This document shows, in pieces, positions 1 through 64,000 of a stretch of DNA of 64,000 nt. The notes below the pieces were generated by a model. It ran no database searches, was not told the DNA's origin, and saw only the letters and a list, made by a program, of their open reading frames with translations. Origin of the DNA: Mytilus galloprovincialis. Its lineage: Eukaryota; Mollusca; Bivalvia; Mytilida; Mytilidae. Numbering within the stretch: position 1 is the first letter of the stretch; each line of letters begins with the position of its first letter. The stretch is from the NCBI RefSeq assembly GCF_965363235.1, contig NC_134849.1:48554122-48618121 (forward strand), given 5' to 3'. The position numbers and the translations under genes are program-made.

Positions 1-393
1 ATGAATGGTCTATGATTGTAGCAGGCATTTTGTTTTCTGATCATTTGCTCTGTGTCTGTTCATATGTTCTGTATTTGGTTAAAGTTTGGATTGAAAATAT
101 TTGAAATTAAATTTATTAATTGTTTTGAGCTTGAGCTTAGTTGCAATGTCATTTTCCTTTGAAAAAGGCAGTAAAGACATGTTATTTTGTCAATTCTTTG
201 TATGGCCATCATACCAATGTAGATGGATTTCTTATACTAATCTATTCACAACATTCACATAGCAATAAAATTATAATATGATAAGTCGATTATGTTTTGT
301 AAACTGTCATATAAATGTTATATAAATTAGTGAAACTTTTTTGGTTTTTAAAAATGCAAGATATTTATATGAAATGCATGTTATGTTTTGTAG

Positions 394-575
394 CATGAGA
401 AGTACTTCTGTGATCTCTGTGAAAAGTTTATCATGATAATGTGGCAACATGAGCATGAGTTGATGCATGTAAGGAAAGACAAGATGGAGGAAATAGATAA
501 GGAGAATGCATCAATTCTGGCAGAAAAGGAAGTTGTTACCGATTCCAATGATAGGAAAAGATTGGCTGCTAAAAA
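394..575 (+). CDS. GTF3C2: GTF3C2 exon 1 in window (C2H2-like finger)
   Basis: The acceptor tttgtag ends at 393 and the donor gtaag starts at 576. The exon begins in phase 0 and ends in phase 2. It encodes YFCDLCEKF, then WQHEHELMH, giving a Cys-x2-Cys...His-x5-6-His arrangement close to a C2H2 finger, followed by a charged helix rich in Lys and Glu. The other two frames hit stops early. Confidence 0.8.
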
Positions 576-3500
576 GTAAGACTTTACCAGCAGATATCTT
601 AGTTGTGTATTGCTTTGATAAAGCGTGACTAAGGCATGCTGTTTCCAGCAAGAATTTATTGGTTTTAGTTTTTATGGAACCATTAATGGTAGGTCTGTGA
701 TATTTGGAGTGCAATTGAATTAGCATTTGAAATCTCATTCATATGGGGATCTACCCCCTTCCCTCAGTCATGGTTGACTTTATGCTAAGTAAGTCATGTG
801 CTACATTATATATACACTTGAAAATTGTATTTACTATCAAATGTTCACTGCTAGAATGAAAACTTTTAATACAAGCCTATACTTTTGGACACAAATAGTA
901 AAACCTTCTTCTTTTGCCATTCAAAAACTCCTATCAAATGTACACTGCTAGCTAGGTAGAATAAAAACTTTTAATACAAGACTTAATTTTTAGCCACAAA
1001 TAATAAAACCTTGTTCTTCAGCCATTCAAAAACTTACTGTGTAGTATGGCAATTGAGCAAAACAATATTTTTCTGCTAAACATGTGTTTGATGAAATGCA
1101 GAAAAAGATTCTATAGTTAATAATACCTTTTAACAGTAATCAGTTAAAATAAACTCAAAAGCAGTTTTCAGAATTGATTTAAGTGTTTATTATGAAGAAT
1201 AGTAGTATAAATAATTGTTTAAAATTGCAAGGAATTTATGAAACAGTTCTCTTGTTTAAAATTGTTGTTTATTGTACAGAGCTGAGAAGTTATTGATAGC
1301 TATCAATAAAAGTTATGAAGGAGCTGTGGATTTAACATCAGACGACAAAGATCCAGATGCTGAAGTTTTATCTGAATCATCAGATGAAGATGTTATAATT
1401 AGTGGAAGTTATATTGACGAAGAGGAATTGGAAGAAATTAAAGTAGCAAATGACTGTATGTAAAATATTATAAGACTTGTGGTAAATGTTCCTTATAGTG
1501 TCTTAGTATAAATATTTTGTTCTTTATTCCAGTCTGGTAACAAACATGGCTCTCATTGCCAAAAATAGAACATCAGGGTAAAATGCAGTTATTGTTTTAT
1601 ATCTGGAAAACCCTTAAGAATAAAAAAAGTCTGACAAGGACAAAAATATTCATTTAAGTTGATTAATAGTTCCTAATGAATTCAGATTTACAATACATGG
1701 CGGCGTAGCAGCTGGTACGGCAGGTACGGCAAGTGCTGTACCTAAAATTTTTATAATTTATTTTAAAAAACACGGTTTTTGCACGGGAATAATGAAAACA
1801 AGATTTATTGATACTGGTTCAATAGAAATTGGAGATGTGGTAGACACGTAGACAATTAATTAGACAAGTTGAACTCTAAATCCAGGTCTCACAATGTGTA
1901 AAAAGTAAACAATTATCATAGGTTAAACTGAGAACGGCCTTGGGCACGGAGCCTAGGCTAACACGAATCAGTAAGCTAAGAAAAAGGGAACCGAAAATGA
2001 AAAATTATTTAAATGCCCCAAATTGTGCAAGCAAGGGCTGTATAGCCATTCAAGGTCGTTAAAAACTTCCATCTGCGTTCTGTAAAACAATTCAAAAAGG
2101 GAATTATAAAAAGGTTTGTATTTCAAAGTTTGTTTCATGACGTAAAATTGGTTTAATTCTCAATCAAACCTGTTCAAATTTGCAAAAGTTCTGTGAGGCA
2201 CTTCGTTCAGTGTATATTATTTTCAGTAATATCAGAGTTTCACCCTCTACAAATTTACAATCTACTGTGCGATGTCGAATAAAAGGCTGAAAGTAAACAT
2301 TCCATGACGCTAAAATCTAAAACCAAGCGTTATGAATATACGCTGTGGATGTCACGATTAGTACAACAATCACATACAAGTAGTCAAATTGCACTGTGAC
2401 CCTTACCCCTGATCCTTAGAATGGTACATAAAGCTAGACCAGCCCTAGTCTCTGTGGCTCATTTCAATTCTATTTATCATGTTTATTATTTTTTGTTTGG
2501 TTATTTCAAAAATTAAAAAAAATAATATTATCGAATCTTTTTTTTTTTTATTATTATTATTTTTTTATGTAGATAATGCAACCTTAGCCTTCTTATTTTA
2601 GCTGAACTTTATATGAATGCATTTTTTTTTTATACTAATCACCATGTCTTTAAAAATAAATGTCCCCGTCAGAATCACCTGAAAATGTACTATTTTAGTT
2701 TTATTTATACATTGTCACAAAAATGTTAGTATTCACCTCAAAAGCTGACAAAACCTTTAACAATTTATAATGGAATAATACTAATAATACTTTCAATCAG
2801 TTTAATTGAGGTCTGGAGCTGGCATGTCAGTAACTGCTAGTAGTCCTTTGTTAATTTATTTTATTATTGTCATTTTGTTAAGTTTCTTTTGTTACCTATT
2901 CTGACATCAGACTTAGACTTCTCTTAAACTGAGTTTTACTGTGCGTAGTGTTGTGTGTTTGTTTTTTTCTACATTGACTAGAGGTATAGGGTGAGGGTTG
3001 AGATCTAAAAAATATGTTTAACAAACCATTGGTTGACTTTGGCTGTCGTCTGCTCTTTGGTCTGGTTGTTGTCTCTTTAAAACATTCCCAGTTTCCATTC
3101 TCAATTTCATATGCACTCTATTATTTCTTTCTGTGATTTTGGAATATCCACAACATTCATTCATTTATTAAAATAAGAAACAACAGATTTTTTTCATCAT
3201 ATTTTTTCCGTCTACACCTTTTTTTATATATATATAAAATGAGAGTCACAGATATTTATGAGATTCTGGCCCTGATTTTTGACCAATTTTTTGCTATTAG
3301 AAAAAAAATTTCCCACATTATTATTTATCATCAATGTATCAAATAGTTATCAAAAGTACCAGGATTATAATTTAGTACGCCAGACGCGTGTTTAGTCTAC
3401 ATAAGACTCATCAGTGACGCTCTTATCAAAATATTTATAAAGCCAAACAAGTACAAAGTTGAAGAGCATTGAAGATCCAAAATTCCAAAAAGTTGTGCCA

Positions 3501-6500
3501 AATACGGCTAAGGTAATCTATGCCTAGGATAAGAAAATCCTTAGTTTTACGAAAAATTCAAAGTTTTGTAAACAGGAAATTCATAAAAATGACCACATTA
3601 TTGATATTCATGTTAATACCGGTGTTAACTACTGGGCTGGTGATACCCTCGGGGACGAAACGTCCACCAGCAGTGGCATCGACCTAGTGGTGTAAATAGT
3701 CCAAAAGTACCAGGATTATAATTTAGTACGCCAGACACGCTTTTCGTCTACATAAGACTCATCAGTGACGCTCTTATCAAAATATTTATAAAGCCAAACA
3801 AGTACAAAGTTGAAGAGCATTGAGGATTCAAAATTCCAAAAAGTTGTGCCAAATATGGCTTAGGTAATCTATGCCTGGGATAAGAAAATCCTTAGTTGAT
3901 ATTCAAAAACATGTGTATTTTTTAACGCTTAAATGCCCTTTTACTTTTGTATCTCCATAACAAATTATTGAACTTGACTATGACAGAATCATTGACGATT
4001 TTCTCGACGAAATCAGAGGAATATGCTTCTGGTGAGGTTGAACCCTATGGCTTTGATGCAAAATTTGTACAGAAGTGATCACCAGAAAACTCTCAATAAA
4101 TGTTAATATGAAATTCGCAATGCATTCCTCGGTTACTAGTTATGACCTATTTCAGTAACTCAATTTACAAATCCCACATCATATATTGGTATATAGTTTA
4201 GATCCATCTAATCAATTTAGAATAGAAATTCAATTGGGGGAGAATACGGCATCCCAAATTTTTAACCCGTCCACATTAACTAATAATTTATACATGCCCC
4301 ACGTCAGGAACTGTTTAATTAGTTCATTTTATACCTATTTTATTTTATTGTTACTTAAAAAAATGATGTTTTCATGAGTAAAATTTAAGTTTCAGGAGAG
4401 GCTCAGAATGCATGATTTTGCACCATTTATACTAAAATTTCCCCAACCCCTGTCAAATATCCGCCTCGTTGAGGCAGTTTGGGTCGCTGTGCGACCCATA
4501 AAACTTCCTGCCGTTCCAATATAAAATTAAGTGCTACATCTCTGATACAGGGTTGCCTTTCTTTTAAAACAGACATTTGAAATTCTTTTAATATCATAGT
4601 ATTAATGAATGGGTGTTTTTATAATGGTCCTGTTATATGTCCAAGGTCTGTAATAATGGTCAAGGAAGTCAGTAATGGCCCGAGGCAACGCCGAGGGCTA
4701 TAACAGACATCCGAGGCCAGTATTACTGACCGAGGACATATAACAAGGCCATTATAAAAACACCCATTTCTTAAAACATTTATTAACCAACTAAACAAAG
4801 GTGTATGTGTTGCTGCCAACTTGATGTACTCTCTACTCTTTTAATAAAAGTTTAGTTTGAAAAAAATAAGTTGTACTTCACCATCAAAAAGCTTTTAATA
4901 TACCAAAGATCCAGAATATTAAGTTGACAGAAGTTACATGCGTTATGTGTTGAAAAACAGGATGAACAGTGATCCCTTAATTTGAAAATCAGCGGTTGTG
5001 TTAAATTTTCTATATTTGATATTAACACTGTTTTTCTGTAATGGCTCTGTTTTTCTGTAATGGCCCTGTTTTTTCTGTAATGGCCCTGTTTTTCTGTAAT
5101 GGCCCTGTTTTGCTGTATTAATGCCCAGTTTGTCTGTATTAAGCCCAGTTAGGGTTTATAATAAACAGTCATTTTTGGCAATAATGTACTTAGTTGGTTA
5201 GTATTACTGATTTATTGTCTTACTGATGTAAGTTAGCATGAATAATTGTGATTTGCCTTTTGTAGGTGTCAAAACATTGACATGCTTGGAGATTAGAAAT
5301 AAAATGTAAATAAATGAAAAGTTTTAGTTATTACATCTAAATTCAAGCTAGTCTTTGTTGATAAAAATATTTGACAATGAAGTAAATTGTCTGAACTTGG
5401 TCAATATATTCAGTCAGTTGTCAAAACTAATACAGTGATAAGCAATCTTTAGCAAAGTGTTTTAAAATGTAAGTTGTTGTCTTAAAAAATGTATGACATG
5501 AAAAAAAATTAACTGAAATCTCTACAAATTCTGCTAATTCTCAGAATATTTAAATTTACGTGTATCTATGAAATAAAAAAAAAACTTATATACTGAAATC
5601 TAGTAACTTAAGAATATTTTTAGCCCTTTTCCTAGTATAAAACCTGTAGTAATTTTTATGTATATATACTAATAATAGTTATTGACTTTGTGAAAAAGTA
5701 CATTTGTAGTACCAGGTTTTAATCAACAGTTGATTGATTTGTCAATCTTATTTATTTATAGCCAAACATATGTATACTGGCAGTCATTTTGCTAACACGT
5801 TTAACAAGAATTTAGAACATTGTAAAGAAATGGATGATTGCAACAATGTACAGTTTCCACAGTTTTGTCCCAGGGTACCAGAATGGAATCCATTAGCAGA
5901 AGAGTGAGTTATAATAATAAGTAACATATGTCTGTATGTCTCTGCTTTCTAAAGGGGGTTGTGTATTGAAATGTAGTACGTCATGTCATGTTCTCTTCAT
6001 CCTACCTTTCATTTTTCCATTTGTTTGTTCTTTTGGTTCTGCATTATTAGTGCCTCGACAGTATTATAGACATACTGCCCTTGGGTGAAGGTGTTAGTGC
6101 AGATGAACACACAAGGGGGAAAATTATCATCCTAGACGAAGACCAGTGGTCTAGTTTATATAAATAATGAAAATTTAATAGTTGCATACATTTTAACCTT
6201 ACTTTTGATGCATTATTGCATTTCTTTTTGTTGATCAGATATCTTGTTTAGTTTTTCCCTCAATATCATTGGCTTGCATTTTTTTTTTGAAAATTGTTCA
6301 AATGAATGAAATTTTACATCAATTGCAAAAGCTGGACAGAACAATGAATAGAAAAGTTGACAAAAACTGATGTTGTCTTTAATTATTTTTCAGTGATATT
6401 AAACCTTATCTTCCATCAGCCAATGTAAGTCCAGAGTTTCTAATAAAAAGTAGTAAAAAGACCAACGTGAGACAAGATCTACAACAGATAAAGGTGTTTG

Positions 6501-9500
6501 AAGCTTTAAATCTAAAAGGTAGGAACTACTGGGTATAATCCTGATTTAAACTAACTATAGTTGTTGCTTTCTGATAACATCCTTTCACCAATGACCAGCC
6601 ACTCAATAAGGACATAAAGGTTAACGTTAAGACTTAGATCATTACTATCCGATTGGTTGTTAACCAGATTTCCAAAGGAAAATATTAGTTATTAGTTTGT
6701 TGATGTACGGCAGTCAGGCGGTAGGGTAGCTGTCAATCAGTGTCCTATCAATAACTTGAAAACGCTTCCATAAAATATTTTCAAATTTTGAAATGTTGTT
6801 TTCTGTGACTAAATGTAGGTCAAGTTGGATTTTCATGATTTAATTCCCCATCATTGTTGAGTTGTAGACCTTTAAGTAGGGAAAAATGATACTAAGATTG
6901 ATTTAGCCTTTCCATTTCTGAACCCAACAAAATTAATTCAGTTATTTTTATGCCCCATTTATGGGCATTATGTTTTCTTGTCTGTGTGTCCGTTCGTCTG
7001 CCCGTTTGTCCGTCTGTTCGTTCGTTCGTCTGTCCCGCTTTAGGGAAAAGTTTTTGGTCAAGGTAGTTTTTGATGAAGTTGAAGTCCAATCAACTTGAAA
7101 CTTAGTAAACATGTTCACTATGATACATTTTTATATGCCTGCTTGCAGGACGTATTACACAGGCAACTTTATTCACATCAATTTCAAGTGAATTTGAATT
7201 CATGTGAATCTCACCTCAAACATGCTTATACATGAAACTCATGTAAAATCAGTTTATGTGAGTTTCACATAAATCTCATGTAAAACTCACATTTTGTTCA
7301 CGTGAACTTCACATAAATTTTTATGCCCCACCTACGATAGTAGAGGGGCATTATGTTTTCTGGTCTGTGCGTCCGTTCGTTCGTCCGTCCGTCTGTCCCG
7401 CCTCAGGTTAAAGTTTTTGGTCAAGGTAGTTTTTGATGAAGTTGAAGTCCAATCGACTTCAAACTTGGTACACATGTTCCTTGTGATATGATCTTTCTAA
7501 TTTTAATGCCAAATTAGAGATTTTACTCCAATTTCACGGTCCAATGAACATAGAAAATGATAGTGCGAGTGGGGCATTCGTGTACTGAGGACACATTCTT
7601 GTTAAAATTAAGTAATTCAAACAACATCTTAATTTTCAAATTTAATTACAATCATAAAAAATACCAATATTTTTTTTTTGGAAAAGTTCACGTGAAATTC
7701 ATGTGAAATATTTCACATGAGAATCGGGTGAATCTCAATTTTCATGTGAGTTTCATGTATAAGCTCATTTGAGGTGAATCTCACGTGAGGTTTTTCATGT
7801 GAATTTCATGTGAGATTTATGTGAAATTCACGTGGGAACATTTTGCCTGTGTATGGTTTTAAGTCTGTTGAACTGCATAGTATGAACCTTTCAGTACTGT
7901 CCATATAAGTATATATATAGAAAAGAAGTTTTAGTTTGATTGCAAATAAGAAGAATATCCACCAGATCAAAATTATGTGGATGTAAGTGAAAATAGTTCA
8001 TTGTATATATAACCTTCAACAATGAGCAAAACTTATACCATATAGTCATCAAGAAAGTAGCCTCTACATGATAGAATGTGAAACAATTCAAACCAGAAAA
8101 ACAAATAGTTAAATGACCATAACTGAAGAACACATTTTATTCTTCTTATGATATTTGTATGATAACCTAAGTATAGTATGTATTAGAAACACATCATTGG
8201 TTTAAACCTCTCTTGTCACTTGGTTAGAATTTTTGCTTAAGCTGTTAGCAAAATCCAATAAACTGAACTGAAAAATATGGAAATGCCTTTTGATATTGTT
8301 GTCTCTTTCTAAAACCTTTTTTGTTGGCTTATTCTTAGCAAAATGTATAAAAGTCAGTTTTGAATTGATTAAATACAACTACTCCAGTAGACTTTATGTA
8401 ATTAAATGATTTTGTGTAATTCTAGTGAAGTGAAAAACATCATGAACATGGAAGTCTGAATACATATTTTGTTGCATTGTAGATTATGGGTTAATATTTA
8501 CTGGAGGGCCTGTCTGGGGATTAGCCTGGTGCCCATATCCACATAATGTTAGACAGCAGTACCAGTACCTGGCAGTCTCCTGTCACCCTGACATGGATAC
8601 AATACACCAGGTAACAGATACCAATGAGGGACCTGGACTGATTCAGATCTGGAATACAGGCAAACTGAATCATGCAGTGTAAGTACAAATATAATTTTCC
8701 TTCATTATACATGTCTAATATATGGTACTATAGGGTTATTGCATAAATATTGGGGAATATTGTCCCGAGTAGAATTTTATATTGCGAGTGCAATATATGA
8801 TCTACGAGGGACAATATTCCCCAATATTCATGCAATAACCCTTTTATTGTATAGCAATATAATATTTGAAATTAAAAATTGGTTTAAACTAAGATTTTGT
8901 CGTTGATGACGTCATGAATTTTGAAGATTTATTGCACTAGTGCAATATTGGAATTTATTGCACGCTAACTTTTGGTTACTTTCTGTGGGAAATATTCTAT
9001 TGCTTTGCAATAAATTATATATTCTACACTTTTCAAACTGGAAAATTAAATATTCAACTCGTGACCGAACAACACTGATAGTTAACTCATGCGCTGCGCA
9101 CATTGGTGAATTAATGTGTTGTTTGGTCACTCGTTGAATATTTTTCTCTATTTGAATTCTTGGATTAGTTATTCTATAAATATTAATTCAGATTTAATTA
9201 AAAACATCTGAACATAATTTATCTAATTAAATTTAATTGATGTACAGGTACATAATACATGTATGTTTATCAAAGTTTCAGTTTGTTTTTTGTTTATTTT
9301 TCATAGGGAATGTATGCCCACACCTAAGTTAGAGTTCTGTATTGCTCATGACTATGGTGTTGTGAGAAAAATGTCTTGGTGTCCACATAGATGTTGGCAG
9401 AAGAAAGATACCATTCTAGTAAGACTATGAATATCATTTGAGTTTACAAATGCTTCCACAAATTTCAAACATTATTACTATATCATAAGGTTTTTTTTTG

Positions 9501-12500
9501 CATAATGAGAATGCTTTTTTAGATGACATAATATTGCTCAAGTAAAGTTTATTGTCTTCTAATGAAATAATTAGTGTGTCCTTGTCTTGTCTATACACAA
9601 TTGTTGTGTATTAATTTTATTTCGGGATGCTACTTTAGATGTAAAATTTACAAATACCTTACTATCTTATCCTTTCCTTGACTTTAATCCACCAAAATGT
9701 GTTTTATTATGAAATGACAACCACTAACGATATGTTCCTGGCTTTTGGTAAGGGACAGAAAGATGTGGCAGGATAACACAAGTTTTTATGAGAACTTAAC
9801 CTTGTTATTTCAATTTTGCTGAAGAAATATGGCTCTTGTACCTAAACACTTTAAAAAAAAAAAACGTTTTCAATGCATTTTTTGTAAGAGAAATGGGTTT
9901 TGTAATGAAGTGGTAAGGGTTTGTCATAAAGATTGAGTTCAATTCTGGTTATTCAATGTATCTATTAATTATCACAGAATTATGCCCCTTTTATCTTAAT
10001 AATGTTATAATGCATGACCATCTTCAGATATTGCTAGGTTTAGTAGGTGACATTATATCCATTTTTTATATATTTCCTTCTGACAAAAATATCAGTGGCT
10101 CTTTATCTTATGTAGATATTCAAGTGTGTCTAAAGGAATAAAATTCCAAAATCTTTTTTTTTAATTAAAGTCTTCATTTTGTTGGTTTTTCTTTTGAAAA
10201 TATGTCAGAATACAAAGTACAAAGATGTGGCAAAACTTTTCCTACTTTTATATTTTCAGGAAGAGAACAGATTACAACAGATAGGATTGTTAGCAATAGC
10301 TTGTGGGGATGGATCCATCAGAATTTTCAGGTAAATACATAAAAAGAGAACTGTAAACATATTTTATTAATGAATATGTAATGTATAACGGCCAAAAATA
10401 ATAAATAGGTATAAAAAAGTATTTCAAAAATGGGATATACATTGTAATTGTAAAATTTTGTTGAAAAGGGTTTGACCCATCAGATTGATACAAAGCAAAG
10501 AAACAACTTCCTAAAATCGACTAATGACACAAAATACCAATTTAGAATTATTATAGTTACTGAAAGCATTTTTATTTTACAAAGATACAATCACAGATCT
10601 GCCATCTATATTATAGTCAAGTTGGGATTTACAGATACAAGAACAATTCTCATAGGAGTAAAATTGTGTATAGATATCTGATGAATTTTCCCTTTCCAGT
10701 GTATCAAATCCAGAACAGCTGAATAACAGTTCATCACCAACATTTTATAGACCTACACCAGAAGTCACTTTAGTGGGACATAAAATCAGACGTAGTAAGT
10801 ACAAATGTTCATAATAGAGTTATCTCCCATAAGACACACACATTGACATGCTCACTGTTCACATTTTACTGTATACAACAACAACGATACAAAGTTTGAC
10901 ATAGTAACTTGGACCGTTTATAATCTACCAGACACAACAACAACAGAGTTATCCCCCATTAGACACAAAGTTTGGCAAAGTAACTTGGACTGTTCACAAT
11001 CTACCATACACAGCACCAATAGAGTTATCTCCCTTTAGATTCAAAGTTTGACATAGTAATTGGGACTGTTAACAATCTACCATACACAACATCAATAGTT
11101 ATCTCCCATTAGACACAAAGATTGACTTAGTAACTTGGACTGTTCAAAATCTACCATACACAACAACAATAGAGTTATCTCCCATTAGACACAAAGTTTG
11201 GCGTAGTAACTTGGACTGTTCACAATCTACCATACACAACACCAATAGAGTTATCTCCCATTAGACTCAAAGTTTGACCTAGTAACTTGGACTGTTCACA
11301 ATCTACCATACACAACACCAATAGAGTTATCTCCCATTAGACAAAGTTTGGCATAGTAAGTGGGACTGTTCACAATCTACCATACACAACGCCAATAGGG
11401 TTATCTTCCATTAGACACAAAGTTTGGCATAGTAACTTGGACTGTTCAAAATCTACCATACACAACACCAATAGGGTTATCTCCCATTAGACCCAAAGTT
11501 TGACATAGTAACTTGGACTGTTCACAATCTACCATACACAACACCAATAGAGTTATCTCCCATTAGACACAAAGTTTGGCATAGTAAGTGGGACTGTTCA
11601 CAATCTACCTTACACAACAACAATAGAGTTATCTTCCATTAGACACAAAGTTTGGCATAGTAAGTGGGACTGTTCACAATCTACCATACACAACACCAAT
11701 AGGGTTATCTCTCATTAGACCCAAAGTTTGACATAGTTAGTAGGACTGATGACAATCTACCATACACAACACCAATAGAGTTATCTCCCATTAGACACAA
11801 AGTTTGACATAGTAGGTTACAAGAGCGCAATTATTTGTTTGCATTTTACCGGCAGGTTTTTTACCCCAAGATGGTACTCAGAATAGAATCCTATACGGCT
11901 TCTGATTGGTTGATACAGGATTGGAATTATATTTAATCGAAAGCTTATCCAATTAGGTTTAAAAATTGCCGAAAATCATATTCACATTTTACGAAGTATA
12001 GAAAATATCTTCAATTTCTGCACGTCGGAGCCATTAAAAATATGCCTTTTTCATTAAGCGAAAAAAGTAGAGGATTTTTTTCAACTGCATTTTAAGTCAA
12101 TTTGAGCCGCATGACCCTGTATTTTTTTTTGGTTGTAATGCAACACTGGCATTTGTACTAACAGGAACTGCCACCCGTTTTTCCCTAGTTTGTGTAGTCT
12201 TCGAGAAAAAAAATACGGAACACTAGTGGTACCCTATGGAAAATGCATTACGAATAATTGCGCTCTTGTAACCTATAGAGAAATGACACTTTTTTTTATT
12301 AAGGCTTTGAAAAATATCAAAAATTGTGATTTTGCTCGGAAAAAATGTGAAATTGTGAGAAACGGGGTCAAATGGACTTTTCATCAACGGGAATTCATGC
12401 TATAGTCTGTTTCTTATTTGTATTTATTTCTATATCTGAATCTAGGGTGGGCTCGAATGTCGACAAAGTATGAAGAGAATGCAACGTTTTTGTGATATCT

Positions 12501-15500
12501 ACTGTTTCTATCGGAAAAAGCATGTAATTATCTTGAATTTGAAGGTAAATTCTGGTTTTTAACCTTAACGGCCGTGTCTCAGTTGCTGTTCTAGCAAAAA
12601 GCTAATTTCGTGAAAATTGGCCAAAAGGGTCCCTAAGCAAATACCAACGATTTAGTTAAATTGCAAAGTAGAAAAATTGATCTTGGCATTGAATATCGTA
12701 GTCCAAGAATAGTTTCTCTTGCCAAAGTAGAAATAGTATCATATTTTCAACATTTGGAAAAACTAGTCTGTTTCAAAAACGTGTTTTTTCAAGAAATGGT
12801 TTCATATATAGCCATTCTTCAAAATTCGATGTAGCTTTTCCATATCAAAACGGGTTTGTCGACAATATGATCAGTGCTGGATGACCTTCGAAAAATTAGG
12901 CCAATAAATTACCATTATCTTCATGTCTCTTTGACCAGTACCGTATTTGGTGAAAAAATCAGTTCCAATTTTAGGCCTGATCGGCGGGCAAAAACTAATT
13001 CTCCAAATTCAGAGAGTGATCAGATAATGTTTTCAAGATGTGATATCATCTAGATAGACGCCAGCGCGACTTTTGGCGCGAGCGCTTAATTTTCGGAAAT
13101 TTTTTTCCCTACCGTATAGGTTACAAGAGCGCAATTATTTGTTTGCATTTTACCGGCAGGTTTTTTACCCCAAGATGGTACTCAGAATAGAATCCTATAC
13201 GGCTTCTGATTGGTTGATACAGGATTGGAATTATATTTAATCGAAAGCTTATCCAATTAGGTTTAAAAATTGCCGAAAATCATATTCACATTTTACGAAG
13301 TATAGAAAATATCTTCAATTTCTGCATGTCGGAGCCATTAAAAATATGCCTTTTTCATTAAGCGAAAAAAGTAGAGGATTTTTTTCAACTGCATTTTAAG
13401 TCAATTTGAGCCGCATGACCCTGTATTTTTTTTTGGTTGTAATGCAACACTGGCATTTGTACTAACAGGAACTGCCACCCGTTTTTCCCTAGTTTGTGTA
13501 GTCTTCGAGAAAAAAAAATACGGAACACTAGTGGTACCCTATGGAAAATGCATTACGAATAATTGCGCTCTTGTAACCAGTAAGTAGGACTGATCACAAT
13601 CTACCATACACAACAACAATCAGGTTATCTCCCATTAGACACAAAGTTTGGCATAGTAAGTAGGACTGATCACAATCTACCATACACAACACCAATAGAG
13701 TTATCTCCCATTAGACACAAAATATTTATAAAGTCAAAAATTGTAGCATTATCACTTATGTGTACAAATCTTGCCAGATTTTTATGAATTTATAACATCA
13801 ATGTTACCGACAAATTGAAAATTGATGTTGATCAATTAATTTTAAAAGAGTAATGCCCCTTGGAAATATTGATAATTGCACCAATAGCGCACTCATGTGT
13901 ACATTTTTTGCCAGAATTTAGTGAAACTTAAATGTTTATATCAGCAATGTCTTTGACTCTTTCAAAAATAAGTGCTGATGAAATATTTATTATTAGTTAT
14001 GCTCCTTGGAAAAAATAATTAAAATGGAAATTGCATTGCATTTGGTCTGAAACCGTCATTTCTCTAAGTTATTTATGAATTGTTATAAAGAACAAAAAGA
14101 GTGTTTTGTTTTGTAACTGCACTTGGATAGATAAAATATGTATTACACAGGGGACATTGGAGCTCTGTTCTTTTATTAGTTCATAATTAACATTAGAGTT
14201 CACTTATAATTCCTTCCTTAAAGTATTAATGCTGATTTTTAAAAATTATTTAATGACTGTTAATGAAAACTTAGTTTAAAAACATTTTCCAAATCTTTGT
14301 TTGAATTATCTTTTGTTTTTACATTTTGTTTTATTTTCAGGTAAAACTCCCTCTTGCATTTCCCTATCATGGTCAGTAAAGGAGAGTCATATGCTTGGAG
14401 GATATGGGGATGGTATATACCATTATCTATAAGATTTTTATATTAGGTTTTACTCTTGAACAACCTTCTGTCAGTTCATCTGTTTCTCCCATTTTAGTTT
14501 CCAGACTCCTAACTTAAGTTTTCTTCATCCAAATTTTATGAAACTCATACACAATATTAAGAACCAAAACTTACAGAAAGAGTATGAATTTAGGCAGGTA
14601 GTCTTACCATTCTAGAGTAAAGAAAATAAAACAAGACAAAAACACAGGAAAGAATAAAAACTCCTACAATATGATTAAAATACACATCACAAAGGTTGAT
14701 TTAAATAGCAACAAAACAATCAAACTAAATTCCACATCACATAGGTTGATTAAAATAGCAACAAAACAATCAAACTAAATTCCACATCACATAGGTTGAT
14801 TAAAATAGCAACAAAACAATCAAACTAAATTCCACATCACATAGGTTGATTAAAATAGCAACAAAACAATCAAACTAAATTCCACATCACATAGGTTGAT
14901 TAAAATAGCAACAAAACAATCAAACTAAATTCCACATCACATAGGTTGATTAAACTTAAAATATATATTTTATTCTTTTTTATTTATTTCCATACTTTTT
15001 TTAAACAACATTCATTTCAGATTTTTATTTTTTGCTCAAGTATATATGCTTTTAAATGCATAAACATGTTTTAACTTTTTCGATGATAATTTTATGAATT
15101 TTACCGTGAAACTATATAAATATGTACATAACATGTGTTAAGTGTCTCATAAGTCAAATTTATGACTGGGTATTGATTGTTTTATTGAATACTGTGATTT
15201 TTAAATATTTGTCAATCAATATGTGATACTATATTAAATAAATATTTATTATTATTATTAACAAATCTGAAAATCTGAAATTAAATCATTTATTCTGATA
15301 TATTGGCCAATTTTAGTTAAAATCTCTGCAAGTTAACACCATTTGAATAACTGGAATAATTTGAATTTCATATTTCTGACTTGATAAAGGTCCTGATTTT
15401 GCTAGAATGTTTTGATGATATTATTGTAGGTTCTGTAAGAATTTGGAATCTTGATACAGACTCAGCACTTTTGAGAGTTCCTACACCAGACCAAGGACTA

Positions 15501-18500
15501 CTTTTATTACCATTCAGAACTTTTCTACCACATTCTAAAACTGTGACAGACCTTAGTTGGTCTCCACACAGTACAAACTATTTCCTGACAGCCAGTATTG
15601 ACAGAACAGTAAAGTTATGGTGTCTAGACAATTTAGTAACCCCACAGATAACTGCCAAGTCCAGTGCTCTTACTGCAGCAATCTGGCCATCGGTTGTACA
15701 AAGTGTGGTGTATGCTGAGGATGATGTTTATGCGTGAGTATTTACTGAATACTACATAAGTAACTAACTCCAAAAGGATTTATTTCAAATCGGAGAAACT
15801 GACAATGCTAACCTGGTGCAGGGTTGGATCTGGGGAGTAGAGTAGCCTCACATCTAGCATGTCTAAAGACAGTTACTTATTTTATAGTTATATTTTAGGA
15901 ATTATTGACTTTCTGTTAAATTATTTATTTGGACTTGTTAAGTATGCAAGCGCATACCAAACAGTGGCAGGATAGTCACCCTAATGACGGTGGTCACTTA
16001 GTGGTAGAAGAAGTAGAAGTAGTCATAATCTCATAGTAAGCCATTTTATACAGGTTTTACTGTATATTAAGTCACCTTCTTGTTGGTAATAAGAGTTGTA
16101 GTACTTGTTTTATATCTAACATTACTGATTACTAACTAACTGACTCTAGATTTTTTATGCAAATTGTTGTGTTATGCATGGATATTCTTGTTGGCAAAAC
16201 AATCTAAAAAACAGATAAATGTTTTCATTTCTTGAATAACAGATTTTTGTTTAAATATTTTAGTACATTTTGGAGAATACATATATTACATTTTCAGTCA
16301 GCAGACTTGTCAGATGCGTATTCATAGTTACGGTGACCTTAGAGATAAAAATCGAGCTGTCAATGCTCCTCTGCAGAGATTTTTATCAGGAATATGGGTA
16401 AGTTCTGGACTAGTAAGGTATCAGTGATAGTCCATCAGCTGGTAGGGCAAAATTTCAATTCTGTGTTACACCCCAGGGTACCGCAATTTTTGTGTATAAA
16501 TTTAAAGAGTAATATCTGAAGAATATTTTAAGAGGTGTTAGACTTCTGAAAAAGTGTCCAAAAGGGGTTAACAGGGGACGTATTTAAGGGTATATCAAAA
16601 ATTTTGTTTTGCACATATTTACAGAAAAATGTAAAAAATAACCAAGTATTCAGTACTATTCTTTTTATTAAATGGAACACATCATATCTAATTAAAACGC
16701 AGGCTAATTTTTAACTATTTTTTAAATCGTAGAGGACCAAGAAAAAAGGGGGAGGGTAATTTCAAAAAGTCATGATTTTGAATGAAAAGAAGCATACATA
16801 CTAATTTTCTTGATAAAATGGTATATATTTTTTTACAGAAACATAGAATCCACTACAAACCCAAACATAAGCAACCAGAAATGCACGATTCTGTCATGTA
16901 TTTATACATCACATTCATGAAATAACTCTCATAGTAAAACACACAAAAATGTCAGGGTTTCTAGATCTTTATTTTTTAAAATTGTTTTCAACAACCGAAT
17001 CACCACATTTTAAGGTCACTCAGAAGGTCAATCCATAGAATCATCATCAGTTTGGTGACCTGCATCTACCGAATTATTATTATCATCATTTACATCATCT
17101 TCGTCGTCATCGTTAGCAATATCAATGATTTGGTAATCCTTATATCTACAAGCTTTCCAGCATTAACATACAGCTATCTGTTCAACACAGTGTTGAACAC
17201 ATGAACATCTTTTGTTGGCACAACAAGCTTTACATGAACAGCACATCAGAATTATCAAAGCATCTAACGCTGGTGGTTGGTCTAACCAATTGATACTGAT
17301 CAAAGCGTTCTAAACGATCCAACCATAGCTGTTTGGCAACAGACCAGTGTTGTGTTTAAAAGCAGATTTCCAAATCTTCGTCTGAAAGTTAGCTTGTTTA
17401 ATGTATCTTAACATTGCATCTTTTGCATTTCAAAACGTTCTGATCTTTATTCATCTATATTTTTAATTTCGTAGCCATATATAGAACACGAAAACCTCTC
17501 GAGTGTTTTGACAACTCTTCGCCAACCTCTTCAAAGGTTTCACCAAGATGGAATCGACCATCTGAAAACTCCACATAACGTGTCAAAAAGACGAATGCTT
17601 TGCTTTTTTCCTTACAAGACAAAACACTTACTGAATCTGTTCTCAATATTTTGTTGTTCTTATCAGCCATTATCTGCTTGCCTTTTATTTCCTTTTTTAA
17701 AAATGTAAGCAATGATTTTCTTTTGAGTGTTTTGAAGATATCGGTTGACTTTTGAATGAGCTGTTCCGTAATAAAAATTTCTGTAGCAAATTTTCCCTTT
17801 TCGTACGCGTTTAGAAGGTCGCACATTAATTCCGAAGAAGCAACAGAACCCGAGAACAAGCAATATAACTGCTCAGATGTTTGGATTTGACCAGCTTTGC
17901 AGTGTCTGACACAATTTCAAAACATCAGTTTCGTCTCGCTTCATTCGAGTTTTTCTGAGTTCTTTTTGAGCGGATGTTTCAAGGTTAACCATCCCTACCA
18001 AATGTCGACATTTTAAGGATATTGAAGCTCTTTCATGTGCATTTAGCAACCAATGTTTATCAGAATCTTTATTTAAACTGAAACCAACAAAGCCATTTTT
18101 TTGGTATCTCTAAGAAACCTAAGAAAGTAAAAAGTATTACCAAATCCCACAACTGACTATTTGACGTTCGTTCAAAGCGATGTTTGTCGATTGAATGACT
18201 TAACAATCTTAAGTCAATCACTACATAGCTAAAACACAAAATGTTATCAAGCACACCTTTATTGAGTTCAATAGGGAGCACCTTTTCTGAACACAAAAAA
18301 ATCACCTTAATTTGTATTTTGTTCATAAATATTTCGTTACACATTCAGTTTATAAAATAATTTGTTTCACAAAAACATCATAAATCGACAATTAAATGTG
18401 TGTTTTCAGTTGCAAATTGATAATGCTTATGTGTGAATACATTGTACATGTTGTATACTGAATCAAAGACGGTAATTTGGTGATTTCCGGTAGTTCACGA

Positions 18501-21500
18501 GTATTTGCACGTACATATATTTTATGAAATAATTCATATTTTAGACGATATATAAATACTGCAAATGATTTAAACATTGCATAATGATTAATTCTCAAGT
18601 TTAATTAACTAAAACGGGTAATTGTATAACGAATTTTTTATGAAAGGAAAAAATATGCCTTAATTTGAACCAAAAAAATCGGATTATTTTTAATGTAAAA
18701 AAACATTTTTTTTAAAACAAAAAATCTTCCGAGTTACAATTAATATGATAGTTTTGTATCTGTTTTAGTTGTTTAAACCTATACTTTATTTTTTTTTAAT
18801 TGCTTTATGTTAAAAATCTTATTTAAAAATTACTTAGTCGTGATTGCTAAATGAGGGGACTATTGACAGGGACGTTTTTAAACCTCTTTTGGACACTTTT
18901 TTTTTAGTCTAACACCTTGTATTTTATCAATAAGATAATGAAGTTGAATTCTATCAAAAAAAATCGCGGTACCCTGGGATGTAACACAAACTCCTTAACT
19001 AGCGCGCTTTTGAGAACTAGCTGATGGACTATGAAGTATGTCAAAACCTACTGTGATCAGCGATAGTAATTATTTAATCCCTTTATAGGTAGCTGAAATC
19101 ACTTTTGAAATGAAATGTTTATGGAGTGTCTGTTTTTTAGTTTATTAAACTTGTGTTAACTTTTTTGTTGTAAATATCTAAATTTGTACAATGAAAGGTC
19201 TTCACAACTTATCATAATGCCTAAAACTTAGAATGTTAATCATGATGATACATACTAACAGTATCCATGCCATAAACTGACCATTTTTTAAGGATCTGAT
19301 GGATGGTTTTAATATAGTAACCAAAACTGTACACCCCAAAAGTCGAATAAAAGAGTTTGAAGAAAATTCACATAATTGCTAACTTTATAGGCATTAAAAG
19401 GTAAGTAATTTTCGATAACAATGTATTGTTTCTAACTTAAACTGTAAAAGTAATTTAGAATCAGGGGATTTTACCAGATTAGGGTAACTCTTTAACATTT
19501 AGTGGATCAACTTGGTTTGTAATTGCCCATTATTTTATTCATAATTATTGTTCGACTATTTCTTAAATTTTTTATACGACCGCAAATTTTGAAAAAATTT
19601 TCGTCGTATATTGCTATCACGTTGGCGTCGGCGTCGTCGTCGTCGTCGTCGTCGTCCGGCGTCCGAATACTTTTAGTTTTCGCACTCTAACTTTAGTAAA
19701 AATGAATAGAAATCTATGAAATTTTAACACAAGGTTTATGACCATAAAAGGAAGGTTGGTATTGATTTTGGGAGTTTTGGTCCCAACATTTTAGGAATTA
19801 GGGGCCAAAAAGGGCCCAAATAAGCATTTTCTTGGTTTTCGCACCATAACTTTAGTTTAAGTTAATAGAAATCTATGAAATTTTGACACAAGGTTTATGA
19901 CCACAAAAGAAAGATTGGGATTGATTTTGGGAGTTTTGGTTTCAATAGTTTAGGAATAAGGGGCCAATAAAGGGCCCAAATAAGCATTTTTCTTGGTTTT
20001 TGCACAATAACTTTAGTTTAAGTAAATAGAAATCTATGAAATTTAAACACAATGTTTATGACCACAAAAGGAAGGTTGGTATTGATTTTGGGAGTTTAGG
20101 ACCCAACAGTTTAGGAATTAGGGGCCAAAAAGGGACCCAAATAAGCATTTTTCTTGGTTTTTCGCACCATAACGTTAGTATAAGTAAATACAAATCTATG
20201 AAATTTAAACACAAGGCTTATGACCATAAAAGGAAGGTTGGTATTGATTTTGGGAGTTTTGGTCCCAATAGTTTAGGAAAAAGGGGCCCAAAGGGCCCAA
20301 AATTAAACTTTGTTTGATTTCATCAAAATTGAATAATTGGGGTTCTTTGATATGCCGAATCTAACTGTATATGTAGATTCTCAACTTTTGGTCCCGTTTT
20401 CAAATTGGTCTACATTAAGGTCCAAAGGGTCCAAAATTAAACTTAGTTTGATTTTGACAAAAAATGAATCGGTTGGGCTCTTTGATATGTTGAATCTAAA
20501 AATGTACTTAGATTCTTGATTATTGAATTTTTTGGTCCAGTTTTCAAATTGGTCTACATTAAGGTCCAAAGGGTCCAAAATTAAACTTTGTTTGATTTCA
20601 TCAAAAATTGAATCCTTGGGGTTCTTTGATATGCCAAATCTAACTGTGTATGTAGATTCTTCATTTTTGGTCCTGTTTTCAAATTTCAAATTCTACATTA
20701 AAGTCCAAAGGGTCCAAAATTAAACTAAGTTTGATTTTAACAAAAATTGAATTCTTGGGCCTCTTTGATATGCTGAATCTAAACATGTACTTAGATTTTT
20801 GATTATGGGCCCAGTTTTCAAGTTGGTCCAAATCAGGATCTAAAATTATTATATTAAGTATTGTGCAATAGCAAGTCTTTTCAATTGCACAGTATTGTGC
20901 AATGGCAAGAAATATGTAATTGCAAAATATTGTGAAATAGCAAAAAAAATTTTAATTAGAGTTATCTTTCTTTGTCCAGAATAGTAAGCAAGAAATATCC
21001 TATTGCACAATATTGTGCAATAGCAAGAATTTTTTTTAATTGGAGTTATCTTTCTTTGTCCAGAATCAACTTAAATCTTTGTTATATACAATATACAATG
21101 TATATACACTTTTTACTACCAACTGATAAATTAAAATAATCTTTACCATTCAGTGATAACAAGCAGTTTTTTTACATCTAAATATTTTATGATGTATTTA
21201 AATGAGTAGTTATTGTTGCAATCTCCATTAGAAATTTGAATTGATATCAGTTTTGAAAAAGGGAAACGGGGATGTGAAAAAAAAGGGGGGGGTTAAATTT
21301 TTCTCATTTCAGATTTCATAAATAAAAAGAAAATTTCTTCAAACATTTTTTTGAGAGGATTAATATTCAACAGCAAAGTGAATTGCTCAAAGGCAAAAAA
21401 AACCTTTTAAGTTCATTAGACCACATTCATTCTGTGTCAGAAACCTATGCTGTGTCAACTATTTAATTTTAGATTTAAAAAGTTTGAAGAAGAAATCTTT

Positions 21501-24500
21501 AATTGATTTGTAAAATTTTGGCATTTGTTTTGTGTAAAAAAAACCCATGTAATGTCAAAAATTTGATCACAATCCAACTTCAGAGCTGTATCATGCTTGA
21601 ATGTTTTGTCCATACTTGCCCCAACTGTTCAGGGTTCGACCTCTGCGGTCGTATAAAGCTGCACCCTGCGGAGCACCTGGTTAAATCCTACAGCAATTGC
21701 CTTCGTATGTTATTTGCATTTCTTGCAATGTCTGACTCTGCCCATAGTTATGTTGCTATTTTTCCAGGATATTTCTATTTCTAACTGGCATTTGATGGTT
21801 TTTGGCTGTGATTTTAATGGGAACGTTATGTTTACATACTATCCTGCTGTTTTTGGAGAAAAGAAACCTCACAAGTCTAAGATGGTGAGTATAATCAACC
21901 TTTTAAATATCAAATGCTTTATCTTGATATCAATTTAATAAAAGGTTTGAATTTTTTTAATGCCATAGACCCAAATACGGCGGCTTATACTTGTAGTCAT
22001 GTTTCTGAAAGGAAAAGTAGTGGTAAATAGTTGAATTAAACATATATATAAATATTACATGACTGAATAATAGCCAAAGATAAATCTTACAGGGCAATGA
22101 TCATATAAATATGATACTGTACACTACAAAATATAATATATAATCAGTCTAAAGGTACAACATCACCAAAAAATTACAATAAATGAACAAATGAAACTAT
22201 TTATATTTCAGATAACAGATATCCTTCATCCGTATGATCACGATGTAAAATGAATCATATCAAACTAATCTGATTATAAAACTATAACAATCTTCAATTC
22301 TATCCAATAAAACAGGTAAAACAGTGACGCTAGTACAATTCCAAAATTTTCCAAAACACGACGCAAAGATATGCCTAAAATAAGAATAGTAGTTTGCAAT
22401 ATGAACTGGCACAACTCTAAAATTCCAAAATGACAACAGTTAGGATGTTAAATATATATATATTGAGTACTATAAAACAACTTGTTCAGCTTCCTTTGTA
22501 TATATTGAGTACTATAAAACAACTTGTTCAGCTTCCTTTTGTATATATTGAGTACTATAAAACAACTTGTTTAGCTTCCTTTGTATATATTGAGTACTAT
22601 AAAACAACTTGTTCAGCTTCCTTTGTATATATTGAGTACTATAAAACAACTTGTTCAGCTTCCTTTGCCCAAAGAGTCATGAAATCAAGTATTAATAACA
22701 CTTCAAAAAATAAAATTAACATAGAGACCTAATTATGAAATTAATTGTCAGAGTTGCCCTCACTAACGTTCAGGATAAAATTCAAATATCACAGCCCGGG
22801 CCATGTGTAAATTTCCAACAAATCTATGGCTTCCATGAATTATTTCTTAAATAATTTATGTTATAGCAATACCATGAATTATTTCTTAAATAGCTTTTGT
22901 TTTAGCAAAATAGGTTTGAAATTTCATGAAGTAGCTGTAAAAATGAAAATGAAAATTGTTTATGAATATGCAATGACTTGTAGTATGAATTTCTCAGTTT
23001 GAAAAATGGATTCCTACTTTTTAAGTCCACTTAGAATCTCAGTTTTTATGTGATGACAATAAAAATCTATAGCCTTGTGTCAGGAATAAGATTATTTCCC
23101 TTGTCTATATATATTGACAGTTTATGTCAATCAGAGGAAATGATATTCTAATCCATAACCTATTCACATAGGATCAATAAACAGTTCACTTTGGTAATTT
23201 TTCATAATGAAATTGAATGTTGTTTGTTTTCAGGTTTTATACAAGACAAATCTAAAGAAAAAACATTGTGTTATAAATGAGGAGGAGGAAGACTCAGATA
23301 ACCATTCTACAAAAACTTATGAAGACACTGTTAGCAAATATTATCTGGAATATAGTGAAAACATTGTAAGTAATACAGAACATGTGTACTTGTAACAGTG
23401 AACGTTCATAATAATAATAAAGTGTGCAAACAAAGTAAAATTACAAAAATACTGAACTCTGGGGAAAATTCAAAACGGAAAGTCCCTAATCATAGGGCAA
23501 AACCAAAAGCTCAAACACACCAAACGAATGGATAATAACTGTTTAGGGAAAAGATTGAAATCAAAGGGCCTTATCTGTGATATCATAAGCTTCAATGTAT
23601 TCCAAGATTCAGGGGTATCTATTGGACAAATCAAATGATATTTTCTGATGGCTTTGATTTGAAGCATAAAAGAATGGAATGTGATTTGTAAGACTCCAAG
23701 TATATCTTTCTTGTTTTTTTGTGAGGCTTCCTTTAGTTTGTTTGAAATATTCTGTATCTGCTCAGATGCAACAGAAACAAAATCAAAATATAACTATTGT
23801 ATTTTATGTATGCATTAATTGCCTTAGAAGAAGCATTTGAAAAACAAGACATTTTATAATGTATTTGAGTTGGCATTGATATGAGAAGTACATAATGGCT
23901 TCCAAGTCATTAGTTAAAAGTCTTATTAAAAAATTACTAGTAACATAAAAAAGAATAATATACAAGTTTTATGAAGTTAAGATCAATTATATGGTTGTTA
24001 TACTCATGGGAAAAAACTAGATATGTATTAGTTGTGGTTGACTTTAAATGTAAAACTATTTCAGTCACTTGATAAGAAAATGATGGCTGACAATACTGGA
24101 TGTTTGAATTTAACCCAGTTTCCACTTGCTGCAGTACACAGAGTAAGTCTTAACCTTATTTCATAGTGTTGGTAATGCTTTATTGTCGAGCCTGCAACTT
24201 TTGTTGCAGAAAGCTCGACAGGGATAGTGATCCGACGGCGGCGGCAGCGGCGGCGGCGGCGGTGTTAGCTCACTTCTTAAAAGCTATATATTTTAGAAGG
24301 TGGAAGACCTGGATGCTTCATATTTTGTATATAGATGCCTCATGTTACGAAGTTTCCGTCAGTCACATGTCCATTGTCCTTGACCTCATTTTCATGGTTC
24401 AGTGACCACTTGAAAAAAAAGTTCAGATTTTTTGCAATGTTAAATTTTCTCTTACTGTAAGTAATAGGATAACTATATTTAGTATGTGCCTACCTTGCAA

Positions 24501-26179
24501 GGTCCTTATGCCCGTCAGACAGTTTTCACTTGACCTCAACTTCATTTCATGGATCAGTGAACAAGGTTAAGTTTTGGTGGTCAAGTCCATATCTCAGATA
24601 CTATAAGCAATAGGTCTAGTATATTCGGTGTATGGAAGGACTGTAAGGTGTACATGTTCAACTGGCAGATGTCACCTGACCTTGACCTCATTTTCATGGT
24701 TCAGTGGTTAAAGTTAAGTTTTTGTGTTTTGGTCTGTTTTTCTCATACTTTATGCAATAGGTCTACTATATTTGTTGTATGGAATGATTGTAAGGTGTAC
24801 ATGTCTAGCGGACAGATGTCATCTGACCTTGACCTCATTTTCATGGTTCAGTGGTTATAGTTAAGTTTTTGTGTTTTGGTCTGTTTTTCTCATACTTTAT
24901 GCAATAGGTTTACTATATTTGTTGTATGGAATGATTGTAAGGTGTACATGTCTAGCGGGCAGATGTCATCTGACCTTGACCTCATTTTCATGGTTCAGTG
25001 GTCAAAGTTAAGTTTTTGAGTTTTGGTATTTTTATCTAATGCATGTACTATATGTCATAGGTCAACTATATTTTGTGTATGGAAATATTTTATGATCTAT
25101 ATGTCAGTCGTGCAGGTTTTATTTGACCTTGACCTGGTTTTCAAGGTTCATTGCTCAGTGTTAAGTTTTTGTGTTTTGGTCTATTTTCTTAAACTATAAG
25201 CAATAGGTCAACTATATTTGTTGTATGGAAGCATTGTTAGCTGTACATGTCTGCCTGGCATATGGTTCAACTGACCTTGACCTCATTTTCATGGTTCATG
25301 TTAAGTCTATGTGACAGTCGTAATAAAGCTTTAGATTTAGGAGTATCAACATAATATCAATGATTAGTAAAGAAGGCGAGACATTTCTGTGTGTGCACTC
25401 TTGTTGTAACTTATAGATGGCATTGATGAAAGAAGAGAATATGAAGCATGTGCTTGTTTAATTCATTAATGTTAAGGTTTGTGATGTCCCAAAAAAGAAA
25501 ACATTGAAACATGATTTGTTAAAAGTTAATGAATTTGATTTCTGGATTTCCAGCAACCATGTTTAACTTCACATGGTCATTTTTCACTAAAATAATTAAA
25601 AAAATGTGTAGATTTGTTTGCATGAAATTCGTGCCTTATTAATTCCACCTGTCAGTGGATAGTCCATCAAGTCTCACGTGTTCAATTCTTGCCAGATTTT
25701 AATGAAACTTGTATGGTAGGTTTATATCAGCAATGTCTTTGACATTTCAAAAATAAGGGCTGATAAAATATTTTTAAAGAGTAATTTCACTTAGAAATAT
25801 TAATTATAATGGAAATTAAATTGAATTTGCTCTGGAAAAAAAGTTATTGTCCTTGAACCTTGGATAGATCAAATATGTGCAGCACTTGGGGCATTGGAAC
25901 TCTGTTCTTTTTATTTCATTTCTTTTGACGTTCAAACTTCAACTGTGTTATAACTAATGATTACAATATGCATGTATTATATTTATAAAACCTAAAAGAC
26001 AAGGTTAAAAATGGTAAATTTATTACTTTTTTCAGGTTGAGGTGAACCCAAATATGGAATCTTGTATGTTTATTGCTAGTGGTGGTCACTCAGGAATAAT
26101 TCAGATACACAATGTCAATAAGAGTTTGGCTTTCCATGCCGCAAGAGACCTTCGGCAGGAATTACGTGTTAAGTCTTGA
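394..26179 (+). CDS. GTF3C2: GTF3C2 (TFIIIC110) subunit of TFIIIC, 5' partial, 15 exons
   Basis: This is the C-terminal 681 codons of a WD-repeat protein, joined from 394-575, 1280-1455, 5762-5903, 6394-6518, 8483-8678, 9307-9418, 10260-10330, 10700-10794, 14341-14412, 15430-15733, 16298-16397, 21768-21884, 23234-23365, 24065-24142 and 26036-26179. All junctions are GT-AG and all phases fit. The visible part starts with a C2H2-like finger (CDLCEKF...WQHEHELMH), then an acidic linker, then WD blades with strand ends such as GLIQIWNTG, GSIRIF, GSVRIWNLD and RTVKLWCLD. The C-terminal IASGGHSGIIQIH resembles the vertebrate GTF3C2 end. In that family the protein works in the nucleus in TFIIIC, which binds the B box of tRNA genes for RNA polymerase III. 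The start codon and N-terminus lie upstream of the window. The family call comes from remembered similarity; another WD protein is the main alternative. Confidence 0.85.
1280..1455 (+). CDS. GTF3C2: GTF3C2 exon 2 in window (acidic linker)
   Basis: The acceptor tacag ends at 1279 and the donor gtatgt starts at 1456. Reading through the donor would give a stop two codons later, which supports the splice. The product is strongly acidic (LSESSDEDVIISG, IDEEELEEI), typical of the linker before the WD domain. Confidence 0.8.
3346..3899 (+). repeat. Dispersed bivalve repeat, partly duplicated in tandem
   Basis: A block of about 200 bp (accaggattataatttagta... through tcatcagtgacgctc...) occurs at 3346-3545 and again at 3697-3899, joined by a segment that includes gctggtgataccctcgggg. 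The same family is at 27238-27590 and, as a fragment, at 38218-38280. It has no coding content. Confidence 0.75.
4611..4765. repeat. Foldback MITE, 155 bp
   Basis: The ends are inverted copies, GGGTGTTTTTATAATGG and CCATTATAAAAACACCC, and much of the interior pairs as well (tgttatatgtcc against ggacatataaca). The centre is gaggcaacgccgag. This is a typical non-autonomous hairpin element. Confidence 0.7.
5762..5903 (+). CDS. GTF3C2: GTF3C2 exon 3 in window
   Basis: The acceptor is tttatag and the donor gtgagt. The exon enters in phase 1 and leaves in phase 2. It ends with PRVPEWNPLAEE, a segment that leads into the propeller. Confidence 0.8.
6394..6518 (+). CDS. GTF3C2: GTF3C2 exon 4 in window
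   Basis: The acceptor is ttttcag and the donor gtagga. The exon encodes DDIKPYLPSANVSPEF, then a basic run and QQIKVFEALNLK. No domain is recognised here; the phases match both neighbours. Confidence 0.8.
6948..7125 (+). repeat. tatgcccca-type repeat, truncated copy
   Basis: It has the same start and ccgttcgt run as the full copy at 7321-7602, but stops after aacatgttcactatgata. It lies in the same intron, about 200 bp upstream. Confidence 0.6.
7157..7852. mobile_element. Foldback element made of CACATGAATTTCAC-type words
   Basis: The ends are acacaggcaa and ttgcctgtgt, with TA at both edges. The arms of about 170 bp are inverted copies built from repeated, near-palindromic words such as ttcacatgaa and ttcacgtgaa. 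A separate 282-bp repeat (7321-7602) sits in the middle, so this is an insertion of one element into another. Confidence 0.65.
7321..7602 (+). repeat. tatgcccca-type bivalve repeat, full copy
   Basis: It starts atgccccacctacgatagta, has a run of ccgt/ccgtccgtctg words, contains ttgatgaagttgaagtccaa, and ends gtactgaggacacattcttg. Other copies are a truncated one at about 6948-7125, 45745-46033 (split, tail at 51911-51928) and 62451-62766. Confidence 0.75.
8483..8678 (+). CDS. GTF3C2: GTF3C2 exon 5 in window (WD blade)
   Basis: The acceptor is attgtag and the donor gtaagt. It encodes a WD-like blade: GGPVWGLAWCP, then YLAVSCHPD, ending GLIQIWNTGKL. Confidence 0.85.
8733..9143. repeat. Paired foldback sequences in a GTF3C2 intron
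   Basis: 8733-8841 is a hairpin (gggttattgcat... with its inverse ending gcaataaccc, stem over 30 bp with few mismatches). 9048-9143 is a second hairpin (aaatattcaactcgtgacc against its inverse). Between them is the 16-bp palindrome attgcactagtgcaat. All may be parts of one element. Confidence 0.6.
9307..9418 (+). CDS. GTF3C2: GTF3C2 exon 6 in window (WD blade)
   Basis: The acceptor is tcatag and the donor gtaaga. It encodes FCIAHDYGVVRKMSWCPHR, an A/B-strand start of a WD blade with the His and Trp-Cys-Pro positions in place. It leaves in phase 0. Confidence 0.85.
10260..10330 (+). CDS. GTF3C2: GTF3C2 exon 7 in window (WD strand end)
   Basis: The acceptor is ttttcag and the donor gtaaat. 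The exon encodes IGLLAIACGDGSIRIF, the C/D strand part of a WD blade that starts in exon 6. Confidence 0.85.
10700..10794 (+). CDS. GTF3C2: GTF3C2 exon 8 in window
   Basis: The acceptor is tttccag and the donor gtaagt. It encodes a Ser/Pro-rich loop followed by PEVTLVGHKIRRS. The intron that follows holds the 76-bp satellite array. Confidence 0.8.
10815..13725 (+). repeat. 76-bp satellite array in a GTF3C2 intron, interrupted
   Basis: About 15 units of a 76-bp monomer (gagttatctcccattagaca...ctaccatacacaacaccaat) run from 10815 to 11814 and from 13579 to about 13725. Most units differ by only a few bases; the first ones are more diverged. The array is split by the composite element at 11815-13578. 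Confidence 0.85.
11815..13578. mobile_element. Composite element: two 459-bp direct copies flanking 845 bp
   Basis: Copies at 11815-12273 and 13119-13578 are almost identical. Each has inverted ends GGTTACAAGAGCGCAATTAT and ATAATTGCGCTCTTGTAACC. The whole unit is flanked by AGTA on both sides (11811-11814 and 13579-13582), a 4-bp target duplication within the satellite. The inner segment begins and ends with TATA. No coding sequence, primer site or polypurine tract was recognised. It looks like a MITE pair or an LTR-like non-coding element, and it is young because the copies hardly differ. Confidence 0.8.
13740..14150 (+). repeat. Dispersed repeat shared with 25640-25910
   Basis: Shared words include ttgccaga(a/t)tttagtgaaac, atatcagcaatgtctttgac and aaaataagngctgat, in the same order at both places. 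It is non-coding and diverged. Confidence 0.55.
14341..14412 (+). CDS. GTF3C2: GTF3C2 exon 9 in window
   Basis: The acceptor is ttttcag and the donor gtatat. It encodes PSCISLSWS and LGGYGDG, again a WD blade core. Confidence 0.8.
14699..14948 (+). repeat. 50-bp minisatellite, five copies
   Basis: Five head-to-tail, nearly perfect copies of a 50-bp unit (attaaaatagcaacaaaaca... ending acataggttg) lie in the GTF3C2 intron after exon 9. Confidence 0.9.
15430..15733 (+). CDS. GTF3C2: GTF3C2 exon 10 in window (two WD strand ends)
   Basis: This is the longest exon (304 bp). The acceptor is attgtag and the donor gtgagt. It encodes GSVRIWNLDTDSALL and then a full blade: VTDLSWSPHSTNYFLTASID ending RTVKLWCLDNL. 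Confidence 0.9.
16298..16397 (+). CDS. GTF3C2: GTF3C2 exon 11 in window
   Basis: The acceptor is ttttcag and the donor gtaagt. It encodes TCQMRIHSYGD and ends PLQRFLSGIW. A transposon terminus lies only 30 bp past this exon's end. Confidence 0.8.
16427..19032 (-). mobile_element. DNA transposon fossil with ~170-bp inverted ends
   Basis: Terminal inverted repeats start ATAGTCCATCAGCT and end AGCTGATGGACTAT. Inner pairs are gttacaccccagggtaccgc against gcggtaccctgggatgtaac, and gtccaaaaggggttaacag against its diverged inverse. The interior has minus-strand coding remnants (17028-17860). The element starts 30 bp after a GTF3C2 exon. I do not recognise the superfamily. Confidence 0.7.
17028..17860 (-). 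pseudogene. Transposon-encoded protein remnant with Cys-rich and acidic tail
   Basis: On the minus strand, 17455-17859 reads openly for 134 codons with no domain I recognise. Further on, 17145-17250 encodes a cysteine-dense stretch (MCCSCKACCANKRCSC, then CWKACRYKD), and 17031-17125 encodes an Asp/Asn-rich tail (NDDDEDDVNDDNNN) before a stop. A Cys-rich knuckle (CxC, tesmin-like) followed by an acidic end is common in poorly classified mollusc transposon proteins. The reading frame is broken, so this copy is not functional. Confidence 0.5.
19573..21656. mobile_element. Element with TATACGACCGCA ends and internal tandem repeats
   Basis: The ends are inverted copies, tatacgaccgca and tgcggtcgtata, with TA at the outer edge. 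Inside is a gtcgtcg microsatellite (about 19625-19660), then four units of about 170-180 bp (agaaatctatgaaattt...gggcccaaataagcatt) and four units of another repeat (ttggtctacattaaggtcca, gattctttgatatgc-type words), then a short aatattgtgcaatagcaag repeat. Both units are non-coding. The layout matches MITE-like bivalve elements that carry satellite-like cores. Confidence 0.65.
21768..21884 (+). CDS. GTF3C2: GTF3C2 exon 12 in window
   Basis: The acceptor is tttccag and the donor gtgagt, phase 0 at both ends. It encodes DISISNWHLMVFGCDFNGNV, the strand core of a blade. Confidence 0.8.
22456..22667 (+). repeat. 43-bp minisatellite, five copies
   Basis: Five copies of tatatattgagtactataa...cttgttcagcttcctttg stand head to tail and nearly identical. 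They lie in the intron between GTF3C2 exons 12 and 13. Confidence 0.88.
23234..23365 (+). CDS. GTF3C2: GTF3C2 exon 13 in window (acidic loop)
   Basis: The acceptor is ttttcag and the donor gtaagt, phase 0 at both ends. It encodes KTNLKKKHCVINEEEEDSD and a Tyr-rich stretch, probably a surface insertion in the propeller. Confidence 0.75.
23410..23560 (+). repeat. aatactgaactc-type bivalve repeat
   Basis: It contains acaaaaatactgaactctgg and aattcaaaacggaaagtccc. The same family is at 26940-27010, 31500-31860 (inverted) and 42307-42620 (longest copy). Confidence 0.6.
24065..24142 (+). CDS. GTF3C2: GTF3C2 exon 14 in window
   Basis: The acceptor is tttcag and the donor gtaagt, phase 0 at both ends. 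It encodes NLTQFPLAAVHR, which leads to the last blade. Confidence 0.8.
24187..25412 (+). mobile_element. pearl-like element with tandem core and GGC run
   Basis: It starts with a small hairpin (gtcgagcctgcaac... ctcgac), then a cggcggcggc run (24234-24262), then at least five units of about 150 bp that contain tgaccttgacctcattttca and tcagtggttaaagttaagtt. It ends ggcgagacatttctgtgtgtg with cactcttgtt. A short unique head, a tandem core and this tail match my memory of bivalve pearl-type elements. Fragments occur at 28236-28375, 48222-48444 and 55550-55720. Confidence 0.65.
25640..25910 (+). repeat. Dispersed repeat shared with 13740-14150
   Basis: This is the second copy of the family, directly after the pearl-like element and before the last GTF3C2 exon. 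It contains tatatcagcaatgtctttga and aaaataagggctgat. Confidence 0.55.
26036..26179 (+). CDS. GTF3C2: GTF3C2 last exon with stop codon
   Basis: The acceptor is tttttcag, and the stop TGA is at 26177-26179. It encodes CMFIASGGHSGIIQIHNVN and a short charged tail. The SGG-SG-IH run is the most family-specific part seen. Confidence 0.88.
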   Translation, partial: VEVNPNMESCMFIASGGHSGIIQIHNVNKSLAFHAARDLRQELRVKS

Positions 26180-26670
26180 ATCAACAACTTATTTATCATT
26201 TATAGTGTATTTATTTTATTGCTTGAAGTCCCCAGCAAAATTAATGTGCAATTGTTAATTCAATCAGTGACCTATTTGTACAAGTTGTTTGCAATCTGTT
26301 GATTATATTGTATCACATTAAGGAACAAACAGAATGATTATCTTAGAAATGGCAGCAATTTTCTTACTATTGTAATTTTTCATTTTAATTGGAATAATAT
26401 TTTAAATATATTGAATATCAAAGCATGATTTGTTGTATAATTTACATTATGACATTACCTTAGGACCCTTGCCTGGAAGACATTTTAACTTTCATTCTAT
26501 AAGTGGGGCTTTATTATATTCACTTTGTCCATCTGTCCTTTCATACTTTTCTAAGGTCCTTTTGAACAGAATGACTTCATACTTGACGAGAAGCTTGACA
26601 ATGATCAGTTTCCAAGTCTGTCAGACGGCTTCTTCCTGTTTGCCTCTACTTTGAAAATTTAAACACGCTG

Positions 26671-26676
26671 AATAAA
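26671..26676 (+). terminator. AATAAA, possible GTF3C2 poly(A) signal
   Basis: AATAAA lies about 490 bp after the stop codon and is followed by a T-rich stretch. A second AATAAA at 26792-26797 is an alternative. Which one is used cannot be told from sequence. Confidence 0.45.
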
Positions 26677-27237
26677 CTTGAAGTTTTGAACCTTTCTGAA
26701 TTGTCAGTCATTTATTTCCTGTTTTTCAATACTTGAATTACCAGTTGGTGTATACAACTTCTTGCTTACTTGATATTATTACTTTTCCTTGAATAAAAAC
26801 GTGGTTATATGCAATGTTGAAGTAGAATTAGTAGATATAAAATTTATTATTACTTAAAAGTACATAAATTTTCCAGCATTATGATAGAATTTGATAAATT
26901 GAAAGGACCTAAAAAAATCCTAAATTTATAATTATTAAAAAGTAAAATCACAAAAATACTGAACTCCGAGGAAAATTCAAAACGTAAAGTTCCTGATCAA
27001 ATGGCAAAATCTAGTATAGCCAGAACTTCTTATCTAAATTGCAATACTTTTTTCCATTGTCATATCAACTTTTACCTTCTTTTTACATTCACAATTTTGA
27101 TTAGATGTTTTGATACTTTCTGTATCCCAAAATCATGACTTGTCAACACTACTATATACCAAAGTAGAATTGATAATGGAAATGGGAATATGTCAAACAG
27201 ACAACAACCTGACCAAAGAGCTGATAAATAAACTCAT

Positions 27238-27590
27238 CATGGATACCACGATCAAATTTTGTATTTACGCCAGACAGTCATTTCGTCTACAAAAGACTCA
27301 TCAGTGACTCTCGAATCCAAAACAGTTAAAAAGGCCAAATAAAGTATGAATTTGAACAGCATTTAGGACCAAAATTCCTAACAATTTGACAAAATACAGC
27401 TAAGGTAATCTATTCCTGAGGTATTTCAAAATTTCAAAAGTTTTGTTAACAGTTGTTATTTAAATATGACCATATCAATGATAATTGCTGACTTCTGGGC
27501 TGGTGATACCCTCAGGGAATTAAAACTCCACCAGCAGTGGCATCAACCCAGTGGTTGTAAATAAACTCATCATAGATACCAGGATCAAAT
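27238..27590 (+). repeat. Copy of the 3346-3899 repeat family
   Basis: It includes tacgccagacagtcatttcg, actcatcagtgactc and gctggtgataccctcaggga, in the same order as the first family member. Confidence 0.65.
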
Positions 27591-28954
27591 TTTATTTTGT
27601 AAGTACGTACAAATATGTGGTTTAGTTGTCTGGAATGTATCAGAATAGCTCATAGACACTATTATTAAACTTAGTTTGTGGTTTGATTGTGAGGAATGTA
27701 ATTCTCTTTGTAATTTTTCATAATCCCTCATCTCAATTTTCAGGTTAAAATTTCTGGATTAGGCTTTTTCCCCAGAATCTTTACATGATACGTCAACAAA
27801 GCTAAATAAGTATGCAGTTTCGTTGAGGGGAATGTATAAGGCAAACTAGAATGCATATTGTTCTTTAAAACTTTCTTTCATTTCTTGATGGACTAACTGA
27901 AAAAAGATAAAGAAGCTTTCTGTTCAGATGTTTATGGAATTGTTCTGGGTAAATCACCATCATGATGTCACTTCAATCACAATACAATCAAATTCTGTCT
28001 TCAAGAAAAAGCTGAATGTCATTTTCATAAAGGTCTAAATTTACCAAGTTAAACAAGTAACTGTATCATCAATTATTTTATTTCCCGCCTATTTACATGG
28101 GCCAACAAGCACCACATCATACCTTCAACTTAATTTAATATCACTGACTTATTTACAGTTTAAATCACTACCAAAATGATTCATTTCTTTTAACTGTACT
28201 GAAATTCTGTACAAATTACTAAATTGTTTTCCGGGTACTATAAATAATAGGACCATTATATTTGATGTATGGAATGATTGTAATGTTAACATGTCTGTCT
28301 GGCAAGGTTTGTATATCCTTTAAATCTTAAGTTAAGTAGACAAGATATTTTATTGTGTGCACTCTTGTTATAAAAAATGCTTTGAAGAGATAAATAACTG
28401 CATCTGTGGCATCAGAGCAGTTTATCAATAAAAACATGAAAAACTAAAATCAATGCAACTTTAATGAAAATTATGTAATATGTTATGATTGAAACATATT
28501 TATTTTAACTCGACACTAAAATCGGTAAAATAATGCACCAAATTATGCCAGATTTAGTACTATAGGTATTCATATTACAATTACATTAATTCAATGTTTC
28601 TAATCAAAAATGAAATTATTTAAGTATTAGAAACATAAGATTCATTTTGATCCTAAATTATTAATTATTAAGTATACACAAGAAGCACGAAAGCTACAAG
28701 GTGCTTATAACCGATAACCAAATTAAGATAAGCAGCAGTGCTGACATCTTAGATTAAATGTAGTACTAACTACATAAATACAAAAAACATCAATGTTACA
28801 CTTACCATGAAGCAAAAACATATCTGTAAAATTTGTTGACCTTACCTCAGCTGCTCAAAAGTTGCTATGTTTATCCACTAACTAATAAGCTGATTTATAG
28901 AAGTATTAAAAACACTTACTTTTGAACAGAGGACTTAAGGTGCCAAATCATGTA

Positions 28955-29656
28955 TCACCGGGATAAATTCATCCTCAAATGTGTTTTAAATGCTTTCGCA
29001 TCCACATTCGCCCTGAGCAAAACAATTTCAAGCAACCACTGTTGCAATACAAACATACACAAGCAACACTTCAATGGTAGCAATAAGCTTAATACAGAGG
29101 TGTCTAGTCATGTATGATATATGGTTTTTTGATGAAGTGACTTGGTCAATATAAATGGACGTTCTTGAATAATTAATAACATATTTGGTGGTATTTTCTT
29201 AATTATAAAATGCCTTAAAGACTAATTTAAAGACATGTACATATCCCCTTTTCCATTTTAGTACTGCCTTCAATTTTATTTCAAATTTTGACATTTTAAA
29301 ATGTTTCCAAGAATATTCAACAACTAATACTACTCACTAGATTTAAAATAATAACTTTTAGGTTTTACCTATGAAATCCATAATATTAGTCAGTAGTATG
29401 TTTTTTTAAATAGACACCCAAAAAGATAAACAGTGTTATCTTAATTCATGATATATATGAGCATGATGAAAATAAAGAATAAACACAAAAACAAATATTA
29501 ATTGTGATGAACTTCACCGGGATAAATCCATCCTCAAATGTGTTTTAAATGCTTTCGCATCCACATTCGCCCTGAGCAAAACAATTTCAAGCAACCAATG
29601 TTGCAACACAAACATACACAAGCAACACTTCAACATTAGCAATAAGCTAAATACAG
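28955..29656. repeat. 144-bp direct duplication around 415 bp
   Basis: 28955-29098 and 29514-29656 are close copies (tcaccgggataaat... through caataagctaaatacag). A third cacttcaccggga start occurs at 29681 without the rest. No coding potential is seen. Confidence 0.75.
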
Positions 29657-30925
29657 AATGATACTACAAAAAGGTATCACTTCACCGGGAGACATATCAA
29701 TGTTATTATGCTGTATAAATGTTACATATCACAATACTCTTCTGTCAACCTCTTAGTACTTTAATATGCTGGTTTAAAGTGCAACTATACCACTTTCATG
29801 CATACTGGTTCACGTTAGAAGTGAGCCTTAACAGTTCAATAACAACTTCACTACCTTGCATTTCACATAAATGATCATTAGTTCAAGACAAACAAACACA
29901 TTCAATCTAACAGACAATGTCTTAATACTCTCACTCTCAAACTTCAATCATACAATTGCATAAATACTCACATACTCTCAACATCATTAAAATAAACAGC
30001 TTATGACATCACCTTTCTTGCTCTCTCTCTCTCTCTCCCTCTCTCTTGATTACAATCTGAAACAACAGTAATAACTTTTAAAGCCTTTATATTGTGTTTT
30101 ACTGGCTAATTATTGTTTAAATGTAAAAGAACGTTCAGGTTTGAACAGTTTACAACAGATTGGACCATGGAAGTAGAGATTTATGTAACAAGGAAGACTG
30201 ATACTTCAAGTCCAAATAACACTGAATACCAGACTGGTGTGAAGAAGACAGATCAGGCTAACATTGATTAGACATTCTATGTATAAGCCTGACATAAACA
30301 CCCATTAGACATAATTGAATACTACATTAGATTGAAACTGTTAAAACCTGACAGCAATTATAATATTATAGATACATAGTATCAGTAATAGTTCTAGGAA
30401 TACATGACTATGCAGGCAGGATCAGCTACAGTGATGAAAACAAAATTGTATTACCTTCAGTGACAACAATGTAAAATGTTATTTTTTTGTCAAATTCTAA
30501 TTTCTAACACCAGAGCTGACCCTGCCTTTATATATACGGTGTCTTTGTTGACAGAGGTACAATGATGAAGAATCAATTTTTTCCAACCAAGTGACTTAAG
30601 ATTCTTAAAGAGGTTGTTTAGCTGAATTGTAGGAACTGACACACTTACATACAAATGTATGCATACCATCACATATAGAGTTACATCTTAAAATAAGTAT
30701 ATATGGCACATAGTAATCAAAGCAATCGATAATAAAAGTATGGCACATCTTGATTAAAATTCACGGTGGTAAAACACGTTTTCAACTTTGATTCAAAATC
30801 TATTATGCATTTTCTATGATAAGTTAAATTGTTATCTATCTTGGTAACGCTTTTCTTCGTCTCATTAACACAGTGTACACTTGATGATCCTTGATCTAGA
30901 CGTGAGACTTAGTTCTTGTATCTGA

Positions 30926-31118
30926 CTTCTAAGGATCATATTCTACGCCAGTAAGTTGTAGTTTTAGCCCTTGTGTATGTCTTCTAAGGACCATGTACTA
31001 CGCCAGTTAGTTAACAGTTTTAGCTTTTGGATCTGGCTTCTATAGACCATGTTCTACACCAGTTGGATACAGTTTTAACTATTGTATCTGGCTTCTCCAT
31101 GTTCTACGCCAGTTCGAA
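30926..31118 (-). repeat. ~62-bp tandem repeat, four diverged units
   Basis: Units read on the minus strand as aactggcgtagaacatgg...agaagccagatac. They differ by small changes and one unit is shorter. Confidence 0.7.
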
Positions 31119-31499
31119 ACAGTTCTGTAATAAATTAAATAAGACAAATTAATTTTGTAAATTTTCCGACTTTTGTGTATAGAAACTACAACAGGGCCGG
31201 CCCAGTTCTGTGGGATAAGTAAGAACCACAGTTTGAACATTATTTATTAAATACAAAAGGTATATCATATATATAACTGAGATTGAAAAATTAGTTTCAT
31301 CCAGAAGCAAGCAACTGCGTCATGAATGCGTTTTCTGTAACTTAGATAATATTGAGACAAGTCAATAATTCATGCACTGCTGTGTTTTTTAATTTGATAG
31401 ATGCTTTTTGTGTTTTTTGTAAATGTTTGTTGTTCTTGAGATTATAACACAGTGATGACTACTGTAACCATATTTTGACTATTTTACCGATTATGTCTG

Positions 31500-31860
31500 T
31501 TTTGTTCACGCATCGTTGTAAAAATAACGAAATTTGATGAGACTGTCATAAAAGTGAGAGGTTTAGCGCTATAAAACCAGGTTCAACCCACCATTTTTCT
31601 ACATTTGAAAAATGCCTGTACCTATTCAGGAATATGACAGTTCTTGTCCATTCATTTTTGATGCGTTTTGTTATTTGATTTTGCCATGTGATTATGGACT
31701 TTCCGAATTGATTTTCCTCTGAGTTCAGTATTTTTGTGATTTTACTTTTTGTTGTCCATTCGATTGATGTGTTTTATCCTTTGATTTTGCCCTTATGGAC
31801 TTTCCGTTAGAATTTTCCTCGGAGTTCAGTATTTTTGTGATTTTACTTTTTGCAGAATGT
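31500..31860 (-). repeat. Inverted copy of the aatactgaactc-type repeat
   Basis: It contains gctataaaaccaggttcaac and, later, tttccgttagaattttcctc with gagttcagtatttttgtgat, the reverse of the copy at 42307-42620. The tail word pair occurs twice, at about 31700 and 31800. Confidence 0.65.
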
Positions 31861-32999
31861 CAACTGAATGTAATCACTTTATGAACTCGACAAAGAAAAG
31901 TATCTCTTTCTTTCCGCATTAAAGTCGTATATAGAGAGATAACTTTGGTTTTATTGACTAACAAGTATATATATATTGATTTCAACTAGATTTACATGTT
32001 AGTCTAGACGGTACACTGCAATATACAATATACTCAATACAGTTCCTTACAAAGATCTACAAATGTTCAGTTATTGATATAATATAGTAATGGACTTCTG
32101 ATACTGTCTATATAATAGTTCCAGATATTATGATTGATTTTGATAGCAATACTATTATATTCGTTCATTATAGTTGAATTTCAGAGTTATTCGTTTTATT
32201 ATTAACATGACTAATGGATAAGAATCATGATTAATTTTCTTATCGATCGCTTGTGTGGAGTCAATGACCGAAAGCACATAACTCTCGCTCTTAATGACGT
32301 AGATTCATTGATCAACTACGATCGTGGTGATTAGGTACACCTTTAAAGTATATATATGTCAAGTACTGTGGTTTTTGCGGACAATGACCTACTTTCTTAA
32401 AATATCTGTGTAATGACTAAATATATTATATTGCATTTAATTCGTTTACATGCCCTTGACAACCGAACAGGTCACTAACCGACTTTTATACGAATATTAA
32501 TATCCGTGTACCTTCAATGTGAACGTTCGAAAGCAAAAATGAGGAGCGAGGGCTATATTAATACGCAAAAGCTTTAAACCGAGTAAAGCTAAAATTAATA
32601 AAGTTGTAGGTTCCAAACGGTGTTACTGTATCGTAACTGACTTGATACTCACTTTACTTGAAGTCCTTTCTGTCATTTTTACTTTAGGCGTCCTGCGACT
32701 CTGGTTCAGTTACAGTACCCATCCCTTTCCTGAAAAAAAACAAAAGAAATTAATTTTTACAAGTCGGAAACTTAATTTGTAAAATAATTTTCAGTATTAG
32801 TTTTGTGTGTGTGGGGTGGGGATACATATACTAGCCATGATGTGCTTAGATTTACAAACCAGATATGCATTTTATCAAGTTCGAAAGAAAAATAAGGGAA
32901 GCCCAATATATAGGATGTTTTACTAACTTACCTTTTTCATTTTGGCGTATACGAAATAAATTTCCTAAAGTCATAAGGGTATATCATGCAATAAAATTG

Positions 33000-34530
33000 T
33001 GAATGAAAATAGAGAATGTGTCAAAGACACAACAACCCAACCATATAGCAGAAAACAGGCGAAGCCCAGGTGTTTTTTTTTCTTTTTCGTCACGGTTAAA
33101 TTCGATATTCCTTCCCCATAGTTTGTATTTCTTTCTCCACGGTTTTCTCTGGCACTTGGAACTGGGCGATCGTCGAATTTCGACCGAGTGATGTTGAAGT
33201 CACTGCATATGGAAAGGCTGTCGTGAAATTAGTTTGCGAAGACCATAATTCAATATTGAAAAATTTTGACACATTCTCATAAATAAGGGATTGTATTTCA
33301 ATAGAACTTGGTCAATATGCCGTTTCGTACAAAACCAGTGTTCAATGACCCACTGTGTATTGACCCTACCCCACTCCGGACAAAAAACATAATTCTGTAT
33401 ATAATTCTTTTTTTTTCGATTTATCAGCTGTCCTCCAATTTAGTTCCCCCAATCTCTTTCAGTCGGTACTGGGAGTGGACTGATAAAAACGTTAATCTGT
33501 ATACCTTTAATTTCATTTTTTTTAAAGAATTTTGAACATTTAACTTTTATGCAGCTTATCAAAAATATAAGTATACAAAAGTATAGTTTTCCTACCTTTT
33601 ACATGCGGGTTTCCGTTAAATCTAGTCGCAGGTCACTCTGCCCTTCCATTCCTGATGACGGCCTACATAACATTGCGCAGATCTTGCACTTTACTGGGTT
33701 AATATATTCTCCCAGTCATTTAAGGTCAACAGTCGAGCGGTTTTATTGGATATAATCTAGGTTAACAGATTGATTAGTCTGGAGCTCAACGACCTTGTTC
33801 GTTGTTCAATATTTGACATAGATTTTATTTATAAACATTCTTTTTGTGTATTTGAGGGATATTCAGTTTCAGTCACGTGGAATTTATTTATCTTCCTTCC
33901 TTTCTTTCGTATCAAATTTTAAATCGTAATTTTCGATTTATAATTTACACTATTAATGAAAGATAGAAGTCATCATTTTTTTTTTTATTGAATATCGTTC
34001 TAAGTTAATGGGTGTTTTTTTTTATTACCATATTGTTTCTTTCAAAACACGAGTCAATGATTTAAAGCTGATCATTTTAAAAAATGAATCATTGAAGCAT
34101 CAGTATACTGACAGATTTCGGTAAACAAATAATTAGTTAGAAAGAAATACATAAAGAAAGGGAATAAATATATATATCAAACTCAGACATCAAATGTAGC
34201 AAGTCTAACGGTCGAGGGGCTGGTGTCCATTTTCTGATAACCACTCAAGGATAGAAAGAAAGAGTTTAGTTAGTTTAGTTTAAACATATTTTATTGTCTA
34301 TAAAATCATGGATTTGTATAGTTAGAAATCAAATGTACAACTCTACAAATCCTTGTCTAAATATACAATAGGATATAACAACTTAAGATAATCCTCTCCA
34401 TATAAATACAATATACAAAATTTCAAGATGACAGCAATTATATAATTCAGTACAATAGGAAAAATATATACAATACATATATTATGTTTAAACTGTAACA
34501 GTTGGATACGAGTACACTTTAAGATACAGC
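33000..34530. other. Intergenic, few recognisable parts
   Basis: 33004-33070 resembles the gtgtcaaagacacaacaaccc repeat seen inverted at 60110-60245. 34265-34500 is an AT-rich tail-like segment (tttagtttaaacatatttta). Nothing else is recognised. Confidence 0.4.
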
Positions 34531-35560
34531 AATATTAATCAAAGAATCTGTGTATGGCGTACAAATAAAGGCAACAGTGGTATACCGCTGTTCGAAATTC
34601 ATAAAGGATGAATCGATTGGGGGAAAAACACAAATTCGGGTTACAAACAAAAAACTGAGGGAAACGCATCAAATATAAGAGGAAAACTACGACACCACAG
34701 AAACACAACATTAAAATGTAACACACACAGAAACGAACTACGTATAACATAACAATTGCCATTTTCCTGACTTCACTGCAAATATTGCGGACGCCTGACG
34801 CGTCTGGACGCGTTCCAATCTCAAACACAATATGTTCAGTTATTAACATTAGTGTTCCACATTGAACGCCAGCGTTAAAAAATATAACACATTGTGTTCA
34901 GTCTTTTAACGCACATGTTCAAGACAAGTGTTCTAAATTGAACACTAAAAATGTTCTAATATTGTAATGGGGAGTGAAAAAATATTTCATCGCTTCAGAG
35001 TCAAACAGACGATGAATAAGGGTGATTCGTATTACAATTTGACGATAAATGTATTTTAGCTTTATCAACACAAACAAATTATAGTTCGTTAAAAAAAATT
35101 GAAACATGTTACAAGAGCATATTTAAAAGCGTGCAAATGATTGATTTTTAATATAAATCTTTTTCCTTAACGACTTTAGTTCTTTACTTATACTTTTTAA
35201 ACAATTTAAATGCGCAAATGCTCATGAAAACGTTGCTATTGTAAAAGCGTTCTTGAGCCGAACATGATGCGTTCAGATTTACATTTTTTCCCCGTACGCC
35301 ATGTGTTCAATCATGTCCGCGTATATAACAGCGCGTGACGTATTTATGTACCGGAAGTTTGGTTTTTGATCGTGATTGAAGAAGCTTCACTGAAGAAAAT
35401 TAACAACAAAACTTTATTTAACGGGTATGTTTATCGATATCAATAACACATTATAAAACCGTTTCCCTCGGTTTTAGTTTGTTATCCCGATTTTGTTTTT
35501 TGTCCATGGATTTATGAGTTTTGAACAGCGGTATACTACTGTTGCCTTTATTTATACGAA
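34530..35560. repeat. Two copies of a gcggtatac-type repeat in opposite orientation
   Basis: The minus-strand copy at about 34545-34760 and the plus-strand copy at 35455-35560 share tttgaacagcggtatacta, ctgttgcctttattta and tttccctc(a/g)gtttt. A fragment is near 40075. They flank part of the GTTC/GAAC-rich sequence. Confidence 0.55.
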
Positions 35561-35920
35561 CATAATTTTTTTTAGTATTAAATCAACAAATTTCTTCTTT
35601 GACAGGACACACTGAAGTATAAATGGAAGAAAAATTTATTTGAACACATAACTGTGCTATTATGCCGCCATAATTCGATTAAAAAGTAGGATGTTCTTTG
35701 AGAGAATACATTTAAATGATCATGTTATTAACAAAAAATTAACAAATGTAAATGTATACGTAAATGTTAAATGATAACGTTAGTATTGTAACTGTGTTCT
35801 GGTCTCGAACATGATGCGTTCCAGCTAATCGTTTTCTCTGAACGCCATGTGTTCCAAACATGACGCAACCATTGTGTATAGAAAGCAACAAGATTTTGAA
35901 CGATTATCTTCTCTTTTGAG
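34800..35920. repeat. GTTC/GAAC-rich sequence, left block
   Basis: Words such as gttcca, gttcaa, gaacac and gaacgcc recur every 15-30 bp. Two diverged direct copies (cgaacatgatgcgttc... gccatgtgttc) lie at about 35260-35330 and 35800-35870. No coding sequence is seen. Confidence 0.55.
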
Positions 35921-37279
35921 GATGTAAATTTGTTAATAAAATAAAACCAATGCAATTATAAGGATTTGTCCAAAAATACAAAAAAATGTCATGGCATTGC
36001 ACTGTCAAGATAGAATTTTGTAAAAAGGCATACTGGAACACAAATTAAATTTCTCATTTATATGTTATTAATAGCTTTCTCATTCTTAAATACTTAATTC
36101 TTAGTAATTCATTTTAGCAAATGTCCACCGTTGTGCACTTGTTCATGTATTGTAATGCATTCCTATGTTACTTTTATAGGGTACAAACACAGTATTTAGG
36201 GGTAATTGTTCGTGCATACCTCGAGAATGAAGAGAAAATTTCGCAGTTCAAGAGATGACTACTTATCCTGCACCATAAAAGTACTATATGTAAGTTTAAG
36301 AATTTTTAATAGGAGTGCCCATTGACTTCTGACAAGTTTTGTTATTGCAGATTTATCAATAAAATGTGCACCATTCACTTGTTTACATTAATCATAAAAC
36401 TATTTGAGCTAAATTCGATATAATTAAATCAATTTAAAGTGGAATTATCCGTATACAGATCATAAGTAAAATTACTACATATCTTCATATGTCTTTGCTG
36501 GACACTTTCTATCATCTTTTTTAAAAAGCTATAGAACACTTACTTGAAAATACATGTTTACCACTTTTTAATACATGCATCTTATCTAATAGTGCTGACA
36601 AGTATAATGGAATTACAAAAACAAATAAAAGTTTATAATTCTTAAGCAATATCGACATGATGATTAATAATTTGTTTACTCATACACTTTATATTTTACA
36701 TTCTAGAACTTACGGTTGATGGATAATAAAGTTAAAGAGTAGTTATAACCCAAGGAGACGAATCCTCTAAAAAATGGAAGCTCAAAATCAGTTTTAGACG
36801 ACTCAAATCATGTTTAAAAGTACCCAAGGTAGCAGTGTTACATGAACGTTGATTCGACCACTAGCAGCATATACACAGGGTATTTTATGTTTGATATTGA
36901 CTATCTGAGTGCTATGCAGGCTGAGGATTATTGAAATTATTGGTGATAAACGGGCCATTGACATCAGTATTTTGAAAAGAAATTCAGGACAGTGCTTGAC
37001 TTAAGAAGTTGCAAACGATGAGTTAAACTGTGTTCATAACATAAGCCACTAGACATTGTGTCACATAACAATTTTAAATATGATGAACATTTTGTTTATG
37101 ATTTAATATTTGGACACATTTTGCAAATTACAGATGTTATATTATTTAACTTGTCGAACTTGTCATTTTAAAGTTGCTTCAATATTTCACATTGTATTGT
37201 ACTTTTTTTTAATTCTACCTCTTTTAATCAATTAAAGACGTTTTTAATTAATTAAATTATTTGTTTTACAAGACCACAC

Positions 37280-37790
37280 TAATGTTTCAGAGAATAGAAC
37301 ACTTTTTTTCTGGAACATGTAAAATTGTGTTCCAGTAATATACTCTATGTGTTCTGGATATTAACACATATTTCTGGAACGCAGTCCGAGTGTTCCAGAA
37401 GTGTTACAAGGCTTGGAACGCGTAACGGCATACAAATTTGCTCACAAGGACATGTTCCAGATTCAAACACTGGGCGTTCAAGGAGTACACACTATATGTT
37501 CAAGAATAACACACATAGCGTTCTTAAGATGCACACATGATGTTAAAAACTGGAACACCAAAGTTAATATTTAGAACACTGTTATGCGTTCCAGATTCAA
37601 ACACTAGGCGTTCAATGAGTACACACTATCCGTTCAAGAATAACACATAGCGTTCGAAAGATGCACACATAATGTTAAAAACTGGAACACCAAGGTTAAT
37701 ATTTAGAACACTGTTACGCGTTCCAGAAGTGTTACAAAAGAGCGTTCAAAAAGTGTTCAGATTCTTAACACTTTTATTTACAGTGTTGGT
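37280..37790. repeat. GTTC/GAAC-rich sequence, right block, with 134-bp duplication
   Basis: It has the same word style as the block at 34800-35920. A 134-bp unit starting gttccagattcaaacact occurs at 37454 and 37588 and begins a third time near 37720. The two blocks may be parts of one element of about 3 kb. Confidence 0.6.
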
Positions 37791-38499
37791 ACAGGACATT
37801 TTAAGAATAAAAATGGTGGGTTGAACCTGGTTTTGTGGCATGCCAAAATAAAAGAGGGAACTGATATTTGTTTTCTAATCATAGAAATTGGATTTTAAAG
37901 AACGAAGGAAAGTTTGCAATGTAATTTCCCTACACATTGAAGGAAATAAATTGAGAAGTTTTTATTTTTCGTAATTCTTATAAAAACAACACACGATTTA
38001 TAGTACATATTTGATTAACTAAATATAAATTTAAGACTCATGAAAGGCCAAATCAGTACTGTACAATGATAAGTATGCATGTATTATAAACATTAATATT
38101 ATAAACAAATAAAATAAACAACAGTCAAGTTAATAATATAAACATATAAAACACAATGTTCATTTTTTTTTCTAATAGATGTTAATATATAAAAATAAGA
38201 TTTCAAGGATAACATCATCATAGATACCAGGATTGAAATTTTATATTTTCTCCAGAAGCGCGTTTCGTCTACAAGAAGCTTCCTCTCCACCAGAGACCAA
38301 ATGACCGTAGAAGTTAATTACCAAAATTCACCATACGGCCTCCAACAATTAACAAAACCCGCATACATCATAGTAGCTATAAAAGACCCCGAAATGACAA
38401 ATGTAAAACAATTCAGACGAAAAAACTAACGGCATTATTTATGCACAAAACAACAAACGAAAAACAAATATGACAGAATGAGATAACATCAAAGGACAA

Positions 38500-39000
38500 C
38501 CACTGAATACTAGGCTTCAGACCTATATAGAATGTGGTGGGTTAACTGGTTCTTATGTTGTACTGTTACTCCACTGTCCCAGGTTAGGGGAGGGTTGGGA
38601 TCCGGCTAACATGTTTAACCCAGCTACATTCTGTATGTATGTGCCTGTCCTAAGTCAGGAGCCTGTAATCAGTGGTTGTCGTTCGTTGATGTGTTAGTCG
38701 TTTGTTTTTCGTTCTTTTTTTTTTCCAATTCATTAGGCCGTTAGTTTTCTCGTTTGAATTGTTTTACATTTGTCATTTCGGTGCCTTTCATAGCTGACTG
38801 CGGTATTGGATTTGCTCATTGTTGATGGCCATACGGTGACCTATAGTTGTTAATTTCTGTGTCATTTTGTTTGTGGTGGAGAGTTGTCTCATTGGCAATC
38901 ATACCACATCTTCTTTTTTTTATATAAACATGTTTTCTGGTGGAGAGTTGTCTCATTGGCAATCATACCACATCTTCTTTTTTTATATAAACATGTTTTC
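38500..39000 (+). repeat. Dispersed repeat with caagtcaggagcc and ttgtctcattggcaatc
   Basis: A long copy of a family very common in mussels: tgcctgtcctaagtcaggag, tttctcgtttgaattgtttt, then gagttgtctcattggcaatc with accacatcttc. The last 64 bp are duplicated in tandem (38875-38938 and 38939-39002). Further partial copies are at 40210-40575, 42845-42935 and 57480-57530. Confidence 0.65.
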
Positions 39001-39333
39001 TGGCGCCAAATCCTCCCCCAACCTTGTTTAGTACAACATAAAAACAAACTATGGAAAAAAAATCTGTCAAAAAGGGATGAACTCATCAAATCGATAACAA
39101 GTTACAAAGACTCAAATACGCAAAGTAAAGAAGCACACAAGCTGACTCCACATAAAAAAATCAAGCGTATGTTACGTCAATGATGGAAAAGCTGGTGTTA
39201 CATTCATATACGACATCGCGGTAATAGATTTGTATGCGTGTAATGCAATACCGGGCTCCTAGCAGATTCCGCTAGATTAAAACTGACGTGGAAAGGTAAC
39301 ACATGCCCACCGAAAGCTCTTTTTTTGAGAGCC

Positions 39334-39428
39334 CAGGTGGTCGTATGGTCTAGCGGGACGGCTGCAGTGCAGGCGATTTGGTGTCACGATATCACAGTAG
39401 CATGGGTTCGAATCCCGGCGAGGGAAGA
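39334..39428 (+). ncRNA. tRNA-like sequence, left arm
   Basis: The A box (TGGTCTAGCGG) and B box (GGTTCGAATCC) fit the pol III internal promoter. The spacing of about 48 bp and the long middle suggest a tRNA with a long variable arm as ancestor. I could not fold a clean 7-bp acceptor stem, so a working tRNA is unlikely. Confidence 0.5.
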
Positions 39429-39681
39429 ACCAAAAATTTGCGAAAGCAAATTTACAGATCTAGCATTGTTGGGTTGATGTTTAGACGAGTTGTATATACA
39501 TTATGTACACAGCCATGTATCACCATCATTGATGGCGATCCGATGGATACATCTGTTGTAGGGTTGTCACTGACTCAGACGTACTTATATATATATATTA
39601 TATATATATATATACAACTCGTGGTTGACATCAATCCAACAATGTTAGATCTGTAAATTTGATTTCGCAAATTTTTTGTTC

Positions 39682-39776
39682 TTCCCTCGCCGGGATTCGA
39701 ACCCATGCTACTGAGATATCGTGACACCAAATCGCCTGCACTGTAACCGGTGCGCTAGACCACAGGACCACCTGGG
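39682..39776 (-). ncRNA. tRNA-like sequence, right arm
   Basis: This is the inverted counterpart of the left unit, with B box GGATTCGAACC (plus-strand order) and A box TGGTCTAGCGC on the minus strand. It differs from the left arm in the segment after the A box. Confidence 0.5.
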
Positions 39777-39839
39777 CTTCATAAAAATGAAGCTTTCGGT
39801 GGCCGGGTGTTACCTTTCCACGTCAGTTTTAATCTAGCG

Positions 39840-41160
39840 TCGTACTACAGTACATGATATAGACGTAGAAATCTTTTAGAAGAGTATCGAAAAATATTCC
39901 TTTCCGAAAAATATCCCTTGTCGAAAATTTAAAAAAAACAAAATCCCTTTTTCATTTATACTGTTTACCTTACAAAAAAATATATTTTCCTTTACCTGTG
40001 TACATTATTCTATTTTGCGGCATTTTGTTCAAGGTTATGGTTGACTTTCTGAAATTATTTAACATCTCACAGCGGTGTACTATACTGTTGCCTTTTATAT
40101 TCACCCTTTGTATTTACATTGTGGCATAGATCAAATGTATTCGGTCAGCGAATGTCCACTTGTGTTACTATGTCTTTTGATTTAGTTAAACCATTTCAAT
40201 TAATATTTGATAGTGTGTCTTTCTATTTTGTGATGTGACACTATTGTTTCAGGTGAGGTTGAAGGTTGTTACTTATTTAAAAGTTTAGATCCGCTGCATT
40301 TGTTTGCACCTGTCCCAAGTCAGGAACCTGATGTTCTGTAGTTGCCGTTTGTTGATGTGTTTCATAAGTATTTCTCGTTTCTCGTTTTTTATATAGATTA
40401 GACTGGTTTTTCCGTTTGAATGGTTTTATATAAGTCATTTTAGGGACCCTTTATAGCTTGCTGTTTGGTGTGACCCAAGGCTCCATGTTGAAGACCGTAC
40501 TTTGACCTATTATTGTTAAAACTTTTTCTTTTACAAATTGTGACTAGGATCGAGAGTTGTCTCATTGGCATTCATATGATAAACGGCCTTTGGACTCGGA
40601 GTGTTCACGGACTTGACAGGACCACCATTATATTTTCCCGACATGTTGCCGGCGCAGTCTATAGTTTGGTATCTGGACAGTTGAGTATCTAATCCAGCAT
40701 TACTAAGAGTTTGTTTGCAATTTTGCAATTTCTACGCCAGTAATATTTCCGCATTGATAAATTATAATAAGCGCTCCTTTGGATGCCTATTGACTGTATA
40801 ACGGATGACAGGCAATACTTTGTCGTCCGTAGAATACCAATGACATTATGGACATGAGTGTCTGACGGTTTCGCTCAGTAATTGCTCGGTTTCCAGAAGT
40901 AAATGTTGCATCAATGTTTTAAGAAGCTCAAGATGTATAGTAAGAAAAGCCTCAAGTTTAGTCATCGATGACTGATGAAAGTCCGCTATATATATAGAAA
41001 CATGTATTTTCACATCTTTGTTTGCGTGTTTCCAGTCGTGCTATGGTTCACGTATGGTTCACATATGGGTCGTCTATGCGATGAATCCGAAACCAACGAC
41101 AGGCAAACAATAGGGACTATCTTAAGAAACGGAATATAATATGAAGTTGAAAACGTAGAA
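39840..41160. other. Intergenic, partial dispersed repeats
   Basis: 40210-40575 is a diverged member of the ttgtctcattggca family. Nothing else is recognised. Confidence 0.4.
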
Positions 41161-41164
41161 CCAT

Positions 41165-42265
41165 TCCCGTACACATGATCTTTAAATTTAAAACTTTCTA
41201 GAATTCCTTCTTTATCCGCGATTTTCGGTCCTACTAAACAGCGCCCGAGAGCGCCCGGGAAAAGAAAAAGCGCCCGGAGAAAACAAATAGCGCCCGGGGA
41301 AGAAAATAAAGCGCCCGGGAGAAGAAAATAGAATATTTTATAACAATAAATGTTTTCCTGAATAAAAAATAAAATAAAAATCATTGCTTGTTTTGTCTAA
41401 AGTGTGAAGATAGTGTTGTTGCACTTTTACATTTTAGATTTCAAAATTGTATATAAGTAAATAAGCCGTAAATATAAACAAGAGGAAATAGAAGAATCAT
41501 GAAGAATATTGTCCTCGATCAAAACGTATGTTTCGTTATTAAAAAAAATCAGTGCCGGAGTCTAATATTCGCAACTGCATGGTGACAAGTTTTCAAAGTT
41601 TTGTATTTTACTAAACACACTTGAATTGACATTGGAAGATCGTGGAAGGGATTCAACATGCCTGTCACTAAGAATTTGTTTTATACCAAACACCTGCTCT
41701 TAACCGATACATAGTATAATTGTTTTATTTGCTCAGATGATGATATACATGTGCGTGTCACTTCTATCGTTCTTAAATAATGTGCAACTCTTTTAATTTT
41801 ATAAAATTAATATTTATCTGTGAATTTTAAGTTGTTTTTGGCATTTATCATTTTGATATCGTTTTTTGAAAAACATGTCTTTTGATGTCTAACATTTTAT
41901 AAATCTTCAGCATAAGCTGTGATCCATTATTATCTGTCTTTCGAAATAGTATTCATATATTATTGTTTAAATTGAAACATGCATACTTGTTTTTGTGCTT
42001 TATTACAAATGTCTATTATCTGAATTTGCAAAATACTTAAAATTTAAAAAAAATCAAATGTTTAATCGACACAAAGTTGTCTCATGCCAATGCAATTTCT
42101 ATATATTTTCCCCGGGCGCTTTTTTTTCTCACCCCGGGCGTTTTTTCTTTTCCCCAGGCGCTTTTTCTTATCCCGGGCGCTCCCGGGCGATTTTTAGTAG
42201 AACCCGCGATTTTTGACGGAAATTTGAAGAAAGTGGTTCTCTTTGACAGTATAAACGATATTTCA
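41165..42265. repeat. Inverted pair of GCGCCCGG minisatellite arms
   Basis: The left arm (41165-41335) has four or five units of agcgcccggg...aagaaaa. The right arm (42105-42265) holds its inverse (ccccgggcgctttttt). The outer flanks also pair (ttatccgcgattttcgg against gcgatttttgacgg). In one frame both arms read as a Ser-Pro-Gly-Ala repeat, but no longer frame supports a protein. The interval between them is AT-rich and unremarkable. Confidence 0.65.
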
Positions 42266-42306
42266 TTTCATATGTAGATCACACAAAACAGCACCAGCTG
42301 TATTAT

Positions 42307-42620
42307 ACCCAAATAGTAATATCACAAAAATACTGAACTCCGAGGAAAATTCAAAACGGAAAGTCCCTAATCAAATGGCAAAATCAAATGATGAAACACA
42401 TCAAACGAATGGTCAACAACTGTCATATTCCTGACTTGGTACAGGCATTTTCAAATGTAGAAAATAGTGGATTGAACCTGGTTTTATAGCACTAAACCTC
42501 TTACTTGTATGACAGTCGCTTCAATTCCATTATATTTACAAAGATGCGTGAACAAAACAAACATAAAAGGTAAAATTGTCATCACTGTGTCACAATCTCA
42601 ATTAGAACAAAAACAAATTA
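42307..42620 (+). repeat. Longest copy of the aatactgaactc-type repeat
   Basis: It runs from atcacaaaaatactgaactc through ttgaacctggttttatagca to gatgcgtgaacaaaacaaac. The order of parts equals the reverse of 31500-31860. Confidence 0.7.
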
Positions 42621-42939
42621 TTTTAATTATTTTCATATTAAAAATATAAACATAGTAAAAATGATGACCATTAGAGTAAATATCTGTTTCTGGTTTATTC
42701 TTTGATGAAATATTTAGATTTGACCTGGTTATTTGAGGAAACTATCTGATAAACAATAAAATAAGTTGGAGATCACCTTAAAATTGTTGACTTTCATAAA
42801 TCTTGAACATAAACGAAATCAATTATATGTATAAAGCGAATCAACTTTGACCTATAGTTGTTAATTTTTGTGTCATTTTGGTCTCTTGTGGACGGTTGTC
42901 TCATTGGCAATCATACCACATCTTCTTTTTTATATTTGT

Positions 42940-43895
42940 ATATGTATATGAACGATAATACTTGTACGTAATTATAAATAAACAAGCTCATCTAAGGTAC
43001 GAAGTCTAAGTTCAACAGTTTTCCCATCCTAGATCGATTTTCCTGATTCATGCGAGTCCATTACCAAGTATACATCTGATCATCTGTATTTTTCGTACTA
43101 TTAGTAAACTTAAAATTTCCAGCTGGACAAGGATTGTGATAATAGAAAATCCTTGATCTGTCATCAATCATTTTTCCATTGTTCACGTAGGACTTCCGGC
43201 CAAAAATTGTGGCCGTACATAGTCGGCTTAGAGATAGATATGGTCTCAATATAGCGGCACTTCTTCTGGACGAATGCTTTGAGAACTATCAAGTTAAAAA
43301 CCCGACGGAATTTAAGAAGGGTTCCTTTTCATATCTCAAAAATATGTTAGCAGGGTTCCTTTTCATATCTCAAAAAGATGTTAACTATTCGGCTTGTCCT
43401 GATATGCAGGTAATATTTGCCACTGAACGTTAAACTCCGTTTCATCATCATGATTGTCAATAATTGATTGGTTAGATGTTCTGCCGTTTATCGTCGGAGA
43501 ACAATGACTAACTTGCCTTCATTTTGTATAAAAGCCTTATGTACAGTGCTTTATATGTCATGTATGTACTCTTTTCTATTTTGAAACAAAATCATGCCAG
43601 TTTTATTCCTGATCATAGCCAACTTAAGGTTTTATAATGCCTTAAAACTGCAACCGAGTTTGACAGATTTCTGAAAATTTAAACATAATGAAATCAATCG
43701 AAAAAAAGCACATGCTTAAACGTTACCTCATGTTATTTTTGTCATGTTTCACATTAAAAGTCCCGGCGTGGATTAGTCTCGTCAACTTTCATAGTTTGCC
43801 GTTAGATGAAACAAATTCAGATCGAGGAAATTCACCATATTCAAGATATTTTGAATAAGTTGACATTTTATATTAATTTTTGTAACCTTACTTTG
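42940..43895. other. Intergenic, one short direct duplication
   Basis: The word gggttccttttcatatctca occurs at 43320 and 43354. Two overlapping open stretches (43061-43249 minus, 43209-43433 plus) look better than random but match no family I know, so I do not call a gene. Confidence 0.35.
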
Positions 43896-44389
43896 AAAGG
43901 GGCACTAGCTACGAGATGTATAAAAAATCTAATAACTTTTTTTATTTGCTCAATCAATAATGAAATGCAAATAGTGACTAATTATTAGCTCTTAGCAGCC
44001 AGTATGGTCCAATTTTGTCAACATAAGCTATAAAACATTAATTTTGAATTATTAACTTGCAAGTGAATCATTCGACCTCATTGAATCCGTATTCATGTGA
44101 ACTTCAATTTAACCCCTTAGCTTGAGATGGATAACACGTAAATTATATTTGTTTATTTTTACATCGCTTATATGGTCATCGCATGACTTAAGAAGTCAAT
44201 TCGATAATTAATTAGAGGCGTATGGACTAAAATACACACGAAACGAAGCTACGTTTTTTCATGCTCGTGCCTGTTTATTATATATTTCAGACTTTTGATA
44301 GTTTGGCTAAATGTTTTACATTGTTATAAATAAAATATGAGATTTAGAATTAAATCGGTGAACATGAATTTGACAGCTAGTGCCCCTTT
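43896..44389. mobile_element. MITE with AAAGGGGCACTAGCT ends
   Basis: The inverted ends are AAAGGGGCACTAGCT and AGCTAGTGCCCCTTT over 494 bp. No coding sequence. Confidence 0.65.
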
Positions 44390-44988
44390 AAGGTAGATCA
44401 TAAGTAAATATTTTTTGAAACAGAATTTTCTTATACTTAGCCAAAATGAAGATTTTACTATGCTCTTTTCAAAAATATAATAAAAAGTATTGCCGTCACC
44501 GTGCTATTTTTTAAGCTATGAGTCGTTGAAAATTGCCTAAATTTGGTTATATTGTTCATGGGAAAACACATTTGTGTGCATAAAACAAAACTATGAGGTA
44601 GAATTTTGAAAAAAATTGTGAAAAGATAGGTTTTGTAATATATTTAAAGAAAATGAAAAGAAAAAATGGTGTCACCGAACTTGTTTTCTTGCTACAAGTA
44701 AAAAAAAAAATAATTCCCTATCAGTCCAGTATAAATTTTTTACTAAAAGAGTTATCTTCCCTTAAATGAATCATTTGAAAAAAAATATTCTAAAAGCAAA
44801 ACAAATGATATTTGTTTAAATATTTTGTATTATACAGTAAATTACCAAGTTTTCTTAATATTATTTAACAGTCTATCCTTTAAATTGCAAATCTGTCTTC
44901 AAATTTGCAGATTTAGGCAAATAACTTGACCGATTTTTTACTGTGATTGTACAATCCAAGACGGCGGTATACCATGTATCTACCTTAA
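44388..44988. mobile_element. MITE with TTAAGGTAGAT ends
   Basis: The inverted ends are TTAAGGTAGAT and ATCTACCTTAA. It abuts the MITE before it, sharing the TTA. The interior near the right end has aagacggcggtatacca. Non-coding. Confidence 0.6.
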
Positions 44989-45744
44989 GATGGGCATTAG
45001 GCTAGCTACGATTAAGAAACTACCAATACATTCAGTCAAGCTTTTTAGAAAGCTTAACTTTGTGTTGTATAAAATATTTCATAATCAAAGGGAAGTAGCT
45101 CAGATTTGTCTTTGACCAATCACCAAAACGATTTAAACAAGGGTGATTTTCTGAAGGAGAAAATATGTGTAGTTGACGTCGTCAGGTACAAATCAAGGGC
45201 AGTCAGAGAACAACAATGTCCAGTCTCTGTCGAATATCGCAGAATTTAAAGTGGCAGACGGGTAAATTAAGAGAAAATAAACCTTACAAATTGTCAAGGA
45301 AAAAAATGACACCACATATAAAGCACAAACACTGAGACATCTATGTCTGTCTTTGAGTATATACATTACATGTATGATGTCTTTTGCTGATATGATATTT
45401 TTAAATGTTTTCAACTTTTTGTATAACTTAAATTTGTAACTTGCAAGCTAAAGGACATCGATTATTTTATTATTATAGGCTTATATTTTATATGGTTTTG
45501 GACGACCAATCTGAAGTGGAAAAAAATCGGAAAATACCTTAATTGATTTGCCATTGGAAAACGGCTTCAAGTTGCCTAGTTCATAATGCATTTGAGACGT
45601 TTCGCCTATGAAACCATTAACTCGGCCATTTTGGTGATACACCCTGTCTGCACATGTATGTGAATCCAGCTCTCATAAACAATCGCCTTATTTTTGATCC
45701 TTGAATATTCACCATCTAAAGATTCCCAGTGAAATTTTAATTTT

Positions 45745-46033
45745 TATGCCCCACCTATTTTAAGATACATGTAGTAGGAGGGCATTATGTTTTCTCAACA
45801 GTTTGTCCTTCTGTTCGTTTGTCTGTCTGTTCCAGTGGGTTAAACTTTTTGGTAAAGGTAGTTTTTGATGAAGTTAAAGTCCAATCAACTTGAAACTTAG
45901 TACACATGTTCCCTATGATATGATCTTGCTAATTTCAATGTCAAATTAGAATTTTGACCCCAATTTCAGGGTCAACTGAACATCTGAACAGTGAAAATAA
46001 AAGTGTGAAAAGGGCATCTGTGTACTATGGACA
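45745..46033 (+). repeat. tatgcccca-type repeat, left part, split by the 46034 element
   Basis: Starts atgccccacctat and runs to gtactatggaca; the remaining tail (gacacattcttgttt) resumes at 51911. Comparison with 7321-7602 and 62451-62766 shows that the two parts were once joined. Confidence 0.85.
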
Positions 46034-46683
46034 TGTTCCAGACCATACGAGTATTTGGACCGTACGCGTACGGTCAGGACCGTATACGTATACTCGTAGG
46101 GTCGGACCATACGCGTACGGTCGGACCGTAGGAGTATACGCGTATGGTCCAGCTACCCATACATGTTTTGGGATCATATGGGTTAAATTCAAACAAACAT
46201 TTATCAAAATCTTTATTTTTCGTTATACAAATTGTTATAATTACAGTTAGATGGATAAAGTGAATAAGCGAATAATTGAAACTAAATATTTGTTTATCCG
46301 ATAATTCTATTTTGTTACTCAAGGTGACACTGGTTTCCACAAAGAACGTCATATTTTTTTTACATTAACATGTTTTGTTCATGCATGTTCCTTTGCATAT
46401 GCATTTTTTTGTAAAGTTCCTAAATATTCTAAAACTATTGTTCTCCCACTTTATGTTTACTTCCGATAACTTCAATTTCAATGAGCATACTGGGCTGCTA
46501 TTAATGAATTACTGACATGCTAAATACAGGAGATTAAAAGATTAAATAAGCGTGATTTTTTTAAATAGTTAAAATTATGAAAAGTTTTTATTTCAATTAC
46601 TATTAAACTTTTTATATTAATTTCAGATATAAGTTATGTTGATCTGCCATATACATTTGTATCTAATAAACTTGACCAACTTC

Positions 46684-47182
46684 TTAATACACTGTGTCTT
46701 AACCACACCGGCAAAATTTGATCGGACTCGATGGTATCTAACATCCGGCACAATGACGGAACATTAATAGACAGAAGAAAGATAGGTTTCTCCTTATTTT
46801 CTTATTTTTTTTATGATATCGAAGAATATATATACATATACAACTATTTTCTATTGTGATATGCAGTATTTTCTACAACCGTTCTGTATTAACGGAGAAA
46901 TAAGTAAAAATGCACGTCAAAATGACGAATTGAGTGAACCTTGCCTCGAAATTGTTTATTTTCTCGTTAAATTGTTCACATTGTACGGAAAGAAAGGTAC
47001 GGGAAGATAGATACTGACACGGAGATTGCAAAACTTGTCATTATAAACACCTCAATACTTGTATTTCTGAGTATGGAGCGAAAGAAATGGGTCATGTCAA
47101 AATGGAAATGGCCGGTTTCGTCAATGTTTACCACCCGGTTTGGTCATAGATTTCACAATGCATAACCCGGTTTGGTCAACTA
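46684..47182. repeat. Left inner inverted arm
   Basis: It pairs with 51312-51806 over nearly its whole length (for example gagtatggagcgaaagaaat with its inverse). Some 62- to 65-codon open stretches here are chance frames within the arm. Confidence 0.85.
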
Positions 47183-47487
47183 AAAAAAAATCATAATCGC
47201 ATTACATTATAATTGATAATTTAACTTCAGTGTTAAAAAGGAGTTTTAGAACACAAATAATTTTAATTTTACTTTGCATTCAAAAATTTATAACAGCAAA
47301 ATAGGTAAGAATGAAGGTTATATCGCAAATTGAGGTTAAAGCTCTCAAATATGCGTTTTCTATATGAATTATGGAAAATATGTTTAAACTTGAAATTAGA
47401 GTTAAACTTTACGGTCTTAAAAAATCGAAACACACAATTGATATCTGATTTTCTCGTACAATAGGATGGACACCTTTATAAGTAACA

Positions 47488-47634
47488 GGGGCGGATCCAG
47501 CCATTTTAAAAAGGGGGGGTCCCAACCCAGAGTAAAGGGGGTTCCAGCTATATGCTCCCATTCAAATGCATTGATCGGCCAAAAAAAAGGGGGTTCCAAC
47601 CCCCGGACCCCCCCCCCCCCTGGACCCGCCAATG
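47488..47634 (-). repeat. gcggatccag MITE, minus copy
   Basis: Short element with ggcggatccag and tggacccgcc ends and G/C runs. The same family is in opposite orientation at 48051-48170, and a diverged relative is at 59816-59972. Confidence 0.7.
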
Positions 47635-48050
47635 AGTAATCTAAACATTCTATGTATGTAATCTTTTCTATGATCGTTAATAATAAATTTTTAATAAACA
47701 GTGATGATAAGACAAATGTATATATGCATGCATAATCGACATAGAAAATTAGTGTGTATAGGAAGAAAAGGATTACAACTACCATGCATCAAAGGTGGGT
47801 CGGGGGCGTGCAATCTATACGTCTTCTAGATTCGCCACTTATCTTATAAAGTGTATACGGTACCGAATTAAAAATATTGTAAGAAATAAGAAAACAGGGA
47901 CACCCGCAAAATCGGATTATGTGAGTTTGATTATGTTTATTATAAACATTCTCATTGATATTTTTAAACAAGCGACACTAAGTGATTCGAATTCATAGCG
48001 TTTTGAACTATTTGTATAAAGCTGCATATGTCAAAAGTTAGAAGGTTTGC

Positions 48051-48170
48051 ATTGGCGGATCCAGGGGGGGTCCGGGAGTTGGAACCCCCCTTTTTTTGCC
48101 GATCAATGCATTTGAATGGGAGCATATAGTTGGAACCACCCCCCTTTTTCAAATGGCTGGATCCGCCCTG
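48051..48170 (+). repeat. gcggatccag MITE, plus copy
   Basis: Inverted relative of 47488-47634; both contain ccaattcaaatgcattgatc-like words (aatgcatttgaatgggagca in this orientation). Together they form a potential hairpin with a 417-bp loop. Confidence 0.7.
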
Positions 48171-48444
48171 GGTTTGACTGTAACATATAAAAGTATGGAA
48201 CACAGATTTAACGACTTTTTTTCCCTATTTGCCATATGTCCATTGCTCTTGCCCTTGACCTCATTTCTATATTATTTTTCCTTCGGCCACATGACGATTC
48301 ATGTGACCGTGAACTTATTTCCTTCATTGATTGGTAAATGTTAAGGGTTTTGTGTAGTTGGTTTTATTAATTAGAATGTGTTCATGTCCGTCTGGCAGGA
48401 TTCATTAGACCTCGACTTAAATGGTTCCATAAACAATTGGTTAA

Positions 48445-49682
48445 CATACCTGCCAAGTTTTGAAAGTGCCCATGGGGGTTTTAGTGCGCGACAACAATTT
48501 CAAAGGTTACAATTCTTTGCGACGACTATTTTGAATGTGCTGTTTTGTGGTCTAGAAAAAGTGTCATATTTGTAAGATGAGCTTACATGCCTTTTTCTAA
48601 AGTTTTTTTGCATAATTATAGTTATTATATATCAGTAGAAAAGATGAACATGTAGCTGCAAGACCAGGAATTAATTTCATGTGTAAGGATATTAAATAAT
48701 TGCTGACTTTTTCAATTTAAAATTATGCACAAAGAAAGACCTTTATCAGGTTGGGAACAACACCTAGGGGTATCCCCTCAATGTAAGGACATTAAAAACC
48801 ACTTTTTAAGTAAAAATGAGCACATTTTCTGAGTGATATTCATATTATTTGAAGTAACTTTTCCCAAAGAATTATACATCTTATGATCTATCTGGTATAA
48901 TATGGTCAACACATGTCCAAGTATTATGGTATGTTCATGGCCTAATATATCATGTATATCTTCTTTATTTTTCAAAATAATTGGACCCTACATTTAGAAA
49001 AGTAGTTCTAAATATAATGTTGAATTTCCCATTTTTAAGTTAAATAAAAATCTACATTTTTTCATTTTTATTTTTCACAGAACTTGAGAAGTAAAATGAC
49101 CCCTTGCATTTGACTAAGGGAAGTCCCTCATTTAAGGGATTCCTCATGTGGGTTTTTTTGTTTTGCCCATGTGAAAAATAAAGAATAGTACATTAAATGA
49201 TTTGGTATTTTAATTAAATACGTATCATTTGTTACAGCAAGTGAAATATCAATAAATTAGTGAATAAACTACTATTTATTATCTTTATGGTAGTACTGCA
49301 TCATTGAAGTTTGTCAATCAGCCATGCTTTTATTCTTATTCTGTGTAAGAACCTCCTTGCAGGTGAAAAACCATTTGCCATGTTCACGATTTTAAAAAAC
49401 AGAGGAAATCAACACAAGTTCAAAATCTAGGATGTTAGAATTATCTTGAGAGAAAATGTTTTTGATTGGCTGATTAATTTGATCATGAGAAACATAGAAT
49501 TTGATTGGCTGAACACGAATGTCTTCCTTGGACACGGTTCAAAATCGGGAACCATCATATTTTTCGTGTAGATTTTCACAAAATCGTGTTTTAGAGGGTT
49601 TTTCACGATCACGATCGTGCAATCGTGACAAAGGGTCAAAATCGTGTAATACACGCCTAAATCGTGAAAGTTGGCAGGTATG
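48445..49682. mobile_element. 1,238-bp element, CATACCTGCCAA ends, 6-bp duplication GGTTAA
   Basis: The inverted ends CATACCTGCCAA and TTGGCAGGTATG are flanked by GGTTAA at 48439-48444 and 49683-49688. It has split an old pearl-type unit (ccttgacctcat... | gtttctgtgacc). The interior shows no transposase; near the right end is a stretch rich in atcgtg and cacgat words. The superfamily is unknown to me. Confidence 0.75.
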
Positions 49683-49689
49683 GGTTAAG

Positions 49690-51311
49690 TTTCTGTGACC
49701 ATTTTTTTTTATCTTACAGACCTTCATCATAAATTCAATTGCGATCATTTAAGCATTTGTGACATGTCAGTGCGTGCACTTAAATAAAAATAATATGTCT
49801 TAAATTTTTTTATTGAAAAAAAAACCGCCAGTGAAGTTGTTTGCTATGTCCGGTCAAGTTATCCGGTTCGTGAAATTTGAAATTTTCAGTTGTTACACAT
49901 TTTTTTTTTAAATTCAAGAACGGTGAAATTTTGTTTGGAATTCTTTGTTGTTTTTAGCTCACTTGACCCAACAGGAAAAGTATTATTTTTTCATCACTTG
50001 GCACCGGTCGACTGTCGTTCATTATCTTTCAATACCATTTTTACATAAATTTTCACATCTAAAATTACTAGGCTGCATTTAACAAACCTTAATTAAAGTC
50101 ATATGTCTTTTTTAATTATAATTAGGGTATCTAGTTTTGAAAAGTTTACTGTGACCCCGCTTGTCAACCAAGATGGCCGTCATGGCTAAGAAATAAACAA
50201 AGGGGGGCATGCAAGTGCATGATATCAATCATGTAAACACAGCCGTAGACATAGACAATTCGAAAAGGCCAGATGATTATCTTCAAAATGTTGAGCTCTA
50301 TCATTTGTCCATTTACTATAAAATTCTCACATTAGTTCTTAAAGGAGTTATTGCATTGCCCTTAAATGACGAATTTGAAGTTCTTTTTATCAATTTCTAT
50401 CTATTATTTTCAAACATATATATATAAAAGTCATATAGCAAAAATGACTTAGGAAGTCAAGAAGATATACAAATAACTCGACTTGGCCGATATCCTAATA
50501 AAACTCATTGACCTTTAATTAAGATTTTTTTTTTCATTTCATTGCGTTTTTACACGCCCGTCACAATTTTGACAGGACGTATAAATGTATACATCCGTCC
50601 GTCCGTACTTCCTTTGATCCGTCCGTTCCTCCATCTATCAGTCATTCTGTCCGTCCGTCTATCTATCCGTCTATCCTTCTGTCCACCGTAAACATGTCGC
50701 ACCGTAACTTGAGAACAGTTTATCAAGTTTTTATGAAACTTATTTCTTGAAATGGTCAAACGATCTGTAAACCTTTTAGTAAAAACCCAATTAAATCTTT
50801 TTGAGTTACAGGACTTTGTAAGTAAAACAGGAGTGTGTTTTTTAACATGTCGCGCCATATCTCAAAACGATTTATCATAATTGCATCAAACTTTACACAC
50901 TTCTTAGAAATATAAATCTTAACTTCTGCATACTTTTTGTTCATGTTTTAAATTTTGTTTATTATAGCGTTATTTAGGGTTTTTTTTGTACAAAAAGGAG
51001 GGGGTCACATATTGCGATGTATCTCAAAACCTATATAAAAAAAATATCATAATGTTAATGTTAAAAAGATAATTAGATATCAGTGTTTGCTATTGAGTAT
51101 TTATATTCCATTTAAAATTAGTTTGAAGATCAGTGAAATAACGGATACGCCTTTCATTAGGACACTGTGTATTACTATAATTACCTATGTAAATAAATTT
51201 AACAACGCCAAGTTAACTTTATAATAAATATATATTTAAATTCTTTCGAAAGACAATGTTCAGATCCGAGTTAACGTTACTTTTCATAAATTGTTGGTTT
51301 TAAAAAATATA
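49690..51311. other. Interior of the 5.9-kb element, right part
   Basis: 50550-50870 holds a repeat with a cgtccgtccg run and gacaggacgtataaatg, common in mussels. No gene is recognised. Confidence 0.45.
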
Positions 51312-51806
51312 AAAAACCGGGTGATATATATAGACGAAACCGGGTGATTGTGTAGAAACAACAATGACGAAACCGGTGTATTTTAATTTGACATGACCCA
51401 TTTCTTTCGCTCCATACTCAGAAATACAAGTATTGAGGTGTTTATAACAACAAGTTTTGCAATCTCCGTGTCAGTATCTATCTTCCCGTACCTTTCTTTC
51501 CGTACAATGTGAACAATTTAACGAGAAATTAAACAATTTCGAGGCAAGGTTCACTCAATTCGTCATTTTGACGTGCATTTTTACTTATTTAACCGTTAAT
51601 TTAGAACGTTTGTAGAAAATATTGCATATCACAATAGAAAATAGTTGTATATGTATATATATTCTTCGATATCATAAAAAATATAAGAAAATAAGGAGAA
51701 ACCTATCTTTCTTCTATCTATTAATGTTCCGTCATTGTGCCGGATGTTAGATACCATCGAGTCCGATCAAATTTTGCCGGTGTGGTTTAGACACAGTGTA
51801 ATATTA
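51312..51806. repeat. Right inner inverted arm
   Basis: Inverse of 46684-47182 with a few percent differences and small indels. It ends right before the palindrome-rich outer terminus. Confidence 0.85.
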
Positions 51807-51960
51807 GTCAGACCGTACGCGTACGGTCCGACCGTATGCGTATTTTGAAAAAGTACGCATACGGTCCAGACTGTACGCGTACGGTCCAAATACTCATACG
51901 GTCTGGAACAGACACATTCTTGTTTCATGATTCAGTTTTATCATGATGGATAATTACAAT

Positions 51961-54687
51961 GTACAGTACCCTTCAAAAGGATCGATTCGATTTCGTTTTT
52001 CTCCGATTTCCGTGTTTCTTGGAATCCCACCGAGTACTGCGGATTTCACTCCCAAAGTCCTCCAAAGATTCTCTCCCAACACCGCGTGGTTGTTAATTGG
52101 TTTATTGCCCATCGGATGTACTAAAAATTAACGACGTGTGACAACATAATCGGATTACCTAGATAATTTACCTATGAACATTTAATTGATCTTGGTTGCA
52201 CAGGTGTGCTTTAAAATAACAGTATTAAAAATTGAACAAATGTTTTCCTTTCTTTGACATATAAAGATGCGACAATATAATTTGAAATAAGATAATTATT
52301 ATCTTATATGTTTTGTCCTATGTCATTATCTTCGAAATAAAACGTACATACAAAAAAATATGAAGAAAAAAATTGTTATTTTGTGTTTCTATTACAGTCC
52401 GGTCAGGTCATACATACATTGTGTTCTTTCAACAAAGACGATTTTGCCACAAATAGAATCTGTTTAGCTTACTCAATACGCAATATCGGTGCATTAATTG
52501 TTCATTATTTAAAAATCAACTGGCTAATAAAATCATGTTGTTTTTACGGTAACACGATTCATCGGATCAACAAGTAAACTTATTTATTGAGCAATGTAAA
52601 ATATTATGTTTCACCACCTCGGTATATTTATACAGACTTGAATAATTTAAATTACGAACAGAAACTGTAAAGTGACAACTCTGTTGAACAAAGGAAATAA
52701 CTTCAAGTGATATTGATAGCGCTCGTCCTTTTCGTATTTTACGAAACGGTTTTCAAATTGACGAAAGTACTTTAATATATCAATTTCGTCAGTTAAAATT
52801 GGAAAGTGTAAAAATATTTTCACATTAAATTACTATAATTCTACCTGTCTTCATGTTTTAGACAAATTTATGACGCTCAATCATTTTACGTTTACAAAAA
52901 ATGTTAAAAGTTGTGATGATAAGTAATCCGCTTATCGCTATCCGATAGGTCACTAATCCTTTAATTATTATCAAACCTCATAATTGCCCATCATAATATT
53001 CTATTCCAGTTAAATCAGTCATCATTTTATTTTCAAAATTTCTAACCGCCTACAATTGGCAGTTCTTTATCTTTTTATTGCCATTTGAACACAATTGACC
53101 ACCCGGACAATTTCAATCATAATTTCAATATTTCATCAACCGTTAATTTATATTATTGACCATGAACGTATAACTAATGTTCAGGTCTACTTCCTTTTTA
53201 GAAAGATAAAATACTAAAAATCAAATAGTCAAAGATGTGTTCTCGTTTATTCGGAAAAGAATTATATTTTAGATTCCGATTAATCAATTGTAAAAGAACA
53301 TTCTGGAGCCTCAATAGGATTGCACAAAAATGTCGTTCTGCAACTTTAGAAACCTTGAATGGATTTTTCCCACGGTCGTCTAGAAAGGTCACATGAGTTT
53401 ACTGGTACGCGATATTATTTCCCGCCCTTTTAAAAACTCGTGCTTTGGATAAAATTTATGTTAACTATTTTTAGCATTTAACATTGTTAAGTAAGTCAAG
53501 TTCAAGTTCAAGTTCATCCCAAACTGTTGATAAGTGAGATGTGTATCGTGGAATTGTCTTCGCACGGCAAATAATTGTTTTTAAAATCTTTTAAGATCAC
53601 TGTTCAAAATACACAAATTTACATTCATTGTGCGAAAATAAATATTATACAAAGACGAATTAATGCAGCTGTGGAAGTATTCCTGTTGTAACCGTAATGT
53701 ATTATTATCCTACCGTACTGCCAACAAATCGTAAAACGAAAATGCCGTAATTATTAAGCATAACGAATGGTGAATAATATTTTCCTTTTAACTTGAATAT
53801 ACAAAACTTTCAGACACGTAATTTTTATGATTTCCTTTAAACTGCTCTCATTAATTTAGCGAAAGTTTCCGGTTATTTTTACACAAGTATGTTCATTTCG
53901 TACCGTAAATAAAATATTAATTTACTGGTGAAGACATCGAGGGCAAAATTAAGTAGTTTTTATTTTTTTATAAAACTTAAATGCAATTGAAAGAATTAAC
54001 AACAACATTTTGCTTTTAAATCTTTTATTCATTCCAGCAATTAGATAATCGTAAAAAGAAAATGCCGTAGACTTGCACAATTATTACGTGGTCATTATTA
54101 TGCCTAATGAATGGTGAATAAATTTTCCTTTTTACTTACATATATATATACAAAACTTTTAGACACATACTTTTCAAATAAAGACTAACTTTGAAGTAGA
54201 ATATTTGGGTTTTCACATATTCCACTATATTTTTATAATCCTTCTTTTTAAAAAGCAAGTTCATTAAGGTAAGGATATTTTTAGATGGGCTAACAAAAAA
54301 TACGAAAATATTTTGACTTATTATTACCACAAATTAAACTTAATTAATATAAAAGACATTTAAAATTATACACCTGTTTGACACTTAATTAAACTGATAC
54401 AGTAGACCGGAAATATAATTCTTTATTACTTCAACCTTTACCTGTCAGGTAATCCAATTACCCTATCAGTGGTGTGCCGGTAGAGATCAAAGTAGGACAA
54501 GGGCAATTAATTCCTCGGTGTAGAGAGTGAGCTCGCTATCACAATAAACATTTACCTGATTTTGGGAGAGATTACTCCCAAATTCCTCCCAACATTTAGG
54601 GAGGAATATCGGAGTTTTTCGGAGTGACTCCGACATTTTCCTTGGTGTAGGGTGTGGGAGAGTTGATCCTTTTGAAATGTACTGTAC
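51961..54687. mobile_element. Possible 2.7-kb element with GTACAGTAC ends
   Basis: The ends match as inverted copies: GTACAGTAC, two differing bases, TTCAAAAGGATC at 51961-51983, and the inverse at 54665-54687. Both subterminal regions contain gag/ctcccaa and ctccga words. No target duplication is clear. Inside, a segment of about 100 bp (cgtaaaa...gaaaatgccgta) is duplicated at 53729 and 54049. Confidence 0.45.
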
Positions 54688-54689
54688 CT

Positions 54690-55242
54690 GTTAAAAAAAA
54701 CTTGACATAGAAATTTTGACAGAAAGTAATGATGACCAAACCATGAAAAATTTCCCTAAAAAACACCTATGAAAATAAATTAAATTGTTGCAAAATTTGT
54801 AAGAAACACAAACACCTTGCTGATCAAAGTCTTGCTCATTTGTTGGCAAATTAATTGTTAGATTGAAGGAACACTGTGTTGCCCAATCAATGTTCTGCAT
54901 ATAACCAAGCTTTCAGATGAAAGAAAACAGCAAAAATAAAAAATGTCTTCAAAAATGTACAAAACATTAATCATGTTAGTTCTTGATTTTTTAATGGTTG
55001 TTTTGCTTAAATTGTGTTTAGGTCTCATTGATGTTAATCTGGGATATTCCACACTCTGGCACTGGAGTCTGTCCAGTACTTGAAAGAAGAAGAACCCACA
55101 TACCTCCATTTTATTTATAGTTTTATACACATAAACGAATATCACAAAGGTCATTTATCATGTTTATTATTATATGTTTAATAGTTCATATCTATAGGTA
55201 AAAATGTGTAAGTGTGGACTAATAGAAATTTATTTTCAACAG
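54690..55242 (+). other. Sequence just upstream of the first NDUFV1 exon found
   Basis: Presumably intron or promoter. No convincing exon with an ATG and a phase-1 donor was found here. Confidence 0.35.
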
Positions 55243-63527
<8,285 letters not shown>

Positions 63528-63754
63528 GTATTTTTCTGAAAATGATGCAGCCAATTGATGACAAATTTTTAAGTCTGAAGGTCATTTAAAGGTTATACAG
63601 ATACATGGGAATCATCATTGTATACTGGTTCTCTCAGATAAATACAGTGGATTTATTTCCTGTAAATCTGAAAATAGGCTCTCAAAATAGTAAATTTGGC
63701 TTGTGGTTGATGACATATGATTAACCCTTTAGTATTACCTTATCTTCTATCTAT

Positions 63755-63985
63755 TAGCTCTGCAACATAAGAGGGGGGCAGGACCTTTTTGGGATGTCAG
63801 GATCGGGTGTTTTTAAGCTCAAGATTTCAGGATTGGTCCTGTTGGGATCCAGGAATTCTTTGAAATTTCAGGATGTTGGGATTTAAATTTCTTTAAATTT
63901 CGGGACCTCGGGATATCATGTTTTTAAGCCCGAGAATATCAGGATTAGGACCCCTCCTAACCCCCCCTCACATAACTACCTTGTG
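63755..63985 (+). repeat. Imperfect ttcaggat / gggat repeat
   Basis: Short words (aggatcgggt, tttcaggatt, gggatatca, gtttttaagc) repeat irregularly up to a ccccccctca end. It looks like an internally duplicated dispersed repeat. Confidence 0.45.
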
Positions 63986-64000
63986 AAGATGTATTCACAT

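Follow-up and report, generated by a model that had tools for sequence, protein, structure and literature searches.

The window, a 64,000-nucleotide stretch of the Mytilus galloprovincialis genome, contains at positions 46034–51910 a 5877 bp sequence that starts with TGTTCCAGACC, finishes with GGTCTGGAACA and is flanked by GACA. Does this sequence represent one long-ended mobile element, as the initial annotation proposed, or a composite? The inverted ends and the GACA on both sides are present as described, and the stretch is not a single element, being made up of two nested DNA elements. Inverted repeats of 483 bp (93% identity, at 46685–47156 and 51321–51803), overlooked in the initial annotation, reveal a second element inside, so that 46034–51910 is not one unit. 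The outer element is a short, multi-copy, non-autonomous element of ∼767 bp, interrupted at this locus by an inner element of a different type. The features of the locus are reported in Table 1.

Table 1. Features of the nested locus, in window coordinates.
Feature	Position	Strand	Details
4-bp target duplication GACA	46030–46033 (left), 51911–51914 (right)	.	
Outer Ginger2-like element, left part (end A), including left TAATA (46685–46689)	46034–46689	+	Alignment with intact copies of 645–796 bp
End A motif array, nine copies of GACCRTAYGMGTA	46041–46149	.	Element positions +8 +25 -30 +45 -58 +72 -77 +91 -104
Inner Transib-like non-autonomous element, 5109 bp, CACTGTG...CACAGTG	46690–51798	.	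Inserted at TAATA of the outer element
Inner left terminal inverted repeat, 467 bp	46690–47156	+	93% to the reverse complement of 51321–51798
Inner right terminal inverted repeat, 478 bp	51321–51798	-	
5-bp duplication TAATA from the inner element, right copy	51799–51803	.	
Outer element, right part (end B)	51799–51910	+	96–99% to most copies among the best 40 matches
End B motif array, seven copies	51811–51903	.	From the tip +8 +25 -30 +45 -69 +83 -88

A 34-letter tip pattern of the outer family matched 806 places in the genome, with no matches for the backwards-pattern control. The first 100 places listed contained 32 convergent pairs, 31 of them spanning 543–793 bp (median 767 bp), which leaves no room for the inner part. 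At many loci both termini are again present in inverted order, and the two arms are not unrelated repeats. Intact outer copies are empty at the inner insertion point, where they read CTTCTTAATATTAGTCAG, some with single changes, and the inner ends are found elsewhere in the genome, flanked there by separate 5-bp duplications. A single element with compound inverted ends, formed by the outer palindromes and the inner 480-bp arms, would account for the symmetrical nesting of both arm pairs in the window, but it is refuted by the outer end spacing, the independent inner insertions and the empty site, and we give it virtually no weight.

Variant-context tips, in which other sequence follows the first motif, occur at 25 places, of which five were fetched. 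Three of these (L064–L066) are outer copies with shortened end B arrays and 4-bp duplications by the printed letters, and one (L063) is a 49-bp element consisting of two tips only. In the fifth (L067), end B matches over 42 bp and, further on, the interior matches over 50 bp, so this is probably an interrupted outer copy.

The flank to the left of the outer element matches a repeat at 7316–7593 and 62538–62755 of the window. Both of these uninterrupted places read GGACACATTCTTGTT, and the split locus reads GGACA, the element and then GACACATTCTTGTT. When joined, the flanks align across the junction at 81% (158/194) and 82% (151/185) to the two repeat copies, with just 10–11 bp of host repeat beyond the junction. 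The splitting of a host repeat at the insertion point, as first described, is borne out by two copies that read through it.

Further copies of the outer family with 4-bp duplications were found at many loci, and the duplication is perfect in 32 of 36 copies, where the end pair giving the best duplication was chosen for loci offering several. The other four have a 5 bp duplication (L048, GTTGA), three of four letters (L055) or no duplication (L057 and L058). All 32 duplicated copies have a purine directly before the duplication and a pyrimidine directly after, and the exact target RTATAY is present in 20; the Ginger1 duplications CCGG and CCGT were found in none of the 32. The tips begin with TGTTC (TGTTT at one tip each of L003, L004 and L008), and the inverted ends, of 93 and 104 bp, share 80% identity. 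The RTATAY target and the TGT ends favour Ginger2 in particular over Ginger1, which sharpens the earlier assignment to a Ginger-type mobile element with 4-bp duplications. An alternative is that mobilisation of the outer family depends on a different transposase, either from Sola or Chapaev, which are other superfamilies with a 4-bp duplication, or from an undescribed system that happens to prefer RTATAY. The absence of a visible transposase between the outer tips in the copies examined is consistent with this, as are the fifth base of the tip, C or T where Ginger2 has R, and the absence of the terms ‘palindrom’ and ‘subterminal’ from the main text of the Ginger paper (PMC2836005). Against it, Ginger2 is described in that paper as having the target RTATAY, the tip TGTNR and inverted ends of about 50–180 bp, and the 4-bp duplication, RTATAY and TGT jointly match this published profile. 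We consider a transposase of non-Ginger2 type unlikely, though deserving of some weight, and describe the outer family as Ginger2-like without claiming proven membership.

The 18-bp near-perfect palindromes reported in the outer ends are as described, and derive from one 13-bp motif that recurs at fixed positions with its orientation alternating, in nine copies at end A and seven at end B. In the 36 outer copies the motif matches 547 times within the ends and never within 21,605 bp of interior, and it was absent when the 280 bp of ends from one copy were shuffled 200 times by single bases. All nine units of end A keep the exact arrangement in 29/34 copies, and the seven units of end B do so in 26/34. 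End A positions 35–118 are off-consensus at 0.7% (non-CpG) and 3.6% (CpG) in 20 copies, far below the interior of the element (10.7% and 13.2%, 20 copies); end B lies between the two (positions 35–100, 6.2% and 3.7%). The lower conservation of end B compared with end A perhaps arises partly from copies with shortened arrays. The bias of end A changes towards CpG would predict that the ends are methylated.

Both outer ends also fold far better as DNA than dinucleotide shuffles (z of -6.9 and -9.6). This strong folding as single strands could mean that the palindromes are DNA hairpins (cruciforms) used for excision or replication, or host-factor sites, rather than transposase sites, and at end B the hairpin pairing is kept though both arms differ from the 18-bp palindromes. 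However, the spacing of the motifs varies (overlapping, abutting, or with an 11 bp spacer between the members of the +45/-69 pair of end B) while the 13-bp motif itself is kept, so repeated protein sites fit better than one hairpin, with a host protein as a possible occupant. We regard hairpins or host-factor sites as an unlikely explanation. Of the original suggestion that the palindromes are sites for transposase or host factors, what stands is that they could be binding sites, with a motif spacing that fits protein sites.

The exact 26-bp tips of the inner family matched 407 places in the genome, the first 100 of which were listed, with no control matches. Eighteen inner insertions were counted, omitting L024 (left end damaged) and L015, L021 and L031 (one end only). 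CACTGTG is present at 36/36 tips and an exact 5-bp duplication at 17 of the 18 insertions, the sole miss being L029 (four of five letters), whose flanks are common to L029 and L030. The duplications are AT-rich, with 19% G+C compared with 38% in the adjoining 5 bp on each side, whereas Transib targets are G+C-rich. Inner copies reach 8376 bp (L023), and this length is at least partly due to further insertions. We call the inner family Transib-like. Movement by a RAGL (RAG1L/RAG2L) transposase, rather than plain Transib, would agree with the CAC start and the 5-bp duplications, and RAGL transposons with 5-bp duplications occur in oysters (PMC7204232). The inner tip CACTGTGTCTAAACC, however, departs from the protostome RAGL consensus reported there, CACTWMCAAACKTYKBB, at positions 5–10, and we consider a RAGL transposase very unlikely.

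No transposase was recognised by eye in the copies examined, either with an H2C2 zinc finger and integrase-like DDE domain (outer family) or RAG1-core-like (inner family). Apart from three plus-strand frames of the L023 interior, frames were assessed by length and by eye, so a decayed transposase could escape notice. The initial annotation named larger copies as the place to look for an integrase-like transposase. The sole long pair among the first 100 listed outer tip places (L039, 4790 bp), which was also the only longer outer copy to be inspected over its whole length, was rejected as autonomous: no integrase was recognised by eye, and its length comes from an inserted repeat that is also present at 57.5–60.0 kb of the window. 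L023 was similarly rejected as an autonomous inner copy: it contains another stretch, bounded by inverted ends of 578 bp, and the three plus-strand frames of its interior gave no Pfam match. Three other long inner copies (L060–L062) hold other repeats in their middles and no frame longer than 170 aa. Among the listed frames of at least 110 aa, those of L029 (279 aa) and L031 look, by eye, like pieces of reverse transcriptase. A genome search with the RAG1 model PF12940 gave no match, though the controls gave no match either, and a PF17921 scan yielded 150 scored places from 2415 candidates, counted without regard to the outer tips.

We consider it likely that the locus arose by nested insertions, with each family mobilised in trans. 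The ∼767-bp non-autonomous element first entered a host repeat, duplicating GACA, and was itself later entered by the 5.1-kb non-autonomous element, duplicating TAATA. The nesting, the two empty sites, both duplication lengths, the outer target preference and the conservation of end A are all directly visible in the genome. A Ginger2-type integrase-like transposase would mobilise the outer family, cutting before TGT and joining the ends 4 bp apart at RTATAY. It would be loaded onto the ends via the 13-bp motif, bound in alternating orientation, an arrangement by which motif pairs form palindromes. For the inner family, a Transib/RAG1-like transposase would recognise the CAC-starting ends and cut the target with a 5-bp stagger. 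There is a smaller chance that the outer family represents a transposase system not yet described, or a distant branch of Ginger2, with ends recognised by the ordered, asymmetric 9/7 motif array; the array, not a simple inverted tip, would then set end identity during synapsis.

A composite resembling a new long element is in this way resolved into two ordered layers. Each layer belongs to an abundant family whose duplications and ends are clean; one family follows the Ginger2 target rule and has a very regular motif array, and the other has ends like those of Transib/RAG elements. Searching by transposase domain, a survey of mollusc genomes lists 98 Ginger elements and a single Transib element (PMC10294476); both families therefore hint at transposases that searches of this type could have overlooked. 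We call both families novel members of known transposon kinds, and among the papers listed in literature searches, titles and abstract openings gave no description of the outer family.

En/Spm and hAT elements carry subterminal transposase-binding repeats, in which a short motif recurs several times close to the ends and in both orientations. Those elements are of other superfamilies and have other motifs, and in the outer family the layout is fixed and gives rise to palindromes; such subterminal transposase-binding repeats are described for the hAT element Hermes (PMC10368747). The outer family resembles the Ginger2/TDD transposons of Bao, Kapitonov and Jurka (2010; PMC2836005) in its 4-bp duplications, RTATAY target, TGT...ACA ends and inverted ends within 50–180 bp, and a short derivative is also known there (Ginger2-1N1_NV, 252 bp). 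It differs in the fifth base of the tip (C/T, not the R of TGTNR), in having ends composed of 13-bp motif copies that are arrayed in a set order and alternate in orientation, and in showing no transposase in the copies examined. With Ginger1 it shares the 4-bp duplications and TGT ends, but Ginger1 duplicates CCGG or CCGT (PMC2836005) and the outer duplications are TATA-like. The inner element differs from Transib in its AT-rich targets and in showing no transposase in the copies examined, and is like Transib in its 5-bp duplications and long inverted ends (e.g. Hztransib, PMC1852546) and its CAC ends (PMC7204232). Unlike mollusc RAGL/ProtoRAG elements, as described in the latter source, it diverges at tip positions 5–10 and shows no RAG1L/RAG2L in the copies examined; with them it shares the CACT start and the 5-bp duplications.

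The initial annotation had correctly placed the tips and palindromes of the interval at 46034-51910 and its GACA duplication. Its reading of the interval as one long element was not borne out; the interval is instead a composite of two nested elements. Self-comparison of the window revealed inverted repeats of 483 bp, at 93% identity, lying inside the palindromic ends, and elsewhere in the genome (1.385 Gb in 331 contigs, at least 13 of these 73-133 Mb) the outer ends lie close together. A 34-letter pattern for the outer tip gave 806 genome matches, and among the first 100 listed, 32 convergent pairs use 64 places, while the other 36 have no nearby partner fitting the pattern. Thirty-one of these pairs span 543-793 bp (median 767 bp) and the remaining one 4790 bp. 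Intact outer copies read CTTCTTAATATTAGTCAG, with single changes in some, where the window has TTAATA, 5109 bp and then TAATATTAG. Joining the host flanks with a single GACA restores a repeat of which the window contains two further, unbroken copies, with 81% and 82% identity to these across the junction; the right-hand side of this empty-site proof is short but exact, as the host repeat continues just 10-11 bp past the insertion. The order of insertion is the outer element into the host repeat, the inner element into the outer, and further insertions into the inner.

Coordinates of the nested elements and associated repeats (window positions unless a locus or contig is named)
Feature	Position	Characteristics
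Outer element	46034-46689, 51799-51910	end A left, end B right
Inner element	46690-51798	inserted at TAATA
Short GGCGGATCC...GGATCCGCC-type element	~47486-47637	absent in 6/6 inner copies (site not found in L023)
Short GGCGGATCC...GGATCCGCC-type element	~48050-48170	opposite orientation to the preceding; absent in 7/7 compared inner copies
1.4-kb insertion	48292-49717	missing from 7/7 compared inner copies
Repeat with internal repeats	19673-21683	also within inner copy L060 and loci L013 and L031
Repeat with 121-bp tandem array	57525-59971	also inserted inside outer copy L039 (763-4703)
Stretch of short repeats nested in an inner copy	L023, element positions 1558-6445	578-bp inverted ends, 94%
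49-bp element	L063, G000:C8:8286600-8287580	barely more than two outer tips
Integrase_H2C2 matches	G000:C4:7068838, 7070210, 7071582	spacing exactly 1372 bp

For the outer family we compared 36 copies, each with both ends, comprising the window copy, eight loci, six loci fetched since both ends were known beforehand, L039, and the 20 tip-list pairs that followed in sequence; as copies were located by their tips, the sampling itself accounts in part for the pairing of ends. A perfect 4-bp duplication flanks 32 of the 36: TATA in 20, TACA, GTTA and TGTA in two each, and GACA, GTAA, GAGA, TATG, GATA and AATA in one each. The misses are L048 (5-bp GTTGA), L055 (three of four letters), L057 and L058. 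A purine precedes the duplication and C or T follows it in all 32 copies, with the exact target RTATAY in 20. The 49-bp element at L063 lies between near-perfect duplications (three of four letters).

A single 13-bp motif, GACCRTAYGMGTA, alternating in orientation, underlies the palindromes of the outer ends: GACCGTACGCGTACGGTC arises where two copies overlap, the 26-bp blocks of end A where two abut, and the hairpin of end B where two lie 11 bp apart. Scanning the 36 copies with GACCRTAYRMGTA, one mismatch allowed, gave 547 matches in the ends, whereas the interior (21,605 bp in total) had no match, and nor did 200 single-base shuffles of the ends of one copy. Without L002 and L039, which both exceed 1 kb, the exact layout of nine units at end A is present in 29/34 copies and that of seven units at end B in 26/34. 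The shortest arrays have three units at end B (L008, L040 and L052), while at end A the minimum is four (L040). Three more copies with shortened end-B arrays still have their duplications.

Conservation was measured in the 20 pattern-chosen copies and only beyond position 34, since the tips had served to find them. Relative to the consensus, 7/997 non-CpG and 21/585 CpG letters differ in end A (35-118), against 961/8956 and 29/220 in the interior, with end B (35-100) intermediate (55/891 and 13/351); divergence at end A climbs from ~1% to 10% across positions 100-126. Such a pattern fits selective constraint on the ends among copies that have transposed, followed by some CpG decay, and does not by itself show the identity of a binding factor.

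The inverted ends of the inner element measure 467 and 478 bp and start with CACTGTGTCTAAACC, or with CACTGTGTCTTAACC at the left end in the window. Exact 26-bp tips of the inner family number 407 in the genome, with 38 convergent pairs of 2.6-8.0 kb among the first 100 listed. Twenty loci were fetched, of which three (L015, L021 and L031) have one end and 17 have both; these 17 hold 18 elements, two being in L016. With L024 left out for its damaged left end and the window copy added, exact 5-bp duplications flank 17 of 18 elements, and the targets are AT-rich (G+C 19%). The exception, L029, matches at four of five letters and has its flanks in common with L030, so the two are probably a single insertion duplicated along with its surroundings. 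Part of the 1.4-kb insertion in the window copy is bounded by the inverted ends CATACCTGCCAA/TTGGCAGGTATG, with GGTTAA at both flanks.

No transposase was recognised in either family among open frames judged by length and eye, with Pfam applied to three frames (one interior), which makes this a weak negative. A RAG1 model had no genome matches but also none in any control genome, and is uninformative on absence. As only the first 100 places per tip search were listed, other parts of the genome may well contain autonomous copies. The regular spacing of the Integrase_H2C2 matches suggests a tandem array.

What remains is two abundant families with clear duplications, and in the outer family the end motifs form a highly regular array; a literature search by titles and abstract starts found neither described. 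CAC ends and 5-bp duplications, which the inner family has, are marks of Transib and RAG-like transposons (PMC8355894, PMC7204232, PMC9435367). Its tip falls outside the published protostome RAGL consensus and its targets are AT-rich, so Transib-like is the most we claim. The suggestion of Ginger in the initial annotation was a good one: the description of Ginger2 by Bao and colleagues (PMC2836005) gives 4-bp duplications, RTATAY targets, TGTNR ends and inverted ends of 50-180 bp, and the outer family agrees with this profile in all features tested but one. The fifth base is C, or T at a single tip in each of three copies, whereas Ginger2 has A or G, and we therefore name the outer family Ginger2-like rather than file it as a member of Ginger2.
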